Shown here piece after piece: positions 1 to 64,000 of a DNA stretch of 64,000 bases. Under the pieces are notes generated by a model, which saw nothing but the letters and a program-made list of their open reading frames with translations, was not told where the DNA came from and searched no databases. How positions within the stretch are numbered: the stretch's first letter is position 1; the number at the start of each line of letters is the position of its first letter. Position numbers and translations under genes: made by a program. Source of the DNA: an uncultured Clostridia bacterium (GTDB lineage: Bacteria; Bacillota; Clostridia; Lachnospirales; CAG-274); contig CANPXH010000009.1 in the NCBI GenBank assembly GCA_947585865.1, forward strand, positions 1-64,000, written 5' to 3'.

Positions 1-3000
1 TTAGATTTCAAAAGAATTATGAGTTCTGTTCTGGCATTCGTTATGCTTTTCAGTTCACTCGTAATGGTAAATGTTGTTAGTGTAAGTGCGGAAACAACAA
101 CATCAATATTTATAGCAGATAATTATCCAACTGCTGCAAAAAACACAGAATTTACCGGTGTATTTAACTTCAAACTTTCCAGCAAAATGCAAACAAGTGA
201 CACTCCTGTTGGTGAAGGTAAATATACCCATTATGTAAAAGCTGCATCTAGTGATGTAATTAACATCATGGTGGAAGGCGATGCAGAATTAACAGTTGTA
301 AGCAATACGACAGGTAAGTCTCCTATTGTAGATGGAGTAGTATTAGCTGATCAAAGATTCTCCGCAGATAAGAATTATAAAGAAACTTTTACACTTAAAT
401 CTAAAGAAGACAACAAACACACACTTCAATTTAAAGACGGAAGCGGTAGTATCTTCTACATGGAAGTTAAGCAAACAGGTAGTGTAAAGCCACCAACACC
501 CACAACCATAACATGGACAGTTGACAAAAGCGGTGTAACAGGCGGTAAGCTCACAGGTAATGCAACAGTTACACAGATAGAGAACTCAAGCTACGGTATT
601 TTAAGCTATGACGGTACAGACTATTCTGTTATGCCAAAGGCAAGATTTATAAAGGCAGCAGTAGAAGGTGATGTAACAAGTCCAAGTGAAAATCAGTATA
701 AACTGACGATCACCGACAGTAACATCGAAAATTATTTCATTGAAAACATTAACTTGCCTTTAGAGAATTTCAAAATAACAAACGGCGCCAACAGAACACT
801 TCATCTGCTTTGTACAGATCATGATACGGTTCACTCCGTAAGGCTTGATGATAAAGAGCCTGCCAATGCAAAGGGTCTGCTTGAGGCAGGAGATAACGGC
901 GGTTATACCGTACCTGAAGGTGCAGTTAATATTCCGCTACACGAGGGTACATTTGAGGTTTCTATTGCCGGCGGTACTGTAACAGGCGAAAAGCTCACAG
1001 ATGGCAGCGGAGAATATAAAACCGTTACTATTAATAGTGCAAGTGATACTATAGAGGGTACATTCAACGAAACAAAGCCCGTAGCTATAGGCAGTAAAGT
1101 AGAAAAGACTAATTTTGATCAGCTCAGAGTTACATCAAATGCAAAGGCTGAACGTCTTGTTGGCGGTACTGTACTTGACCTTAATGCAGGCAATCATTTC
1201 TTTGTAGTAGCTGATCATGCGCTGCCAAGAAGTGAGCAGGTGTTTGCTTTAAGCTCTAACAGTCTGGAAGGCTCAAGTGCTTACAAAATGATAGCCGCTG
1301 TTATTAGATGTAATACAGAAGAGTATAGCAAGAATGACGGTATAGGCTTTACATTGGCAAAAAGCGAAGATCCTACATTACGCTATAACGTGACATTCTA
1401 TTGTACGGCAGTTGAAGACCCTAAGTCAGAAGGCACTAAAGCAACTATAGGTCTTAAGGAAATTGATCCGTCAACATATGCTATGAAAGCTGATCTTGGT
1501 ACTATAGATACAGTAAAATACAGCGAAAGCCTTACAGAATGGCAGCCTGTTGTATTCCCTGACCTTGAACCGGGCAAGACATATTGTGTATATAATCCCG
1601 GAAATGAAAATGAAAACGGCAACATAAGAGTATTTGCTGCCGAGGCTGAAAGCTATCAAAAGCAGGAAGTATCAAGCGATTGGTATTATAACTGGACTGA
1701 TGAATCAGGCGATACAGAAGGTACAAATATTACTCGTGTCGGTGAACCAAAAGAATCAACAGCAGAAATTGATGGAAATAGTTACACAAAGGGACTTGAA
1801 ATAAGTAATGATAGCAATTCTATTTCCTTTACAACTGTTGCAAAAGGCACATTAACGCTCCACATGACAGGAGGAAAGACTGTAAAAATTACCAATGATA
1901 CAGATGGTACAGATGCAAAACCTCAAAGTGGGAATAATGGTATTTTGAGTTATTCTTTAGAGGCAAATAAAAAATATACTATAACCAAGAATGGAACAAA
2001 CACCTACATCTACTACATCGAGGTATCAGATCAGGGTCCTGCTGAGCCCGCAGCCAAGTACCCTGTAACATTAAATGGCAATAACAGCACAGCAGGAGAT
2101 GTTACTGTTGAAGTCAAAAAGGGTTCTGCGACTGTGGACACATTCCAAGCAAATTCAGGTGCATTCAGCCACGAGATCGCAGGCGGTCTTGAAGCAGGCG
2201 AGTACACTCTTTCAGCGACAGGTTATAAGTTTGAACCAAGCACATTTACTGTTGCAGAGGGTGGAAATACAGGCACAGACAGCATAGTTATATCCGAATC
2301 TCAGACTGTCGAATTCCCGATAAAGGTCAACGGCGCTGACAGTGAAGTAAAGATAACGGTAGACGGCAGAGAGCTTACATTCGATTCAAACAACAGCTAT
2401 ACGCAGAATATCAGCAAAGAGGTAGGAGATGACATTACCATAGCAATGAACAGTGATGTTGCAAACAAGATAACAAAGTGGTCATCTAACTTCGATACCA
2501 ATACTTATGCAAATAAGAAATTTACCGAAACCGTTGACAGAACAGGCTTTACATTCACATATAATAAAGATGCTCTTAAGACAAAAGACAGCAAGAGCTA
2601 TGGTACAAGTGATACAGCGCTTGGATATGGCAATTATGGCTATGGTGATACAAAGGGCAAGCAGAACGGAGCAAAGCAGGCAGAGGATACAGCAGAGCTT
2701 AATAATGTATGCGGTGTTGTCACTCTTGAAGACTATATGACAGGCTACAGTGATACAGATCAAAGGCTTATAATGAATGAAGATACTACTACAGGCGTTA
2801 AGTTCAAAGCAGAAGGCGACGGTACTGTTGTTATTGACTACAGTGCAAATGCTGACGCTGATGTTAAGGTAACCGTAAACAGCCGCTCTACTAATCTTGA
2901 AACAGTTAAAGGCTCAACAAAACATAAGTTTGCTGTTAAGGCAAATGATATGGTTGAGATACACAGCAAGGGCAGCGGTCTTGAAAGATCAGTCCAAGTA

Positions 3001-3543
3001 AAATCAATAAGATATCAGACTGACGGCAATGTATTGAGGCTTAATGATAACGCAGTAAGTTCTGTGGATATCAATTCTCTCAGTGTTGCAACTCAGTCAG
3101 CACTTTCAGGAGATACAGATACATCATCAACTGTATTTGCAAGAATTATAGGTACATTTAATTCAAATGATATTGAACCAAGTACCGTAGACGGTGTTGG
3201 CATTATGGTAGTACCTGAAGCCGATATTACAGCTAAGCTTAGCGCCGGCACTACTTTATCAGCATATTATGACGGTCTTTCATCAGGAAATGAAGGTATT
3301 GACTTATATGAAAATGAAGCTCTTTATGACGGTGTATATGACGGTGTAAATGATGATCAGCAGATCTCAGGTTCTGCACTTAACGACAATATTTACTATA
3401 TGTTAAGACATATAAATATTGAGCCGGGTAACTACTACTTATTCCCTTATACTAAGGTAAACGGCATAGCTGAATTTGATATTGCTGAGCCTATTACCAG
3501 TGCTGATACCATACAGTCTTATTTGAAAACATTTGCTAAATAA
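1..3543 (+). CDS. Large secreted surface protein (5' partial)
   Basis: The frame is open to the left edge of the window (codons L-D-F-K-R-I before the first ATG at 19). The basic stretch FKR ahead of a hydrophobic run that ends VSVSA looks like a signal peptide whose start lies just outside, so I call this 5' partial rather than starting at 19. The mature protein is over 1,100 residues, rich in Thr, Ser, Gly and Asp, with few Cys. It contains divergent beta-sandwich-like repeats; a module ending in Y(I/M)EV occurs near residues 30-155 (FYMEVKQTG) and 575-670 (IYYIEVSDQG), each followed by a linker. Such modules resemble carbohydrate-binding or adhesive domains of clostridial surface proteins, but no catalytic motif was recognised. 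No LPXTG or SLH anchor is visible. A 50-codon gene follows 14 bp later with a good Shine-Dalgarno site. Function is unknown; secretion is well supported. Confidence 0.8.
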   Translation, partial: LDFKRIMSSVLAFVMLFSSLVMVNVVSVSAETTTSIFIADNYPTAAKNTEFTGVFNFKLSSKMQTSDTPVGEGKYTHYVKAASSDVINIMVEGDAELTVVSNTTGKSPIVDGVVLADQRFSADKNYKETFTLKSKEDNKHTLQFKDGSGSIFYMEVKQTGSVKPPTPTTITWTVDKSGVTGGKLTGNATVTQIENSSYGILSYDGTDYSVMPKARFIKAAVEGDVTSPSENQYKLTITDSNIENYFIENINLPLENFKITNGANRTLHLLCTDHDTVHSVRLDDKEPANAKGLLEAGDNGGYTVPEGAVNIPLHEGTFEVSIAGGTVTGEKLTDGSGEYKTVTINSASDTIEGTFNETKPVAIGSKVEKTNFDQLRVTSNAKAERLVGGTVLDLNAGNHFFVVADHALPRSEQVFALSSNSLEGSSAYKMIAAVIRCNTEEYSKNDGIGFTLAKSEDPTLRYNVTFYCTAVEDPKSEGTKATIGLKEIDPSTYAMKADLGTIDTVKYSESLTEWQPVVFPDLEPGKTYCVYNPGNENENGNIRVFAAEAESYQKQEVSSDWYYNWTDESGDTEGTNITRVGEPKESTAEIDGNSYTKGLEISNDSNSISFTTVAKGTLTLHMTGGKTVKITNDTDGTDAKPQSGNNGILSYSLEANKKYTITKNGTNTYIYYIEVSDQGPAEPAAKYPVTLNGNNSTAGDVTVEVKKGSATVDTFQANSGAFSHEIAGGLEAGEYTLSATGYKFEPSTFTVAEGGNTGTDSIVISESQTVEFPIKVNGADSEVKITVDGRELTFDSNNSYTQNISKEVGDDITIAMNSDVANKITKWSSNFDTNTYANKKFTETVDRTGFTFTYNKDALKTKDSKSYGTSDTALGYGNYGYGDTKGKQNGAKQAEDTAELNNVCGVVTLEDYMTGYSDTDQRLIMNEDTTTGVKFKAEGDGTVVIDYSANADADVKVTVNSRSTNLETVKGSTKHKFAVKANDMVEIHSKGSGLERSVQVKSIRYQTDGNVLRLNDNAVSSVDINSLSVATQSALSGDTDTSSTVFARIIGTFNSNDIEPSTVDGVGIMVVPEADITAKLSAGTTLSAYYDGLSSGNEGIDLYENEALYDGVYDGVNDDQQISGSALNDNIYYMLRHINIEPGNYYLFPYTKVNGIAEFDIAEPITSADTIQSYLKTFAK

Positions 3544-3557
3544 GGGAGGCGCATAAT

Positions 3558-3710
3558 ATGAATAAAAAATATAATAAGCCCGAAATGGCAGTTATTTCTT
3601 ATACCAGCACAGATGTAACATCAATTGATCTTATGAGGTCAGCTATAATTACACCTGCAACTAAAACAACTCATACATTTGATGTATATGTATATAAGCT
3701 GAACAGCTAA
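3558..3710 (+). CDS. 50-aa peptide with KP...DV motif
   Basis: A 50-codon reading frame with a GGGAGG Shine-Dalgarno site 8 bases before the ATG, directly after the giant secreted protein and before a strong terminator, so it is probably the last gene of that transcript. The peptide starts MNKKYNKPEMAVISYTSTDV and ends in KLNS. It has no membrane segment, no Cys and no classical signal peptide. It is exactly as long as the peptide gene at 30666-30818, which also follows a giant secreted protein, and both share an N-terminal pattern: aromatic-x-K-P, alternating hydrophobic residues, then D-V and a Thr/Ser. The role is unknown; a small modified or exported peptide, or a chaperone-like partner of the large protein, are possibilities (inference). 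Confidence 0.6.
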   Translation: MNKKYNKPEMAVISYTSTDVTSIDLMRSAIITPATKTTHTFDVYVYKLNS

Positions 3711-3734
3711 AAAGTCAATAGGGGCAAACTTGTA

Positions 3735-3766
3735 AAAACAGCCGAGGCAGATGCCTCGGCTGTTTT
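3735..3766 (+). terminator. Intrinsic terminator after peptide gene
   Basis: A perfect 14-bp stem (AAAACAGCCGAGGC with GCCTCGGCTGTTTT, loop AGAT). The A-rich 5' side and T-rich 3' side make it usable from both directions, closing both this transcript and the converging HtrA pair. Confidence 0.85.
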
Positions 3767-3796
3767 GATTGAATAAAATTACCGCACGGGCATTAT

Positions 3797-4942
3797 TTAA
3801 AATCCCGAACTTTTAAGTAATTTAACATTTAATGTCATTTCGTTTCCGTTCCTTATGAGCTTAACGGAAACGCTTTGGTTTACCTTGCAGGCCTTCACTG
3901 CCGCTGTAAGCTGATCGGTAGTAAATATAGGCTGATCGTTGAAGCTTGTAATAAGATCGCCTGACTGTATGCCTGCGGCTTCGGCGCTTCCGCCGGGTAT
4001 TATCTCCTGCACAAGCACACCTGCCTGAGGCAAGCCGTACTGCTTGGCGATATCATCTGTGATGCTTGTGATATATACGCCAAGTGCGGGAGCATCGGTG
4101 TTGTTCATAAGCTGCTCTATAATAGGCTTTGCAACATTTGAAGCTATGCTGTAGCCTATGCCTTCTATTTGATTCATGGAAATTTTGGCTGTATTTATGC
4201 CTATGACCTGTCCTTTGCTGTTTACAAGAGCGCCGCCGCTGTTGCCGGGATTGATAGCAGCATCGGTCTGTATAACGGTGAGCTTCCTGCCTTGTATATT
4301 TACGTCCTTAGCCTGTGAGCTGAGGATACCTCTTGTGGCTGTGTTGCCCTGACCCAAGGCGTTGCCTATGGCAATTACCGTTTCGCCTACCTCGGTCTTG
4401 TCTGAATCACCGAATTGGGCTACCTGCACGTTGGTCACACCGGCATTTTTAAGATCGTTCAAAGAGACCTTTATGACTGCAAGATCGGCATTTGCATCCT
4501 TGCCCACAAGAGATGCCGCTACCAGATCGCATTCGTTAAGGGATATGCTTACGCTGTTTGCGCCTGATATAACGTGGTTATTCGTAGCTATATAAGCATA
4601 TTCGCTGTCTTTGTAGAATACTATACCGGAGCCTGCGCCCTCGCTTTGATAAGGCTGATAGAAAAAGTCAACGCCCTGTGTAAGAGAGGTGATACACGCT
4701 ATAGACGGCTTTACCTGCTTTATTATATTTACGGTGTTTGCAGAGGATTCATCCATTGTAGCGGTAATATCACCGTCTATATCCGTTGATATACCGTCTG
4801 CTTCCTTTTCCGCAGTGACAGCCGCTTCTTTCTTATTTATGATATAGTTTGCCGCCGGAATGCCTATGCCTGCCGTGATGCCTATTATGCCGCAGCATAC
4901 AACGCATAATACTGTATTTCTGAAATAATGCTTCTTTTTCAT
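3797..4942 (-). CDS. HtrA/DegP-type serine protease, membrane anchored
   Basis: Trypsin-like (S1C) protease with a C-terminal PDZ domain, 381 aa. One N-terminal membrane segment (about residues 11-34) anchors it with the protease outside. The catalytic triad is visible: His123 (ATNNHV), Asp153 (NADLAVI) and Ser235 (PGNSGG). The PDZ domain covers about 285-375. The ATG at 4942 is chosen because AAGGAGG lies 9 bases upstream; an in-frame TTG two codons earlier would be only 3 bases from it. It follows the second HtrA gene at 4957-6327 after a 14-bp gap, so the two form one transcript. HtrA proteases degrade or sense misfolded exported proteins. The pair probably arose by duplication. Confidence 0.93.
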   Translation of the reverse strand: MKKKHYFRNTVLCVVCCGIIGITAGIGIPAANYIINKKEAAVTAEKEADGISTDIDGDITATMDESSANTVNIIKQVKPSIACITSLTQGVDFFYQPYQSEGAGSGIVFYKDSEYAYIATNNHVISGANSVSISLNECDLVAASLVGKDANADLAVIKVSLNDLKNAGVTNVQVAQFGDSDKTEVGETVIAIGNALGQGNTATRGILSSQAKDVNIQGRKLTVIQTDAAINPGNSGGALVNSKGQVIGINTAKISMNQIEGIGYSIASNVAKPIIEQLMNNTDAPALGVYITSITDDIAKQYGLPQAGVLVQEIIPGGSAEAAGIQSGDLITSFNDQPIFTTDQLTAAVKACKVNQSVSVKLIRNGNEMTLNVKLLKSSGF

Positions 4943-4956
4943 ATACAAAATCCTCC

Positions 4957-6327
4957 TTAGAATTGTTCGTTAAGATTTAACAAAGTTGCCTTAACGGACA
5001 TTTCCTGATCTATATTTCTGAGCACGGTAAGTGTGATCTGATCGCCTGACTTGTGCTTGCTTATTTGTGCGGAAAGCTCTTCCACGGTTGTTATGGCAGT
5101 GCCGTCGATAGAGGTTATGATATCGCTTACCTGCAAGCCTGCCTTCTCTGCTGCCGAACCGCTTTCGACCTTGCCTATAAATACACCCTTTTGCTCGATG
5201 CCGTATATCCTTTGGAAGTTTTCATCGATCGTGTAGCCTGATATACCCAAATAAGGCTTGTCAACAGTTCCGCTTTTCATAAGTGAATTTATGACATCCG
5301 TGGCTGTGGATATGGGGATAGCATAGCCTGTACCTTCAACGCTGTTGTCATAGCTTGAATATTTGGCTGTGTTTATGCCTATCACTTCGCCGTTTGTATT
5401 TACAAGGGCGCCGCCGCTGTTGCCCGGATTGATGGCTGCATCCGTTTGAAGCATGGTAAGCTTTTTGCCGTCTATGTTTATTGTCTTATTGGCTGCGCTT
5501 ATTATACCGAGTGTAGCGGTCTTGCCTCTTCCCAAAGCGTTGCCTATGGCTATAACGTTTTCGCCCACCAGCATATTGTCGGAGTTTCCGAAGGTTGCGG
5601 CCTTTATATCCGTGACGCCTGCTTTTTCAAGATCGGCTTTGCTCACATATATTACCGCAAGATCGGATGTGGCATCCTTGCCCACAAGCTTTGCGCTTAT
5701 CTGCTCCGTGCCGGTAACGGATACGGAAACGGTAGTGGCGTCTTCCACAACATGGTTGTTCGTAACGATATATACCTTGTCGCCGTCTACCTTATATATT
5801 ATACCTGAGCCTGAGCCTTCGCTTTCATAGGTCTGGCCGAACCAGCCGCCTGTGACCTGAGCCTTTATATTTATGTTGACAACGGAATTCTTGACCGACT
5901 TGACTGTCTCGGCAATACTGCTGCCGGAAGGCGCCAGATCGCTTTGCGCAACGGGCTGAGCCTCGTCGCTGAGATCGTCAAATGAAAATTTTCCGTTTAC
6001 AGCATTTTCAACTGTGTTTGTAATAGCTCTTGAGGCATTGAGACCTACGCCGAAGAAATATCCCATAGATGCTCCGCCTAATATTACGGCAGCCAATCCA
6101 GCTACTATGCTTTTCTTATAGCTGTATTTTTTCTTTTCGGGCTCGGCATTTACCGGGGCAGGAGCCTCCTGCCGAACAAAGCTTGTGTCTTCGGCGCTTT
6201 CGTTTATGATGCTCTCTTCTTTTGCATCATCCTCTGCTGTGTCTTCTCCCATATCGCCGTAAACGATATTTGTATCTACCGAACCTTCTTCTGTATTATC
6301 AATATTTTTTTCTTCATTATTCAACAT
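4957..6327 (-). CDS. HtrA/DegP-type serine protease with acidic cytoplasmic tail
   Basis: 456-aa S1C protease, first gene of the tandem pair. An acidic, Glu/Asp-rich N-terminal segment (about residues 1-65) precedes a short basic stretch and one membrane helix (about 74-95), so the protease and PDZ parts should lie outside. Triad: His192 (VTNNHV), Asp222 (TSDLAVI) and Ser304 (PGNSGG); PDZ about 360-450. The ATG at 6327 is supported by AAGGAGG 8 bases upstream; an open frame extends 14 codons further without a ribosome site. The long cytoplasmic tail is missing from the neighbouring paralogue and may respond to intracellular cues (inference). Likely role: quality control of exported proteins. 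Confidence 0.93.
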   Translation of the reverse strand: MLNNEEKNIDNTEEGSVDTNIVYGDMGEDTAEDDAKEESIINESAEDTSFVRQEAPAPVNAEPEKKKYSYKKSIVAGLAAVILGGASMGYFFGVGLNASRAITNTVENAVNGKFSFDDLSDEAQPVAQSDLAPSGSSIAETVKSVKNSVVNINIKAQVTGGWFGQTYESEGSGSGIIYKVDGDKVYIVTNNHVVEDATTVSVSVTGTEQISAKLVGKDATSDLAVIYVSKADLEKAGVTDIKAATFGNSDNMLVGENVIAIGNALGRGKTATLGIISAANKTINIDGKKLTMLQTDAAINPGNSGGALVNTNGEVIGINTAKYSSYDNSVEGTGYAIPISTATDVINSLMKSGTVDKPYLGISGYTIDENFQRIYGIEQKGVFIGKVESGSAAEKAGLQVSDIITSIDGTAITTVEELSAQISKHKSGDQITLTVLRNIDQEMSVKATLLNLNEQF

Positions 6328-6538
6328 ACAAAAAACCTCCTTTGTTGGTCGATAAGATAATTGTATCATATTTTAAAATAAAAGTGTTAAAAATTTGTGA
6401 ACAATGCAAAGCAAAATGATTTTTAATCCTCGTTTAATATTTGCTTAATTTTTCCTTAATTTTGGCATAATTATTTTTTAATAAACATAATTGCTCCGCT
6501 GTTTTCATAAAATATTTTATCTGCAGTGGGGGTATTTT

Positions 6539-7069
6539 ATGAAGATATTTTTAGATCCGGGTCACGGCGGAAACAATCCGGGAGCAAGAGGACCCAACGG
6601 CATAAGAGAAGCCGATGTGAATTTGGATATAGCCTTGAGAACGGGAAGACTTTTGCAAAGCGAGGGCTACAGCGTAAGATTTTCGAGAGTGGGCGATCAA
6701 AGCGTATCGCTGCAAAGAAGAGCGGAGCTGGCAAACGAATGGGGCGCAGACTATTTTGTGAGCATACACTGCAATTCAAATGTCAATCCGATATATATGG
6801 GAACGGAGACCTTCTATTACAGAGAGGGCTCCGTATCGGAGCGCTTTGCTCTCAGGGTGAATTCATCCTTGGTGGCTGAGACAGAAACTCCAAACAGGGG
6901 CATATCTCAGGCGAACTTTGCTGTGCTAAGGCTTACGGATATGCCTGCCATACTTGTGGAAGTGGCTTTCATAAGCAATCCAGAAGAGGCGGCTCTTCTG
7001 GCAACGCCTTCCTTCAGGCAAAAGTGCGCCATAGGCATATCAAGAGGCATAATCTCTTTTACTCAGTAG
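6539..7069 (+). CDS. N-acetylmuramoyl-L-alanine amidase (Amidase_3), leaderless
   Basis: A compact 176-aa Amidase_3 domain that cleaves the amide bond between muramic acid and the stem peptide. Zinc ligands and catalytic residues are visible: His9 (LDPGHGG), Glu24 (GIREAD), His77 (VSIHCNS) and Glu141 (LVEVAFISN). The protein is the bare catalytic domain, with no signal peptide, membrane anchor or wall-binding repeat, unlike CwlD-type sporulation amidases, which carry a leader. The ATG at 6539 follows GTGGGGG; upstream in-frame codons have no ribosome site. It is divergent from the HtrA pair. How it reaches the wall is unclear: lysis, a forespore or mother-cell role, or non-classical export. 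Confidence 0.88.
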   Translation: MKIFLDPGHGGNNPGARGPNGIREADVNLDIALRTGRLLQSEGYSVRFSRVGDQSVSLQRRAELANEWGADYFVSIHCNSNVNPIYMGTETFYYREGSVSERFALRVNSSLVAETETPNRGISQANFAVLRLTDMPAILVEVAFISNPEEAALLATPSFRQKCAIGISRGIISFTQ

Positions 7070-7136
7070 AGGCATATTGTTTTTGCCTTGCGTTCATTGT
7101 GCAAAACAAAAAGCTTACATTATCTGCAGCAATATA

Positions 7137-7165
7137 AAAGGAAGTGCAAGCTGAGCACTTCCTTT
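7137..7165 (+). terminator. Bidirectional terminator between amidase and aroF
   Basis: An 11-bp perfect stem (AAAGGAAGTGC / GCACTTCCTTT) with a 7-base loop, between two convergent genes. Confidence 0.75.
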
Positions 7166-7183
7166 ATGTTTTGAATGTGTTAT

Positions 7184-8218
7184 CTATACAAGTGACGCCA
7201 TTTCTATAAGAAGCTTTCTTGTGTCCTCAAAGCTCAAGCAGGGATCTGTGATAGACTTGCCGTAAACGTGGTGTTCGGCGTCGCAGGATTGATTTCCGCC
7301 TTCGATATAGCTTTCTATCATAACGCCCTTTACGAGCTTTTTAAGTCTGTCGCTGCAATTTCTGGAATGCAGCACGTCTTTCACTATCCTGGGCTGTTCC
7401 TCATGTCTCTTTTGAGAATTGGAATGATTTGCATCAACTATTATGGCAGGGTTCTTATAATTTCCTTTGTCATACATATCTGCCGCAAGCATAAGATCTT
7501 CATAGTGATAGTTTTGAAGATGAGAGCCCCTCTTGTTTACGGAGCCTCTCATAATGCAGTGAGCAAGAGGATTGCCGCTGGTCTGCACTTCATAGCCGTT
7601 ATATATAAAGTCGGTCGGCTGCTGAGCCGCTCTTACTGAATTAAACATAACGGAAAGATCGCCGCTCATGGGGTTCTTCATACCTACGGGGCAGTCGATA
7701 CCGCTGGATGTAAGTCTGTGCTGCTGGTTCTCAACACTTCTTGCACCTATTGCTATGTAGGATAATATATCCTCTACATAAGGCAGATTGGATGGATAGA
7801 GCATTTCATCGGCTATAGGCAGGCTTGTTTCCTCTATGACTCTTAAATACATTCTTCTTGTGGCCCTTATACCCTCTGACATATCAGGCGCAGCATTGGG
7901 ATCAGGCTGATGAAGCATACCCTTATATCCCTCGCCTGTTGTTCTGGGCTTGCCTGTATAGACCCTAAGTATTATTTCAAGCTTGTCCTTGACCACTTCG
8001 TTTACTTCGGCAAGCTTTTTGGCATAATCACATACAGGATCCTCCGCATCGGCTGAGCATGGCCCCACTATGACTATAAATCTGTCATCCCTGCCCTCGA
8101 ATATGGCTCTTATCCTTTTGTCATTTTCTTCTTTTATTGCTTTCAATTCATCGGAAAAAGGCGTCACGGCTCTTATTTCATCCGGGGTCGCCATCTTTCT
8201 CAAATTTTTATAACTCAT
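7184..8218 (-). CDS. aroF: 3-deoxy-7-phosphoheptulonate (DAHP) synthase, class I
   Basis: Condenses phosphoenolpyruvate with erythrose 4-phosphate in the first step of the shikimate pathway. The 344-aa protein is the usual length for the AroF/G/H class. Family motifs: VGPCSADAEDP, RVYTGKPRTT, a KNPMSGD-type segment, and the metal-binding DANHSNSQK. The ATG at 8218 has GGAGGG 7 bases upstream; a longer frame of 20 more residues lacks a ribosome site. It is transcribed divergently from the histidine kinase, with its own TTGACT-17-TATAGT promoter. No other aromatic-pathway gene is near. Which of the E. coli-like isozymes it matches cannot be decided by eye, so the symbol is generic. Confidence 0.93.
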   Translation of the reverse strand: MSYKNLRKMATPDEIRAVTPFSDELKAIKEENDKRIRAIFEGRDDRFIVIVGPCSADAEDPVCDYAKKLAEVNEVVKDKLEIILRVYTGKPRTTGEGYKGMLHQPDPNAAPDMSEGIRATRRMYLRVIEETSLPIADEMLYPSNLPYVEDILSYIAIGARSVENQQHRLTSSGIDCPVGMKNPMSGDLSVMFNSVRAAQQPTDFIYNGYEVQTSGNPLAHCIMRGSVNKRGSHLQNYHYEDLMLAADMYDKGNYKNPAIIVDANHSNSQKRHEEQPRIVKDVLHSRNCSDRLKKLVKGVMIESYIEGGNQSCDAEHHVYGKSITDPCLSFEDTRKLLIEMASLV

Positions 8219-8249
8219 AATAATTCCCTCCAAAATAAACGATACTATA

Positions 8250-8278
8250 ACTATATATTTTTTTTTGAGATAAGTCAA
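8250..8278 (-). promoter_or_regulatory. Promoter of DAHP synthase gene
   Basis: On the minus strand, -35 TTGACT (8273-8278), a 17-base spacer and -10 TATAGT (8250-8255), ending 32 bases before the start codon. Confidence 0.6.
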
Positions 8279-8287
8279 GCCTTTTAT

Positions 8288-8355
8288 TTCAATTGAATAA
8301 AAGTATTTTGTTCAATTGAATAAAAGTATTTTGTTCAATTGAATAAAAGTATTTG
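8288..8355. repeat. Three 23-bp direct repeats, each with TTCAATTGAA
   Basis: Three consecutive copies of a 23-bp unit (8288-8310, 8311-8333, 8334-8355, the last one base short). Each begins with the perfect 10-bp palindrome TTCAATTGAA followed by TAAAAGTATTTTG. They lie between the two divergent promoters of aroF and the histidine kinase. Palindromes about two helical turns apart on one DNA face suggest a multi-site operator (inference). Confidence 0.85.
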
Positions 8356-8361
8356 TATATA

Positions 8362-8397
8362 TTGACAATTGAAAGAATCGGGAATATTTATTATAAT
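8362..8397 (+). promoter_or_regulatory. Probable promoter of the histidine kinase gene
   Basis: A consensus -35 TTGACA (8362-8367) is followed by AT-rich -10 candidates, TATTTA at 17-base spacing or TATAAT (8392-8397) at 24 bases. The exact -10 is uncertain. Confidence 0.45.
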
Positions 8398-8449
8398 TAT
8401 TTAAAATGGCTTTTTGTAGGCAAATTACAGCAGAAAAGAGAAATCGGTC

Positions 8450-10561
8450 ATGACAGACTCAAAGACAAACAGCAGGCTGATACCTATTGTATTGGTCATA
8501 CTCATAGTTATAGTAAGCATAATATACATATATATTTTACAGCTCCAGCAGGTAGTAAACAACAATACAATGTCCAGTATGCAGGAAATATCATCCCATG
8601 ATCTTCAAAGCATACAGTCATATTTGGACTACGGCTGGACAGAGCTTGAAAATATTTCCGAAAGGACTAAGCTCAGCAATGTTTCAACAAGGGATATGCT
8701 TATGGAGCATTTGTACAGAGAGGCATATACGGCTACATTCAACAATTTGTTTATACTGGACAGTCAGGGCAGACTTTATAAAGACGATCATACTGTGGTG
8801 GAGCCCGGCGCTCACGATCTGAACAGGTTCATACCCAAAAACGACAGCGGAAGGCTCGTGGTGAGATATGATTATAAAGAAGGCAGTGAGGGCGGCGAAA
8901 GAGATGTGATACTCTATTCCGTCACGCTGGATGATTATAATGTAGACGGAACGGATTACGTATGCCTTATAGGCGTAAGAGATGTTGATTTCATAAGAGG
9001 AAAAATAAAGATAGACAGCTTCAACGGCGAAGGCTACAGCAGCATAATAGATTCGGAAGGCAATTTCATAGTGAATATAGAAATGGAGCAGCGCATAGCA
9101 AAGAGGGAAAATTTCTTCGATATGCTGGCCAGCGGCAGGATATGGGGAGATATGAGCGTTGAGGATATCGTCAATCGGACATCCTTTGACAAGGCGTATT
9201 TTTTCAGATATACAAATTCCCGCAATGAAGGTATGGTCGTAAACATACAAAGAGTGGAAGGCACCTACTGGTATTTTCTTATGGAAGTGCCTAACAAGGT
9301 GTTTTACGACGGCAGCCGTACATTTATATACATGAGCCTTGCGATGCTCGTTATAGTCATACTCATAATATGCGGCGCAATGCTGCTGTTCGATATATTT
9401 TCAAGAAGAGTGGTGGAGGCAAACGCACAGGCAAATGCCAAAAGCGAATTTCTCTCCAATATGAGCCATGAGATAAGAACGCCTCTTAACGGCATAATAG
9501 GCTTTAACCACCTTATGAAAATGAATATAAACGAAAAGGAAAAGCTTAAGGATTATCTTGAGAAATCTTCAAGCACGGCAGATTATCTCCTGTCGCTTGT
9601 AAACGATATACTGGATGTGAGCAAGCTCCAGGCAGGCAAGATAGACCTTATGGAAAGACCTGTAAATCTCGATCGCCTTATCGAGGATATAAAGACTATG
9701 CAAAAAGACAATATAAGCTCAAGAGGCGTTGAGTTCAAGGTGAACAAGGATATAAGGTTTCCTTATATAATAGGCGATGATATAAGGCTTAAGCAAATAC
9801 TTATGAATATAGTAGGAAATGCTGCCAAGTTCACTCCCTCGGGAGGAACCATCACTGTTGATGTGAGACAGGAAAAAGCAGACGGTCACGCCGTTGTAAA
9901 TACCATAACGGTAGAGGATACAGGCGTGGGCATGAGCGAAGAATTTCTGGGTCATATATTCGAGACATTTGCTCAGGAGAGGAACAAAAACTTTGAAAGC
10001 GTAAAGGGAACAGGCTTGGGTATGCCTATATCAAAGCTCCTAATAGAGGCTATGGGAGGCAATATATACGTTGAGAGTCGGCTTGACAAAGGAAGCAGGT
10101 TTACCGTTGTACTGACATCCCAAATATCCGATAAGGCGCCTGAAGAAGTATCCTCAAAGGCTCACGAGATACTTTCCGACAAGGAAAGAACTATAAATAT
10201 ACTTGTTGCCGAGGACAACAAGATGAATGCCGAGATACTTGTGGAGATACTTAAGGCGGCAGGCTTTAATGTATATCTTGCTTCAAACGGCGAAGAAGCG
10301 GTGGATATATTCAAGGAATCCGATGAAGGCTCTATAGACGTTATACTAATGGATATGCAAATGGCTGTAATGGACGGATGCACGGCTACAAAGACCATAA
10401 GAGCCCTGGACAGGGAGGATGCGGATACCGTTATTATTTACGCCTGCACCGCCAATACATTTAAAGACGACAGAGACAAGGCTTTGGAAAGCGGTATGAA
10501 CGACTTCCTTACAAAGCCTATAGACGTAAATGTTTTGCTGAAAAAACTGGGAAGAAAATGA
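8450..10561 (+). CDS. Hybrid sensor histidine kinase with C-terminal receiver
   Basis: 703 aa. Two membrane helices (about 10-30 and 288-312) enclose an extracellular sensor region of about 255 residues of unrecognised type. A HisKA domain follows directly, with the phospho-accepting His near residue 340 (SHEIRTPLNG) and no obvious HAMP. Then come an HATPase with the G boxes (DTGVGMS, GTGLGMP) and a receiver domain near the C-terminus (AEDNKMN, phospho-acceptor Asp near 635 in LMDMQM, conserved Lys in TKPID). No DNA-binding output domain or partner regulator is adjacent, so phosphotransfer to an unlinked protein is likely. The ribosome site before the ATG is weak. It shares its upstream region with DAHP synthase. 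Confidence 0.92.
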   Translation: MTDSKTNSRLIPIVLVILIVIVSIIYIYILQLQQVVNNNTMSSMQEISSHDLQSIQSYLDYGWTELENISERTKLSNVSTRDMLMEHLYREAYTATFNNLFILDSQGRLYKDDHTVVEPGAHDLNRFIPKNDSGRLVVRYDYKEGSEGGERDVILYSVTLDDYNVDGTDYVCLIGVRDVDFIRGKIKIDSFNGEGYSSIIDSEGNFIVNIEMEQRIAKRENFFDMLASGRIWGDMSVEDIVNRTSFDKAYFFRYTNSRNEGMVVNIQRVEGTYWYFLMEVPNKVFYDGSRTFIYMSLAMLVIVILIICGAMLLFDIFSRRVVEANAQANAKSEFLSNMSHEIRTPLNGIIGFNHLMKMNINEKEKLKDYLEKSSSTADYLLSLVNDILDVSKLQAGKIDLMERPVNLDRLIEDIKTMQKDNISSRGVEFKVNKDIRFPYIIGDDIRLKQILMNIVGNAAKFTPSGGTITVDVRQEKADGHAVVNTITVEDTGVGMSEEFLGHIFETFAQERNKNFESVKGTGLGMPISKLLIEAMGGNIYVESRLDKGSRFTVVLTSQISDKAPEEVSSKAHEILSDKERTINILVAEDNKMNAEILVEILKAAGFNVYLASNGEEAVDIFKESDEGSIDVILMDMQMAVMDGCTATKTIRALDREDADTVIIYACTANTFKDDRDKALESGMNDFLTKPIDVNVLLKKLGRK

Positions 10562-10678
10562 TATGCGGTATTTGTGAAGCACGGCCTGTGCGACAATGCC
10601 GGAACGGCCGCTTTGTATAATAAGTCTAAATTTGTCTTTGTATTTTATAGATTTTTGGCAAAAATTTTCAATATGGTA

Positions 10679-10707
10679 TTGTAATTTTGCGGTATATTTG
10701 TTATAAT
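10679..10707 (+). promoter_or_regulatory. Promoter of PPi-phosphofructokinase gene
   Basis: -35 TTGTAA (10679-10684), a 17-base spacer and -10 TATAAT (10702-10707), 43 bases before the start codon, with GAAAGGGG as the ribosome site. Nothing else was recognised in 10562-10678. Confidence 0.7.
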
Positions 10708-10750
10708 GATATAAAATATGCTGTAAATAGCAAATGAAAGGGGTAATATT

Positions 10751-11977
10751 ATGGCAAAAAATATTATTGTTGGTCAGTCAGGCGGTCCTACCTCCGTCAT
10801 CAATTCAAGCTTGGCAGGCGTTTTCAAGACAGCCAAGGAGCTTGGCGCAGATAAGATCTACGGTATGAGAAACGGTATAGAAGGCCTTCTTAATGAGCAG
10901 TATATAGATATGACTGATTACATTAAGAACGATATGGATGTGGAGATATTAAAGAGAACTCCTTCTGCTTTCTTAGGCTCATGCAGATTCAAGCTCCCTA
11001 CGGTAGACAAGAGCCCTGAGACATATGACAAGATCATAGCCATATTGAGGAAAATGGATATACAGCATTTCTTCTATATCGGCGGAAACGACTCTATGGA
11101 TACTATAAAGCAGCTGAGCGCATATGCTAAGGATAAGAACATCACAGACATTACATTTATGGGTGTTCCCAAGACTATAGACAACGACCTTGCCGTTACG
11201 GATCATACTCCGGGCTACGGCTCAGCGGCAAAGTATATCGGCTCTACTCTCAAAGAGATCATAAGAGATGCTCTTGTTCAGCCTATCAATATTGTGACAA
11301 TAGTTGAGATAATGGGCAGAAATGCAGGATGGCTCGCAGCAGCCGCAGCTCTTGCAAAGGGCGATGACTGCGAAGGCGTAGATCTTATTTATCTTCCGGA
11401 GCTGTCTTTTGATATAGACAAATTCCTTGCCAAGATCGAGGAGATCGGCAAGACCAAGAAGCAAATAGTCGTAGCTGTATCCGAGGGTATAAAAGACGCC
11501 AACGGCACTTATATCTGCGAGGCTGCCGCTCAGGGCGAGCTTATGGTAGACAGCTTTGGCCACAAGGCATTGAGCGGTACCGCTACTGCTCTTTCAAGAC
11601 TTGTTGCCAACAAGTTCGGCTGCAAGACAAGACCTATAGAGTTCAGCACCATACAGAGATGCGCAAGCCATATCGGTTCTCTTACAGACGTCAATGAAGC
11701 CTTCCTTATAGGCGGCCAGGCTGTAAAGGCTGCATTTGACGGCGAGACGGGTAAGGTAGGTATATACAACAGAATATCCAACAAGCCTTATCTTATGAAC
11801 ACGAGCATTTATGATGTAAATGCAATTGCCAATGTTGAAAAGACCGTTCCAAAGGAATGGATAATAAACGACGGCACATATCTTTCACAGGATGCCATCG
11901 ACTACATGAAGCCTCTTATACAGGGTGAGATATTACCGTATATGGTAGATGGTCTTCCGAGACACATTAAGTTGTAA
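10751..11977 (+). CDS. pfp: Diphosphate-dependent 6-phosphofructokinase
   Basis: 408-aa PfkA-superfamily enzyme phosphorylating fructose 6-phosphate in glycolysis. Two positions that separate ATP from diphosphate enzymes point to diphosphate: the phosphate loop reads GGNDSMD (residues 111-117), with Asp where ATP enzymes have Gly, and the active-site motif is PKTIDND, with Lys near 141 where ATP enzymes have Gly. Further motifs are IVEIMGRNAGW and VSEGI. The length also fits the longer, PPi-type group common in anaerobic Clostridia. It is monocistronic, with its own promoter and terminator. PPi use is a strong inference from these residues; the enzyme would save ATP and be reversible. Confidence 0.9.
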   Translation: MAKNIIVGQSGGPTSVINSSLAGVFKTAKELGADKIYGMRNGIEGLLNEQYIDMTDYIKNDMDVEILKRTPSAFLGSCRFKLPTVDKSPETYDKIIAILRKMDIQHFFYIGGNDSMDTIKQLSAYAKDKNITDITFMGVPKTIDNDLAVTDHTPGYGSAAKYIGSTLKEIIRDALVQPINIVTIVEIMGRNAGWLAAAAALAKGDDCEGVDLIYLPELSFDIDKFLAKIEEIGKTKKQIVVAVSEGIKDANGTYICEAAAQGELMVDSFGHKALSGTATALSRLVANKFGCKTRPIEFSTIQRCASHIGSLTDVNEAFLIGGQAVKAAFDGETGKVGIYNRISNKPYLMNTSIYDVNAIANVEKTVPKEWIINDGTYLSQDAIDYMKPLIQGEILPYMVDGLPRHIKL

Positions 11978-12000
11978 TACTTTTCAAGAACGTAAATACA

Positions 12001-12030
12001 AAGGGGCAGCCGACCATACGGCTGCCCTTT
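12001..12030 (+). terminator. Terminator after phosphofructokinase
   Basis: A 9-bp GC stem (GGGCAGCCG / CGGCTGCCC, loop ACCATA) extended by A/T pairs and a short T run. The next gene starts 21 bases later. Confidence 0.75.
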
Positions 12031-12050
12031 AATAAGGGCGGGGGTTTCAA

Positions 12051-12917
12051 TTGAAAACACTGAGATTTTTCCGTGAGGTCAGCGACAGAGTGCTTAAAAA
12101 CGACCTTATGACTTACGCCAATTCTCTTTCGTTCCGACTGGTATTGGCAATATTTCCCTTGATAATATCCGTGCTGACGTTGTTCGGTTTTTTTAATCTG
12201 CCTACGGACAGCATAATAAACACTATCGTAAGAGTTATGCCCGGCGAGGTGGGTCATATGATATCCGCCTTTGTGGGTGAAGTCATAGGAGAAAAAAGAG
12301 TGAGCCTCTTTTCCACAAGCTTGCTCGTTGCCATATATACCGCATCCACAGGCTTTTATACTATGCTCAAGGGCATATGCCAGTCCTATGGCAAAAGCCT
12401 TGAGGGCGATTATATAAAGCTGAGACTCTTAAGCGTTTTGCTCATGTTTATATTTATAATAAGCATTGTGGCAACATTGTATCTTGTCATTTTCGGCGAT
12501 GCGATAAACAATGCGCTTATCCATTTTAAAATAATAAAGCGCATACCCCACATTTTTGACGGTATGCCCATAAATGCAGCGTATATGGCGGTTATGTTCG
12601 TGTTTCTCGTTGTGCTGTATAAGTCGGCTATAGGCGTAAGGACAAAGCTGAGATATATATTTCCGGGCATATGCTTCACAATAGGCGGCTGGCTTATCGT
12701 TTCAAAGCTTTTCAATATCTATATAAATAACTTTTCAAGATATTCGGTAATATACGGAAGTATCGGTACGCTGTTCGTGTTTGCTCTGTGGCTGTATCTT
12801 CTTTCCTGTGTGATACTCATAGGCTCTCAGATAAATGAGGTGTATACCGACAAGCCCTTTATGTATGAGCTTATAAAGGGCAAGAAACCCAAAATAAAAA
12901 ATGAAGATGCCAAATAA
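12051..12917 (+). CDS. YihY/BrkB-family inner membrane protein
   Basis: 288-aa polytopic membrane protein of the family once misnamed ribonuclease BN. Family traits seen: an N-terminal cytosolic stretch with NDLMTYANSLSFRLVLAIFP, about six hydrophobic segments, and YGSIGTLFVFALWLYL near the C-terminus. The start is TTG at 12051 with a G-rich ribosome site (GGGCGGGGG); no ATG alternative keeps the conserved N-terminus. The molecular function of the family is not established. It sits between two terminators, so it is probably monocistronic. Confidence 0.88.
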   Translation: MKTLRFFREVSDRVLKNDLMTYANSLSFRLVLAIFPLIISVLTLFGFFNLPTDSIINTIVRVMPGEVGHMISAFVGEVIGEKRVSLFSTSLLVAIYTASTGFYTMLKGICQSYGKSLEGDYIKLRLLSVLLMFIFIISIVATLYLVIFGDAINNALIHFKIIKRIPHIFDGMPINAAYMAVMFVFLVVLYKSAIGVRTKLRYIFPGICFTIGGWLIVSKLFNIYINNFSRYSVIYGSIGTLFVFALWLYLLSCVILIGSQINEVYTDKPFMYELIKGKKPKIKNEDAK

Positions 12918-12957
12918 AACGGGACCTCTCAAACAATATGGAGACAGTCCCGTTTTT
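12916..12957 (+). terminator. Terminator between yihY-like gene and ispE
   Basis: A 10-bp inverted repeat (AAAACGGGAC / GTCCCGTTTT) around a 21-base loop, followed by T residues; it could serve both convergent genes. Confidence 0.65.
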
Positions 12958-13021
12958 AACGTATATATTTTTATGCAGATATATAGGGATAAACGCCTGC
13001 GAAAGCTTAAATTTATCCATA

Positions 13022-13897
13022 TCATCTTGCGGTATTGAATATAGTCGTTATATATATTTCCTTGAATTTGAATTTGCTTTTGACGGCTCTGAGCCCGTTA
13101 AGCGCAGATTTATAGTCCTTGTAAAAGCCGAATACGGTAGGGCCGCTGCCGCTCATCATGCTGCCTATGGCTTCATTTTCAAGCATTTCTTTTTTGACGT
13201 CGGCTATGATAGGATAGTTGCTCACAGTGACGCTTTCCAAAACATTGCACATATTTTGGCATATGCCTTCCAGAGCCTTGGCTTTTATCAATTCTATGAT
13301 TTTTTTATTATCCGGTCTTTTTTCAACATTATTTATGTCAAAGGCTCCGAAGACCGTAGCCGTGGATACGTTTATGGGAGGCTTTGCCACAAGCACCGTA
13401 CAGTCGGGGAAGGGCGGGAGAGGCGTAAGTATCTCGCCTATGCCTTCGGCAAGAGCCGTGCCTCTCAATATACAGTAGGGCACATCTGCTCCCAGCTTTT
13501 TGCCTATAGCCATAAGCTCCTTGTTATCAATATTCAGGGAAAATAGATTCCTTATGCCTATAAGCGTGGCGGCGCAGTCGGAGCTTCCTCCGGCCATACC
13601 TGCGGCAACGGGTATGTTTTTGGAAAGGTCTATGCTTATGCCTTCATGGATACGGTACTTTTCCCTCATCATGGCGGCGGCTCTGTATACCAGATTTCTT
13701 TCGTCACAGGGCAGCCAGCTCAGGTTCGATCTCATTTCCACCGTGCCTGTATCGGTCTTTTTGATATACAGGTTGTCGCACAGGTTTATTGTCTGCATTA
13801 TCATAGACAGGTCGTGATATCCGTCGTCTCTTTTCCCCAGCACATCAAGTGTGATATTTATTTTGGCTCTTGCGTTAAGTTTAATGGAATTCATCAT
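13022..13897 (-). CDS. ispE: 4-diphosphocytidyl-2-C-methyl-D-erythritol kinase
   Basis: GHMP-family kinase of the non-mevalonate (MEP) isoprenoid pathway, phosphorylating CDP-methylerythritol with ATP. 291 aa, normal length. Motifs: AKINITLDVLGKRDDGYH at the N-terminus, the glycine-rich ATP loop PVAAGMAGGSSDCAA near residues 93-107, and MMSGSGPTVFG near the C-terminus. Two consecutive ATGs (13897 and 13894) follow AGGAG; the second has the better spacing, so the true start may be one codon later. Divergent from pyrE. The ispF gene for the next-but-one enzymatic step lies at 34093-34569. Confidence 0.95.
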   Translation of the reverse strand: MMNSIKLNARAKINITLDVLGKRDDGYHDLSMIMQTINLCDNLYIKKTDTGTVEMRSNLSWLPCDERNLVYRAAAMMREKYRIHEGISIDLSKNIPVAAGMAGGSSDCAATLIGIRNLFSLNIDNKELMAIGKKLGADVPYCILRGTALAEGIGEILTPLPPFPDCTVLVAKPPINVSTATVFGAFDINNVEKRPDNKKIIELIKAKALEGICQNMCNVLESVTVSNYPIIADVKKEMLENEAIGSMMSGSGPTVFGFYKDYKSALNGLRAVKSKFKFKEIYITTIFNTAR

Positions 13898-13974
13898 GCA
13901 GGCTCCTTTTTCATTTTATAATTTAAGTATAGCTTTTTAAATGCCTGCAGTCAAATGATTTTTAAAATAAAAAG

Positions 13975-14003
13975 TTGAAATATGCTAACATCTATGATAT
14001 TAT
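13975..14003 (+). promoter_or_regulatory. Promoter of pyrE
   Basis: -35 TTGAAA (13975-13980), 17-base spacer, -10 TATTAT (13998-14003), 44 bases before the pyrE ATG. No attenuator hairpin is evident in the short leader. Confidence 0.65.
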
Positions 14004-14046
14004 AAAATAAAGAAAGTTTGGATTTTTATTAATGAGGAGGAAAATA

Positions 14047-14703
14047 ATGAGCTATAAAAAGGAATTCATAAAATTCATGTGTGATGCAGGCGTGCTCACG
14101 TTCGGCGAATTCACGCTGAAAAGCGGAAGAAAGGCACCCTATTTCATAAACACGGGCAATTACAAGACAGGCGAGCATATTGCAAAGCTTGGCGATTTTT
14201 ACGCAAAGTGTATTGAAGAAAACAACGTAGACGCCAATGTATTCTTCGGCCCGGCATATAAGGGCATACCTCTTGCCGTAGCCGCTGCCATATCATTATA
14301 CAATAACACGGGCAGATCGGTAAACTACTGCTTCAACAGAAAAGAAGCCAAGGATCACGGCGAAGGCGGCGTCATAGTGGGTCATAAGCTTCGGGCAAAT
14401 GATAAGGTGGCCGTTATAGAAGACGTTATTACGGCGGGCACCGCCATAAGGGAGACCCTTCCCATACTTAAAGCCGCTGCCGATGTGGATGTAAGCTGCG
14501 TCATCATTTCCGTTGACAGAATGGAAAAGGGCAAGGGCGACAAGTCCGCCGTGCAGGAAGTGTATGATGAATTCGGCATAAAGGTATATCCCATAGTTAC
14601 CGTAAACGATATAATAGAATGCATCGAAGACGGTACCATAGAGGGCGGACAATATTTGGAGGCCATGAAGGAATACAGAAAAAATTATGGCATTGAAATA
14701 TAA
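14047..14703 (+). CDS. pyrE: Orotate phosphoribosyltransferase
   Basis: Converts orotate and PRPP to orotidine 5'-monophosphate in pyrimidine synthesis. 218 aa. The PRPP-binding motif VIEDVITAGTAI is near residues 125-136. Orotate-loop features include FTLKSGRKAPYF at the N-terminus and FFGPAYKGIPLA. The ATG at 14047 is chosen because GAGGAGG precedes it by 6 bases; an upstream in-frame ATG at 14032 is a poorer fit. It stands alone rather than in a pyr operon. Confidence 0.95.
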   Translation: MSYKKEFIKFMCDAGVLTFGEFTLKSGRKAPYFINTGNYKTGEHIAKLGDFYAKCIEENNVDANVFFGPAYKGIPLAVAAAISLYNNTGRSVNYCFNRKEAKDHGEGGVIVGHKLRANDKVAVIEDVITAGTAIRETLPILKAAADVDVSCVIISVDRMEKGKGDKSAVQEVYDEFGIKVYPIVTVNDIIECIEDGTIEGGQYLEAMKEYRKNYGIEI

Positions 14704-14729
14704 ATGTAATAATTGTTATATAATGGTAT

Positions 14730-14758
14730 TTGATTAATTGCCAAATATCTGATATACT
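14730..14758 (+). promoter_or_regulatory. Promoter of stalk-domain protein
   Basis: -35 TTGATT (14730-14735), 17-base spacer, -10 TATACT (14753-14758), 59 bases upstream of the start codon. Confidence 0.65.
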
Positions 14759-14816
14759 AGACCTATAAGGGGCAGGAAATATAAACCTGTTAAATTTAAA
14801 GAAAGGTGTGAAATCT

Positions 14817-16865
14817 ATGAAGAGAGTTGTGAGCTTATTTATCGCAATGACAATGATAATTTCGGCTGTGTGCTTTCCCGTAAGCGCAAATGCCGCAACT
14901 GAGTATGTGACGGTCTATCTTAACGAAAAGGCTATAGACTTTCCGACAACGGATGCAAGACCTCAGATCTTCAGCAACAGGACATATGTGCCTGTAAGAA
15001 AGACCTGTGAGGCGCTTGGTCTTTCTATCGACTGGAATTCCAAAACGGAGACAATGACATTTAACAGAGACAATATAGTCATTTCTCACACGATGCGTTC
15101 GGCTATAGTATATGTAAACGGTGAGGCTGTCAGGTTCGACACTCCGTCTATAAACAGAAACAACAGAACGCTTATGCCTATAAGGATGCTTGCAGAGAGC
15201 ATAGGCGCTACCGTTACATGGGATAACCCTACAAGAAGCGTACATATCACCACAAATGAAACTACTGTCGTTACGCCTTCTGCTCCTAACGCAAGCGGCG
15301 TTGCAGTGAATACGCTTACAGTGGACAAGTCAGTTGTAAACAACGGCGATAAGATCACATTTACCGCAGTTGCAAATGCAGCTACCGAGAAAATCAGATT
15401 TATGAACCTTACTGCCAACAACGAGCTTGGAGAGGCTACGGAATATGTTGCAAACAACGACGGTACAAGAACATTTATATTTGAGCATACCTGTGTAAAT
15501 GACACAAATTCTCAGCTCATACTTAATGTACAGGCTGTTCCCGGCTCAGCCTCCGCATATACGGACTCAGCTTCAGCAATGAAGTCAGCGGGCGTTATAA
15601 TCTCTACAGAAAAATCATCCTCCGAAAGCAGCAAGGGCAACGGAGACTATAAGTCAGAATATATGGTAAGCTGCAAGGTGCTCAATCCTAAGGTACAGAC
15701 AGACAGCTATGCCAAGATAAGAGTAAAGACTACAGATGATGTAAAAAGAGTCAAGATAACAAATATGTCAAACAAGAGAGACATTGAGATCGAAGACTAC
15801 GATGAAGACGATGATGACAACAGGACATTTGAAGGCAAGGTCGAAATGACCAAAGAAGGAGAGTACGAGCTTAGGGTATACCTTTATGTTTCAAAGGATA
15901 AGGAATATGAGGATGTATACGAAACTCTTAATGTAGACGTAGACGATGACTACGATGATGAAGAAGAGGAATATGATGAGCTTGAAATAATAGACCTTTG
16001 GACAAACAACAGCTATGCCTATAAGGGATATGAAACTACATTGTATGTAAAGACATCTACAGATGTTGACTATCTTGAGCTTTTAAGAGAAGGGGAATCA
16101 AGAGGCAACGGCCTTACACGTTCCGCCAAGACAAGCAAAACTTCAGGCTATTATTATTGGGAATTCCCGTTTACAGTAAAGCATAAGGGCGAAGAAAAGT
16201 ATACGCTCGTTGCATATAATGACGATGAAGATTATGTGACCGATTCTTTCAGACTTGAAGGCATCACCTTTGATGAAGACGATCCTATCGTCGTAAATGT
16301 TGAGCAGAAGGATTCAACTATCACGGAGGGCGAAGACGTAAATATCAGGATCATATGTTCATCAGGCACGGACAGGATCAGGATAACAAAGGGCACAAGC
16401 AATGAAGTGTTCTCAGAGGACGTAGGCAAATCCGGCTCAAGCTCCACAAAGACAGTAAACGCTACATTTGAAGTGAGCGATATAGATGCGGATTACTATA
16501 TCACGCCTTATAGCGATGACAGCCCAGGCGAAAGATTTAAATTCAAGATGGCAGGAGATGTTTACAGCAAGATAGAAGTCATCGATTTTGACTTTGACGA
16601 TGACAGCACTATAAGAGAAGGCGATATGGTAGATATGACGGTCACCACTTCAAATTCCTGCGAGAGACTTTGGGTAGAACAAAGAGAAGACAGAGTTTCA
16701 GCTATATACAGAAATCCCACAAGAGAAAAGGGCAGCACTTATATATGGGAGATACAGTTCTCACCTATAGACAGCGGCAGAAAGACTTATACTATAGTTG
16801 CCGAAGGTGAAAACAAGGATCAGCAGGATACGGAAGACTTCTCAATAAGCGTAAAGAGCAGCTAA
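14817..16865 (+). CDS. Secreted copper-amine-oxidase-N (stalk) domain protein
   Basis: 682-aa exported protein. A signal peptide (basic MKR, hydrophobic core, ANA-type cleavage site near residue 25) is followed by two copies of the copper amine oxidase N-terminal domain, with NRTYVPVRKTCEALG and NRTLMPIRMLAESIGATVTW as landmark segments (about 30-145). The rest is a series of beta-sandwich-like repeats with very acidic patches (runs of D and E near 375-385), possibly calcium-binding. Despite the name, this domain in Clostridia is a surface or wall module without amine-oxidase activity. The ATG at 14817 is preferred over a GTG at 14808 because the AAAGG site would be too close to the latter. 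It has its own promoter and terminator. Confidence 0.82.
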   Translation: MKRVVSLFIAMTMIISAVCFPVSANAATEYVTVYLNEKAIDFPTTDARPQIFSNRTYVPVRKTCEALGLSIDWNSKTETMTFNRDNIVISHTMRSAIVYVNGEAVRFDTPSINRNNRTLMPIRMLAESIGATVTWDNPTRSVHITTNETTVVTPSAPNASGVAVNTLTVDKSVVNNGDKITFTAVANAATEKIRFMNLTANNELGEATEYVANNDGTRTFIFEHTCVNDTNSQLILNVQAVPGSASAYTDSASAMKSAGVIISTEKSSSESSKGNGDYKSEYMVSCKVLNPKVQTDSYAKIRVKTTDDVKRVKITNMSNKRDIEIEDYDEDDDDNRTFEGKVEMTKEGEYELRVYLYVSKDKEYEDVYETLNVDVDDDYDDEEEEYDELEIIDLWTNNSYAYKGYETTLYVKTSTDVDYLELLREGESRGNGLTRSAKTSKTSGYYYWEFPFTVKHKGEEKYTLVAYNDDEDYVTDSFRLEGITFDEDDPIVVNVEQKDSTITEGEDVNIRIICSSGTDRIRITKGTSNEVFSEDVGKSGSSSTKTVNATFEVSDIDADYYITPYSDDSPGERFKFKMAGDVYSKIEVIDFDFDDDSTIREGDMVDMTVTTSNSCERLWVEQREDRVSAIYRNPTREKGSTYIWEIQFSPIDSGRKTYTIVAEGENKDQQDTEDFSISVKSS

Positions 16866-16875
16866 ACAGACAACA

Positions 16876-16911
16876 ACGGGCTTTTGCAGTTTTGCAAAAG
16901 CCTGTTTTTTA
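16876..16911 (+). terminator. Terminator after stalk-domain protein
   Basis: A 13-bp stem (ACGGGCTTTTGCA / TGCAAAAGCCTGT, two G-U pairs) and a run of six or more T. It immediately precedes the ribosome site of the next gene. Confidence 0.8.
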
Positions 16912-16922
16912 GGAGGGAATAT

Positions 16923-17414
16923 ATGCTTCATATATTATGCGGAGAGGGAAAAGGCAAAACCACCTCGGCTGTGGGTATGGCCGTGAGAGCGGCAGGCAGA
17001 GGGAAAAGGGTAGCTTTTGTCCAGTTTTTAAAGGGCATAGAAACAGGCGAGATCAATATACTCAGGTCTGTTGAAAACATAGATGTGGTACGCTGCGACA
17101 AGGCAAGCTCCTTTGACTATAAAAACATACCCGATATATGCAATATACATAACGATATGCTCAGGGAAATAAATATACACGATCATGACATGGTGATACT
17201 GGATGAGATTGCCGCTGCGTATAACCACGGCTATGTGGACAGGGCCGCGGCGGATAAGTTCATATCGGATTTCCCAAAGGACAAGGAGCTTGTGCTTACG
17301 GGAAGAGATCCCTGCAAGGACTGGATAGAGCAGGCGGACTATGTAAGCGAAATAAAAAAAATAAAGCATCCCTATGACAGGGGAATAAAGGCAAGGGAGG
17401 GCATTGAGCTGTGA
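16923..17414 (+). CDS. cobO: Corrinoid (cob(I)alamin) adenosyltransferase, BtuR/CobO type
   Basis: 163-aa P-loop enzyme that transfers the adenosyl group of ATP to Co(I) corrinoids, giving adenosylcobalamin or adenosylcobinamide. Motifs: P-loop GEGKGKTTSA (residues 6-15), VQFLKG, VILDEIAAA and LTGRDP. It is slightly shorter than the typical 170-200 residues at both ends but has all core motifs. The ATG at 16923 follows AGGAGGG. The stop overlaps the GTG start of the following HAD gene by 4 bases (GTGA), indicating translational coupling. No other cobalamin gene is nearby, so it may serve salvage. Confidence 0.9.
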   Translation: MLHILCGEGKGKTTSAVGMAVRAAGRGKRVAFVQFLKGIETGEINILRSVENIDVVRCDKASSFDYKNIPDICNIHNDMLREINIHDHDMVILDEIAAAYNHGYVDRAAADKFISDFPKDKELVLTGRDPCKDWIEQADYVSEIKKIKHPYDRGIKAREGIEL

Positions 17415-18052
17415 TAAAGGCTATGGTATTCGATCTTGACGGCACACTTATAAATTCCCTGGAGGATATTGCATATTCGGTGAACCAAACTCTACGTGAG
17501 CTTGGATACAAAGAAAGAAGCATAGAGGAGATAAGGAGCTTTGTGGGGAACGGCGCCGATATGCTTATAAGAAGGGCGCTGCCCAAGGAAGGGCAAAAGG
17601 ATACAGAAAGGGCATTTAAAATATACAGAGGCTATTATAAGCAAAACCTCTGCACAAGAACATCAGCCTATGAAGGCATACACGAGCTTTTGGCAAATCT
17701 CAAGAGCAGAGGCATAATGATAGCCGTGGTCACAAATAAAAACGATGACGACTCCAAATATATAGTAGATAAGATATTCGGAAACAAGGTAGATGCCGTT
17801 GTGGGAGCCGATATGAGCAAACGAAAGAAAAAGCCTGATCCCGAGCCTGTTATGCTTGCTCTTTCCATGCTGGGCGCAGATAAGGATGAGGCTTACTATA
17901 TCGGTGACTCGGAAACGGATATAAAGACTGCGGAAAATTCCGAAATGAAGTGCATAGGGTGCAGCTGGGGATACAGAGACAGAAGCGTATTGGAATGCTG
18001 CGATATCATTGCAGACAAGCCCGAAGACATATTGAAAGCATTGGAAAAATAA
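17411..18052 (+). CDS. HAD-family phosphatase (phosphoglycolate phosphatase-like)
   Basis: 213-aa haloacid dehalogenase hydrolase. Motif I FDLDGTL supplies the nucleophile Asp8 and acid/base Asp10. Motif II is VVTNK, the conserved Lys lies in KKKPDPEP, and motif IV is IGDSETD. The small alpha-helical cap is inserted after motif I, as in Gph/PgpB-type enzymes. The start is GTG, coupled to the adenosyltransferase gene. The substrate cannot be told from sequence; phosphoglycolate is the usual annotation, and salvage of by-products from corrinoid metabolism is only suggested by context. Confidence 0.9.
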   Translation: MIKAMVFDLDGTLINSLEDIAYSVNQTLRELGYKERSIEEIRSFVGNGADMLIRRALPKEGQKDTERAFKIYRGYYKQNLCTRTSAYEGIHELLANLKSRGIMIAVVTNKNDDDSKYIVDKIFGNKVDAVVGADMSKRKKKPDPEPVMLALSMLGADKDEAYYIGDSETDIKTAENSEMKCIGCSWGYRDRSVLECCDIIADKPEDILKALEK

Positions 18053-18094
18053 AACCTGTTTCGGTGATGCCGTTATTCGCCGAAGCAGGTTTTT
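18051..18094 (+). terminator. Terminator between HAD and EamA genes
   Basis: An interrupted stem (AAAACCTG...TTCGG with CCGAAGCAGGTTTT) and T tail, serving two convergent genes. Confidence 0.6.
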
Positions 18095-18105
18095 ATATGA
18101 CGGGG

Positions 18106-19002
18106 TCAATCTCTGTTTTTTTCACCTCGGAGGGATAGCGTAAGCACTGCCGCCATTACAAGAAATATGCCTATGCCGTCGGGAAGAGCAAAGGGCACGG
18201 AAAAAAACAGTACCGATACGACAGCGGATACAAGGGGCTCAAGAGCACTCAGCACTATTGCAGGCGTTGCGCCTATTTTCCCGACTCCCGCAAGGAAAAG
18301 ACCGAAAGCGGCTACGGAGCCGAACACAAGTATGAACAATATGTATCCCATTTCCGCAAGGCTCTGTATTTTATAAGGCTCCGCAAGACCTGTGAGCATA
18401 AGCGCCAATGCGGAGATAAGGGAGGCAAAGCCAAGCAGATACATGGATCCGTATTTTTTTATAAATCCTACAGGTTCTATTGTGTAGAAGGCATAGGACA
18501 TAGCGCTTGTTATGCCGAAAAATATTGCCTTGGGAGATATGGCAAGGCTGCCGGGATTGCCGTGTGTGGATATGAGGAATATGCCTGCCACAGCCATTAT
18601 CACACACAGTATATCGATAAGACTCGGCAGCCTCCTTTTTATAAATGCCATAGCTATCAGCACGAACACCGGGGCGGCATATTGGAGCACCGTGCCTGTT
18701 GCGGCATTGGAATATCTTATTGCTTCGTAGTATGAAAATTGCACATAAGTGCCGCCTATGAGAGCAAAGAGCAGAAGCGTAAGTACATCCTTTTTATCCT
18801 TAAAGCATCGGAAAGGATCCGTTTTCCTTTTTATAAGGGATATCGGCAGGAACACCGCCGCCATGGCGGTCATTCTGAGAAATACCACAAAAAGCGAAGG
18901 TATATCGGATATCTTATACAGCTCCTGAGCCGCTATGCCGCCAAGCCCCCAGCATATTGCGGCTATTGTCACCATTATACAGCCCTTTTTGTTTTCGGAC
19001 AC
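18106..19002 (-). CDS. EamA/DMT-family transporter
   Basis: 298-aa drug/metabolite transporter with about ten membrane helices in two repeated EamA halves. N-terminal IAAICWGLGGIAAQELYK and the end-of-half segments SALEPLVSAVVS and QYAAPVFVLIAM are typical. The start is GTG at 19002, supported by AAGGAGAGG 7 bases upstream. The substrate is unknown; family members export amino acids or metabolites. It lies alone, convergent to the HAD gene. Confidence 0.88.
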   Translation of the reverse strand: MSENKKGCIMVTIAAICWGLGGIAAQELYKISDIPSLFVVFLRMTAMAAVFLPISLIKRKTDPFRCFKDKKDVLTLLLFALIGGTYVQFSYYEAIRYSNAATGTVLQYAAPVFVLIAMAFIKRRLPSLIDILCVIMAVAGIFLISTHGNPGSLAISPKAIFFGITSAMSYAFYTIEPVGFIKKYGSMYLLGFASLISALALMLTGLAEPYKIQSLAEMGYILFILVFGSVAAFGLFLAGVGKIGATPAIVLSALEPLVSAVVSVLFFSVPFALPDGIGIFLVMAAVLTLSLRGEKNRD

Positions 19003-19115
19003 AAGAAACCTCTCCTTTTGTCATAATTATATAAATGTTATCATTTTTATATACGGTTTTCAAGTATCGTATATGTAAAAATTTAATAATTTTTTTGCCA
19101 TTTTAATGTTGATTA

Positions 19116-19144
19116 TTGACTTTATATTACAGTCGTGTTACAAT
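19116..19144 (+). promoter_or_regulatory. Promoter of KDPG aldolase gene
   Basis: -35 TTGACT (19116-19121), 17-base spacer, -10 TACAAT (19139-19144); near consensus. The ribosome site CGAAAGGTGG precedes the ATG at 19201. Confidence 0.75.
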
Positions 19145-19200
19145 CAAATTAGGCAAAATGCTATGTATAAATTATAAAAACGAAAGGTGGTTTATTCAAA

Positions 19201-20160
19201 ATGAATGATGTATTAAAGAAATTAAGCGCAATAGGTATAGTTCCTGTTGTAGTTATCAACGATGCAGATAAGGCCGTGCCTTTGGCAAAGGCTTTGGTAG
19301 AAGGCGGTATCCCCTGTGCGGAGGTCACTTTCAGAACAGCAGCTGCGGAAGAGGCTATAAAGAGAATGGCTGAGGCTGTTCCCGAATTGATAGTAGGCGC
19401 AGGCACAGTGCTCACAAAGGATCAGGCCGACAGAGCTATTGCAGCAGGTTCTCAGTTCCTTGTAAGCCCCGGTTTAGACCCTGAGATCGTTAGCTATTGC
19501 AACGAAAAGGGATATCTTATCACTCCCGGCACAGCTAATCCAAGCGACCTTAACCATGCAGTAAACCTTGGCCTTGAAGTAGTTAAGTTCTTCCCGGCAG
19601 AAGCTGCAGGCGGTCTTAAGATGATAAAGAGCATGGCTGCCGCTTATACAGGACTTAAGTTTATGCCTACAGGCGGTATCAATGCAGCTAACTTAAACAG
19701 CTACCTTGAGTACGAGAAGATCATATGCTGCGGCGGCAGCTGGATGGTTCCCGGCAAGCTTATTGACGAGGGCAAGTTTGACGAGATAGTTACACTTTGT
19801 AAGGAAGCTGTTTCAACTATGCTTGGTCTTGAAATGGTACACGTTGGCATCAATACTCCCGATGAGGCTGCTGCCATGGCTATTGCAGAAAGATTCAACA
19901 AGCTTTTCAACTTCCCGATCAAGAACGGCAATTCAGCTGTTTTCGCATCAAGCGGCATCGAGGTAAGAAAGCAAATGTTCTTAGGCAAGAACGGTCATAT
20001 CGCTATTGCTACCAACTATATGGACAGAGCTATCAACTACATCGAAGCTATGGGCGGAGAGTTCGACTACAGCACTGCTGTTGTTAAGAACGGCAAGACT
20101 ACCGCTATATACTTAAAGGAAGAGTTCGGCGGCTTTGCTGTACACTTAGTTCAGAAATAA
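19201..20160 (+). CDS. eda: KDPG/KHG aldolase fused to a VOC domain
   Basis: 319 aa. Residues about 1-210 are the class I aldolase that splits 2-keto-3-deoxy-6-phosphogluconate (and 4-hydroxy-2-oxoglutarate) into pyruvate and an aldehyde. The Schiff-base Lys is near 129 (VVKFFPAEA), the catalytic Glu is in CAEVTFRT, and GAGTVLT and PTGGIN are conserved. Residues about 213-319 are an extra domain (LEMVHVGINTPDEAAAMA ... FGGFAVHLVQK) resembling a glyoxalase/VOC half. The fused form is seen in several Clostridia; its extra domain has no assigned role. It would feed hexuronate or gluconate catabolism, consistent with polysaccharide use, but no uronate genes are adjacent. Confidence 0.9.
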   Translation: MNDVLKKLSAIGIVPVVVINDADKAVPLAKALVEGGIPCAEVTFRTAAAEEAIKRMAEAVPELIVGAGTVLTKDQADRAIAAGSQFLVSPGLDPEIVSYCNEKGYLITPGTANPSDLNHAVNLGLEVVKFFPAEAAGGLKMIKSMAAAYTGLKFMPTGGINAANLNSYLEYEKIICCGGSWMVPGKLIDEGKFDEIVTLCKEAVSTMLGLEMVHVGINTPDEAAAMAIAERFNKLFNFPIKNGNSAVFASSGIEVRKQMFLGKNGHIAIATNYMDRAINYIEAMGGEFDYSTAVVKNGKTTAIYLKEEFGGFAVHLVQK

Positions 20161-20181
20161 CCAATCCCATACGTGAATTTT

Positions 20182-20207
20182 GGCTGCCGCATTGCGGCAG
20201 CCTTTTT
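20182..20207 (+). terminator. Terminator after KDPG aldolase
   Basis: A 9-bp GC-rich stem (GGCTGCCGC / GCGGCAGCC), 3-base loop and five T. Confidence 0.88.
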
Positions 20208-20326
20208 ATGTGCGTTACGATCTCAATATAACATATCCATATTCCTCGCATATCCTGTTTATGCATTTTATGTAAAAGCATGTAAAAAAATGAAGATGAT
20301 AATTTCAATATAGGTATTGCAAATAT

Positions 20327-20356
20327 TTGTCAAATATGGGAAAATATATGTATACT
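20327..20356 (+). promoter_or_regulatory. Probable promoter of glycosyltransferase cluster
   Basis: -35 TTGTCA (20327-20332), 18-base spacer, -10 TATACT (20351-20356). It overlaps potential upstream starts of the first glycosyltransferase, supporting the ATG at 20378. Confidence 0.5.
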
Positions 20357-20377
20357 TATAACCAAAGAGGCAAAAAC

Positions 20378-21235
20378 ATGGATCTATCAATTATAATAGT
20401 CAACTATAATACAAAGGCGCTTACGGAGCAGACGGTGCGTTCTGTCATAGACACCACATCGGCTATAGATTATGAGATAATAGTAGTTGACAATTCATCT
20501 AAAGAAAAAGAATATTTTGATATGAGCGATCATCGTGTCAAGGTCCTGAGCGGAATTGAAAACAAGGGCTTTGGCCATGCCTGCAACATAGGCACGAACG
20601 TGGCTATAGGAAGATATATACTCTATCTGAATTCGGATGTCATTATGCAAAGCGGAACGCTGAGGGGAGCGGTGGAGTATATGGACAGCCACAGAGACAT
20701 AGGCTGTTTGGGCATAAGGACTATACTTAAAGACGGTACCTTCGATCACGGCTGCAAGAGAGGCTTCCCCACTCCCTTCAACAGTCTCTGCTATGTTTTG
20801 GGGCTGCACAGGCTGTTTCCCAAGGTGAAGAGATTCGGCGGCTATACGCTTAACTACCTCAGCAATGATGAGACCAACGATGTGGACAGCATAAGCGGCG
20901 CCTTTATGCTAATACCCAAGTCCGTGCTGAACAAGGTAGGGCTTTTCGATGAAAGCATATTCATGTATGGCGAGGATATAGACCTTTGCTACAGAATAAA
21001 GCAGGCAGGCTACAGGATAGTGTATTACGCCGATGTATGGATGATACACCTTAAAGGACAAAGCGGGCTGCATACCAAAAGTCCTGTTGTTATAAAGCAT
21101 TTCCATGATGGCATAAAGCGTTTTTACGATATGTATTACAAGGAAAAACATAATTTTATCGTTACGTTTCTTATGCACAGCGCAATAAATATAAGATATG
21201 TGATCACACTTGTGAGGGCTAAGCTCACAAGATAG
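20378..21235 (+). CDS. Family 2 glycosyltransferase (rhamnosyltransferase-like)
   Basis: 285-aa GT-A fold enzyme. The N-terminal nucleotide-sugar motif LSIIIVNYNTKALTEQTV is followed by YILYLNSDV (the DxD-like position) and, at about 185-215, GLFDESIFMYGEDIDLCYR, typical of the WbbL/rhamnosyltransferase-like subgroup. The ATG at 20378 is preceded by AAAGAGG and lies downstream of the promoter. It is the first of three consecutive GT2 genes spaced 9-13 bases apart. The donor sugar is not determinable. The cluster probably builds a cell-wall or surface polysaccharide side chain. Confidence 0.88.
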   Translation: MDLSIIIVNYNTKALTEQTVRSVIDTTSAIDYEIIVVDNSSKEKEYFDMSDHRVKVLSGIENKGFGHACNIGTNVAIGRYILYLNSDVIMQSGTLRGAVEYMDSHRDIGCLGIRTILKDGTFDHGCKRGFPTPFNSLCYVLGLHRLFPKVKRFGGYTLNYLSNDETNDVDSISGAFMLIPKSVLNKVGLFDESIFMYGEDIDLCYRIKQAGYRIVYYADVWMIHLKGQSGLHTKSPVVIKHFHDGIKRFYDMYYKEKHNFIVTFLMHSAINIRYVITLVRAKLTR

Positions 21236-21248
21236 AAAGAGTGATGGT

Positions 21249-22151
21249 ATGAGTATAGATATTCTTATGGCTGTCTATAACGGTGAAAAATACATAGGAG
21301 AGCAGATAGAAAGCATATTGGCTCAGACCCGAAAAGACTGGCGGCTTATGATATGCGACGACTGTTCACAAGACGGCACGGCAAAAATAATAAAAAAATA
21401 CAGCTCCGCCCACAGGGATAAGATATTCCTGTATGAAAACGAAAAAAATTCGGGCTCCTCAAAAGCTAATTTTTTTAAGCTTTTTAAAATGTCCCATGCG
21501 GATCATATATTTACGTGCGACCAAGACGATATATGGAAAAGCGACAAGATAGAAAAGACGCTCGAAGCATTTGGAGATGAAGATATCCCAACGCTTGTAC
21601 ATACGGATCTTACGGTGGTCGATGCAAATAAAAAAGTGATAAGCGGCTCCATGATAAGGTCTCAGCACATAGATATAAAAAGAGACAAGCTTAATGAACT
21701 GATCGTGCAGAATATTGTGACAGGCTGTACAATGGCTGTAAATAAAAAGCTTGCCGCCATACTTAAGGAGCCTGATGTCATACCCGTACACGATTGGTGG
21801 ATAGCCGCAACAGCCTCCATATACGGACAGATAAAGTATATAGACGAGCCTACCGTCTATTACAGGCAGCATGACGATAACCAATGCGGTGCGCAGGATA
21901 TGTACAGCACAGAATATCTTGCAGGCAGATTCAGGGATAAGAACAGATCCAAATATATGCTGGAGCTTGGCTATATAATGGCGGAGGAGCTTTTGGATAA
22001 ATACGATATACCATCTGAATATGTACCTATGCTGAAGGAATATTCGGCTATGCCCGGAAAGGGCAAGGCCGAAAAGATAAAGACGCTTTTAAGATACAAT
22101 ATATGGAAAAGCGGCATAACAAGAAAGCTTGGACAGCTTTATTTCCTGTAG
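21249..22151 (+). CDS. Family 2 glycosyltransferase
   Basis: 300 aa, second gene of the cluster. The GT-A domain starts at the N-terminus (SIDILMAVYNGEKYIGEQIESI), with DDCSQDGT and the metal-binding FTCDQDDIW near residue 95. The C-terminal half carries HDWWIAATASIYG and YYRQHDDN, as in rhamnosyl- and alpha-1,3-type transferases. No membrane segment. Substrate not assigned. Confidence 0.88.
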   Translation: MSIDILMAVYNGEKYIGEQIESILAQTRKDWRLMICDDCSQDGTAKIIKKYSSAHRDKIFLYENEKNSGSSKANFFKLFKMSHADHIFTCDQDDIWKSDKIEKTLEAFGDEDIPTLVHTDLTVVDANKKVISGSMIRSQHIDIKRDKLNELIVQNIVTGCTMAVNKKLAAILKEPDVIPVHDWWIAATASIYGQIKYIDEPTVYYRQHDDNQCGAQDMYSTEYLAGRFRDKNRSKYMLELGYIMAEELLDKYDIPSEYVPMLKEYSAMPGKGKAEKIKTLLRYNIWKSGITRKLGQLYFL

Positions 22152-22160
22152 GAGGCAACT

Positions 22161-23567
22161 ATGAGTTCAATGAAGGCGGCCGTTGTTAAGAAGATAATAC
22201 GCTACGGCAGGGAAAGGGGATTGTTATCTCTTGCTGTAAAGCTCAGAGAAAGAGCAGGCTATAAGCTTGCGGCTCTGAGATATGTAAAAGACAATGCTCT
22301 TACCCAAGAGGAAATAGAAAAACAGAAAAATACGGTATACGACAGAGATACTCTCATAAGCATATGCGTTCCCCTCTACAATACCAAAAGGGAATACCTT
22401 GAAGAAATGCTTAAATCCGTTATCGGGCAGACCTATCCTTGCTGGGAGCTTTGCATTGCAGACGGAAGCACGGCGGAATATACATATATCGAGGCTATGA
22501 TCAAGGGCATAGGCGACAGAAGGATAAAATATAAGAAGCTGAACGGCAACAAGGGCATAGTTGAAAACAGCAATGAAGCCTGCGCCATGGCATCGGGGGA
22601 ATATATCGCTCTTTTGGATCACGACGATGTGCTTGCGGCAGATGCTCTTTATCATGTAAAAAAGGAGATCGACAATGGCTCGGATTATATATATACCGAT
22701 GAGGCCAGCTTTTCAAGATCTGTAAAAGATCCGGACATAATACATTTCAAGCCGGATTATTCTGTTTTTGACCTAAGGGGAAATAATTACATATGCCATC
22801 TTTCCGTATTCAAGAAAACTCTTTTTGAAGCAGTCGGCGGTTTCAGACAGGGCTATGACGGAAGCCAGGATCACGATCTTATTCTGAGACTGTGCGAAAG
22901 GGCAAAAAAAATAACGCATATACCCAAGGTGCTTTATTTTTGGCGCATACATCCCGACTCTGTGGCTATGGACATAAGCGCCAAGCCATATTGCCTTACC
23001 ACGGGCATAAGAGCGGTGGAAAGCCATTTGGAGAGAATGAAGATAAAGGCCGAGGTCACAAATGCCGCAGAAAACGCCTCTGTGTACAGGGTAAGGTACA
23101 AAACTTGCGTAAAGCCTGCCGTTATAAACAATATAGAAAATATAAAAGGCGTAGAGAACGAATACATAATAGTGGCGGACAGAAACATAACCGTGGGTGC
23201 CGAAGCGCTAAGAGAAATGTGCGGTATCCTCCAGCTTGAAGGCGTTGGCATGGTAGGGGGAATGGTCATTCAAAAAGGCAGGATAAAATATGCCACCCTT
23301 AAGATACGCAACAAAAAGACGATATCGGAATATGAGGGTATGCCTTCCGTAAGCGAGGGATATATGAAGAGACTTAAGTATGCACAGGCGGCGGAGGCTC
23401 TGCCTTGTAAATTTTTCGGCATACGCCGTTCGGTGCTTGAGGGAATGGGATATTTTGACGAGAGCCTGTGGGAAGACGACAAAACTGTAGATATGTGCCG
23501 CAGGCTTAAAAAATACGGCTATGAAATAGTGTTTGATCCCTATGCCGTAGGCGAAATAAGGAGGTGA
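22161..23567 (+). CDS. Family 2 glycosyltransferase with C-terminal extension
   Basis: 468 aa, third gene of the cluster, start supported by AGGAGG. About 55 residues precede a GT2 domain (SICVPLYNTKREYLEEML; ALLDHDDVL as the metal-binding motif near residue 152; GGFRQGYDGSQDHDLILR). The last 150 residues hold a second, degenerate GT-like segment (VGMVGGMVIQKG ... LWEDDKTVDMCRRLKKYG) resembling the acceptor half of rhamnan-type transferases. It may be a two-domain enzyme in which only the first domain is clearly complete. Its stop overlaps the region of the next gene's ribosome site. Confidence 0.86.
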   Translation: MSSMKAAVVKKIIRYGRERGLLSLAVKLRERAGYKLAALRYVKDNALTQEEIEKQKNTVYDRDTLISICVPLYNTKREYLEEMLKSVIGQTYPCWELCIADGSTAEYTYIEAMIKGIGDRRIKYKKLNGNKGIVENSNEACAMASGEYIALLDHDDVLAADALYHVKKEIDNGSDYIYTDEASFSRSVKDPDIIHFKPDYSVFDLRGNNYICHLSVFKKTLFEAVGGFRQGYDGSQDHDLILRLCERAKKITHIPKVLYFWRIHPDSVAMDISAKPYCLTTGIRAVESHLERMKIKAEVTNAAENASVYRVRYKTCVKPAVINNIENIKGVENEYIIVADRNITVGAEALREMCGILQLEGVGMVGGMVIQKGRIKYATLKIRNKKTISEYEGMPSVSEGYMKRLKYAQAAEALPCKFFGIRRSVLEGMGYFDESLWEDDKTVDMCRRLKKYGYEIVFDPYAVGEIRR

Positions 23568-23572
23568 GCGTA

Positions 23573-23869
23573 TTGCCGGATAAAATATTGATATTCAATG
23601 TATTAAGCGGGGTATTCGGCATAGGCGCTCTTATAATACCTGTGCTTTCAAGCATACAAGGGCAAAACTGCGGCAGCAGACCTATAGCAGTAAGTCTCAG
23701 CGCCTATATACTTGCGCTGGTATTTCAGATATTTGATATAGGCGAAAGAGTAAAGCTGCAGGATTGGACAGCTCTTGCCGATACGATGGAGTGGGTCTCT
23801 TTTACGGCGGCGCTTTTTGCTTTGATAATCATCTTGCTAAATATAATACTGCTTCGTATAAAAAGCTGA
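23573..23869 (+). CDS. Small three-helix membrane protein
   Basis: 98 aa, unrecognised. Three hydrophobic segments (about 7-28, 38-56, 73-95) with short loops; no catalytic motif. The start is taken as TTG at 23573, 8 bases after AAGGAGG; an in-frame GTG at 23564 lies inside that ribosome site. It is the last gene of the glycosyltransferase unit, so it could help assemble or export the same glycan (context only). Confidence 0.65.
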   Translation: MPDKILIFNVLSGVFGIGALIIPVLSSIQGQNCGSRPIAVSLSAYILALVFQIFDIGERVKLQDWTALADTMEWVSFTAALFALIIILLNIILLRIKS

Positions 23870-23894
23870 GGATGTCGTACAGGCATCCTTTTTA
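23869..23894 (+). terminator. Terminator of glycosyltransferase cluster
   Basis: A short stem AGGATG / CATCCT directly after the stop codon, followed by TTTTTA. Confidence 0.5.
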
Positions 23895-23944
23895 TATTTT
23901 AAATTCGGTCAAAACGGCCGCCTCCCATAGAGGCGGTATGTTTC

Positions 23945-24219
23945 AAATATCATAGATATTGCAGCGTGTCGATAAAATCGACACGCTTGAAAGAAATGCT
24001 TTTTGACATTTCTTTCAGTTAGCTGCGGTCGGAACCAGCCGTGTTTTCTGCAATTTAGGCATTTATGCCTAAATTACAGAAAAGTTCCTGTCCTCGGAGG
24101 AAGTGAATTCCTCCTGCGGATTAAAGTCTGCGACGCTTTTTTGTAGGCTGTTCTTTATTTTAATTCATATTTACTCTCAACATATTTTTTTCGACAGTCT
24201 AAAATATCATAGATATTGC
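23945..24219. repeat. Hairpin-rich segment between 18-bp direct repeats
   Basis: The 18-mer AAATATCATAGATATTGC occurs at 23945-23962 and, identically, at 24202-24219. The 239 bases between hold at least four perfect hairpins: GCGTGTCGA/TCGACACGC (23964-23986), GAAAGAAATG/CATTTCTTTC (23989-24016), TTTTCTG...AATTTAGGCAT/ATGCCTAAATT...CAGAAAA (24044-24083) and GGAGGAA/TTCCTCC (24096-24114), then GCGACGC followed by six T (24130-24142). There is no convincing reading frame. It could be a small non-autonomous mobile element or a structured RNA. It fills most of the 550-base gap before the M60 gene. Confidence 0.7.
23964..24018 (+). repeat. Dispersed hairpin repeat, copy 1
   Basis: A core stem GCGTGTCGA/TCGACACGC, then TTGAAA, an AATGCTT box, a second small hairpin and TTTCAGTT. 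Related copies are at 30927-30975 (same strand) and 63330-63377 (opposite strand). All three are intergenic. Confidence 0.75.
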
Positions 24220-24264
24220 TCTTTTAACTTAATAAAGTCAAGTTAAGATTTCATTAAATTTTCT

Positions 24265-24293
24265 TGACCATTTGTTAAAATAATGTTATAATT
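24265..24293 (+). promoter_or_regulatory. Promoter of the giant M60 protein
   Basis: -35 TTGACC (24265-24270), 17-base spacer, -10 TATAAT (24288-24293). Transcription should start near 24300, leaving a leader of about 120 bases. Confidence 0.78.
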
Positions 24294-24299
24294 TTAACA

Positions 24300-24419
24300 A
24301 TAGGATGAATAGGTGCTGTTTGCGGCAAATAGCGGATATATGGGCACTCAAGAGCCTATAGAGTATTTCGGGTGCGGCAATCCCCTATATCCTTTAAAAA
24401 TATAAGAAAGGAGCACTTT
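24300..24419 (+). ncRNA. Structured 5' leader of the M60 gene (unknown class)
   Basis: From the predicted transcription start the leader can form a closing stem (AGGAT 24303-24307 with ATCCT 24390-24394), an arm with ATAGG/CCTAT and GTGC/GCAC, and inside it a 7-bp hairpin CTGTTTG-CGG-CAAATAG (24317-24333). A further GGG/CCC hairpin (24371-24385) carries the same octamer TGCGGCAA that forms the first loop (24322-24329 and 24374-24381). I could not match it to a known riboswitch consensus. The ribosome site AAAGGAG follows the closing stem. Structure is inferred by eye. Confidence 0.5.
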
Positions 24420-27400
24420 ATGAAATCCAAAACAAATTTATTCAAAAAAGTAGGTGCCGGTATTCTGGCATCAGCTCTCTTATTTCAAAGCGCAGTTGTT
24501 CCTGCTGCCGACATAGAAATAGATTCTGTTATAGATGCGGACACAGGATCTTTGGAGAGCGTTTCGGATGTAAGCACATTTGGAGTCAGTATGAATCTCG
24601 ATCTTCCTGCGGCAGGTGACAATTTCCATGTCGAGCTTAAGGATGAAGAGGACACCAATGCAAATTACAGCACTGATATTATCACAAACACACATGGTAC
24701 CGAGGCATCGGGCGTTATAACCAATGTTCCCGTAGATACAGCTACGGGCGAGAAGAGCTATACGCTTGTTATCACGGCTCCCGGCTATGCCACATATACT
24801 CAGCCCGGCGTTGCCATACATAAGGGAATGACGACCAAGGTCGAGATAAACAACAGTAAGCAGAAAAACGATCTTCTGGGCCCAGACTCCGCTGCAAAGC
24901 ACGCCGTTATGGCGATAGGTGATGTGAACGCAGACGGCAAGGTCGATGAAAATGACGAGCAGGCAATGATAAAGGTCATAAACAGCAATACGACAGACAG
25001 TAATATAGCTGTTACCTTCGACCTTAATAACGACGGCAATATAAATGTAGCGGATCTTGCATACATCACCCATAACAAAGGCGAAAATGTAGACGCCGTT
25101 CCGCTCAATATAATCTCTGCTGAAAACATACAGCCCGAGATAGCCGACAATACCGTTGTAAAAGACGGAAATGTAAACGATCTTATACAGAGCCAGGGCA
25201 ATGCCGTTCAGCTTGCGCCTGCAAACGATGAAGAGATTTCCGACACAAACCCTGTTGAGGTATCTCTCAATATAAATGATGCCGCTCCGGAGGAATCAAA
25301 GCAGGCGGCAGGTATCGTAATTAAGCCTCCCGCAGGCTCTGAAAACCGTATTACAAAAGGTACCGTACAGGTAGAAGGCGTTGACCTTGAAACAGGCGAA
25401 GAGGTCGTGAGAGAGGTAGAGGTAAAGGATACTTCCGCTTCACAGCCTGTGCAGGCAGCCATACTTCCTATATTTGCCGATCTTTTTGCTTCACCCGACA
25501 GTATCGCCACAGTAGAAAGTGACGGTACGGTAGTTGTGAACATAGGCAAGCAAATAGCTATAAAGAAGGTAACTATAAAGGTTACCGGCTCCAGCACAAA
25601 GCTTGTGGATATAGCAGAGGTGGAGTTTGTAAACAATATGGAGAGCAGGATACCCGAGCCTGAGCTCAACATTCCCGAAATAACGGAAATGAAGCAGACG
25701 GAGGCAGGCCTTTATCCTAAATTTACCGTAAGCTGGACTGCTCAAAACAATGTTGACGGCTATGATATAAACGTAAGCCAGGGCTCATCCCAGCAGACGT
25801 TCCATACAAATAAGACTACCATGACGGTACAGTCTTTAAACAGCGGAGACCTTAAGCAGTACGTTCCGTACACCGTTCGTGTCTGCGCTACCAGCGGCGA
25901 CTGGAAGAGCAAGTGGTCAGAGTCAAAAACCATTGAAATGGATTCAATGAAAAATCTGCCGCCTAAGACAGAGAATGCAAAAGCGGAAGCAAAGGTAGAA
26001 TCTATACTTGTTACATGGAAGGCTACCATGCACAGCCAGTGGTACAGCGTGCATTACAGAGAAGAGGGAACACAGGAATATACCGTGGCCGATAATATTA
26101 CAGGCACCTCCCACACTATACTCAATCTTAAGGCAGGAGTTACATATGAGATATATGTAATAGGTCACAACAACTATGGCTCAGGCTCCGAATATGAGCT
26201 TTTAAAGGCTGAGCCCAAGGCGTCAAACGATGTGGCTATGCCTATGCGTAAGCTTATAAACAAGCCAAAGGGCAGAGGCGAGCTCATGTCTCATATAAAG
26301 AGCGTTGAATTTACGGAAAAGGAAGGGGAAAATATACTCTACGGAGATATAAATGCCCCTGTGGACAATAATCAGGATACATATGCTTATGTAAGAGAGT
26401 GGGATACGGGATATACATACAGTAACTATGCCAACCCCATAATCACTCTTGACGATAAGTATACTATAGATACTATCCGCTTTACACCAAGCGGAAGCCA
26501 GCCCCATATATATTCCGTTGCTGCCATAAGATATAAAGACGACAATGGCGCTTGGCAGAGAGTGAATGCCAATCTTTCACTCAGAGCGGATGCAGAAAAC
26601 AACAGATATTATACATTGATCGCAGATCATCCCGTTACATCGGATACATATCAGCTTCTTATACAGATAGCGGGAGGCAGCCGCCCCATCACCATAGCCG
26701 AGATGAGGTTCTATGAGTATGAGGATATTGCCACCAGAATAAATAATATGTATGCAGATGATATGCATATACAGCTCAATGAAAATGTTACGGAGGATAT
26801 GATAAACGGCTTTAGGAAGGAGCTTGATGAAAAAGACGATGAAAGCGGCGAGCTTCATCCCGAAAGAGATAATCTCCTCATAGAGCTTGATTATGCTCAG
26901 CAGCTTCTTGAAACAAAAGGTCTTAATGATATCATCCATATAGATACCAAGGTTTCTGCCAAGCTTGACAACGGCTTCGACGATTTTGCAATGCCTCTTA
27001 CAGACCTGCAGCCTATAGGCGTTGCTGCGGAAACGGGCAAAGAGCTTGTTATATATTTAGGCTCTGCTACCGATGCAAGAAACACAAACACAAGCCTTAA
27101 GCTCGTAGCCACTCAGATGCACAATGATTCTTCATTTGGCTGGTCTAAGGATATAACAACGCTTAAGGCAGGCCGTAATGTTATCAAGATACCTACATTG
27201 GGCACATATGCCGAGCGTGAGAACGGCGGTTCGCTTTATGTACAGTGGACAGGTATAAATAACCGTGACTACACATTAAGAGTAAGCGGCGGCACAAAGA
27301 TACCTATGCTTAATGTAGCAGGAGTAACAGGCGCAGACAGAACAGAGGCTATTGAAAAATATGTCGATGAACTTTCAGCACACGTTTCAGGTCTTGAAAA

Positions 27401-30400
27401 TGAGCATAATAAAAATCATACTCCCGAAAAGAAGTATGATGAAAGAAATTGCGTTGCCAACTTAACGGAAATAGTTATGGACAATATGATGTATTCCGTA
27501 CCTGCTTCTCAGATACTTAAGGGAATAGAAAACGGCGGCGCAGCTAAGCTTGAAAAGTCCATTGAGGCTATGGAACAGCAGGTAGATCTGTTCTATCAGT
27601 ACAAGGGTCTTAATAAAAAAGAAAACTATAACGATGAAGGCAAGCTTGTATTCACAAGCACCAACAGATATCCTATGCAGAGACTGAACATACGTTATCA
27701 TGCTATGTTTGCGGGAGCATTTATGTATGCGAGCGGCAAGCACATAGGCATTGAGTACGACAGTGTTCCGGAGCTTGCTTCCCTTACTCCTTTCAAGGCT
27801 GATGAAAAGGGCAACAAGACAGAAGGTCAGCTTTCAGGCTGGGGTATCGCCCATGAGATGGGTCACGTTATAAATAACAGAAACTATGTTGTGGCGGAGG
27901 TCACCAACAATTTCTTCTCACTTCTTGCAACTCAGTCTATCGACAGAATAAAGTATGACGATGTATATGATGCCGTAACACGAGGCAGCATAGGTGCCGT
28001 GCCTAAGGGTCAGACACTGGGTATGTATTGGCAGCTTCATTCTTACTACGATGATTACTATGATTACAAGATGTTTGACAATATAGATGATCAGCTTGCA
28101 AACAACTTCTTTGCACGTATGGATGCATACAGCAGGAATACAGCTCTTGCCCCGGATCCAAACGGCAAAGCGGCGGAGGATGTTCCTGCCGAGGGTGAGG
28201 AAGAGGAAAGCTCTTCAATACCTCTTGTAATGACAAAGAGCACAAGCGATAATCTTATAAGGCTTGCTTCAGCGGCTGCAAAGAAGAGTCTTATACCGTT
28301 CTTTGAAGCATGGGGCTTCACATACGGATCCGATACGGCAGCATACGTATCTCAGTTCCCGACAGAGACCAAGAAGATACAATACTTCAACAATGATGCA
28401 AGAGAATATAAGCTTTCAGGCGGCGAGCCTATGGCAAAGGACACAGCTGTCACTGCCGAAATGGTAACGCCTCATGAAGACAGTGTCGTTAATTCACAGA
28501 AGATAGAATTCAAGCTTGGCAGCAACGGCGGAAATGCTATGCTGGGCTATGAGATAATTAGAAACGACGTTCCCGTGGCATTTGTAACTGCAGATAAAAC
28601 TTCATACACAGATGTAATAACCACAGGAAATAATATGGTCTATGAATATAAGGTAATAGGCTATGACAAGCTTCTCAACACCACCGACGCCGTTGAGCTG
28701 GCACCCGTTAAGGTAAAGCATGACGGTACGATAGGAAGAGACAACTGGTCTATAGAGACCAATATGAAGTCTGACGATGATAAGCTTGTAAAGGCGACAG
28801 GAGACAGCGAATACTGTGAGGACACTTACATATCAGCCATATCTTCAATAATAGGTCAGGGCGATAGTGCAGGCTACACAGGAAATGCCGTAAAGGATGA
28901 AGAAGGCAATATCGCAAACGCCGAGTTTACTATAAACCTTGGCGATAACGAACAGGTAACTGCCATCAAGTACAACGGCGCTGCCGCTAAGTTTGCGGTA
29001 TATGTAAGCGAAGACAATTCCAACTGGACTAAGGCTAAGGATATTGACTACGACGGAGAAGGAGAACAGAAATTCTACTTCAACAATCCCGATGAGCCGG
29101 GATATATGTATATTTACAACGCAGCTTCCGTGAAGATAGTATATGAAAGCACTTCAGCTACTGTAAGCGATGTAAATATATTAGGCCCCACAAGCGATAA
29201 CGTTGAGCTCGTGCCTTTGGGTATAGGCAGACTTAATAAAGCTTATACATATGACGACTCAGATCCTTCAAAATACACTATCCCCGAAGGCTCCGTAATA
29301 TTTACGGGTCAGTATAAGGGCAGCCCTGCATACAATGTAGTCAAGCTCTTAGAGGGCGAGAAGAGAAATGAAAAGACTATAGTAGACGGATATCAGATAA
29401 TACTTGCCGAGCCGCCGCAAAACGGTGAATTAGGTGATGTATCAGACGGTATTTGGATCTATTGGATAGAGCCTAAGGATATAGAAGCGGGTCAGACAAT
29501 ACCTAAGGTGATAAGTGCCGAGCTCTACAGAGTAGACGATGCTCATACTCTTGACGGCGAGCGTATGGTAAGTAATACTCTCAATGTTACGGTGCCCGAT
29601 ACACTTCAGCCTATTGAGATAAATGCCGATCCGAATACAGGTGCAGAGACGGTATCCGAGACAGGCGCAGCAGAGGATATCAACTATTCCGATTCTGTAA
29701 AGGCAGGCAGCGAAAGCTCAGAGCTTATGGCAGGTACGGAAGAAAGCACAGAGCCTCCTTATGATGAACCTGCAGAGCCTTATGAGCATGGCTTTGTATT
29801 TAAAAAGTCAGAGGATGACAGAAGGGCATCAATGGAGCTTCAGCTTGCAAAAGAGGATATAAACACCATAGCGTTCCAGACCGAATTCAACATAAGCGAT
29901 CCTGCATCCGATGTTAAATTTGAATGGTCTGATATAATAAAGGAAAAGGTAGCTCTTGGCGACAGCCTTCTCCAATACACCTATGAAAACGGCAAGCTTA
30001 ACTTATATGTTATTGCGGATTGCAGTATCCTTGATGAGGAGGGTAAATTAGAGGTAGGTAATATCAGCTTTGATTCCGATGATGAAACCAAGGATGTTCT
30101 CATTACCGTTGAGCAGAAGCAGACGGTAAGCGTTCACAGTGACTTTAAGGCTGTGTACTGGGATCAGCTAAACGGTATGGCTACTCTTAAGGCAGGCGTT
30201 GACGTTACTACCTCAACAGAGGATACGACCCAACCAACTACCGAAAATGTTACAAATAAGCCTACCTCAACAGAGGATACGACCCAACCAACTACCGAAA
30301 ATGTTACCAATAAGCCTACCGAGTCTGAAAACAAGAACTTAAAGGCTGAACCTATAGGCGCAAATGCCATTAACTTTGTGGCAGGCGTTGACTCAATTCA

Positions 30401-30653
30401 CTATGAAGCTGTAGGTTTCATATTCGAGGCTAACGGCAAGAAGGTCGAAAAAGAGACCAATATTGTCTATACTTCAATATTTAAGTCTATTGTTAAATTA
30501 GACGATCTTGAAAATGCTGAGTTTATGTATGCATTTACGATAACCGATATAGGCGATTTGGATGCACCTATCAAGGTAACGCCTTATAAAGTTAAGGACG
30601 GAAAGAAGATAGAGTCAGAGCCGGTCGTTTATACCTATAATTCATTAAAGTAA
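24420..30653 (+). CDS. Giant secreted M60-type metallopeptidase with dockerin
   Basis: 2,077 aa. Signal peptide (about 1-34), then a beta-sandwich segment and a type I dockerin-like pair of calcium loops (DVNADGKVDEND near 167, DLNNDGNINVAD near 200). After a discoidin-related or cohesin-like region come two fibronectin-type segments (about 420-600) and an F5/8-type sugar-binding domain (about 625-770). The peptidase M60 domain has zinc motif HEMGH near 1144 and the downstream Glu in VVAEVTNN. More F5/8-like and beta domains follow. Near the C-terminus an 18-residue Thr-rich linker is perfectly duplicated (54-bp repeat, 30210-30317). M60 enzymes cleave mucin-type glycoproteins. No SLH or LPXTG anchor; the dockerin could recruit it to a cohesin scaffold. 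ATG 24420 follows AAAGGAG. Confidence 0.88.
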   Translation: MKSKTNLFKKVGAGILASALLFQSAVVPAADIEIDSVIDADTGSLESVSDVSTFGVSMNLDLPAAGDNFHVELKDEEDTNANYSTDIITNTHGTEASGVITNVPVDTATGEKSYTLVITAPGYATYTQPGVAIHKGMTTKVEINNSKQKNDLLGPDSAAKHAVMAIGDVNADGKVDENDEQAMIKVINSNTTDSNIAVTFDLNNDGNINVADLAYITHNKGENVDAVPLNIISAENIQPEIADNTVVKDGNVNDLIQSQGNAVQLAPANDEEISDTNPVEVSLNINDAAPEESKQAAGIVIKPPAGSENRITKGTVQVEGVDLETGEEVVREVEVKDTSASQPVQAAILPIFADLFASPDSIATVESDGTVVVNIGKQIAIKKVTIKVTGSSTKLVDIAEVEFVNNMESRIPEPELNIPEITEMKQTEAGLYPKFTVSWTAQNNVDGYDINVSQGSSQQTFHTNKTTMTVQSLNSGDLKQYVPYTVRVCATSGDWKSKWSESKTIEMDSMKNLPPKTENAKAEAKVESILVTWKATMHSQWYSVHYREEGTQEYTVADNITGTSHTILNLKAGVTYEIYVIGHNNYGSGSEYELLKAEPKASNDVAMPMRKLINKPKGRGELMSHIKSVEFTEKEGENILYGDINAPVDNNQDTYAYVREWDTGYTYSNYANPIITLDDKYTIDTIRFTPSGSQPHIYSVAAIRYKDDNGAWQRVNANLSLRADAENNRYYTLIADHPVTSDTYQLLIQIAGGSRPITIAEMRFYEYEDIATRINNMYADDMHIQLNENVTEDMINGFRKELDEKDDESGELHPERDNLLIELDYAQQLLETKGLNDIIHIDTKVSAKLDNGFDDFAMPLTDLQPIGVAAETGKELVIYLGSATDARNTNTSLKLVATQMHNDSSFGWSKDITTLKAGRNVIKIPTLGTYAERENGGSLYVQWTGINNRDYTLRVSGGTKIPMLNVAGVTGADRTEAIEKYVDELSAHVSGLENEHNKNHTPEKKYDERNCVANLTEIVMDNMMYSVPASQILKGIENGGAAKLEKSIEAMEQQVDLFYQYKGLNKKENYNDEGKLVFTSTNRYPMQRLNIRYHAMFAGAFMYASGKHIGIEYDSVPELASLTPFKADEKGNKTEGQLSGWGIAHEMGHVINNRNYVVAEVTNNFFSLLATQSIDRIKYDDVYDAVTRGSIGAVPKGQTLGMYWQLHSYYDDYYDYKMFDNIDDQLANNFFARMDAYSRNTALAPDPNGKAAEDVPAEGEEEESSSIPLVMTKSTSDNLIRLASAAAKKSLIPFFEAWGFTYGSDTAAYVSQFPTETKKIQYFNNDAREYKLSGGEPMAKDTAVTAEMVTPHEDSVVNSQKIEFKLGSNGGNAMLGYEIIRNDVPVAFVTADKTSYTDVITTGNNMVYEYKVIGYDKLLNTTDAVELAPVKVKHDGTIGRDNWSIETNMKSDDDKLVKATGDSEYCEDTYISAISSIIGQGDSAGYTGNAVKDEEGNIANAEFTINLGDNEQVTAIKYNGAAAKFAVYVSEDNSNWTKAKDIDYDGEGEQKFYFNNPDEPGYMYIYNAASVKIVYESTSATVSDVNILGPTSDNVELVPLGIGRLNKAYTYDDSDPSKYTIPEGSVIFTGQYKGSPAYNVVKLLEGEKRNEKTIVDGYQIILAEPPQNGELGDVSDGIWIYWIEPKDIEAGQTIPKVISAELYRVDDAHTLDGERMVSNTLNVTVPDTLQPIEINADPNTGAETVSETGAAEDINYSDSVKAGSESSELMAGTEESTEPPYDEPAEPYEHGFVFKKSEDDRRASMELQLAKEDINTIAFQTEFNISDPASDVKFEWSDIIKEKVALGDSLLQYTYENGKLNLYVIADCSILDEEGKLEVGNISFDSDDETKDVLITVEQKQTVSVHSDFKAVYWDQLNGMATLKAGVDVTTSTEDTTQPTTENVTNKPTSTEDTTQPTTENVTNKPTESENKNLKAEPIGANAINFVAGVDSIHYEAVGFIFEANGKKVEKETNIVYTSIFKSIVKLDDLENAEFMYAFTITDIGDLDAPIKVTPYKVKDGKKIESEPVVYTYNSLK
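30210..30317 (+). repeat. Two 54-bp in-frame tandem repeats in M60 gene
   Basis: The units at 30210-30263 and 30264-30317 encode the same Thr/Pro-rich 18-residue linker (TSTEDTTQPTTENVTNKP) and differ by one base, so the duplication is recent and copy number may vary between strains. Confidence 0.85.
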
Positions 30654-30665
30654 GGAGGTGCCAAT

Positions 30666-30818
30666 ATGAGATCATATTTTAAACCAAGCATCGATATCCA
30701 TTTATTCAGCGTTCAGGATGTGATAACAGCCAGCGGCACCACACCCGAACTTATAAACAAAGGCGAAAACGGTGAGCCTATGACAGGAAGCTTCGGCTCT
30801 ATGTTTGGCGACAAATAA
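30666..30818 (+). CDS. 50-aa peptide with KP...DV motif (second copy)
   Basis: 50 codons, 12 bases after the M60 gene, with a perfect AAGGAGGTG ribosome site. The peptide begins MRSYFKPSIDIHLFSVQDVI, continues with TASGTT and ends in a Gly/Met/Phe-rich tail (GSFGSMFGDK). No Cys and no signal peptide. It matches the peptide at 3558-3710 in length and in the N-terminal pattern Y-x-K-P, alternating hydrophobic residues, D-V, Thr/Ser. It is followed by a strong terminator, so it is co-transcribed with the M60 protein. Function unknown; see findings. Confidence 0.65.
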   Translation: MRSYFKPSIDIHLFSVQDVITASGTTPELINKGENGEPMTGSFGSMFGDK

Positions 30819-30841
30819 GCCTTATAATTGAGTTATGATGT

Positions 30842-30891
30842 AAGAGGCTGTTCAATTGCCGACAAAACGGCAGTTTGAACAGCCTCTTTTT
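30842..30891 (+). terminator. Terminator after second 50-aa peptide gene
   Basis: A long stem (AAGAGGCTGTTCAA / TTGAACAGCCTCTT with an inner GCCG/CGGC) and a T tail. Confidence 0.88.
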
Positions 30892-30899
30892 ACATTAAG

Positions 30900-30975
30900 G
30901 CAAAGGCATAGGAGCCTTTGCTTTCAGCGTTTCGATAAAGTCGACACGCTTGAAATAAATGCTTGTGTTTCCTTC
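30900..30975 (+). repeat. Hairpin plus dispersed repeat copy 2
   Basis: A hairpin GCAAAGGC/GCCTTTGC (30900-30921) is followed by the second copy of the dispersed element (GCGTTTCGATAAAGTCGACACGC, split by one mismatch in the stem, then TTGAAATAAATGCTT). The rest of the gap to 31145 shows no gene I can support. Confidence 0.65.
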
Positions 30976-31145
30976 GGTTAAATTTAGGAGCACATGAGCT
31001 TTTATTTAAAAATACGAGATCGGATACGGTAAGTGTCTTTAAAAGCCGCCTTTATTTGGCTTCTTTACAGTATATACGGCAGTGCTGTCAGTGGTATTTC
31101 ATAAATTGCCCCGTAGGCTGTCTTAAAAAGGGCGGCAGCGTTATA

Positions 31146-32351
31146 CTACAGTGCTGCCAGCTTTTCTATAGATACATAAAGCTGAGATATCTGGTACCAT
31201 GTAGCAAGATCCACGACTCCCGTCTGAGGCAGATTGAATATTTTCTGAAAAGCCCTTACCGCTTCGGCAGTGCTTTCCCCATATGAGCCGTCGACTCTCA
31301 GCTTAGGTATTGCCGAATATGTGTTTGCAATGGAATTAAGCTGCCTTTGTATCGTTCTTACATCATTGCCGTAGGAGCCTATATTAAGGTTAGTACCGGG
31401 AAAGCTGGAGGGTACGCCCTGAACCTTGTCTGCGGTCTCGATATATATGTCATCACCGTAAAAATATCGCAAGATCTGTATTGTACTGTAGCCTTGTTCG
31501 GCCAGATCGGCACTTCCCCACTGAGTCATCCAGCCCGGACAGCTTACCTTTCTTCCGTCACAGTATTGAGCAAACAGCGGCTGCACCTGTCCTTCACGTT
31601 TAATATAGTTTGTAAACATTTCGTCTACGACACGGCTTATATCCTCATATATAGTTCTGCCATAGCTGAAGCTTTGGTCATATCTGGTAGAGTTTGTGAT
31701 GGTGAAATTGTAGCCTCTGTTTCTGTACCATTCCGTGAATACCCTGTTCAGCACAAAGGATTGTATTGCCAGCACATTGGCTCTTATGGCGGCATCCGGC
31801 CATGTGGAATATATCTCGCTGGAGGCTACGTTTTTGATGTAGTCCTTGTAGGGAACATAGTAGTTTTGCCCGTTTGAGCCGGGTACTCCGTCATGCACAA
31901 CGATATACTCCGGGATCACGACACGATCCAATACGACAAAGCCTGTTTCTTCGGGCACAGGCTTGACCTCGGCCTCGGGTTCCTTAGGCTCATAATCTCC
32001 CCACAGCACCGGGGGCGGCACATTGATAACGGTTTCTCCGTCACCCTTATCCATATATACCCTTTGCAATGCAATAGCGTCTGCGAATATCTGTGCGCCT
32101 ATTATACGCACGGTGTTGTAGCCGTCCGCCGTTATTGCGATATCATATGTGCTGTAGGGCTGAGGCTCGTTTTCTTCAAGAGAGTATTCGAGAGGCGGCG
32201 CTTCAAGTTCCATCTCAACAGTCTGACCGGAAGCATCGGTGAACACCTCATACAATATTTCTTCGCCGCTTTGTACAACAACTCTTGCCCCAACCACAGG
32301 CTCAGCAATAGTTGCGTCATATAATTCAACCTGTAATGTACCTATTGCCAT
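31146..32351 (-). CDS. SpoIID-like protein with peptidoglycan-binding domain
   Basis: 401 aa, no signal peptide. Residues about 1-95 form a carboxypeptidase-regulatory-like beta domain (GTLQVELYDATIAEPVVGARV). About 150-310 resemble the SpoIID/LytB lytic transglycosylase domain (IKNVASSEIYSTWPDAAIRA NVLAIQSFVLNR, split here for length; TNSTRYDQSF; CDGRKVSCPGWMTQWGS). About 320-395 is a PG_binding_1 domain (GNDVRTIQRQLN, DGSYGESTAEAVRAFQ). SpoIID cleaves glycan strands in engulfment, so a role in spore or wall remodelling is likely. The absence of a leader argues for mother-cell or cortex use. The ATG at 32351 has GGAGG 6 bases upstream. Confidence 0.82.
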   Translation of the reverse strand: MAIGTLQVELYDATIAEPVVGARVVVQSGEEILYEVFTDASGQTVEMELEAPPLEYSLEENEPQPYSTYDIAITADGYNTVRIIGAQIFADAIALQRVYMDKGDGETVINVPPPVLWGDYEPKEPEAEVKPVPEETGFVVLDRVVIPEYIVVHDGVPGSNGQNYYVPYKDYIKNVASSEIYSTWPDAAIRANVLAIQSFVLNRVFTEWYRNRGYNFTITNSTRYDQSFSYGRTIYEDISRVVDEMFTNYIKREGQVQPLFAQYCDGRKVSCPGWMTQWGSADLAEQGYSTIQILRYFYGDDIYIETADKVQGVPSSFPGTNLNIGSYGNDVRTIQRQLNSIANTYSAIPKLRVDGSYGESTAEAVRAFQKIFNLPQTGVVDLATWYQISQLYVSIEKLAAL

Positions 32352-32466
32352 AGCATACCTCCAAAATAAATACAGTTTATTCTATGCTATATATTGATTT
32401 TTAATGAAAAATGGGTTAAAATTAATAAATAGATACACATATGATATTGTATAACGGAGGAATGTT

Positions 32467-33096
32467 ATGGAAAAATGGCTGGGACTTGACAGTAAATTTT
32501 ACAAATGGGGAACGCTGCTGGCAGACCTTATTATATTAACGGTGCTTTGGCTCATATGCAGTCTGCCCATTATCACAATGGGAGCGGCGACAACTGCCCT
32601 TTACTATGTTACCACACGTCAGCTTTCAAACAGGGAAGGCTATGTTACAAGGGATTTTTTCAAGAGCTTCAAAAAAAATTTTCTACAGGCAACACTGGTC
32701 GAAATAATTTTAGGCATAATGACAGCGGCGCTTTTTGTAAACATACTTATGCTTGACCGCTCAACGGCGCTGGGTTCCATATTGTTTCCCATTCAGTTCG
32801 TTATCCTTTATGAGCTGAGTATAGTTACGATATATATATATCCCATACTCTCACGTTTTGAATTCAAGACGGTGCAGCTTTTCAAGACGGCCTTCTTTAT
32901 GGCAAACAGGCATCTCATGACTACGATCACGTGCTTTGTTCTCTTTGCGGCAGCTATCTTGATAGTGTTTAAGTATTACATACTTATATTTGTATGTGCG
33001 GGATTTTATGCAATATTAACATCTCTTATGTTTATGAACTTGTTTAGGAAATATATTCCCGAAATGGATAAAGACGATTTTGAAGATATGCGTTAA
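32467..33096 (+). CDS. DUF624 (YesL-like) membrane protein
   Basis: 209 aa. An N-terminal amphipathic stretch, then about five hydrophobic helices; the family signature region WLICSLPIITMGAATTALYYV is present near residues 30-50. YesL-type genes in Firmicutes often accompany carbohydrate uptake operons, but none is here. Start ATG preceded by CGGAGG. Followed 18 bases later by the HD-domain gene, so probably co-transcribed. Confidence 0.85.
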   Translation: MEKWLGLDSKFYKWGTLLADLIILTVLWLICSLPIITMGAATTALYYVTTRQLSNREGYVTRDFFKSFKKNFLQATLVEIILGIMTAALFVNILMLDRSTALGSILFPIQFVILYELSIVTIYIYPILSRFEFKTVQLFKTAFFMANRHLMTTITCFVLFAAAILIVFKYYILIFVCAGFYAILTSLMFMNLFRKYIPEMDKDDFEDMR

Positions 33097-33114
33097 AAAT
33101 GGAGAGAGCGGTAT

Positions 33115-33684
33115 ATGAAAAAAGCAATTGGTTCCAGGATAGATCTGAACGATATGTCAGATCCCGATGTTGCGGAATTCAGAAGATATATAGATGAATT
33201 TTTTGACAGGAAGAATGTCAAAAGACTTGAAAACTTTTATCAGCATTTTAGAACATCAAGACTGCAGCACAGCGTAAATGTGGCATATTACAGCTTTAAG
33301 ATAGCAAAAAAAATAGGCGCCGATCCCAAGTCAGCCACAAGAGCAGGGCTTTTGCACGATCTGTACTGGTATGACTGGCATAAGATGGGGCTGCCGCAGC
33401 TCCATGCCTTCTTGCATCCACGCCTTGCTTTAAGGAATGCGGAAAGACTTGCCGAGGATCTGAGCGAGAGAGAAGCAGACGCCATATTGAAGCATATGTG
33501 GCCGCTTTGCCTTGGATTTCCAAAATATAAGGAATCCCTTGCCGTTACATTGGCGGATAAATATGCCGCCGCCCTTGAGGTCACTACGCAATGGGGAAAG
33601 TATTTTGGCGAAAGTTCAATGAAGAAAGCAAGAGGCTCAGTAAAAAAAGTCAAATCGGTCATTACGGAGAGACGAAAAAAATGA
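33115..33684 (+). CDS. HD-domain hydrolase
   Basis: 189 aa. Metal-binding His/Asp residues of an HD phosphohydrolase are visible: RLQHSVNVAYYS, GLLHDLYWYDW and ILKHMWPL. The C-terminus is Lys-rich (KKARGSVKKVKSV). Family members act on nucleotides or second messengers; the substrate is unknown. Ribosome site GGAGAGCGG. Confidence 0.82.
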   Translation: MKKAIGSRIDLNDMSDPDVAEFRRYIDEFFDRKNVKRLENFYQHFRTSRLQHSVNVAYYSFKIAKKIGADPKSATRAGLLHDLYWYDWHKMGLPQLHAFLHPRLALRNAERLAEDLSEREADAILKHMWPLCLGFPKYKESLAVTLADKYAAALEVTTQWGKYFGESSMKKARGSVKKVKSVITERRKK

Positions 33685-33694
33685 TCGTTTCCTG

Positions 33695-33723
33695 TTGACA
33701 AAAATTACCAAATTTGTTAATAT
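33695..33723 (+). promoter_or_regulatory. Promoter of AbrB-family gene
   Basis: -35 TTGACA (33695-33700), 17-base spacer, -10 TAATAT (33718-33723). Confidence 0.65.
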
Positions 33724-33761
33724 AATTCTATAGAGATAAATTTTGGCACGGAGGAATAGTT

Positions 33762-34073
33762 ATGAAGTCAACAGGTATAGTAAGAAAAGTAGATCAGCTC
33801 GGAAGGATGGTACTTCCCAGCGAATTGAGAGAAAGCTTTAATATAAAAGACGGCGATGCCCTTGAAATATTTACGTCAAACGATATGATAGTGCTTAAGA
33901 AATATATGCCGTCGGATATATTTACAGGAGACATGGAAGACCTTATAGAATACAGAGGCAAAAAGGTCTCCAAAAACACAGTAAGAGAGCTTGCCAAGAT
34001 AGCAGGCTTCAGACTGGAGGAAACATCAGCCACGCAAAGGGAAAACAGCTTTGAGCTGGAGGATATATTCTGA
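33762..34073 (+). CDS. AbrB/SpoVT-family transition-state regulator
   Basis: 103 aa. The N-terminal swapped-hairpin DNA-binding domain is typical: [22 protein letters not shown] (given here in part), [11 protein letters not shown] and MIVLKKY. The C-terminal 50 residues form a short variable domain, probably for multimerisation. B. subtilis AbrB is 94-96 aa and represses stationary-phase genes; the target genes here are unknown. It shares a likely transcript with ispF 19 bases downstream. Confidence 0.88.
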
Positions 34074-34092
34074 TATAAGGCAGGTGCATAAA

Positions 34093-34569
34093 ATGGGTTT
34101 GAGAGTCGGACTTGGGTATGATGTACACAAGCTTACGGAAAACAGAGCGCTTATACTCGGCGGAGTGGAGATCCCTTATGAAAAAGGACTTTTGGGTCAT
34201 TCGGATGCGGATGTGCTCATACACGCTATAATGGATTCCCTTTTGGGTGCTGCCAAAATGGGAGATATAGGCAAGCTTTTTCCGGACACGGATCCGCAGT
34301 ATAAGGGTATATCAAGCCTTAAGCTGCTTAAATTTGTTAAGGAAAAAATGGATGAGAAGGGTATAAGGGTCATAAATATCGATTCCATAATCGTAGCTCA
34401 AAGGCCAAAGATGCGCCCTTATATAGATCAAATGGAAAAAAATTTAGCCGAAGCTTTGGATATGGATGTGGACAGCATAAATGTAAAGGCGACCACTGAG
34501 GAGGAGCTTGGCTTTACAGGCAGCGGCGAAGGTATTTCATCAAAGGCCGTTTGTCTTATTGAATTTTAG
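34093..34569 (+). CDS. ispF: 2-C-methyl-D-erythritol 2,4-cyclodiphosphate synthase
   Basis: 158 aa, normal length. It cyclises the IspE product with loss of CMP in the MEP pathway. Motifs: [11 protein letters not shown] with zinc ligands Asp and His at the N-terminus, [14 protein letters not shown], the [12 protein letters not shown] region, and [16 protein letters not shown] near the C-terminus. The ATG at 34093 follows AAGGCAGGTG; an upstream extension would overlap the AbrB gene without a ribosome site. Placement behind an AbrB regulator suggests growth-phase control (inference). Confidence 0.95.
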
Positions 34570-34598
34570 GGGTCGTCGCAATATTGCGATACCCTTTT
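34569..34598 (+). terminator. Terminator after ispF
   Basis: GGGT...TCGCAATATTGCGA...ACCC stem followed by TTTT, beginning at the stop codon. Confidence 0.6.
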
Positions 34599-34629
34599 AA
34601 ATTGTTGTGTTTTATAGGAGAAACGTATT

Positions 34630-35976
34630 ATGAAAAAGTCTTATGAAATAGATATGTGCAATGGCCCCTTGCTGGGAAAGATATTTCTTTTTGCAATACC
34701 TCTTATGCTGTCTAGCATACTCCAGCTCTTGTTCAATGCGGCGGATATCATAGTTGTGGGAAGGTTCACGGGAAGCACTGCTCTTGCGGCAGTTGGCTCT
34801 ACAAGTTCCCTTATTAATCTTCTTGTCAATCTTTTTATAGGTGTGTCTGTCGGCGCCAATGTACTTGTGGCAAGGTTTTATGGGGCAAAGGATGAGGAAA
34901 ACATACAGCAGACCATACATACGGCAGTGCTTACTGCATTGGCAGGCGGTATTGTCCTTATTTTCCTGGGCGTGCTTATTGCAAAGCCTATGCTTACTCT
35001 TATGGGTACACCTGACAATGTACTTGATCAGGCGGCACTTTATATGAGAATATACTTCTGCGGTATGCCTGCTTTTATGCTCTATAATTTCGGCGCAGCT
35101 ATATTAAGAGCTATAGGCGATACCAAAAGACCCTTGTATTTTCTTATACTTGCGGGAATAGTCAATGTCATACTGAATCTGTTTTTTGTAATAGTCTGCC
35201 ATATGGGAGTGGCAGGCGTAGCTCTTGCAACTATTATATCCCAGACTATTTCTGCAGCGCTTATTATAAGGTGCCTTATTAAAAATGACGGTATTTGCAG
35301 ACTTTATCTCTCAAAGCTGAGAATACATAAGAGCAAGCTTATATTTATGCTGAGAATAGGTGTTCCCGCAGGCTTGCAGGGCGTTATTTTCAATGTGTCA
35401 AACGTACTTATACAGTCATCAATCAATTCTTTCGGTTCTGTTATAATGGCTGGCAATACGGCTGCAAGCAATATTGAAGGCTTTGTCTATGTTTCCATGA
35501 ACGCTCTTCATCAGACTGCCTTAAGCTTCACAGGTCAGAATATGGGCGCAGGCAAGTACAAAAGGATCGACAAGCTGCTTATGGAATGTGTCGTTATTGT
35601 TTCCATAATAGGTCTTTTAATGGGTAATGGCGCATATCTTATGGGCGATCGCCTTTTGGGTATATATTCCTCAGACCCTGAGGTAATACAGTATGGTCTT
35701 ATAAGGCTTTCCATAATAGCCTCTACATATTTCCTCTGCGGCGCTATGGACGTATTTGCCGGAGCAATAAGAGGAATGGGCTATTCCATACTGCCTATGA
35801 CAGTATCTCTTATAGGAGCCTGCGCTTTCAGAGTTGTGTGGATATTTACTATTTTCAGGTGGCACCATACGCTTATGAGCCTCTATATATCATATCCCAT
35901 TTCATGGGCGCTTACGGCTCTTGTACATTTTATGTGTTATTTGATAGTGCGGAAAAGAGAATTCTCAAAAGCATAA
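34630..35976 (+). CDS. MATE-family efflux transporter
   Basis: 448 aa, about twelve membrane helices in two halves. N-terminal GPLLGKIFLFAIPLMLSSILQ and the repeated IPLMxxxxxQ / GVPAGLQGV segments are typical of MatE proteins that export cationic compounds using Na+ or H+. Ribosome site AGGAG. It converges on a second, paralogous MATE gene with a small wHTH-like gene between them. Confidence 0.92.
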   Translation: MKKSYEIDMCNGPLLGKIFLFAIPLMLSSILQLLFNAADIIVVGRFTGSTALAAVGSTSSLINLLVNLFIGVSVGANVLVARFYGAKDEENIQQTIHTAVLTALAGGIVLIFLGVLIAKPMLTLMGTPDNVLDQAALYMRIYFCGMPAFMLYNFGAAILRAIGDTKRPLYFLILAGIVNVILNLFFVIVCHMGVAGVALATIISQTISAALIIRCLIKNDGICRLYLSKLRIHKSKLIFMLRIGVPAGLQGVIFNVSNVLIQSSINSFGSVIMAGNTAASNIEGFVYVSMNALHQTALSFTGQNMGAGKYKRIDKLLMECVVIVSIIGLLMGNGAYLMGDRLLGIYSSDPEVIQYGLIRLSIIASTYFLCGAMDVFAGAIRGMGYSILPMTVSLIGACAFRVVWIFTIFRWHHTLMSLYISYPISWALTALVHFMCYLIVRKREFSKA

Positions 35977-35998
35977 AGGACTGCTTTCGCAGTCCTTT
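35975..35998 (+). terminator. Bidirectional terminator between MATE genes
   Basis: A perfect 10-bp stem AAAGGACTGC / GCAGTCCTTT, loop TTTC. The right arm ends inside the stop codon of the opposing small gene. Confidence 0.75.
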
Positions 35999-36230
35999 AA
36001 TAATTGTTGTTTCCATATTCTATACCCATATCCGTTATGGCTATACGTGCCTTTTTATCCCCAAGGGAAAGTATTTCCAAATATCCCCTTTCCTCAAGAA
36101 GCTTTATGGCGCCTTTCTTTATTTCCGCTATATGGGAATTTTCTGTTTTGTATTGATAGGAATAAACATCCCCGCCCATTACATAGGACTGATAAAGCCT
36201 GGACAATATCTCGTTTTCGTATTTATCCAT
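35997..36230 (-). CDS. Small winged-helix-like protein
   Basis: 77 aa. The pattern (helical N-terminus, then KKGAIKLLEERGYLEILSLGDKKARIAIT) resembles the recognition helix and wing of a MarR/PadR-like DNA-binding domain, but it is too short to assign. The ribosome site GAGGTG overlaps the stop codon of the upstream MATE gene (TGA within GAGGTGA), so the two are translated together. It may regulate the MATE gene (inference). Confidence 0.65.
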   Translation of the reverse strand: MDKYENEILSRLYQSYVMGGDVYSYQYKTENSHIAEIKKGAIKLLEERGYLEILSLGDKKARIAITDMGIEYGNNNY

Positions 36231-36234
36231 ATTT

Positions 36235-37605
36235 TCACCTCTTTACATAACACAAATCGGTTCTTTTTTCAAACAGCTTGTATACTGTGACCGAAAGCAA
36301 TACCGTAAGTATATCTGCGGCAAACTGCGACCATACTATACCATTCATACCTATTAAAAGATCGAGCAAAAAAAGCATGGGTATATTAAAAGCCAGCCAA
36401 CGCATTACGCCGAGGAAAAGGGCATATCCGCCTTTGCCGAAGCTGTTGAAAAGATATACGTGGAAAAAGCTTAAAAACATAAGCGGCGTGGCCAAACAGC
36501 GCACACGCAAAAAGCCTGTGCCCAAAGCCACAGTTTGAGCATCGTTTATAAATATGTTCATTATCTGCCCCGCAAATATCTCATATAGCGTAACGCTTAT
36601 TATGGCAAATATTATTCCAAGCATACAAGAATAATTCTTGACTTCGTTCATACGCCTGAGATTTTTGGATGAATAGTTATAGGCGACTATAGGCATCATA
36701 CCCTGGCAAATACCTATGCCGACATTAAGAGGCAGCCGTTCTACTTTAAGCACTATACCTACGGCGGCAAGAGCAACGTCACCGTAGTTTGCCATGAGCC
36801 TGTCTATAACGATATAGTCCATATCAAAAAGGAATGTGGCTATGGCGGAGGGCAGACCCACACAAAATATGCTGGCGATGCTTTCCCTTCTCGGAAGCCT
36901 TGAAGGAGGGCAAAGCCTAAGCACCGAATCCTGTCTCATCCTTATAAGAACAGCTATAAAGTAGCCGCAGGAAATACAGTTGGAAAGGCAGGTCGCCATA
37001 CCTGCGCCCATTATTTCTTTCCCTGCTGGGAAAAGCACGAACATAAACAGAGGATCAAGGGCAATGTTTATGATACCGCCCATGGTTATACCAAAGCCTG
37101 CTTTTCCGGATTCCCCCGCACTTCTCAGATGCGTTGAAAGTATATTTGAAAGCACTGTGGGTATACCGCCTAAGACTATTACACAAAAGGCATATTCGGA
37201 AGCATATGTATATGTTTGATCGCCTGCGCCCAAAAGCAGCATAAGCGGCTTTTCAAAGAGCAGCACTATGACGGAAAAGATAGCTGCCACGGACACACCC
37301 AAATATATGCTGAAGCTGTATACTTTTTTTACCTCATCCGTATCCTTCTTGCCCAATAGACGGGATACGAGAGTACCTCCGCCTACGCCTGCCAGACCGG
37401 CTATGGATATCAGAATGTTGAATATAGGCAGTATAAGAGATACTCCCGCTACCATATAGGGGTCGTTGGTGCGGCCTATAAAAAATGTATCCGCCATGTT
37501 GTACACAAGCACTATCAACTGACCTATTATGGTAGGTATAGCCATTGTATATACGGCCTTAGATACAGGCATATCCTCAAATACCGCTGTGTTTTTATAA
37601 GACAT
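36235..37605 (-). CDS. MATE-family efflux transporter
   Basis: 456 aa with about twelve helices. Motifs: MAIPTIIGQLIVLVYNMADT (start of the first half), GGGTLVSRLLG, and a second half beginning VGLPSAIATFLFDMDYIV. It is distinct in sequence from the convergent MATE protein at 34630. The ribosome site before the ATG is weak. It is followed directly by the small wHTH-like gene. Confidence 0.92.
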   Translation of the reverse strand: MSYKNTAVFEDMPVSKAVYTMAIPTIIGQLIVLVYNMADTFFIGRTNDPYMVAGVSLILPIFNILISIAGLAGVGGGTLVSRLLGKKDTDEVKKVYSFSIYLGVSVAAIFSVIVLLFEKPLMLLLGAGDQTYTYASEYAFCVIVLGGIPTVLSNILSTHLRSAGESGKAGFGITMGGIINIALDPLFMFVLFPAGKEIMGAGMATCLSNCISCGYFIAVLIRMRQDSVLRLCPPSRLPRRESIASIFCVGLPSAIATFLFDMDYIVIDRLMANYGDVALAAVGIVLKVERLPLNVGIGICQGMMPIVAYNYSSKNLRRMNEVKNYSCMLGIIFAIISVTLYEIFAGQIMNIFINDAQTVALGTGFLRVRCLATPLMFLSFFHVYLFNSFGKGGYALFLGVMRWLAFNIPMLFLLDLLIGMNGIVWSQFAADILTVLLSVTVYKLFEKRTDLCYVKR

Positions 37606-37695
37606 TTGTACTACGCTCTTTTCTTATTTTTATTTTTCGTAAATTGTATAGTTTAAGCTATGTTCATTCACAGACCGTTTCTGCATGCTATATAA

Positions 37696-37731
37696 CAAAG
37701 ATAACATATTAAACGACAAAATACAAGTAGG
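37696..37731 (+). repeat. 36-bp repeat A, left copy
   Basis: CAAAGATAACATATTAAACG continuing to AAGTAGG. A similar copy (about six mismatches) lies at 43954-43989 on the other side of the accessory region. Confidence 0.6.
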
Positions 37732-37793
37732 TTAATTTATAAATAATAATAAAATAGAAAGAATAAACATTTCTACACATTTTACATAAATTT

Positions 37794-37875
37794 AAAGCTG
37801 CGAAAAATTAATTGACCCGAAATGTTAAAAATGCTAATATAAATAATAATGAGTATAAAATGTGCTGGCAAGGAG
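37794..37875 (+). repeat. 82-bp repeat B with promoter, left copy
   Basis: Starts AAAGCTG and ends GGCAAGGAG. Nearly identical to 42706-42787. It contains -35 TTGACC (37812-37817), 17 bases, -10 TAATAT (37835-37840). The right copy drives the L,D-transpeptidase gene; this one ends at an orphan ribosome site followed by a palindrome. Confidence 0.88.
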
Positions 37876-37880
37876 TAACA

Positions 37881-37907
37881 TTTTCCCGTGACCAGGTCAC
37901 GGGAAAA
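37881..37907. repeat. 27-bp palindrome P1
   Basis: Perfect 13-bp arms TTTTCCCGTGACC and GGTCACGGGAAAA around a single A. One of five copies, all between 37.88 and 44.82 kb. The strand polarity (T-run before, A-run after the stem, in both orientations) is opposite to an intrinsic terminator. Confidence 0.92.
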
Positions 37908-37954
37908 TGTTAGAATTGCATTGGTTTGAAAGCGAACAAAAAGGGCGTGTTAGA

Positions 37955-37984
37955 ATGAAGGTAAAATATGAATTTGAGAAATAA
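37955..37984 (+). pseudogene. Truncated duplicate start of the 59-aa gene
   Basis: The frame MKVKYEFEK then stop repeats the first five codons (MKVKY) of the gene at 37997. It looks like a remnant of a duplication or a short leader peptide. Confidence 0.35.
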
Positions 37985-37996
37985 GGATGTGGTTTT

Positions 37997-38176
37997 ATGA
38001 AGGTTAAATATAAAGGAGAATCAGACCCCGTTTCTCTGATAAATGGTAAAATTTATGAATGCCTTGGTGAAGAAAACGGATTACTTAGGGTTATAGATGA
38101 AGAAGGTTATGATGAAAACGAGGAAATACAAGGATATTTATATGAAAAAGAGATTTTTGAAATAGTCGAAGAGTAA
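37997..38176 (+). CDS. 59-aa acidic protein, possible SH3-like fold
   Basis: Starts MKVKYKGESDPVSLINGKIY and ends EIFEIVEE. Very acidic, no Cys, no signal peptide. The spacing of hydrophobic residues (GKIYECLG, LLRVIDEEG, YLYEKEIFEIV) suggests a small all-beta barrel. Short proteins of this kind recur in Clostridia without a known role; I recall them near toxin or immunity loci, but that is uncertain. The ribosome site AAGGATG is 8 bases upstream. Transcription could come from the promoter in repeat B. It is boxed between palindromes P1 and P2, as a one-gene cassette. Confidence 0.7.
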   Translation: MKVKYKGESDPVSLINGKIYECLGEENGLLRVIDEEGYDENEEIQGYLYEKEIFEIVEE

Positions 38177-38204
38177 TAAAAGCACTTTTGAATAAATCAA
38201 TAGA

Positions 38205-38231
38205 TTTTCCCGTGACCAGGTCACGGGAAAA
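38205..38231. repeat. 27-bp palindrome P2 plus half site
   Basis: A perfect copy of the palindrome, followed at 38236-38248 by an extra right half (AGGTCACAGGAAAA-like). It lies just beyond the stop of the SLH protein gene. Confidence 0.9.
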
Positions 38232-38254
38232 TTTAGGTCACAGGAAAATTTAAT

Positions 38255-40201
38255 TTAATAGCAGTATAAGCGATATAATGTTGCAATAGCTTGTTCCCTT
38301 GTATAATTCATTAAAGGCGAAAATTTACCACTACCTGTTCCTGCCATAATATATGTGTTTCCGCTTTTTATAGAGGTAACAGAATAGATTGCACTCTTAG
38401 CCCAATCAGCAAAAGAGCTTTCATCATCAAATTGGGTTGCATCGTTGCTTATTTTAGCACCTAAAAGATCAGCTAAGTTATTAAGCATAACGGCAGCTTC
38501 CTGACGGGTAATATTGTCATTGGGAATAAATTTATTATTGCCTTTGCCTGCAACAATTTTAAGATTATATGCTGCTGTTACATAGGTATTGTCAATATCT
38601 GTAAATGGACTTTCTGTATTTTCATCAAAAGTATAATCAGTTTTTGCCATATAAGTCTTAACAGCAAGTTTGCAGAACTCCTGTCTTGTTATATTTCTTG
38701 TGTATTCTGATTGTATTTCGTTAGGAACAATACCTGCCGCTATAGCTTTTTCTATGCTTTCTTTAGCCCATGCGCTGGCACCATTGTCTTTCTCCGCTCC
38801 GGCAAATAATTCTTCCTTGGTGTCATATTTGTTACCATATAGATCATAATATTTTGTAGTGCTGCCTTCCCATACATTTTCAATGTATATAGTTCCGTTT
38901 TCTTCTTTTACATACATATTTCCGTATTGCGGTGCTATTATTACATCTAAATTGGAATTGAGTACACCCTCGACAATATCGGAATGTCCCATAACACTGT
39001 TGACTATAAGGGTATTTCCTAGCTGTGTATTGGGATTTACTTTGACATATTTCGGTGTAAGAGCATTTCCTTCGTCATCAATAATGATACAGGAGTGTTC
39101 GCCCGGTATATTGGCATCGGGATATTGGTCATATATTCTTCTTCCAACCATACCATTTATAGGTGTAACAAACACAGGACCTTCCTCTGTTTCCAATAGC
39201 TTATTGTCTTCGCCATAGGTTTCTATGCTGCCGTTAAGATACAGCTTTGTCATTTTTTTAGTGCTGTAATGTGCTATTCTAAAATATTTTTCCTCAAATA
39301 TTTCATTAAGGTTTTCATCCAAAAGCCCATATAGTCTTGGGTATTTATCACTACTTCTGACTTTTATTCTTCCTTCCATATTATCTATTTCAAAGTATCC
39401 CTTATCCTTTAATACACTGCCTTCTGAATTGCATATGTAATAAAGTCCATCGTTGTGCTTCTGATAATAATAATCACCAAACAATAATTTTATTTCATCG
39501 TCTACGGCAATGGGCTTAAAGTTCTCTGATAAATATGTGATTTCGTCTGTATTGCTGCTTTTACAGCGGAGCTTTCCATCATCATATGTTACAGATTCAT
39601 ATGTGCCGTAGGGTATAACCAAATTTAGATTATCGTCATATACTCCGATTTTGTTTTCCTGATTCTTAACAATTATGCAGTTTCTATATGATCTTATATT
39701 TTTAAAGCTATCGTTTATAAGTTTATTACCATCTTTATCACATATATAATAATACTTTTGCTCATAATTAGCGTCATCACTTACAGTAAGCATATAATAA
39801 TTCGTATCTTCAAGAGGTGTTATAAAAAGAGGCTGTGATATTTTATTGAAATTGCCGTCATAATAGTCTGTAATATTCTCTTCTCTGTTATAGCAGATGT
39901 AAGAATCCGTGTCCTCATCATATAATATCTGCTCATATATTTTTGGAGTTATTTCATTCAGTTCCATATCCATAAGTCCGTAAAGCTCTTCTTCCACGTT
40001 GTTGGCAGCTTTAATAGCATTTCCGATTTTTTCGACCATTGTGCACGGACCATACTCAATTTTTTCCCCGTCATCATTTTCATATTCTATCATCTGTGTT
40101 TCGCTGTTAAAGTGATATTTTGTACCCTTTACATCGTAGCTGGCAAAAACAGTATTACTTATAAGCATGCATAAAGCCAATGTTAAAAATGTTTTTTTCA
40201 T
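38255..40201 (-). CDS. S-layer-homology (SLH) protein with WG-like repeats
   Basis: 648 aa. Signal peptide (MKKTFLTLALCMLIS...VFA). Residues about 30-460 are WG/KWG-like beta repeats (ICDKDGNKLIN, VYDDNLNLVIPYG, LLDENLNEIFEEKYF). Three SLH domains follow (about 475-520, 530-580, 590-645: WAKESIEKAIAAGIVP, ITRQEFCKLAV, ITRQEAAVMLNNL, YTREQAIATLYRL) that bind pyruvylated wall polymers. The ATG at 40201 is supported by AAGGAGAG; the longer frame has no ribosome site. Last gene of the BlaI-M56 operon, suggesting that the wall-anchored protein is induced by the signal sensed by the M56 protein. Confidence 0.88.
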   Translation of the reverse strand: MKKTFLTLALCMLISNTVFASYDVKGTKYHFNSETQMIEYENDDGEKIEYGPCTMVEKIGNAIKAANNVEEELYGLMDMELNEITPKIYEQILYDEDTDSYICYNREENITDYYDGNFNKISQPLFITPLEDTNYYMLTVSDDANYEQKYYYICDKDGNKLINDSFKNIRSYRNCIIVKNQENKIGVYDDNLNLVIPYGTYESVTYDDGKLRCKSSNTDEITYLSENFKPIAVDDEIKLLFGDYYYQKHNDGLYYICNSEGSVLKDKGYFEIDNMEGRIKVRSSDKYPRLYGLLDENLNEIFEEKYFRIAHYSTKKMTKLYLNGSIETYGEDNKLLETEEGPVFVTPINGMVGRRIYDQYPDANIPGEHSCIIIDDEGNALTPKYVKVNPNTQLGNTLIVNSVMGHSDIVEGVLNSNLDVIIAPQYGNMYVKEENGTIYIENVWEGSTTKYYDLYGNKYDTKEELFAGAEKDNGASAWAKESIEKAIAAGIVPNEIQSEYTRNITRQEFCKLAVKTYMAKTDYTFDENTESPFTDIDNTYVTAAYNLKIVAGKGNNKFIPNDNITRQEAAVMLNNLADLLGAKISNDATQFDDESSFADWAKSAIYSVTSIKSGNTYIMAGTGSGKFSPLMNYTREQAIATLYRLYCY

Positions 40202-40315
40202 GCTTTCTTTCTCTCCTTTTTTGTTTAATATTATATTTGCTTTTTTGAATAAATTCAAAGGGACAGTAATAAATTCCTCGTTTAAATGTACGTAAATTAA
40301 CATTAAAAATTTAAA

Positions 40316-41980
40316 TTACTTTTCTAAAAATATTTCACCATTTCTAACTTCCATAGCAAGTTCAACATATTTGTATCCATCAGAAGTATTTATAACAACT
40401 TTTATCTGCTCGTTATCTAATAAATCGTATGTAATTCTCAAATTAGAAGGATATTTAGTATTTATACTTATTAAATCATTTTTATATTGTTTTAGTGATG
40501 TTTTATAATTTGCTCTAATATAATCCTCTAATTCATTAATATTGTAATTCATTAAATTTACATCTTCTATTGAGTAATCTTTTAATTCTGTTTCAGTTAT
40601 ACTTCTTATTATATTATGACCATAAAATGTTTTGTTTTTAGGTAAATCTGTTTCATCTGTTAATAAAAAATTATTATCTAAAATCTTTGAAAAAAGTTCA
40701 GTATCAAGTTCTATATTGTTTACGCAATAATTGTCACTTATTTTATAACCCAAATCTTTAAGTACGCCTACTTTTATAAATATTGTTTTATCAATAACTT
40801 TTGAGTAATAAGTATTATTGTTCTTTTTTAGATTAAAATTATCTTCATTTATAAAATTAATTCTTCGAAGTCCCTTAATAAATTCTATAGTTTTATCATC
40901 TTTGCTTATTAATTTAAAACCAAGGTTATTAAGAGTATCGTTTAATGGAACATATGTATTATTTATTTGAGGATTTATGTCTTTTTGTGCAAAACATATA
41001 TTAGAATTAATTATTATTACAAAAACAAATAACCATATAACGGTAAAAGTCCAAACAAATCCTTTCTTTTTAACATGGTCTTTTAATATATCTTCCACTC
41101 TAAAATAAACCTCCTTTTTACTTTTGCCAAAGTTTGATATTAACATTTGTTTATCATTAACACCTAAGGAAATTACATATAAAATTGAATCAGCATATTT
41201 TTTTCTGTACTCCTTATTTTTATTTCTTGACACATGATAATCACATACCCTTTCCATTTCTTTATCCGCTATAAAACATAAAATCCAGACAAATGGATTA
41301 ATCCAATATAAACATTGTAATAATAATCTAAATCTTTGAAACCATAAATCATAGTATTTATAATGCATAAGTTCATGTTTAATTATATAATACAAATATT
41401 TTTCAGCTTTACTTATATTATAAGGCAATAAAATAGTTGGACGAAAACAATTTATTAAAATAGGTGAAACAATAAAATATGAATATCTTATATTAATTTT
41501 ACGTTTAATTTTTTGTTCTTTTTTTATTTTTTCTAATATTGAAAGTATATATATGTCATTTACTTTATGACTAAAACGAAAGGCCTTAAAGTGAAACTTT
41601 AAATAACTAATTATTTGAAATAAAAAATACAATATTGAACCTAATATCCAAATAAAATTAAATATATACTCCCATGAATAGCTTTTTGCTTCTACACTAT
41701 AATTAGTAGATATATTACCGAAATTTGTCAAAGGTAAATATTTTTGTGTTTCTATGAAAATATTATCTAATATGTTATTATTGGTAAATATTTCGCTATT
41801 TATAAAAAATAAATCATTATAGAATTGAAACGGTATTATCAATACTACAAAAATTACGTTTATAATAAAATATTTAGTTGTAGCCAAATATCTTTTTCCA
41901 AATAAAGATAACATAATAAGAAAAATGATTATTATTGGAGTAAATAAAATATTATTTAATCCATAATATTCTAAAAGCAT
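40316..41980 (-). CDS. M56 (BlaR1-like) membrane metallopeptidase
   Basis: 554 aa. The N-terminal half has about four membrane helices and the gluzincin motif HELMH (His202, Glu203, His206), with the downstream Glu in DKEMERVCDYH. A further helix lies near 335-355. The extracellular C-terminal part is not a penicillin-binding sensor. Its start (NPQINNTYVPLNDTLNNLGFKL) resembles the copper-amine-oxidase-N/stalk domain, so the sensed ligand probably differs from beta-lactam. In the family, activation leads to cleavage of the BlaI repressor. The start is 3 bases after the BlaI stop. The gene is much more AT-rich than the window average, with a Lys/Asn/Ile-rich protein, suggesting transfer. Confidence 0.88.
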   Translation of the reverse strand: MLLEYYGLNNILFTPIIIIFLIMLSLFGKRYLATTKYFIINVIFVVLIIPFQFYNDLFFINSEIFTNNNILDNIFIETQKYLPLTNFGNISTNYSVEAKSYSWEYIFNFIWILGSILYFLFQIISYLKFHFKAFRFSHKVNDIYILSILEKIKKEQKIKRKINIRYSYFIVSPILINCFRPTILLPYNISKAEKYLYYIIKHELMHYKYYDLWFQRFRLLLQCLYWINPFVWILCFIADKEMERVCDYHVSRNKNKEYRKKYADSILYVISLGVNDKQMLISNFGKSKKEVYFRVEDILKDHVKKKGFVWTFTVIWLFVFVIIINSNICFAQKDINPQINNTYVPLNDTLNNLGFKLISKDDKTIEFIKGLRRINFINEDNFNLKKNNNTYYSKVIDKTIFIKVGVLKDLGYKISDNYCVNNIELDTELFSKILDNNFLLTDETDLPKNKTFYGHNIIRSITETELKDYSIEDVNLMNYNINELEDYIRANYKTSLKQYKNDLISINTKYPSNLRITYDLLDNEQIKVVINTSDGYKYVELAMEVRNGEIFLEK

Positions 41981-41982
41981 AA

Positions 41983-42351
41983 TTACTCATCATCCTCTAT
42001 CATTTTACGAATCTCATCTATTTCTTGTTTAGTTATTTTATTATTTGAAATAAGTGATGCGAACAATTTTATTGGAGATTTTTGATAAAAAAATTCTAAA
42101 AAATCCATAGTTTCTTTATTACGATAATCTTCAAGTGATATTAATGGAGTATAAAAATTAAGTCTGCCTAATTTTTTTACTTCAATAAAACCTTTATCTT
42201 CTAATCTTTTAATATATGACTGCAATAATTGAACGCTTTTGTTTGAATCTAATTCTTTCATAATTTGAGTTGTACTAACTTCTTTTCCAAGTTTCCAAAT
42301 AATTAACATTATTTCTAATTCAGAATCTGGAAGACGATATTTTCTTTTCAT
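41983..42351 (-). CDS. BlaI/MecI-family repressor
   Basis: 122-aa winged-helix repressor. N-terminal LPDSELEIMLIIWKLGKEVSTTQI and VQLLQSYIKRLEDKGFIEV are the recognition helix and wing; the C-terminal helix bundle (FYQKSPIKLFASLISN) dimerises. The ATG at 42351 has GAGGTGG 6 bases upstream. First gene of a three-gene operon (BlaI, M56 peptidase, SLH/WG protein), preceded by a 9-bp inverted repeat that fits an autoregulatory operator. Confidence 0.92.
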   Translation of the reverse strand: MKRKYRLPDSELEIMLIIWKLGKEVSTTQIMKELDSNKSVQLLQSYIKRLEDKGFIEVKKLGRLNFYTPLISLEDYRNKETMDFLEFFYQKSPIKLFASLISNNKITKQEIDEIRKMIEDDE

Positions 42352-42374
42352 AAAGTGCCACCTCATATTTTATT

Positions 42375-42405
42375 AATCAAATGTATGTTATACAATCATT
42401 TGATT
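42375..42405 (-). promoter_or_regulatory. Operator candidate for the BlaI-like repressor
   Basis: A perfect 9-bp inverted repeat AATCAAATG / CATTTGATT with 13 bases between, containing the smaller dyad TGTAT-GTT-ATACA. BlaI sites usually contain TACA/TGTA dyads. It lies between the -10 and the repressor start codon. Confidence 0.65.
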
Positions 42406-42414
42406 TATATGTTT

Positions 42415-42444
42415 ATAATATCACGTATATAATAATTATGTCAA
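42415..42444 (-). promoter_or_regulatory. Promoter of the BlaI-M56-SLH operon
   Basis: On the minus strand, -35 TTGACA (42439-42444), 18-base spacer, -10 TATTAT (42415-42420), directly upstream of the dyad. Confidence 0.65.
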
Positions 42445-42500
42445 TAGTTTTTTATAATTTTCATAAAAATTAATAAAAAATATTTTATATCTAATTTTTT

Positions 42501-42550
42501 AAATACGAATAATACTTTAAAATTTTGTCTTTGTGTTATAATTCGTATTT
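42501..42550. repeat. Inverted repeat in AT-rich gap
   Basis: 10-bp arms AAATACGAAT (42501-42510) and ATTCGTATTT (42541-42550). The rest of the 42445-42667 stretch is AT-rich, with no gene that I can support. Confidence 0.5.
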
Positions 42551-42667
42551 TTGACTAATTTCTCTATAATTTCGCTCTTTTTTATAAATTTTTTATTGTT
42601 TTTGCTTTATAAGTTTTTAGAGAAAACTTTTCGACTATTTTTTCTCCTAATTCTTTATTTGCTGTAA

Positions 42668-42694
42668 TTTTCTTGTGACCTGGTCACGGGAAAA
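42668..42694. repeat. 27-bp palindrome P3 (two mismatches)
   Basis: Left arm TTTTCTTGTGACC (CC changed to TT), centre T, right arm GGTCACGGGAAAA. Immediately upstream of the right copy of repeat B. Confidence 0.85.
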
Positions 42695-42705
42695 TTTGTA
42701 AACTA

Positions 42706-42787
42706 AAAGCTGTGCAAAAATAATTGACCCGAAATGTTAAAAATGCTAATATAAATAATAATGAATATAAAATGTGCCGGCAAGGAG
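42706..42787 (+). repeat. 82-bp repeat B with promoter, right copy
   Basis: Right copy of the repeat at 37794-37875, with -35 TTGACC (42724-42729) and -10 TAATAT (42747-42752), 17 bases apart. It ends at the AGGAGG ribosome site of the L,D-transpeptidase gene. Confidence 0.88.
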
Positions 42788-42797
42788 GATAAGTTTT

Positions 42798-43895
42798 GTG
42801 AAAAGAAAAGCCTTAGTCTTGATATTTACTGCCGTATTTTTTGTACATACCGCAGCGGCATCCGAAGTGACTGTAATGATAAATGGCAAAGATATTAATG
42901 CCTATAACGGTATCGAACCATATATAGAAAATGACATAGCTATGATACCTATACGTGCTGTCGCCAAAAATATGGGTGCTGAGGTCTTATGGAACAGAGA
43001 AACACGGGAGGTTTCGGTGAATGATGATATTGTTTTTCAAATAGACAAGCAATATGCCTATATAAACAATGAGCCTGTGAAACTTGATATGCCTGCTGTT
43101 ATAGTTGACGGGTATACCTATGTTCCGCTGCGTTTTGTTTCGGAAAATATGGGTGCAAAGGTTGAATGGAATGGTGAGAAAGACATAATAAATATCTGTG
43201 CGGATAAAAGCCCTGTTAATAATGCGACAATTTCTTCGGGAACTATATCCGAAAATGCAGGTAATTCAAACACGGTGCCTGCAGCTTCCGATGAAAATTA
43301 TTTTGGCGGCAGGAAGTGGAGTGCCATAGCGGAAAAATATAAAAACGATGCGTCTGTCGATAAGCTCATTTTTGTTAAATACAAAGGCGATTGGGATGCA
43401 GATGTAATAATGTATACAAAAGATGCCGATAATGCGCACGGCTGGACAAAAGTGGCAAGCAGCAGTGCTTATGTCGGAAAAGATGGCATTGGCGAAGCCT
43501 CGGAATATGTTTCTGTTACACCTGAAGGTGACTTTGGTATAACAGCGGCATTTGGTATAAAGGAAAATCCCGGTACACAATTAAATTATATTGATGTGAC
43601 CGATAGTATATATGCCTGCGGTGACAGAGAATATTACAATAAGATAATCGATACATCCAAGCTCGACCATAAATGTAGCGGCGAACATATGATAGAGTAT
43701 GTCCCCGAATATAATTACGGTCTTGTATTAGGCTACAACAATGATGGCATATATGGAAAGGGATCAGCGTTTTTTCTGCACTGTAAAGGAAAAAAACCAT
43801 ACACAGGCGGCTGCATTGCCGTTGATGAAGATACTATGATACAAATGCTTAAATATGCAAATTCAGACACAAGGATATGTATTTATAACGAATAA
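42798..43895 (+). CDS. Stalk-domain protein with L,D-transpeptidase domain
   Basis: 365 aa, start GTG with AGGAGG 9 bases upstream. Signal peptide (about 1-21), then a pair of copper-amine-oxidase-N units (about 25-130: DIAMIPIRAVAKNMGAEVLW, YTYVPLRFVSENMGAKVEW), a Ser/Thr linker, and a C-terminal YkuD-type L,D-transpeptidase domain. Its catalytic pattern is visible as His328 (FFLHCKG) and Cys339 (YTGGCIAV). Such enzymes make 3-3 cross-links or attach proteins to peptidoglycan. The gene is flanked by palindromes P3 and P4 and driven by the repeat-B promoter, so gene plus promoter look like one cassette. Confidence 0.87.
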   Translation: MKRKALVLIFTAVFFVHTAAASEVTVMINGKDINAYNGIEPYIENDIAMIPIRAVAKNMGAEVLWNRETREVSVNDDIVFQIDKQYAYINNEPVKLDMPAVIVDGYTYVPLRFVSENMGAKVEWNGEKDIINICADKSPVNNATISSGTISENAGNSNTVPAASDENYFGGRKWSAIAEKYKNDASVDKLIFVKYKGDWDADVIMYTKDADNAHGWTKVASSSAYVGKDGIGEASEYVSVTPEGDFGITAAFGIKENPGTQLNYIDVTDSIYACGDREYYNKIIDTSKLDHKCSGEHMIEYVPEYNYGLVLGYNNDGIYGKGSAFFLHCKGKKPYTGGCIAVDEDTMIQMLKYANSDTRICIYNE

Positions 43896-43905
43896 CTTTA
43901 TTAAA

Positions 43906-43932
43906 TTTTCCCGTGACCAGGTCACGGGAAAA
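43906..43932. repeat. 27-bp palindrome P4 plus half site
   Basis: A perfect copy just after the L,D-transpeptidase stop codon, followed at 43937-43950 by an additional right half (AGGTCACGGGAAAA). Confidence 0.92.
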
Positions 43933-43953
43933 TTCCAGGTCACGGGAAAATTC

Positions 43954-43989
43954 CAAAGATAACATATTTAACAGCAAAATATAAGCAGG
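43954..43989 (+). repeat. 36-bp repeat A, right copy
   Basis: CAAAGATAACATATTTAACA continuing to AAGCAGG; counterpart of 37696-37731. Confidence 0.6.
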
Positions 43990-44102
43990 GAGAATAGTAA
44001 AGTTATGTAACTATCCCCCTTGAGTTGCTTATAAACCTTTTGGCAAAATATATTTAAACCTGTGAATTTATACTTCATATTTAAATTTACTTAAAATTCC
44101 CA

Positions 44103-44131
44103 TTGCATTTCAAAGATTATGGTATTATAAT
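44103..44131 (+). promoter_or_regulatory. Promoter of toxin-antitoxin pair
   Basis: -35 TTGCAT (44103-44108), 17-base spacer, -10 TATAAT (44126-44131), 63 bases before the antitoxin ATG. No further gene is seen in 43990-44193. Confidence 0.65.
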
Positions 44132-44193
44132 AAATATAGGATAAAGTACCGAATTAAATATTTAAAATGATAGCTATAAGGAGGTTTTATAAT

Positions 44194-44457
44194 ATGTTCA
44201 CTGCTACTGTAGCCACAGATCTGAAAGCAAATCTTAAGCATTACATTGAAAGGGCGCTTTCGGGTGACAGCATTATAATTACAAGGCCAAAACAGAAAAA
44301 TGTAGTAATGATAAGCGAAAGCGAATATAATGAACTTTTGAGATTAAAGAACAATGCAGAATATATTTACAAGCTTAGCCGTTCCATTGAACAGGCTAAG
44401 CAAGGCAAAGTTATTTCTAAATCTATGGAAGAATTAGAGGCTATGGAAAATGAGTAG
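44194..44457 (+). CDS. yefM: YefM/Phd-family antitoxin
   Basis: 87 aa, normal for the family. N-terminal FTATVATDLKANLKHYIERA and IIITRPKQKNVVMISESEYNEL form the DNA-binding Phd fold; the C-terminal acidic segment (EELEAMENE) is the expected toxin-neutralising tail. The ATG follows AAGGAGG. It overlaps the toxin gene by 8 bases, the usual coupled arrangement, and likely represses its own promoter. Confidence 0.92.
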   Translation: MFTATVATDLKANLKHYIERALSGDSIIITRPKQKNVVMISESEYNELLRLKNNAEYIYKLSRSIEQAKQGKVISKSMEELEAMENE

Positions 44458-44722
44458 ACCGCAATTTACCGAACAAGCATGGGAAGAATATTTATATTGG
44501 CAAAATCAGGATAAGAAAACCCTTAAAAAGATAAATCAGCTCATTGCCGATATAATGAGAAACGGAGCATTGAATGGCATTGGCAAGCCGGAACAGATGA
44601 AGGGCGATTTTCAAAAATATTTTTCAAGACGCATAAACGAAAAAGACAGGCTTGTTTATACTATTCTCGAAAATGGAGTCATAGAAATATATTCATGCAG
44701 GGGTCACTATAAGGACAAATAA
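44450..44722 (+). CDS. yoeB: YoeB-family mRNA interferase toxin
   Basis: 90 aa. RelE-superfamily ribosome-dependent endonuclease. Landmarks: FTEQAWEEYLYWQNQDKK, GIGKPEQMKGDFQKYFSRRI, RLVYTI and the C-terminal SCRGHYKDK, which carries the catalytic His and Tyr of YoeB. Co-expressed with the YefM antitoxin. It sits between palindromes P4 and P5; toxin-antitoxin pairs often stabilise mobile or cassette-type regions. Confidence 0.93.
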   Translation: MSRPQFTEQAWEEYLYWQNQDKKTLKKINQLIADIMRNGALNGIGKPEQMKGDFQKYFSRRINEKDRLVYTILENGVIEIYSCRGHYKDK

Positions 44723-44744
44723 TTATAACCTTTTAAATTGTTTC

Positions 44745-44779
44745 GCAGCCGTTAGTAAGTACTACCGGTTGCATTTTTT
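44745..44779 (+). terminator. Terminator after yoeB
   Basis: Stem GCAGCCG/CGGTTGC with an inner AGTA/TACT and a seven-T tail. Confidence 0.75.
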
Positions 44780-44789
44780 TATACACACA

Positions 44790-44816
44790 TTTTCCCGTGA
44801 CCGGGTCATGTACCCA
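44790..44816. repeat. 27-bp palindrome P5 (degenerate right arm)
   Basis: An intact left arm TTTTCCCGTGACC, centre G, and a right arm that keeps only GGTCA. It lies 6 bases from the stop codon of the radical SAM gene. Confidence 0.8.
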
Positions 44817-44821
44817 TTTTA

Positions 44822-45892
44822 TTATAGAGAAAAATATCCTTGTTCACAGTATTGATTTAACAAAAAAGTAATATAATCCTTCTCTCCAAACAGACGCATA
44901 CTGTTTGGGTTACCGCACTGTTTTACGATCTCGTTAAGTGGTATTTTGCGGCGTACAGTTTGCGCAACACTTCTTTCGTTCAAATAATTCTGAATAATTT
45001 CCTCCGGACTGCTTTCTTTCAGATTGCCTAAACACCAATAAGGCGCAGGGGTAGTGATATTCGGATACACGTTATATGCACTGTCAATAAAAAACACCGG
45101 ATCATCCTCAACATAGCTTCTTGTTGAGGTATCTTTTATGTACTTATTATACAGATTTTGCTCTGTTTGACCAAATATGTCGTTTAAATTATTTGTGTGA
45201 AAATACTTTAGCGTGTATTCTGAGAGTAAGGGCGGAATATTTTTTAAATCGTCCTGTGTGATACGCACATCGTACAGCTTTGCGTTTTCGCCGTCACATG
45301 AGCCTTGATGTACAAAGCAGGCAAATTCTCCTCCGAAGTCTATACAGCGTTCAGACAGACGGTTTTCAAGCATAAGTTTTTCGATTAAGGGCAGTTCGTC
45401 AATGTTGTTTTTATTTACAAAGACTTGAATACGGGGAGAAATTTTATTCTCTATTAAAATATCAATTGCCTGTAAAATTTCCCAATATGCTCCCTTTCTG
45501 CCCATATAATAGTCGGTCGTTGCTTCTCCGCCAAAAAGTGTGAGCTGTGCTTTTGTCATACACAGAGAAACGAGCCATTTGACGTAATTATTGTCTCTGA
45601 CAATGCGCCATACGCTGATAAGTTCATAATGCGGTGTAATTTTATCTGATAATTGCTTTCGCAGCTCCCAAAGTTCTTTGTAGTTGTCATTGAAATCAGG
45701 CTCTCGGTACCAATCGAATATTTCAAATTCATAGGCATACGGCTTAAACTTTGCGGCAATCATTTCTAAATCACCAACTGCCATGTGTCCGTTAGGCGAA
45801 TGTCCTACCCAACAATGCCTGCAGCGGTTAGGACAACCGTACATATCTAATGCCAATGTCAGTTTTTTTAATTTAATTTCTATAATAATCAC
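44822..45892 (-). CDS. Radical SAM protein of unknown function
   Basis: 356 aa from the GTG at 45892 (AAAAGG just upstream); the frame stays open to a TTG at 45937 without a ribosome site, so the start is uncertain. The 4Fe-4S motif is C-x3-C-x2-C (YGCPNRCRHCW) near residue 20. Further Cys occur in FACFVHQGSC, APYWCLGN, VKQCGNP and NQYCEQG, which could bind an auxiliary cluster, but no clear SPASM spacing is seen. FGGEAT corresponds to the glycine-rich SAM-binding strand. No substrate peptide gene or partner is adjacent. Confidence 0.78.
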   Translation of the reverse strand: MIIIEIKLKKLTLALDMYGCPNRCRHCWVGHSPNGHMAVGDLEMIAAKFKPYAYEFEIFDWYREPDFNDNYKELWELRKQLSDKITPHYELISVWRIVRDNNYVKWLVSLCMTKAQLTLFGGEATTDYYMGRKGAYWEILQAIDILIENKISPRIQVFVNKNNIDELPLIEKLMLENRLSERCIDFGGEFACFVHQGSCDGENAKLYDVRITQDDLKNIPPLLSEYTLKYFHTNNLNDIFGQTEQNLYNKYIKDTSTRSYVEDDPVFFIDSAYNVYPNITTPAPYWCLGNLKESSPEEIIQNYLNERSVAQTVRRKIPLNEIVKQCGNPNSMRLFGEKDYITFLLNQYCEQGYFSL

Positions 45893-45957
45893 ATGCCTTT
45901 TTAAATAATAATGATTTGTAATATTGAATTTCTGCAAATCATATGAATATTTTCCTG

Positions 45958-47340
45958 TTAATCTGCTAAAACATTTATATTTTGTTTAGTCAGCAGGCAC
46001 ACAGTTTCAACGTGATATGTCATAGGGAACATATCCACAGGCTGTACCTTGTCGAGGTTATAGTTACCGTTTGAGCAAAGTATTTTAAGGTCTCTTGAAA
46101 GGGTAGCGCTGTCGCAGCTTACATAAACGATCTTTTGGGGCTCCATTCTGAGCATAAGCTCAAGGAGACTTTTATCGCAGCCCTTACGGGGCGGGTCTAC
46201 CACCATAACATTAGGTGTCACGCCTTTTTCATTATACAACAAAGGCACGACATCCTCGGCCTTGCCTGTATAGAATTCGGCATTGTCTATATTGTTGAGC
46301 TTAGCATTTTCTTTGGCGTTTTCGACAGCCGCTTCTATTATCTCGACGCCGTATACCTTCTTTGCCTGCCGGGCAAGGAAAAGGGATATCGAGCCTATGC
46401 CGCAGTAGGCATCTATTACCGTTTCGTTTCCCTTAAGATCGGCAAATTCCAGCGCCTTTGAATAGAGCTTATATGTTTGGGCGGGATTTACCTGAAAAAA
46501 GGAAAGGGCGGATATTTTAAATTTAAGATCGCCTATGCTGTCTGTTATATAGTCGCTGCCCCATATTGTTTCGCATTTATCACCCATAATGACATTTGAT
46601 CTGAGTGTGTTGTGGTTTATAACTATAGATCTGATATTTTTGATATTATCAAGTGAGGAGATCAGTTCTTTTTTATATTTGAAGCTGTTGCTGTTTACCA
46701 CAAGGCAAACCATTATCTCTCCCGTAAAGCGCCCCTCTCTTATAAGTATGTGTCTTACAAGACCCTTGCCTGTTTCTTCGTTATAAGCGGATACATTGTT
46801 TCTTTCCATAAAGCTTTTTATTGCATCCAGTATTTTTTTATTTGCCCGACTTCCTATAAGGCAGTTGTCACATACCGTGATATTGTGGCTGCCAAGAGAA
46901 TAGAAGCCTATATCTATGGTGCTTTTGCTGCGGGAGACGGGATATTGCGCCTTATTTCTGTAATGCCACGGTTCATCCATACCTATAACAGGCGGCACGC
47001 AGGCGCTTTCAAATCCGCCTATCCTTATGAGGTCTTGCTTTACTTTGTTTTGCTTGAGCTTGAGCTGCTCTTGATATTCAAGGTGCTGCAAAGTACATCC
47101 TCCGCATCTTCCCGCTGCGCTGCAGGGCGGAACTATCCTGTGGGGAGACGGCTTTATGATCTCAAGCGCCTTGCCATAGCCGTAGCTTTTATTTGCCTTT
47201 ACAACAAGCGTCTTTACTTCTTCGCCGGGAAGAGTGTTTTTGACAAAAAGGGTATAGCCGTCTGCTTTGCCTATACCTTCGCCGTGATCGCCTATATCTG
47301 TGATCGTAATGTTATGGATATCATTTTTTTTAACAGTCAT
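45958..47340 (-). CDS. rlmD: 23S rRNA (uracil-5-)-methyltransferase, RlmD/RumA family
   Basis: 460 aa. An N-terminal TRAM domain (about 5-60: ITDIGDHGEGIGKADGYTLF) is followed by the 4Fe-4S Cys motif CSAAGRCGGCTLQHLEY, a SAM-binding domain (VIDAYCGIGSISLFLA) and the catalytic Cys in IVYVSCDSATLSRDL near 420. Firmicute members modify U747 and/or U1939 of 23S rRNA; which one is not decidable by eye. The ATG at 47340 is chosen; a TTG two codons earlier overlaps the stop of the upstream yhaM gene. The two genes form an operon. Confidence 0.92.
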   Translation of the reverse strand: MTVKKNDIHNITITDIGDHGEGIGKADGYTLFVKNTLPGEEVKTLVVKANKSYGYGKALEIIKPSPHRIVPPCSAAGRCGGCTLQHLEYQEQLKLKQNKVKQDLIRIGGFESACVPPVIGMDEPWHYRNKAQYPVSRSKSTIDIGFYSLGSHNITVCDNCLIGSRANKKILDAIKSFMERNNVSAYNEETGKGLVRHILIREGRFTGEIMVCLVVNSNSFKYKKELISSLDNIKNIRSIVINHNTLRSNVIMGDKCETIWGSDYITDSIGDLKFKISALSFFQVNPAQTYKLYSKALEFADLKGNETVIDAYCGIGSISLFLARQAKKVYGVEIIEAAVENAKENAKLNNIDNAEFYTGKAEDVVPLLYNEKGVTPNVMVVDPPRKGCDKSLLELMLRMEPQKIVYVSCDSATLSRDLKILCSNGNYNLDKVQPVDMFPMTYHVETVCLLTKQNINVLAD

Positions 47341-47342
47341 TA

Positions 47343-48287
47343 TCAATACTCAGTCTTTCTTATATTTCTTGCAAGTATCTTATTGTAGCCTGCCCATGAG
47401 CCGTTCAGATCGCTGCCTTCGATGGTGGTCTCGATCATTTTTACCTTTGCGTCTGTATCGTCTGCGCAGTGGAGAAGATAGGCTTCCAGTGTCCTTGGCA
47501 GCTTGGGTGAGCCATATTCATATTCGCCGTGGTGAGCCAAAATATTGTGCTGTATAAGCGAACGGAGCTTATGAGGGAATCCTTCTATTTTATCGGCTTC
47601 CTTCCCTATGAATTCAACTCCCATCACTATGTGGCCTATGAGCTCACCGTCATCTGTATAGTCCACATTGGGGAAATCGGAAAGCTCTTTAAGCTTTGCG
47701 ATGTCGTGGAGCAGAGCGGAGGCAATGAGCACATCTCTGTTCACGCTCTTATAATGTGAAGCAAAGAAATCGCATATTTCGGTTACGGATATGGTATGTT
47801 CTATAAGTCCGCCCATATAGTTGTGGTGCATTGCCTTTGCTGCCGTATGCTTTTTAAATGCGGCGGCAATGTCCTCGTTTTTAACAAAAATATTTGTGAG
47901 AAGCTTATTTATGTAAGGCTCTTCAACGGAGTCTATAAAGCTTATAAGCTTTTTGAAGAGATCGTCTACATTCTTTTCGGTCGTAGGGATATAATCCGCT
48001 TCGTCATATTCTCCCTCCCGGGCTCTCCTTATTTTTTTTATATTAAGCTGCAGATCGTTATTAAAGGTCTGAACGGTTGCATCTATCTTTATAAAATCTC
48101 CTTCGTCAAAAGCCTGTATGTCTCTTGTGATATCCCATACCTTGCCGTTTATGACGCCGGTCTTGTCGGCAAGCGTAAGCGAAAGATAGTTCTTGCCGGT
48201 CTTGGCTGATTTGTTGCTTTGCCTTTGCTTGCACAGATAAAAGTCTATCACTCTTTCGTTGTCCTTTAGCTCTTTTATATATCTCAT
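47343..48287 (-). CDS. yhaM: YhaM-type 3'-5' exoribonuclease (OB + HD)
   Basis: 314 aa, the usual length. An N-terminal OB-fold (about 10-95: YLSLTLADKTGVINGKVWD, LQLNIKKIRRA) binds nucleic acid, and a C-terminal HD domain (about 150-280: HNYMGGLIEHTISV, ASALLHDIAKLKEL, NILAHHGEYEYGSP) holds the metal ligands. YhaM degrades short RNA and single-stranded DNA from the 3' end. The ATG at 48287 has GGAGGG 6 bases upstream. First gene of the operon with rlmD. Confidence 0.93.
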   Translation of the reverse strand: MRYIKELKDNERVIDFYLCKQRQSNKSAKTGKNYLSLTLADKTGVINGKVWDITRDIQAFDEGDFIKIDATVQTFNNDLQLNIKKIRRAREGEYDEADYIPTTEKNVDDLFKKLISFIDSVEEPYINKLLTNIFVKNEDIAAAFKKHTAAKAMHHNYMGGLIEHTISVTEICDFFASHYKSVNRDVLIASALLHDIAKLKELSDFPNVDYTDDGELIGHIVMGVEFIGKEADKIEGFPHKLRSLIQHNILAHHGEYEYGSPKLPRTLEAYLLHCADDTDAKVKMIETTIEGSDLNGSWAGYNKILARNIRKTEY

Positions 48288-48437
48288 ATATTGCCCTCCG
48301 ATCATTGCTTATGCTTAAATTCTATCACAAAATATGAAAATAGCAAACAATTTTAATTATTTTTTAATTTTCTTTTTATTTTAATTTAAAAATATGATAT
48401 TATCATAATTGAAGAATAAAGAAGGGAGAAGAAATAT

Positions 48438-50165
48438 ATGAAAAGAAAAATAGCCTTGATAATAACGGCGGCTCTGCTCATAACGGGCTGCAACATAACA
48501 TCTGCCGATACGGGTACCGCTGTGAGAGTGGATCTGAGCGGCGTAAAGGAAAGCACGTATAATATAACAAAGGGCGGCACATATACGCTTACGGGCAGCT
48601 ATAAGGGTATGATAAATGTAGATACAAAAGACAGCGTGAAGCTTGTGCTCGATAATGTCAATATCGAAAACGGCACAGGCCCTGCAATATATGGTGAAGA
48701 TTGCAGTAAGCTCATAATAGAAACGGCGGAAGGCACAGAGAATACATTTGCAGACGGCAGTGAATATACTTCCGACGGCAAGGGATGTATATTTTCCAAT
48801 GACGATATAGTGCTTCAAGGAAGCGGCGTGCTCAATGTAAATGGGGCTTACGACCACGGCATAATATCCGATGACGGTGTGGAAATAGAAGGCGGCAGCA
48901 TAAATATAAATTCGGTCGGCGATGGTATCCATGCCAATAATGACATTACACTTAAGAACGGAAATATGACCGTTACATCAAAGCAAGACGGTATGCAAGC
49001 CGAAAAGAACGTAAATATAGAAGGCGGCAGTATAAAGATAACGGCTGTGGGAGAAGCAGCCGAAAGTACGGATAACGATCCCATGGATAGGGGAAGGATG
49101 CCCTTTGACGGCGAAAGACCTATGGGCGAGAGACCTCAAATGAACGGGCAGATGCCTAAAATGCCAAACGGCGAAATGCCTGAAGAGTTCAGGGAACACA
49201 GAAAAGATATGGCCGCAATGAATGAAGCTGCCGCAGAAATCACAACGTCAGCCAAGGAGCCAAAAGAAAATACGACATTGAGCGAGGCTCAAACAGAGAC
49301 TACCACCGAATACCCCAGCAGCAAGGGCATAAAGGCCGATGGGGATATAACAATAAAGGGCGGCAGTATAGATATAAGCTCAAATGACCATTGCATAAAG
49401 TCAGCAAACATAACGACTGTGGAAAACGGCAGCTTAGTTCTCGGCTCATCTAAAGGCAAGGGAATAAAAGCAGAGGGAGATCTGTTTATAAACGGCGGCG
49501 ATATGACTATAACGGCAAAGGATGAAGGTTTAGAATCAAAAGCGATAGCCACAATAAACGGCGGCAGCATAAATATAAAAAGCGAGGATGACGGCATAAA
49601 TGCAGGCGGCGGCTCAGGCTCAATGAAAATGGGCAATGTGGAAGATGCCGATGAACATCAAGTTATAATAAACGGCGGCAGCGTACACATAGACGCCGAA
49701 GGAGACGGCATAGACTCTAACGGCAACCTTAGCATAAACGGCGGCACAGTCAATATAGACGGTCCATCGAACATGGGAAACGGCGCCCTTGACTACGGGG
49801 CTAAGGGCAGCATAAACGGAGGAAATGTCATAGCCTTGGGCAGCGCAGGTATGGTTCAGTGTGCCGAAGAAGGAAAGCAGAATGTATTCAATATCACCTT
49901 TGACGAAACACAGGCAGCGAAAACGACTGTGGAGGTAAAGGACAGCAAGGGAAACACCATAGGAAATATCGTGTCCGCAAAGCAGTTCCAAAATATGGTA
50001 TTTTCATCCGATAATATAAAGGTCGGCGAAGCATACACCGTATATACAAACGGTAGCGCCGCCGCAAAGATCACAGCCGTAAAGGGAGTCACCTCTTACG
50101 GAAACAGCGGTAAGGGCTTTGGCAGAGGCGGGTCAAGGCCGAATATGGATAATATGGCAAAATAG
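48438..50165 (+). CDS. DUF4353 carbohydrate-binding lipoprotein with Met/Pro-rich insert
   Basis: 575 aa. A lipoprotein signal (KRKIALIITAALLITGC) with the lipobox Cys at residue 18. The body consists of parallel beta-helix-like repeats (IEGGSININSVGDGIHANND, IKGGSIDISSNDHCIKSAN, INGGSVHIDAEGDGIDSNGN), as in the Cthe_2159/DUF4353 polygalacturonate-binding family. Between about 215 and 290 the repeats are interrupted by a Met-, Pro- and Glu-rich stretch (GRMPFDGERPMGERPQMNG...) and a Thr-rich linker. The C-terminus is glycine- and Asn-rich. Probably a surface protein binding acidic glycan or calcium. Own terminator at the end. Confidence 0.87.
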   Translation: MKRKIALIITAALLITGCNITSADTGTAVRVDLSGVKESTYNITKGGTYTLTGSYKGMINVDTKDSVKLVLDNVNIENGTGPAIYGEDCSKLIIETAEGTENTFADGSEYTSDGKGCIFSNDDIVLQGSGVLNVNGAYDHGIISDDGVEIEGGSININSVGDGIHANNDITLKNGNMTVTSKQDGMQAEKNVNIEGGSIKITAVGEAAESTDNDPMDRGRMPFDGERPMGERPQMNGQMPKMPNGEMPEEFREHRKDMAAMNEAAAEITTSAKEPKENTTLSEAQTETTTEYPSSKGIKADGDITIKGGSIDISSNDHCIKSANITTVENGSLVLGSSKGKGIKAEGDLFINGGDMTITAKDEGLESKAIATINGGSINIKSEDDGINAGGGSGSMKMGNVEDADEHQVIINGGSVHIDAEGDGIDSNGNLSINGGTVNIDGPSNMGNGALDYGAKGSINGGNVIALGSAGMVQCAEEGKQNVFNITFDETQAAKTTVEVKDSKGNTIGNIVSAKQFQNMVFSSDNIKVGEAYTVYTNGSAAAKITAVKGVTSYGNSGKGFGRGGSRPNMDNMAK

Positions 50166-50200
50166 CCGTTACAAAAGTCAATACTTTTACATATGAATGA

Positions 50201-50237
50201 AGTGTCGTAAATGAAAAATTTACGGCACTCTTTTTTT
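50201..50237 (+). terminator. Terminator after DUF4353 gene
   Basis: An 11-bp stem GTGTCGTAAAT / ATTTACGGCAC (one G-T pair) with a seven-T tail. Confidence 0.85.
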
Positions 50238-50238
50238 A

Positions 50239-50267
50239 TCATAAGTTAAAGAGCTTGGACATATATA
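50239..50267 (+). promoter_or_regulatory. Candidate sigma-E-type promoter of spoIIIA operon
   Basis: TCATAAG (50239-50245), 14-base spacer and CATATATA (50260-50267) partly match the sporulation sigma-E boxes (KMATATT and CATACAWT). spoIIIA is under sigma-E control in Bacillus. The match is imperfect. Confidence 0.35.
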
Positions 50268-50297
50268 TTATTTATACATATGATCAAAGGTGAGACC

Positions 50298-51182
50298 ATG
50301 AAAAACATATACGATAATCTTAAAAAATACATGAATGAAGGTCTGTACAAGGCGCTGCTGAAAAACGACTATATGGAAAAGGCCTGTGAGATAAGGCTGC
50401 GTGCCGACAAAGCAGTGCTCATAAGGCTTAGAAACAAAGAGGTGTGTACGGATCATGTGATAAGCCGAAAGGAGCTTTGGGAAACATTTTGCAGAATAGT
50501 GGAATACTCTCCTTATGCCTACAAGGAAGAGCTTATAAACGGCTATGTCACAATAGAGAGAGGCTGGAGAGTAGGCGTGTGCGGCACTGTGATAGAAGAA
50601 AACGGCACAGTAAAAAATATAAAGGATATATCTTCTCTCAATATAAGGATAGCCAGAGAGATAAAGGGATGCAGCGATGAAATAGATATAGACAGGGGAA
50701 ACGTAATAATAATATCTCCTCCCGCCTGCGGCAAGACCACATTGCTCAGAGATATGATAAGGCGCTGGAGCAATAACGGAAGGACAATAGCGGTAATAGA
50801 CGAAAGAAATGAATTGAGCGGTACATACAGGGGCGTTGCCGCTCTGGATCTTGGCACACGCACAGACGTTATAGTAAATTCTTCCAAGTTAAACGGCTTT
50901 AACATAGCTCTGAGAGCACTGGCTCCCGATGTGATAGCGGTAGATGAGATAGGTAGCGAAAGTGATTTTACGGCGGTAAGACAGGCTATGGTATCGGGAG
51001 TGGATGTAATATGCACCGTTCATTCCTCGGATCTGAACGAACTCAGGAACAGACGGCATTTTTCCGAAGTAATAAAAGAAAAGCTTTTTGACCGCTATAT
51101 AGTGCTTAAAAAGAATTTTGGCAAAAGCAGCATAGACAAGATATACAACAAGGAGATGATAAACATATGGCAGGAAAAATAA
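50298..51182 (+). CDS. spoIIIAA: Stage III sporulation protein AA (ATPase)
   Basis: 294-aa secretion-type ATPase that powers the SpoIIIA-SpoIIQ channel between mother cell and forespore. Walker A is SPPACGKTTLL near residues 137-147, Walker B VIAVDEIG near 215; the His-box-like TVHSSD and conserved N-terminal GYVTIERGWRVGVCGT are present. The ATG at 50298 follows AAAGGTGAG; an in-frame ATG at 50280 lacks a site. First of eight consecutive spoIIIA genes. Confidence 0.96.
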   Translation: MKNIYDNLKKYMNEGLYKALLKNDYMEKACEIRLRADKAVLIRLRNKEVCTDHVISRKELWETFCRIVEYSPYAYKEELINGYVTIERGWRVGVCGTVIEENGTVKNIKDISSLNIRIAREIKGCSDEIDIDRGNVIIISPPACGKTTLLRDMIRRWSNNGRTIAVIDERNELSGTYRGVAALDLGTRTDVIVNSSKLNGFNIALRALAPDVIAVDEIGSESDFTAVRQAMVSGVDVICTVHSSDLNELRNRRHFSEVIKEKLFDRYIVLKKNFGKSSIDKIYNKEMINIWQEK

Positions 51183-51676
51183 TAGGAGGGATAATGATAA
51201 TAGCGGCCTGCATGGGCTTTGGCTACAGGCTGTCGATCAAGCACGTACTGAGGAAAGAGGAGCTTACGACAGTGAGAGATACGCTGAGCAATATACTCTC
51301 AAATTTGGAATATGGCAGGATGACATTTGAAGAAGCTTTGGCGGAAACGGTACGGGATGAAGGGGCAAAAGAGATATTTTCGCCTGCGCTCATATCACTG
51401 AAAAACGGCAACAGCATAAAGACCGCATGGAAATTTGCCCTTGAAAGCTGCTGCAGGGATACATATATGACCGATGGGGATATAGAAAGCATAATAAGGA
51501 TGGGCGAGGGATTTTCATCGGGAGATCTTCTTTTGCAGAAGACATACGCAGACAATCTCATAAAATATATTGATAAAGAGATAGAGGGCATAAGCGGCAG
51601 GATGGCCGACAACAGTAAGCTGTGCAGAAGCGTGAGCATCACGATAGGCATATTTATAGTGGTGCTTTTGATATAG
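51167..51676 (+). CDS. spoIIIAB: Stage III sporulation protein AB
   Basis: 169 aa, membrane protein with an N-terminal and a C-terminal hydrophobic helix and a helical middle (RDTLSNILSNLEYGRMTFEEAL) like the type II secretion GspF domain. It overlaps spoIIIAA by 16 bases. Part of the feeding-tube complex. Confidence 0.95.
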   Translation: MAGKIIGGIMIIAACMGFGYRLSIKHVLRKEELTTVRDTLSNILSNLEYGRMTFEEALAETVRDEGAKEIFSPALISLKNGNSIKTAWKFALESCCRDTYMTDGDIESIIRMGEGFSSGDLLLQKTYADNLIKYIDKEIEGISGRMADNSKLCRSVSITIGIFIVVLLI

Positions 51677-51686
51677 GAGGCTTGCT

Positions 51687-51881
51687 ATGGACATAAATAT
51701 AGTTTTTAAAATAGCGGCGGTGGGCATACTTGTGTCGGTGATAAATCAAGTGCTTTCAAGAGCAGGCAGAGATGAACAAGCCATGCTCACCACCCTTGCG
51801 GGACTTGTGGTAGTGCTGTATTGGGTGATACAGTACATAAGCGATCTGTTTGACAGAGTACAGACTCTTTTCAGATTTTAG
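51687..51881 (+). CDS. spoIIIAC: Stage III sporulation protein AC
   Basis: 64 aa with two membrane helices (IVFKIAAVGILVSVINQVL and MLTTLAGLVVVLYWVI), normal length. Ribosome site AGGAGG. Part of the channel complex with SpoIIIAD. Confidence 0.95.
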   Translation: MDINIVFKIAAVGILVSVINQVLSRAGRDEQAMLTTLAGLVVVLYWVIQYISDLFDRVQTLFRF

Positions 51882-51891
51882 GAGTGATAGC

Positions 51892-52278
51892 GTGGAGATA
51901 GGAAAGATCGCCGCTCTTGGTATAATAGGCGCCGCTTTGGCTGTGATACTCAGAGAAGAAAGACGCTCTTATGCCATGCTTACCGCCATAATGACCTGTA
52001 TACTTATATTCGTTTTTATATTGCCGTATATGGCGGAGATAATAGAAAAGGTCAGAGAAATAGGCGGGGATCTGAATATATACAGCGAGTATATAGCGGT
52101 CATGATAAAGGCGCTGGCAATAGCATATGTGTCTATGTTTACGTCACAGCTTTGCCGTGATTTCGGACAAAACAGCATAGGCGATAAGATAGAACTGGGC
52201 GGAAAGGTGATAATATTGATAAATGCCGTATCGGTAATAGACGATGTGGCGGATAAGATAATGAGGTTTATACAATGA
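51892..52278 (+). CDS. spoIIIAD: Stage III sporulation protein AD
   Basis: 128 aa, three to four membrane helices, paralogous to SpoIIIAC (KIAALGIIGAALAVILREE). Start GTG at 51892 after GGAGTGA; an upstream open stretch would overlap spoIIIAC. The stop overlaps the ATG of spoIIIAE by 4 bases. Confidence 0.95.
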   Translation: MEIGKIAALGIIGAALAVILREERRSYAMLTAIMTCILIFVFILPYMAEIIEKVREIGGDLNIYSEYIAVMIKALAIAYVSMFTSQLCRDFGQNSIGDKIELGGKVIILINAVSVIDDVADKIMRFIQ

Positions 52279-53360
52279 AATACATACTTACGCTTTTTAT
52301 TGTCCTTTTTATGTGTGTAAGCGTTTACGGCAATGAACAAAACGATATTTTGGATCGTCTCGATATGCAGGATGTGGAAAACTCCGTTGATGAAAGCACC
52401 GATCTTTCGTTCAGGGAATTGCTCGATGCCGTGCTTTCGGGCGAAGACGTGATCTCGCTTATAAAAAGGGATATAAAAGACATTGCAAAAAAGCAGCTTG
52501 AAAGGTGCGGAAGCGGTATAAAAAGCGTGATAGCGGCAGGTATAATATGCGCCTTGATAAATATGATATCCCAGGATATAAACGACCGCTCGGTATCCGA
52601 GCTTATAAATTTGACCGGGCAGGTGATAATACTGGGTATAGCATCCGTCAGCCTCAAGACTTCCATAAGCCTGCTGAGGGATTGCATACAAAGCATCACG
52701 AATGTAATAAACAGCGCACTGCCTCTCATAATAACAGTCACTGCCCTAAGCGGCAGAGGCGTATCCGCAGGAGGCGGTATACTTGCAATGGGAACGGCAA
52801 TGGTCGCCTCGGGCATAGATGCCGTTGTTATACCGCTGCTTATAATGGGAACGATGCTCAGGATAGTAAATGTTATTTCGGACAAAGAGATACTGGACAG
52901 ACTTTCCGAGCTTTTTATGAACGTTACCTCGGCAGCCCTTAAAATATGTGCCTATGCCTTTGTTTTCATAATGGGCATAGAGAGAATAAGCGGAGGAGCG
53001 ATAGGCAGAAGCGCAGGCTCTGTGTTTAAATCCGCAATAAAAATGATACCCGTGGTGGGAGATATAGTAGGGGGAGCCGGAGACATAGCGGCGACCGCAG
53101 TGCTTGCAGTGGGGAATGCCGTAGGCATAGTGCTGGTGATAGTGCTGATAACTATAAGCAGCATACCCATTATAGAAATAGGCATAGCCGCTTTTGTGTA
53201 CAAGCTCACGGCAGCGCTTATGGAGCCTGTCTGCGACAAGAGCACGATAGCGGTCATAGACACTGTGGGAGAAGCTGATCTGAAGATAATGGCGGCATTG
53301 TTTGTGGTAAACGCCATGTTTGTAATGTCCGTTGCGATACTTTTGTGTGCGGTGAGGTAG
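52275..53360 (+). CDS. spoIIIAE: Stage III sporulation protein AE
   Basis: 361 aa, slightly shorter than the Bacillus protein (399). Signal-like N-terminus (KYILTLFIVLFMCVSVYG), then about eight membrane helices; conserved ITVTALSGRGVSAGGG and IPVVGDIVGGAGD-type loops. A proposed permease-like core of the channel. Confidence 0.95.
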   Translation: MKYILTLFIVLFMCVSVYGNEQNDILDRLDMQDVENSVDESTDLSFRELLDAVLSGEDVISLIKRDIKDIAKKQLERCGSGIKSVIAAGIICALINMISQDINDRSVSELINLTGQVIILGIASVSLKTSISLLRDCIQSITNVINSALPLIITVTALSGRGVSAGGGILAMGTAMVASGIDAVVIPLLIMGTMLRIVNVISDKEILDRLSELFMNVTSAALKICAYAFVFIMGIERISGGAIGRSAGSVFKSAIKMIPVVGDIVGGAGDIAATAVLAVGNAVGIVLVIVLITISSIPIIEIGIAAFVYKLTAALMEPVCDKSTIAVIDTVGEADLKIMAALFVVNAMFVMSVAILLCAVR

Positions 53361-53366
53361 GCAGAT

Positions 53367-53534
53367 ATGGAAGGGATAAAGGAATATGCGGGAAAAATAG
53401 TTATATACATAGTGCTCACAAGCTATGTGGGAGTGCTGTTTCCGAACAACAGCTACAGAAAATACATAAGGCTCGTTATGGGAGCCGTGCTTGTGGCCGT
53501 TGTTCTTAAGCCGCTGGAAATATTTTTTGCATAG
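53367..53534 (+). CDS. spoIIIAF: Stage III sporulation protein AF, short form
   Basis: 55 aa: MEGIKEYAGKIVIYIVLTSY to the end KPLEIFFA. It has the two N-terminal membrane helices and the loop LFPNNSYRKYIRLVMG typical of SpoIIIAF, and is in the expected place between AE and AG. The family is normally about 200 residues, with a ring-building-motif domain after the helices. Here a TAG stop follows the second helix and the next gene starts 12 bases later, so the missing domain is not present in another frame. See findings. Confidence 0.85.
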   Translation: MEGIKEYAGKIVIYIVLTSYVGVLFPNNSYRKYIRLVMGAVLVAVVLKPLEIFFA

Positions 53535-53546
53535 GATGGTGATATA

Positions 53547-54020
53547 TTGGATATCGTAAGATCGTTGAAGGACAGGAAAAGTATAGCTTACATAGGGATA
53601 ATCTTAGCCGTGGGCATATTTCTTATGAGCGGCAAGGGAAAGACGACAGTAAGAACGGAACCGACCAAACAGCAGGATATAAGTCATAGGCTGGAAAAAA
53701 TACTTTCGGAGGTAGAGGGAGCGGGAGATGTAAAGGTGCTTATAAGCTACAGCAGCTCCGGGGAGAAGATACTTGCATATGACAGCGAGGAGGAAAAAAG
53801 AGCCGAGGACGGCAGAGACGAGACCAATATAAAAAGCCGTGTCGTATATGACGGCAGCAGGGCTCCCTTTGTGCTGGCGGAATATATGCCCGAAGCGGAG
53901 GGAGTCATAATAGCGGCTCAGGGAGCGGATGACGAGAATGTAAAAAATCAGTTAATAAAAGGAACAATGGCATTATTGGGCATCGATGAGCATAAAATAG
54001 AAGTATTAAAGATGAAATAG
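53547..54020 (+). CDS. spoIIIAG: Stage III sporulation protein AG
   Basis: 157 aa (about 229 in B. subtilis). One membrane helix (about 13-28), then a single ring-building domain (DISHRLEKILSEVEGAGDVKVLISY ... AEGVIIAAQGADDENVKNQLI, split at the middle). It forms a large ring in the space between the forespore membranes. The start is TTG at 53547 after GGATGGTGA. The segment that forms the extended beta-triangle in Bacillus is shortened. Confidence 0.93.
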   Translation: MDIVRSLKDRKSIAYIGIILAVGIFLMSGKGKTTVRTEPTKQQDISHRLEKILSEVEGAGDVKVLISYSSSGEKILAYDSEEEKRAEDGRDETNIKSRVVYDGSRAPFVLAEYMPEAEGVIIAAQGADDENVKNQLIKGTMALLGIDEHKIEVLKMK

Positions 54021-54029
54021 GAGGTCAAT

Positions 54030-54686
54030 ATGTTTACTATTAAAAAAAATCAGGTCATCATTTCGGCACTTGTGGTGATGATCGCCGCAGCAGGTTATCT
54101 GAATTACATAGACTCAACGGGAAATGTCAGCGAGGTAATGGTGACCGATGAAGGAGATCTTGCCCTTACGGAAGACGTAGCCTTTACAGACGAGGATGTG
54201 GCAATTGCTTCGGAAAGCGAGGAAACTACGGCAAACGCTGCCGAGGGCGGCAAGGATGAAAAGGGCAAAAAGACAGATGAGGCGGCAAATCCCGATGCGG
54301 GAGAGGCAGTGTTTGTCAATTCGTCAAATGACTCTTCGTATTTTGTACAGGCAAAGCTGGATAGAGAGCAGTCTCGTTCAAAGCAAAAGGATATGCTGAA
54401 TGAAATGCTCAATAACGAAAAAATAGACGATGAAAAGAAAAACGAAGTGACCACGGCTATGCTGCAAATACAGCAGAGAATAGAAAAGGAGACAGCCGCA
54501 GAGTCTATGATAAAGGCAAAGGGCTTCGGAGACGTTTATGTGAGGATAGATGACGATACCGTAGACGTAGTGGTGGATAAGGGCGAACTGACAGATGCCG
54601 AAATAGCTCAGATAGAAGATATAGTGAAAAGAAAAACAGGCGTATCGGCAGATAAAATAAGAATAACTCCCCTTAAGGGAAAATGA
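54030..54686 (+). CDS. spoIIIAH: Stage III sporulation protein AH
   Basis: 218 aa, the same length as in B. subtilis. One N-terminal membrane helix (about 9-22), an acidic Ala/Glu-rich linker (about 40-100), then the YscJ/FliF-like ring domain (RSKQKDMLNEMLNN, VYVRIDDDTVDVVV, IEDIVKRKTGVSADKIRI). In Bacillus it binds forespore SpoIIQ; here that partner would be elsewhere. Last gene of the operon. Confidence 0.95.
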   Translation: MFTIKKNQVIISALVVMIAAAGYLNYIDSTGNVSEVMVTDEGDLALTEDVAFTDEDVAIASESEETTANAAEGGKDEKGKKTDEAANPDAGEAVFVNSSNDSSYFVQAKLDREQSRSKQKDMLNEMLNNEKIDDEKKNEVTTAMLQIQQRIEKETAAESMIKAKGFGDVYVRIDDDTVDVVVDKGELTDAEIAQIEDIVKRKTGVSADKIRITPLKGK

Positions 54687-54690
54687 TTTC

Positions 54691-54724
54691 AGAGGGTGCT
54701 GCATCAATGCGGCACTCTTTTTTA
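54691..54724 (+). terminator. Terminator of spoIIIA operon
   Basis: A stem of about 11 bp with a small bulge (AGAG..TGCTGCA / TGCGGCACTCT) and a run of T. The 54725-54889 gap shows no gene. Confidence 0.75.
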
Positions 54725-54889
54725 AATTATCATAGCATCATCTTATTTTTTGCCTTGCAATCCTTGGCGGCAATAAAGCGGCGGGAGCATAAAAAGTCAA
54801 TATCTGACAATACATCCGAGGCTTTTTTAGTGTATTCCTTAAGTAAATATTAAGTTTATCGGCATATGGAAAAAAATCATAAAAAACTA

Positions 54890-54918
54890 TTGACATCACT
54901 GATAATAAGGAGTACAAT
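54890..54918 (+). promoter_or_regulatory. Promoter of marR-RND efflux operon
   Basis: Consensus -35 TTGACA (54890-54895), 17-base spacer, -10 TACAAT (54913-54918). Confidence 0.8.
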
Positions 54919-54926
54919 CAAAAAGG

Positions 54927-54938
54927 TTAGAATTCTAA
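54927..54938. promoter_or_regulatory. Probable MarR operator
   Basis: The perfect 12-bp palindrome TTAGAATTCTAA begins 9 bases after the -10 box and precedes the regulator gene, where a repressor would block transcription. MarR sites are commonly short palindromes of this type. Confidence 0.65.
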
Positions 54939-54959
54939 GTTTATTGTGAGGCGAAATAA

Positions 54960-55382
54960 ATGAAGGATCTGAATATCAATATGGGTATCACTCCTCTGCT
55001 CTATCAGGCATCGCATAAGTGCATGATGATGCAAAACGAGATATTGAAAAAATTTAATATATCCGTTATGCAGGCTGCAATACTTGCCATTATACGCTTT
55101 GTTGAAGACGGTACAGTCAATCAAAGAACTCTCAGCAGGGAAATGGGCGTAAAAGAATCATCGGTCTCCAGCATGATAAATACAATGATAAAAAACGATC
55201 TTATCATCAGAGAACAGAGCAAGACAGACGCCAGAAGCAAGCTGCTGCGTCTGGGAGAAAGAGGCAGAGAGATAACGGAGTTCATAGAGAACTCGGCTCA
55301 GGATGTTGAAAATGAACTTTACGGTCATTTGACCGAGGAGGAAAAAAGCTCACTGGTAAGCATTCTAAAAAAGCTGATATGA
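54960..55382 (+). CDS. MarR-family transcriptional regulator
   Basis: 140 aa. Winged helix with recognition region TVNQRTLSREMGVKESSVSSMINTM and wing IIREQSKTDARSKLLRLGERG; flanking helices for dimerisation. Ribosome site GTGAGG. First gene of the efflux operon, and probably a repressor released by the exported compound. Confidence 0.92.
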   Translation: MKDLNINMGITPLLYQASHKCMMMQNEILKKFNISVMQAAILAIIRFVEDGTVNQRTLSREMGVKESSVSSMINTMIKNDLIIREQSKTDARSKLLRLGERGREITEFIENSAQDVENELYGHLTEEEKSSLVSILKKLI

Positions 55383-55461
55383 TCCATGAGCGAAAGCAAG
55401 CCGATATCAGGCAGCAATAAATTTGTTCAATATTAAATTATATATATACGGGAGGTTATGT

Positions 55462-56952
55462 ATGAAAAAGTATTTGAGATTTACGACAGCGGCATTATGT
55501 ATTGCAATGCTTTCAGGATGCGGCGGGCCAAAGGGCGATATGCCAAATGAAGAACAGGAAACAAAGGTGACGAGCGTGGAGATCGCCAACCCTACCGTCA
55601 GCACCGTTAAAGACGAATATACATATTCGGGTACCATAGAAGCGGCGGAAACAGTTGATGTATCCGCAAAGGTACAGGGCACTGTTGCGGCTACATATTT
55701 CAATGTAGGCGATACGGTTACAAAGGGTGCGGTGCTCTATAAAATAGACGATAAGGACTATCAGACTGCTCTTAAGAGCGCTCAGGCTTCTCTTAATTCA
55801 GCCAATGCAGGCGTGCAGTCAGCCAAGACCGGCGTAGCTACGGCTAACGGCGCCGCAATGAAGGCTCAGCTTGAAAGTGCCAAAAATGCCATTACAAATG
55901 CGCAGACCAATCTTACAAATGCAAAAAAATCGGTAGAAGACGCAGAAATAGCAGTAACGAATGCAAAGACAAATTATGACAAGGCCAAAAATGACTATGA
56001 CATAAATAAGCAGTTGTATGATGTGGGCGGACTTCCCGAGGATACTCTCAATACATATAAAATAGCCTTGGACACAGCCGCAAATTCTCTTACGACAGCC
56101 AATAATGCAAAGGACAAGGCGGACCTTGGCGTAAAGAGTGCGGAAGATGCCCTTAGCCAGGCAAATACATCTTACAACATACTTGCAAATGAGACTACGG
56201 CGGAAAATGCAAAGAAGGCAAACGATGCCCTTAACACTGCTCTTGCCGCTCAAAAGTCAGCAACGGTAGCTGTGGAGAACGCACAGCAGCAGATATCCTA
56301 TTGTACGGTCACAAGCCCTATAAGCGGCACTGTCCTCAGGAAAAATGTAACTGCGGGAGCTATGGCGGCAGGTGCAGGCTATCAGATAGTGGATCTTTCC
56401 TCTCTTAAGGTACAGGTAAACGTATCCGAGCAGATAGCCGCAAGCGTGCATATAGGCGATGAGGTAACCATAAACATACCGTCTATGGAGGAGAACAATG
56501 AGTTCTCAGGCTCCATTACGGAAATACCGCCGGGAGCAAATGCCGACGGCACATATACAGTTAAGATAAATATACCCAATACCACAGGCGCCATTAAAGC
56601 CGGAATGTTTGCAGAGGTGCACTTTGCCAAGTCTACAAGCAGCGATGCCTTTGTGCTTCCGAGAGATGCAGTGCTTGACAATAATGGAGAAGAATATTAT
56701 ATATTCGTTGCAGAGAACGGAAACACCGCTGTCAGAAGACCTGTAACGGTAGGTATAGACACAGGCGATACCATAGAGGTGATATCAGGCGTTGAAGCTA
56801 CGGACAAGGTGATCGTAAAGGGTCAGACCTATCTTGCAGACGGCGATGCCATAAATATAGTATCGGACAACGGCGTTGACGTAGAGCCTGTGACCGAAGC
56901 CGCTACAGTCAATAACGAGGCTCCTGCCGAAGGCAAGGAGGCTAAGAAATGA
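55462..56952 (+). CDS. RND efflux membrane-fusion (adaptor) lipoprotein
   Basis: 496 aa. Lipoprotein signal (AALCIAMLSGC; lipid-bearing Cys near residue 19). HlyD/AcrA-like order: beta-barrel and lipoyl start (YSGTIEAAETVDVSAKVQGTV), a long coiled-coil hairpin rich in Ala/Asn/Lys (about 95-285), lipoyl return (YCTVTSPISGTVLRKNVTAGA), and beta-barrel plus membrane-proximal domain (IPPGANADGTYTVKI; GQTYLADGDAI). The hairpin is unusually long, as in adaptors that touch TolC. The ATG at 55462 follows GGGAGG. The stop overlaps the pump start (ATGA). Confidence 0.92.
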   Translation: MKKYLRFTTAALCIAMLSGCGGPKGDMPNEEQETKVTSVEIANPTVSTVKDEYTYSGTIEAAETVDVSAKVQGTVAATYFNVGDTVTKGAVLYKIDDKDYQTALKSAQASLNSANAGVQSAKTGVATANGAAMKAQLESAKNAITNAQTNLTNAKKSVEDAEIAVTNAKTNYDKAKNDYDINKQLYDVGGLPEDTLNTYKIALDTAANSLTTANNAKDKADLGVKSAEDALSQANTSYNILANETTAENAKKANDALNTALAAQKSATVAVENAQQQISYCTVTSPISGTVLRKNVTAGAMAAGAGYQIVDLSSLKVQVNVSEQIAASVHIGDEVTINIPSMEENNEFSGSITEIPPGANADGTYTVKINIPNTTGAIKAGMFAEVHFAKSTSSDAFVLPRDAVLDNNGEEYYIFVAENGNTAVRRPVTVGIDTGDTIEVISGVEATDKVIVKGQTYLADGDAINIVSDNGVDVEPVTEAATVNNEAPAEGKEAKK

Positions 56953-59900
56953 TAAAGACCTGTATTAAAAGAAAAGTTACGGTGATAATGGTAACTCTTG
57001 TTGTGTTCCTCGGCGGCTTTATAGCCTACAACAATTTGGAGCTTGCCATGACTCCCAATGTGGATCTTCCCGTTGCACTTGTTATGTGTAATTATGTAGG
57101 CGCCGCTCCCGAAGAAATGGAGGAGCTCGTTACAAAGCCTATAGAAGAACAGCTTGCTACCATAACAGGCGTTGACACTATTACATCTCAGTCCTCTTCG
57201 GGCAATTCAATAGTGGTAATACAGTTTGTAGACGGCACGGATATAGACGTTGCCACCAACGATATGAGAGACAGACTTGACAGAGTACGCTCTATGCTCC
57301 CCGATGATGCTACGGATCCTTCCATAATGAAGATGGATATGAATGCCCAAAGCATTATGGTAGGCGTCACAAGTAGCAAGTATGATGTGGATACCCTTTA
57401 TAATCTCCTTGATGATAACGTATCTTCCATGTTTGAAAAAATAGACGGCGTTTCATCCGTATCACTCAGCGGCGGTACCGATAAGGAAGTCAGGATAATA
57501 GTTGATCAAAACAAGATGCAGAATTACGGTATCACCATAAATACCATTTCTGCCGCTCTTTCAGCGGAGAATACAAATATGCCTTCCGGATCTCTTAAGC
57601 AGGGCTCTACCGAAATAGCTCTGAGGACAGAGGGCGAATTCAATTCGCTGGAAGATATAAAGAATACATTCATTACCACAAAGACGGGCAACAACGTTAT
57701 GATAAAGGATGTTGCCGAAGTAAAGGAAATGAAGAAAGACGAAAGCTCCAAGTCTCTTATAAACGGCAAGGAGGGATGTATGTATTCCCTTTCCAAGCAG
57801 AGCGATGCCAACATAGTTACAGTGAGCAAGAATATTGCCAAGACTATGGAGGATGTGAAAAAGCAGTACCCCGACTTTGAATTGACTATGCTCACAAATA
57901 CGGCGGATTACATAGAGCTTGGTATAAACAATATGGTAAGCACAGCTTTTCAGGCTGCATTTATAGCCATATTCGTTCTTCTTATAATATTGAGAAGCGT
58001 GAGGATGTCTCTTATAATAGGCGTATCTATCCCCACATCTATATTTGCCACATTTGCCCTTATGTATTTAAACGGTATGTCTCTTAATATGATGTCGTTG
58101 GGCGGCGTGGTCATAGCTATAGGTATGCTTGTGGATAACTCCGTAGTTGTACTTGAAAATATATTCAAGAAAAAATCCGAAGGCTTGGGCGCCTTTGAGT
58201 CGGCATACTACGGCTCATCGGAGGTCTCAATGGCAATTACGGCATCTACGCTCACAACTGTTGCCGTTTTCCTTCCGCTTACGTTTATGCCCGGTACCAT
58301 GGGCGATATTATGAAGGAGATATCATATACCGTTTGTTTTGCCCTTACGGCATCACTTGTTACGGCTCTTACATTTGTGCCTATGGCCTCAGCGGTGCTT
58401 ATGCGCTATGAGGAAAGCAAAGGCCATAAGGAAGGCGGCATAATAGATAAGCTTGACAACGGAGTGGGCGCATTCTTGGATAAAATGGATTCGGGATATG
58501 CCAAGCTCATAACAATGTGTCTTAACCACAGGATAAGAAGTGTTTTCATAATAATAGCTGTATTTATAGCATCGCTTTTCTGTGTGCCTTTGGTAGGTTC
58601 TGACCTTATGGCCACCACAGATGAGGGCGCCATAAGCATTACTGCCACTCTTCCCAACGGTACGGATTATGAGACCTGTGAGGCTATGCTCAATACTCTC
58701 CTTGACAGGATAGGAGATGTGCCCGAAACGGAAATGATGTACGCCACAGTAGGCGGCGGCATGATGGGTCTCAGCTCAAGCACATCCGTTTCTCTGTATT
58801 ACGATGTAGGCGATAAGGAAGACAGAACACGTTCCAGCGAAGAGATAGCCGATGATATAGAGAGCAGACTTCAGAATATAGCAGGCTGCGAAATAGAGGT
58901 AAGCGACAGCGGTATGTCTATGGGCTCCCTTGCGGGCAGCGGCTTTAACGTACAGATAAAGGGCGATGACAACGACACATTAAAGGAAATAAGCAATGAA
59001 CTTGTGGTCGAGCTTTCAAAAATACCAAATGCCGCAAATGTAGAGTCATCTCTTGACGACGCTTCCTCAGAGGCAAGCATTGTGATAAACAGAGCCAAGG
59101 CGGCTCAGTACGGCCTTAATACAAGAGCGATAGCTTCAGCCATAAGTGCGGCAAATTCAGGCTCCGTAGCAACAGAGTACAAGACAGACGGTACGGAGAT
59201 CGACGTTAGGATAATGTATCCCGATGATGATATAGAATACATAAAAGATCTTAACAACCTTACCGTCACCACACCTACAGGCACGACCATACCTCTTACG
59301 GAGGTAGCTTCTGTGGAAATGGGCGAAAGCGCACTTACTATAACGAGAGAAAATCAGCAGAAATATATTGAGCTTACAGGCGAGATAAAGGGTCTTGACG
59401 GCTCCGCTCAAAGAGAACAGGTACAAAAGGTGCTTGACAGCTACGTATTCCCCGAAGGCTACACATATGAATTCAGCGGAATGATGGAAATGATGGAGGA
59501 TACGTTCAAGGATCTGTTTACTTGTATAGTAGTGGCTATATTGCTTGTATATATGGTAATGGCGTCACAGTTTGAATCCTTTGTGTATCCGTTTATAATA
59601 ATGTTCTCAATGCCTATGTCCATTACAGGCGGTATATTGGGCCTTCTTATCACAGGCAACAGCCTTACGGCTTCGGCATATATGGGACTTATAATGCTTG
59701 TAGGTATGGTCGTTAACAATGGTATCGTGCTTGTGGATCATACTAATCAGCTTCTTGAAAATGACGAAGAAATGGGAGTAAACGAGGCGCTTGCAGAGGC
59801 AGGCCGTGACAGACTTAGACCTATACTTATGACTACGCTCACAACGGTAATAGGTATGCTTCCGGTGGCTTTGGCCATAGGTTCGGGCATGGAAACAAAC

Positions 59901-60110
59901 CAAAGCCTGGGTATAGTTATAGTATTCGGTCTTACGATAGGTACACTTATAACACTTTTGTTCATACCTCTTCTTTATTCCGGCATAAATTCTGTAAAGA
60001 ACAAATTCAGGAAAAAACACAGAAGAAAGGTATCACAAAAGGATGAGGACAAGAGAGCAAGACGAGAGGCAAAAAAAGCCTTTAAGAAAGGAGCAGTGAC
60101 TAATGAATAA
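56949..60110 (+). CDS. RND-family efflux pump (AcrB/HAE1 type)
   Basis: 1,053 aa, full length. Twelve membrane helices in two repeats with large extracellular loops after helices 1 and 7. Motifs: TPNVDLPVALVMCNYVGAAPEEMEE near the N-terminus (shown in part), GGVVIAIGMLVDNSVVVLENI with the proton-relay Asp in helix 4, and MVVNNGIVLVDHTNQL plus AGRDRLRPILMTTLTT in the second half. Drives proton-coupled export of lipophilic compounds. Co-transcribed with the adaptor and the TolC-like gene. The Lys/Arg-rich C-terminus is cytosolic. Confidence 0.96.
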   Translation: MIKTCIKRKVTVIMVTLVVFLGGFIAYNNLELAMTPNVDLPVALVMCNYVGAAPEEMEELVTKPIEEQLATITGVDTITSQSSSGNSIVVIQFVDGTDIDVATNDMRDRLDRVRSMLPDDATDPSIMKMDMNAQSIMVGVTSSKYDVDTLYNLLDDNVSSMFEKIDGVSSVSLSGGTDKEVRIIVDQNKMQNYGITINTISAALSAENTNMPSGSLKQGSTEIALRTEGEFNSLEDIKNTFITTKTGNNVMIKDVAEVKEMKKDESSKSLINGKEGCMYSLSKQSDANIVTVSKNIAKTMEDVKKQYPDFELTMLTNTADYIELGINNMVSTAFQAAFIAIFVLLIILRSVRMSLIIGVSIPTSIFATFALMYLNGMSLNMMSLGGVVIAIGMLVDNSVVVLENIFKKKSEGLGAFESAYYGSSEVSMAITASTLTTVAVFLPLTFMPGTMGDIMKEISYTVCFALTASLVTALTFVPMASAVLMRYEESKGHKEGGIIDKLDNGVGAFLDKMDSGYAKLITMCLNHRIRSVFIIIAVFIASLFCVPLVGSDLMATTDEGAISITATLPNGTDYETCEAMLNTLLDRIGDVPETEMMYATVGGGMMGLSSSTSVSLYYDVGDKEDRTRSSEEIADDIESRLQNIAGCEIEVSDSGMSMGSLAGSGFNVQIKGDDNDTLKEISNELVVELSKIPNAANVESSLDDASSEASIVINRAKAAQYGLNTRAIASAISAANSGSVATEYKTDGTEIDVRIMYPDDDIEYIKDLNNLTVTTPTGTTIPLTEVASVEMGESALTITRENQQKYIELTGEIKGLDGSAQREQVQKVLDSYVFPEGYTYEFSGMMEMMEDTFKDLFTCIVVAILLVYMVMASQFESFVYPFIIMFSMPMSITGGILGLLITGNSLTASAYMGLIMLVGMVVNNGIVLVDHTNQLLENDEEMGVNEALAEAGRDRLRPILMTTLTTVIGMLPVALAIGSGMETNQSLGIVIVFGLTIGTLITLLFIPLLYSGINSVKNKFRKKHRRKVSQKDEDKRARREAKKAFKKGAVTNE

Positions 60111-61266
60111 GAAAAGGATTTTATGTGTCGCCATGGCGGCTGCAGTCGTTACATCATCATCTCCCGTATATGCCGACAAGCTTTCTTCCATAGGAAGCTC
60201 CAAAGACGGTGAAGTGAGGATAATAGGCACTACATACAGCGATGATGCTGATGACGGCGCTGTGACCGATCTTACGGTAGAACAGGCTGTTGAAAAGGCT
60301 ATTGCATACAGCAGAACATTGAAAAATTTAGATGAAAGCATAGAGATAGCCGAAATAGATGAAATGGTAACACGCTATGCATGGCAGAGCTCTTTGGACT
60401 CTACGTCAACGGTATCATATTCCATCGCTTTAAAGAATCTGAGAAACAGCCTTAAAAATTATGATGCGGATAAAGAGGTGGAAAAAAACAAGATAGAGTA
60501 CAATATAAAGCAGCTTTTCTACGGACTTAAGGATGCACAAAGAAGCATAGAGCTTTATGACGAGGGCATAGACCTCAGCAGCAGACAGCTTGAGATATAT
60601 AAGGTAATGCTCAAGGTAGGCAAGCTGAGCCAAGTGGAATATGATGCCCAGGTCACATCTCATGAAAATCTTGTGGCAAGCAAGCTCGCTCTTGAAAACT
60701 CTATGTCAGCGGCTTACAGAACACTTAACCAGCTTATGGGTGAAAATGTAAACAATAAATACAATATCATAATAGAGGATAAGGAATTTACCCCGGTAAG
60801 CTCACAGCTTGATCTTGATATCACCATAGCAAGAGCTCTCAGTTCAAATCAGACTGTCAAGAAGCTGGAAGACACTGTGGATATTGCAAAGTACACATCC
60901 GACACATACGGATACAGAGGCAGCACAGGCGTGACCACAAGCGATAAGGAATCCATCGATTCTCAGTACAATCAGGCTTCAAGAGGACTTGGGGACACAA
61001 AGACAGCCCTTACATCCTCCATTAAAACAGTGTATGAAAATATTAAAAATACCGAGAGCACATACGCTCAGAATACGGCAAAGCTCAGGAATATGGAGGA
61101 ACAGCTCCTTGTGAAGGAGACTCAGCTCAAGCTTGGCAAGATAACTCAGATAGAGCTTGACCAGTTCAAGTATTCTATGGAGCAGCTTAAGGCACAGCAG
61201 GAATCTGCAGTTCGTTCCTATGATCTGCTTGTTATGCAGTTTAACAATTCAAACCTTATAATGTAA
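60103..61266 (+). CDS. TolC-like efflux protein
   Basis: 387 aa, signal peptide (RILCVAMAAAVVTSSSPVYA). Two TolC repeat halves rich in helical coiled coil (LTVEQAVEKAIAYSRTLKNLDE; LYDEGIDLSSRQLEIYKVMLK GKLSQVEYDAQ, split; KLRNMEEQLLVKETQLKLGKITQIELDQ, in part). Shorter than Gram-negative TolC (about 470), and the outer-membrane beta-barrel strands are hard to see. It overlaps the pump gene by 8 bases. In a cell with one membrane it would extend the adaptor through the wall rather than span an outer membrane (inference). Confidence 0.87.
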   Translation: MNKKRILCVAMAAAVVTSSSPVYADKLSSIGSSKDGEVRIIGTTYSDDADDGAVTDLTVEQAVEKAIAYSRTLKNLDESIEIAEIDEMVTRYAWQSSLDSTSTVSYSIALKNLRNSLKNYDADKEVEKNKIEYNIKQLFYGLKDAQRSIELYDEGIDLSSRQLEIYKVMLKVGKLSQVEYDAQVTSHENLVASKLALENSMSAAYRTLNQLMGENVNNKYNIIIEDKEFTPVSSQLDLDITIARALSSNQTVKKLEDTVDIAKYTSDTYGYRGSTGVTTSDKESIDSQYNQASRGLGDTKTALTSSIKTVYENIKNTESTYAQNTAKLRNMEEQLLVKETQLKLGKITQIELDQFKYSMEQLKAQQESAVRSYDLLVMQFNNSNLIM

Positions 61267-61276
61267 AAAATTATTG

Positions 61277-61351
61277 AAAAACCTCCCGATATAATGTATA
61301 CTTAAGGTAAATATAAGACAATATCTTATTATACATAAGCGGGAGGTTTTT
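61277..61351 (+). terminator. Inverted repeat: terminator whose 3' arm carries a ribosome site
   Basis: A 12-bp perfect inverted repeat AAAAACCTCCCG (61277-61288) / CGGGAGGTTTTT (61340-61351), with further imperfect pairing inside. It can act as a terminator for the efflux operon; its right arm GGGAGG is also the Shine-Dalgarno site of the lipoprotein gene starting at 61352. Confidence 0.65.
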
Positions 61352-62017
61352 ATGTGGAGGAAAATAATGGGAACAGCGCTTGTACTGTGTATACTAAGCG
61401 GCTGTATATCGGTCAGAGAAACAATGGATACCAAAAACGGCAGCGGCTCTGCGGTCACGGAAACGGCTCCTGCCGAATACACTGAGGATATGACAGAAGG
61501 CTCTTCTTCCGACAAGGGCGTAGATATAGATGCCCGCATTGAAAAGGAGGATAATATGATTAGAATGATTATATCTCCCGAATACTTTGGAATAAATGAA
61601 ACCGAAGATGCCATAAAGCGGCAGGTAAGGAACTGGGGCGCCAATGACATAAGCATAGATGAGCAAACAGGCTATGTTTCCGCCATTATGTCACAGAGCA
61701 GCTACGATGCGTTTGTGCTTTCGCTGAGGGATCAGGTAATAGATACCGTAAATAAAATAAAGACCGATAAGGAAAAATATCCTTCCATAACAGATATACA
61801 ATACAGCGTGGATTTGAGCCGATTTGAAATAAGATGTCTCGATACGATCACCTATGAAAAATCCATTGCGGCATTGGAGCTATATATGGCCAGCGCCTCA
61901 TATCAGGTGCTGAGCGGCATACCTCAGGAAGAGGCAGTCGTGGACATATATTTTATAGATAATGTCACAGATGAGGTCATCGAGATAATAAATACATCGG
62001 ATCTGGTAGGCAAATAG
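61352..62017 (+). CDS. Lipoprotein of unknown function
   Basis: 221 aa. Signal MWRKIMGTALVLCILSGC with the lipobox Cys at 18, then an acidic Ser/Thr/Glu linker and a soluble alpha/beta domain (RMIISPEYFGINETEDAIKR ... VDIYFIDNVTDEVIEIIN). No family recognised. Two starts are possible: 61352 (GGGAGG in the hairpin arm) and 61367 (TGGAGG); the first keeps the positively charged N-terminus expected of a lipoprotein signal. Followed 28 bases later by the MBL-fold gene. Confidence 0.7.
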   Translation: MWRKIMGTALVLCILSGCISVRETMDTKNGSGSAVTETAPAEYTEDMTEGSSSDKGVDIDARIEKEDNMIRMIISPEYFGINETEDAIKRQVRNWGANDISIDEQTGYVSAIMSQSSYDAFVLSLRDQVIDTVNKIKTDKEKYPSITDIQYSVDLSRFEIRCLDTITYEKSIAALELYMASASYQVLSGIPQEEAVVDIYFIDNVTDEVIEIINTSDLVGK

Positions 62018-62045
62018 ATAATACCATCCCCAAAAGGAGGATCAT

Positions 62046-63071
62046 ATGAAAAGAGTTATGGCTTTGTTCTTGGCCCTTGCATTTATGGCAGCGCCTATAT
62101 ATGCAGCAAACAAGACCGAAGAAAAAGTGCATTTTATAGATGTGGGTCAGGCAGACTGCACGCTTGTGGAAAGCAACGGATCGTATATGCTCATAGACGG
62201 CGGCGAGGAAGACGATGCGGAGACTATAAAGCAGTATCTCAGAGATAACGGTGTGGACACTCTGACATATATAATAGCTACTCATCCTCATGCCGACCAT
62301 ATAGGCAGTTTGGATGACGTTATAAATTCCGTGCCTACGAAAAATGTTATAATGCCAAGAGTATCCGCTTCTACCTATTGCTTTGAAAATATGGCAAGGG
62401 CAATAGCAGGGAGCAAGGCGGCGGTTATAGAACCGATAGTGGGTTCGACATACAGCCTAGGGGATTTTAAGTTTACAATAATAGGACCCAAGAGATATGC
62501 TGCAGACAATCACAACAACAATTCCGTAGCGATAAAGCTTGTAAACGGCAGCGATCGCTTTGTGTTTACGGGAGACGCCGAGATAGAAGAGGAAACGGAT
62601 ATCGTAGATTCGGGCATAGATATTTCGGCAGATGTGCTGAAGATAGGACATCACGGCAGCCGTAATTCAACGAGCACGGCATTTTTGGAAAAGGTGGCTC
62701 CCAAGTATGCCGTTATATCTGTAGGCAAAGACAACAGCTACGGCCACCCAAGCGATACTATCATAGATAAGCTCAATAGCAAAAAAATACAAATATACAG
62801 AACGGATACAAACGGCACTGTGACCGCCGTGAGCACAGGCAAGGGCATTACATTTACGATGGGAGGTTCTGCCAGGCAAGATAAGGAAATTGGCGGAGCT
62901 GATCAAAAAGCTGCTGAAACTTATATACTGAACAAGCACAGTATGAAATTTCACAAGACCACCTGCATATACGGAAAGAAAACAAGCCCGGCTAATAAGG
63001 TGATATATACGGGATATTCAAATACCCTTGTGTCTTTAGGCTACAGTCCGTGCAAGGTATGTCAACCGTAA
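62046..63071 (+). CDS. Secreted MBL-fold hydrolase (ComEC-like) with Cys/His tail
   Basis: 341 aa. Signal peptide (about 1-20). Metallo-beta-lactamase fold as in the ComEC/Rec2 C-terminal domain: HFIDVGQADCTLV, metal motif THPHADHIG near residue 82, FTGDAEIEEE and KIGHHGSRNS. The last 50 residues form a small metal-site-like module (KFHKTTC ... LGYSPCKVCQP), known from several clostridial secreted nucleases and MBL proteins. Likely an extracellular nuclease or phosphodiesterase; substrate not proven. The DUF3006 gene follows after 11 bases. Confidence 0.88.
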   Translation: MKRVMALFLALAFMAAPIYAANKTEEKVHFIDVGQADCTLVESNGSYMLIDGGEEDDAETIKQYLRDNGVDTLTYIIATHPHADHIGSLDDVINSVPTKNVIMPRVSASTYCFENMARAIAGSKAAVIEPIVGSTYSLGDFKFTIIGPKRYAADNHNNNSVAIKLVNGSDRFVFTGDAEIEEETDIVDSGIDISADVLKIGHHGSRNSTSTAFLEKVAPKYAVISVGKDNSYGHPSDTIIDKLNSKKIQIYRTDTNGTVTAVSTGKGITFTMGGSARQDKEIGGADQKAAETYILNKHSMKFHKTTCIYGKKTSPANKVIYTGYSNTLVSLGYSPCKVCQP

Positions 63072-63082
63072 GGCGGTGCAAT

Positions 63083-63292
63083 ATGGAGATATATTACATA
63101 GACAGAATAGAAAATGACATTATAGTATGCCAAGGCGAAAGCGGCAGCATCGAACTGAAAAAGAGCGATCTGCCAAAGGGCAGGGAAGGCGACTGCGTAG
63201 TGTTTGACGGCAGCACCTATACCATAGACAATGAAAGGACACAAAAACGGCGTGAGGAAATGGATGAGCTTTTGAACAGCTTATTCAAATGA
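63083..63292 (+). CDS. DUF3006-family small protein
   Basis: 69 aa. MEIYYIDRIENDIIVC at the N-terminus and a charged helix at the C-terminus (RTQKRREEMDELLNSLFK). DUF3006 proteins typically sit next to MBL-fold ComEC-like genes, as here. Ribosome site AAGGCGG. Function unknown. Confidence 0.85.
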   Translation: MEIYYIDRIENDIIVCQGESGSIELKKSDLPKGREGDCVVFDGSTYTIDNERTQKRREEMDELLNSLFK

Positions 63293-63329
63293 TACGGCAA
63301 ATGTTCCGTATACAGCCGCTCTATTCAAC

Positions 63330-63377
63330 TGAAATAAATGCAAGCATTTTTCAAGCGTGTTGATTTTATCGACACGC
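63330..63377 (-). repeat. Dispersed hairpin repeat, copy 3
   Basis: Read on the minus strand: GCGTGTCGATAAAATCAACACGC (one stem mismatch), TTGAAAAATGCTT, GCATTTATTTCAGTT. Homologous to 23964-24018. It abuts the terminator that begins at 63376. Confidence 0.7.
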
Positions 63378-63413
63378 AAAGAAGCTGTCACATTATTGTG
63401 ACAGCTTCTTTGC
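63376..63413 (+). terminator. Strong bidirectional terminator
   Basis: A perfect 17-bp stem (GCAAAGAAGCTGTCACA / TGTGACAGCTTCTTTGC) with a 4-base loop, after the DUF3006 gene. Confidence 0.8.
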
Positions 63414-63455
63414 ATTAACTAAAAAAGCTTTTTATAACACACACGTCTGAGAAGC

Positions 63456-63584
63456 AGAAGCGTGTCATAGTCTGATCCATAAAATATCGGTATGGATAAG
63501 AAGCGTGTCATAGTCTGATCCGCAAAATATCGGTATGGATAAGAAGCGTGTCATAGTCTGATCCGTAAAATATCGGTATGGATA
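63456..63584. repeat. Three 43-bp tandem repeats
   Basis: Units start at 63456, 63499 and 63542, each AGAAGCGTGTCATAGTCTGA continuing to ATCGGTATGGATA; they differ at one position (CAT/CGC/CGT before AAAATATCGG). They lie directly beyond the stop of the P-II gene. No spacers, so not CRISPR. Confidence 0.88.
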
Positions 63585-63593
63585 ATATCGATA

Positions 63594-64000
63594 TTATTCA
63601 ACATCCTGGAGAGCGTCAAAGTCCTCTTCTCCCGTTCTTACCTTTACGACTCTTTCAACACCGTATACAAATATCTTGCCGTCTCCGATGTGACCTGTGT
63701 AAAGAGTTTTCTTTGCCGCATCTATTATCTTGTCAACAGGTATCTTGCTTACGACCACTTCGACCTTTACCTTAGGAAGAAGGGTAGCATCCACTTCGAC
63801 GCCACGATATTTTCTGCCGGTACCCTTTTGTATACCGCAGCCCATTACCTGTGTGACGGTCATACCCGTTACGCCCAGCTCATTCATAGCCTTTCTCAGG
63901 CTGTCGTACTTGTCAAGCTTTGCAATTATAACGACCTTGTGTATACCTGTAGGTGAAACAGGGCCTGTTTCCACTGTAACGGCAGCATTTCTCATAGCCT
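63594..64000 (-). CDS. P-II nitrogen regulator with N-terminal extension (5' partial)
   Basis: The last ~112 residues match P-II (GlnB/GlnK): IAKLDKYDSLRKAMNELGVTGMTVTQVMGCG, shown in part, the T-loop segment GTGRKYRGVEV, and the C-terminal TGHIGDGKIFVYGVERVVKVRTGEE signature. Ordinary P-II starts within a few residues of the first strand; here 18 residues (AAVTVETGPVSPTGIHKV) precede it and the frame is open to the window edge, so the ATG at 63995 may be internal. This suggests the end of an ammonium transporter fused to P-II, a known Firmicute arrangement, but only the next upstream sequence can tell. Confidence 0.82.
   Translation of the reverse strand, partial: AMRNAAVTVETGPVSPTGIHKVVIIAKLDKYDSLRKAMNELGVTGMTVTQVMGCGIQKGTGRKYRGVEVDATLLPKVKVEVVVSKIPVDKIIDAAKKTLYTGHIGDGKIFVYGVERVVKVRTGEEDFDALQDVE

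Follow-up and report, generated by a model that had tools for sequence, protein, structure and literature searches.

We find that SpoIIIAF (hereafter AF; the other SpoIIIA proteins are abbreviated likewise) has been cut down to a two-helix membrane hairpin of 55 amino acids in an uncultured Clostridia bacterium, and that the same short form is carried by 12 species that make up one clade, in which it is under purifying selection. Given these findings, we consider it likely that the short AF is a genuine, inherited and functioning minimal SpoIIIAF, in which the hairpin is the essential membrane core, and that the ring domain is a dispensable accessory. The window, by which we mean the whole 64,000-nucleotide stretch of DNA that was analysed, comes from a 2.58 Mb assembly scored as 100% complete with 0.02% contamination, and it contains all eight spoIIIA genes:

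50239..50267, + strand: sigma-E-like promoter of the operon, TCATAAG-N14-CATATATA (consensus match only)
50280..51182, + strand: spoIIIAA, ATPase (PF19568, E 1.5e-73)
51167..51676, + strand: spoIIIAB, 169 aa (PF09548)
51687..51881, + strand: spoIIIAC, 64 aa (TIGR02848, E 2.4e-27)
51892..52278, + strand: spoIIIAD, ~128 aa, GTG start with Shine-Dalgarno sequence (PF06686, TIGR02849)
52275..53360, + strand: spoIIIAE, 361 aa (PF09546, E 3.1e-56)
53367..53534, + strand: spoIIIAF, two-helix membrane hairpin only, 55 aa (PF09581, TIGR02896, structure model, 12-species conservation)
53547..54020, + strand: spoIIIAG, 157 aa, TTG start (TIGR02830; PDB 5wc3 by sequence and fold)
54030..54686, + strand: spoIIIAH, 218 aa (PF12685, E 6.6e-58)

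Understanding of the SpoIIIA-SpoIIQ channel is still poor, and drawings often show it as stacked rings, one of them formed by AF. Deletion of AF, as of other SpoIIIA proteins, impairs sporulation in B. subtilis, although the hairpin is then removed as well. Ring-building motifs are known from AF, AG and AH (PMC7924749; for AG also PMC6934232), and B. subtilis AF, which has been noted to resemble FlhB/YscU weakly, is found in complex with AG, AE, AD and AB (PMC2703783). Surveys either treat AF as universal among spore formers (PMC3533761) or report that it is missing entirely from Erysipelotrichia and from Planococcaceae that form spores (PMC7924749). We found no description of a hairpin-only AF in the papers searched, which lay largely outside the subscription literature.

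The spoIIIAF reading frame runs from an ATG to a TAG stop, and its structure model consists of two helices (residues 2-24 and 28-54; mean pLDDT 83). The Pfam model Spore_III_AF (PF09581) recognizes it with 38.2 bits against a cut-off of 28.3, with the alignment confined to positions 1-39 of the 185 in the model. Coverage of NCBIfam TIGR02896 is limited to positions 3-49 of 106, and the score of 40.9 bits lies under the equivalog cut-off of 61.3 bits because the protein has no counterpart to the model positions after 49. With B. subtilis SpoIIIAF (206 aa, PF09581/TIGR02896) the window protein shares its place in the operon between spoIIIAE and spoIIIAG, the N-terminal two-helix hairpin and the model match over that hairpin, but it lacks the C-terminal ring-building domain that follows helix 2. 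Because the frame ends after helix 2, we regard it as an orthologue by position and hairpin, and not as a full-architecture SpoIIIAF. The spacer to the TTG start of spoIIIAG at 53547 is 12 nt long, leaving too little room for a ring domain, and it holds no frameshifted remnant of one. The original prediction, that AF is reduced to its membrane part, that spoIIIAG begins 12 bases past the stop and that the ring domain is absent and not frameshifted, is thus borne out. A fusion of AF to AG by read-through or frameshifting was also considered and rejected: the two genes share a frame across the stop in the window alone, and such a fusion is not conserved because the spacing in 11 relatives gives different frames.

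The seven other genes (spoIIIAA, AB, AC, AD, AE, AG and AH) were all identified by Pfam/NCBIfam and none is broken, so the operon is otherwise intact, as had been claimed. The ATG at 50298, downstream of AAAGGTGAG, is the likelier start of spoIIIAA. Sites similar to the candidate promoter (T[TA]ATAA[AG]-N14-CATATATA, again by consensus match only) lie upstream of spoIIIAA in three relatives (G003, G011 and G013). In B. subtilis, an internal sigma-E promoter for spoIIIAG sits inside spoIIIAF; among the relatives, no site for such a promoter within spoIIIAF is conserved.

To place the truncation, we combined an AF model search with operon walks in 48 species of the family. A short AF of 55-57 aa occurs in all five species of the window's genus (g1) and in all seven of a sister genus (g5), and AG begins 4-12 nt after the AF stop in these species, one (G010) excepted. 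In the family's other AF-bearing genera (g2, g3, g4, g6, g7, g8, g9 and g10) the protein has ~136-186 aa; for G019 of g6, AE is split in the assembly, so the scripted AF length of this genome is wrong. A tree built from AA, AB, AD, AE and AH unites g1 and g5 in one clade with 100% ultrafast bootstrap, adjoined by g6 with its full AF, and a tree of AE alone gives the same grouping a support of 1.0. Because the 12 short-AF species make one clade, we conclude that there was a single ancestral loss, retained since. The sequences are most simply explained by one deletion before g1 and g5 diverged, and when AF lengths are placed on the tree, the check that had been proposed, the loss indeed falls on that one branch. 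Assembly error as the source of the stop is excluded, given that 12/12 species carry the short AF in separate assemblies; the same count disposes of the case in which sister strains have a full-length AF and the stop is a sequencing error. The exception in spacing, Candidatus Gallispira edinburgensis (G010; L072/L109), carries ~190 nt of palindromic, repeat-like sequence between spoIIIAF and spoIIIAG, flanked by a duplicated copy of the spoIIIAF end, and this insertion looks like a small mobile repeat.

The short spoIIIAF is under purifying selection. In within-genus pairs its dN/dS is 0.10-0.20, near the values for AA, AB, AE and AG; these ratios are approximate, as many synonymous sites are near saturation, and AC and AD lay outside the test. 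The closest pairs give 0.14 (G014-G015; pS 0.32) and 0.11 (G014-G016; pS 0.23). Across the 12 species, 12/55 AF columns are invariant, and many of these fall in helix 2 or in the inter-helix loop, P-x-x-S-Y/F-R/K-K-Y. Where AF is full-length, pN/pS is higher outside the hairpin, both in g6 (hairpin 0.42, remainder 0.60) and in g10 (0.31 and 0.53); selection thus holds the ring domain less tightly than the hairpin even in proteins that retain it.

Reduction of AF recurs in other Clostridia. An AF match is present in 273/392 genomes of the order, and after examining 74 weak matches and reading out their operons we find that AF lengths form a continuum, many relatives having a tail too short for a ring domain. 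In many genomes of family f6, for instance, AF has 99-136 aa and the Pfam match mostly stops near position 67-87. A single genus, g27 of family f17, contains full-length AF (G298), AF of 83 aa (G063, G265 and G271) and hairpin-only AF of the 57-aa type (G320, G277 and G316). In genus g90, G226 has an AF of 56 aa followed by 129 nt of eroded sequence, and the five other species read have a longer AF. Outside the order, AF has 54 aa in G423 (L184) and 58 aa in the rumen MAG RUG13544 (L129), each with an AG of ~131 aa. The hairpin-only proteins of Clostridia thus span 54-58 aa. Parsimony on an AE tree of 91 taxa requires five changes between hairpin-only and longer AF; because the deep branches of this tree are weak, the number of independent cuts is safely stated as four or five. 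The idea that AF reduction is peculiar to the window's lineage is contradicted by this recurrence. The short state is nevertheless uncommon overall, since, of 137 AF-bearing genomes sampled evenly across the class, only a handful show an AF frame of <=125 aa.

Comparison with these other families (AF of 83-136 aa) shows that length varies greatly outside the hairpin, and in the order's short-tail AF proteins, too, Pfam matches mostly end near the hairpin. However, those proteins keep a tail, often acidic and with a V-E-x-I-x-I-G-like end, whereas the window AF is tail-less. In f6 (L131-L137, L146-L148 and L165) such a motif often stands right before AG, suggesting a conserved peptide that replaces the ring domain. 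At the other extreme, AF reaches 264-273 aa in Candidatus Lachnoclostridium MAGs (L126, L127 and L128), far above the family norm. The AG of G423 has little left of the strand insertion from which the cup of the Bacillus ring is built, alongside its hairpin-only AF, and to judge from these sequences, the SpoIIIA ring sets of G423 and RUG13544 are possibly the most reduced in this survey.

AG is also short in the window, as the original prediction stated, with 157 aa vs 175-187 aa in most relatives. It is shorter because the stalk, the segment between the membrane helix and the ring-domain GxG, has 26-32 residues here vs 37-48 in most relatives; the ring domain is whole. The protein has the membrane helix and a ring-building domain with inserted strands, has gained no extra domain, and scores 68 with TIGR02830, under the strict equivalog cut-off of 147.7. 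Its sequence matches PDB 5wc3, the 30-mer SpoIIIAG structure (E 5e-6), which is also the best fold match (E 1.6e-8) of its structure model (mean pLDDT 71, ring core ~90), ahead of FliF and needle-complex rings.

These observations bear on several alternatives to a functioning minimal AF. The AF truncation could mark the point at which decay of the operon first becomes visible, in a lineage on its way to losing sporulation. Such loss is frequent in the order, where 71/80 AF-negative genomes are also without AE, and non-sporulating clostridia miss AF among other genes (PMC3533761). We nevertheless consider such early decay unlikely, given that 12 species have retained the short AF over a long divergence, that all tested genes of the operon are under purifying selection (all eight are present, AC and AD falling outside the dN/dS test) and that the window's other SpoIIIA genes are all intact. 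Late sporulation genes are still present as well: small acid-soluble spore proteins and SpoIVA occur in 12/12 short-AF species and SpoVAC/SpoVAEB in 11/12, while G046, a family member without SpoIIIAE, is missing all of them. Because these genes are retained, the short-AF species, all of which are uncultured and represented by metagenome assemblies, are likely to form spores, and on the evidence of selection and late gene content the SpoIIIA machine seems to be still in use.

A second possibility is that AG and AH changed so as to make up for the loss; a shorter AG stalk, for instance, would lower the ring toward the membrane. The short stalk in the window speaks for such active compensation, but genus g8 combines a full-length AF with a stalk of 30-36 residues, and the hairpin-only genomes G320 and G226 have 34-40; stalk shortening is therefore no strict companion of AF loss. 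Nor is AH specially constrained in the window's lineage, since it is the best or nearly the best conserved operon protein in every genus tested. We accordingly give compensation little credence. It is very improbable, finally, that the ring domain moved to another gene, as a split or fused protein, with no function lost. As short, fast-diverging units, ring-building domains could escape detection after relocation. In the window's genome, however, a search with the Pfam AF model yields no credible second match (the strongest candidate, a frame on contig 38, has a weak E of 0.03 and runs across a stop), a profile of same-family AF tails, with the model's own members as controls, has no match there at E<=1, and AG carries no added domain. 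Relocation is thus largely refuted.

We propose instead that the ancestor of g1 and g5 lost by deletion the part of spoIIIAF downstream of membrane helix 2, so that AG came to lie only a few bases past the new AF stop. The remaining hairpin most likely takes its place beside SpoIIIAB-AE in the platform that the SpoIIIA-SpoIIQ channel has in the mother-cell membrane, and AF's essential job would be done there. The ring stack between the membranes would then be built by AG, together with AH and SpoIIQ, with no AF ring, and the AF ring domain would be a fast-evolving accessory that can be dropped. We infer that the hairpin binds membrane partners and that AG/AH rings suffice to carry the channel. 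Because the same cut arose independently elsewhere in Clostridia, the hairpin is probably the part of AF that matters most. The slimmed-down channel of the original prediction is therefore plausible, but it is only part of the story, in that the ring domain was lost repeatedly at the same boundary with the hairpin kept. Spore-forming Planococcaceae such as Solibacillus and Sporosarcina likewise tolerate a channel without an AF ring domain; they are reported to lack all of AF plus AA, AB and sometimes AD, whereas the window keeps the hairpin and seven partners (PMC7924749).

It is conceivable, though we lean somewhat against it, that an AF ring is unnecessary in the mother cell-forespore channel anywhere, the conserved role being that of the membrane hairpin and the ring being repeatedly lost; if so, ring-stack models need AG (and AH) only. 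More generally, natural losses of the ring domain next to a selected hairpin separate the two halves of AF, one probably essential in the membrane and the other optional. The short-AF clade offers a smaller natural channel for structural work, and presence/absence surveys of AF that use full-length models can misread this intermediate state.

The genes around the operon are of separate interest. Directly upstream, at 48438-50165, lies a gene for a 575-aa Cthe_2159 carbohydrate-binding protein (PF14262). On the other side, the genes beyond spoIIIAH in G003 and G004 differ from those of the window, where positions 54960-61266 encode a MarR regulator, an HlyD-type adaptor, an AcrB-family RND pump and an OEP/TolC-family outer membrane efflux protein. 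Together these make up a full set for tripartite efflux, which is odd in a member of the Clostridia if the cell is single-membraned.
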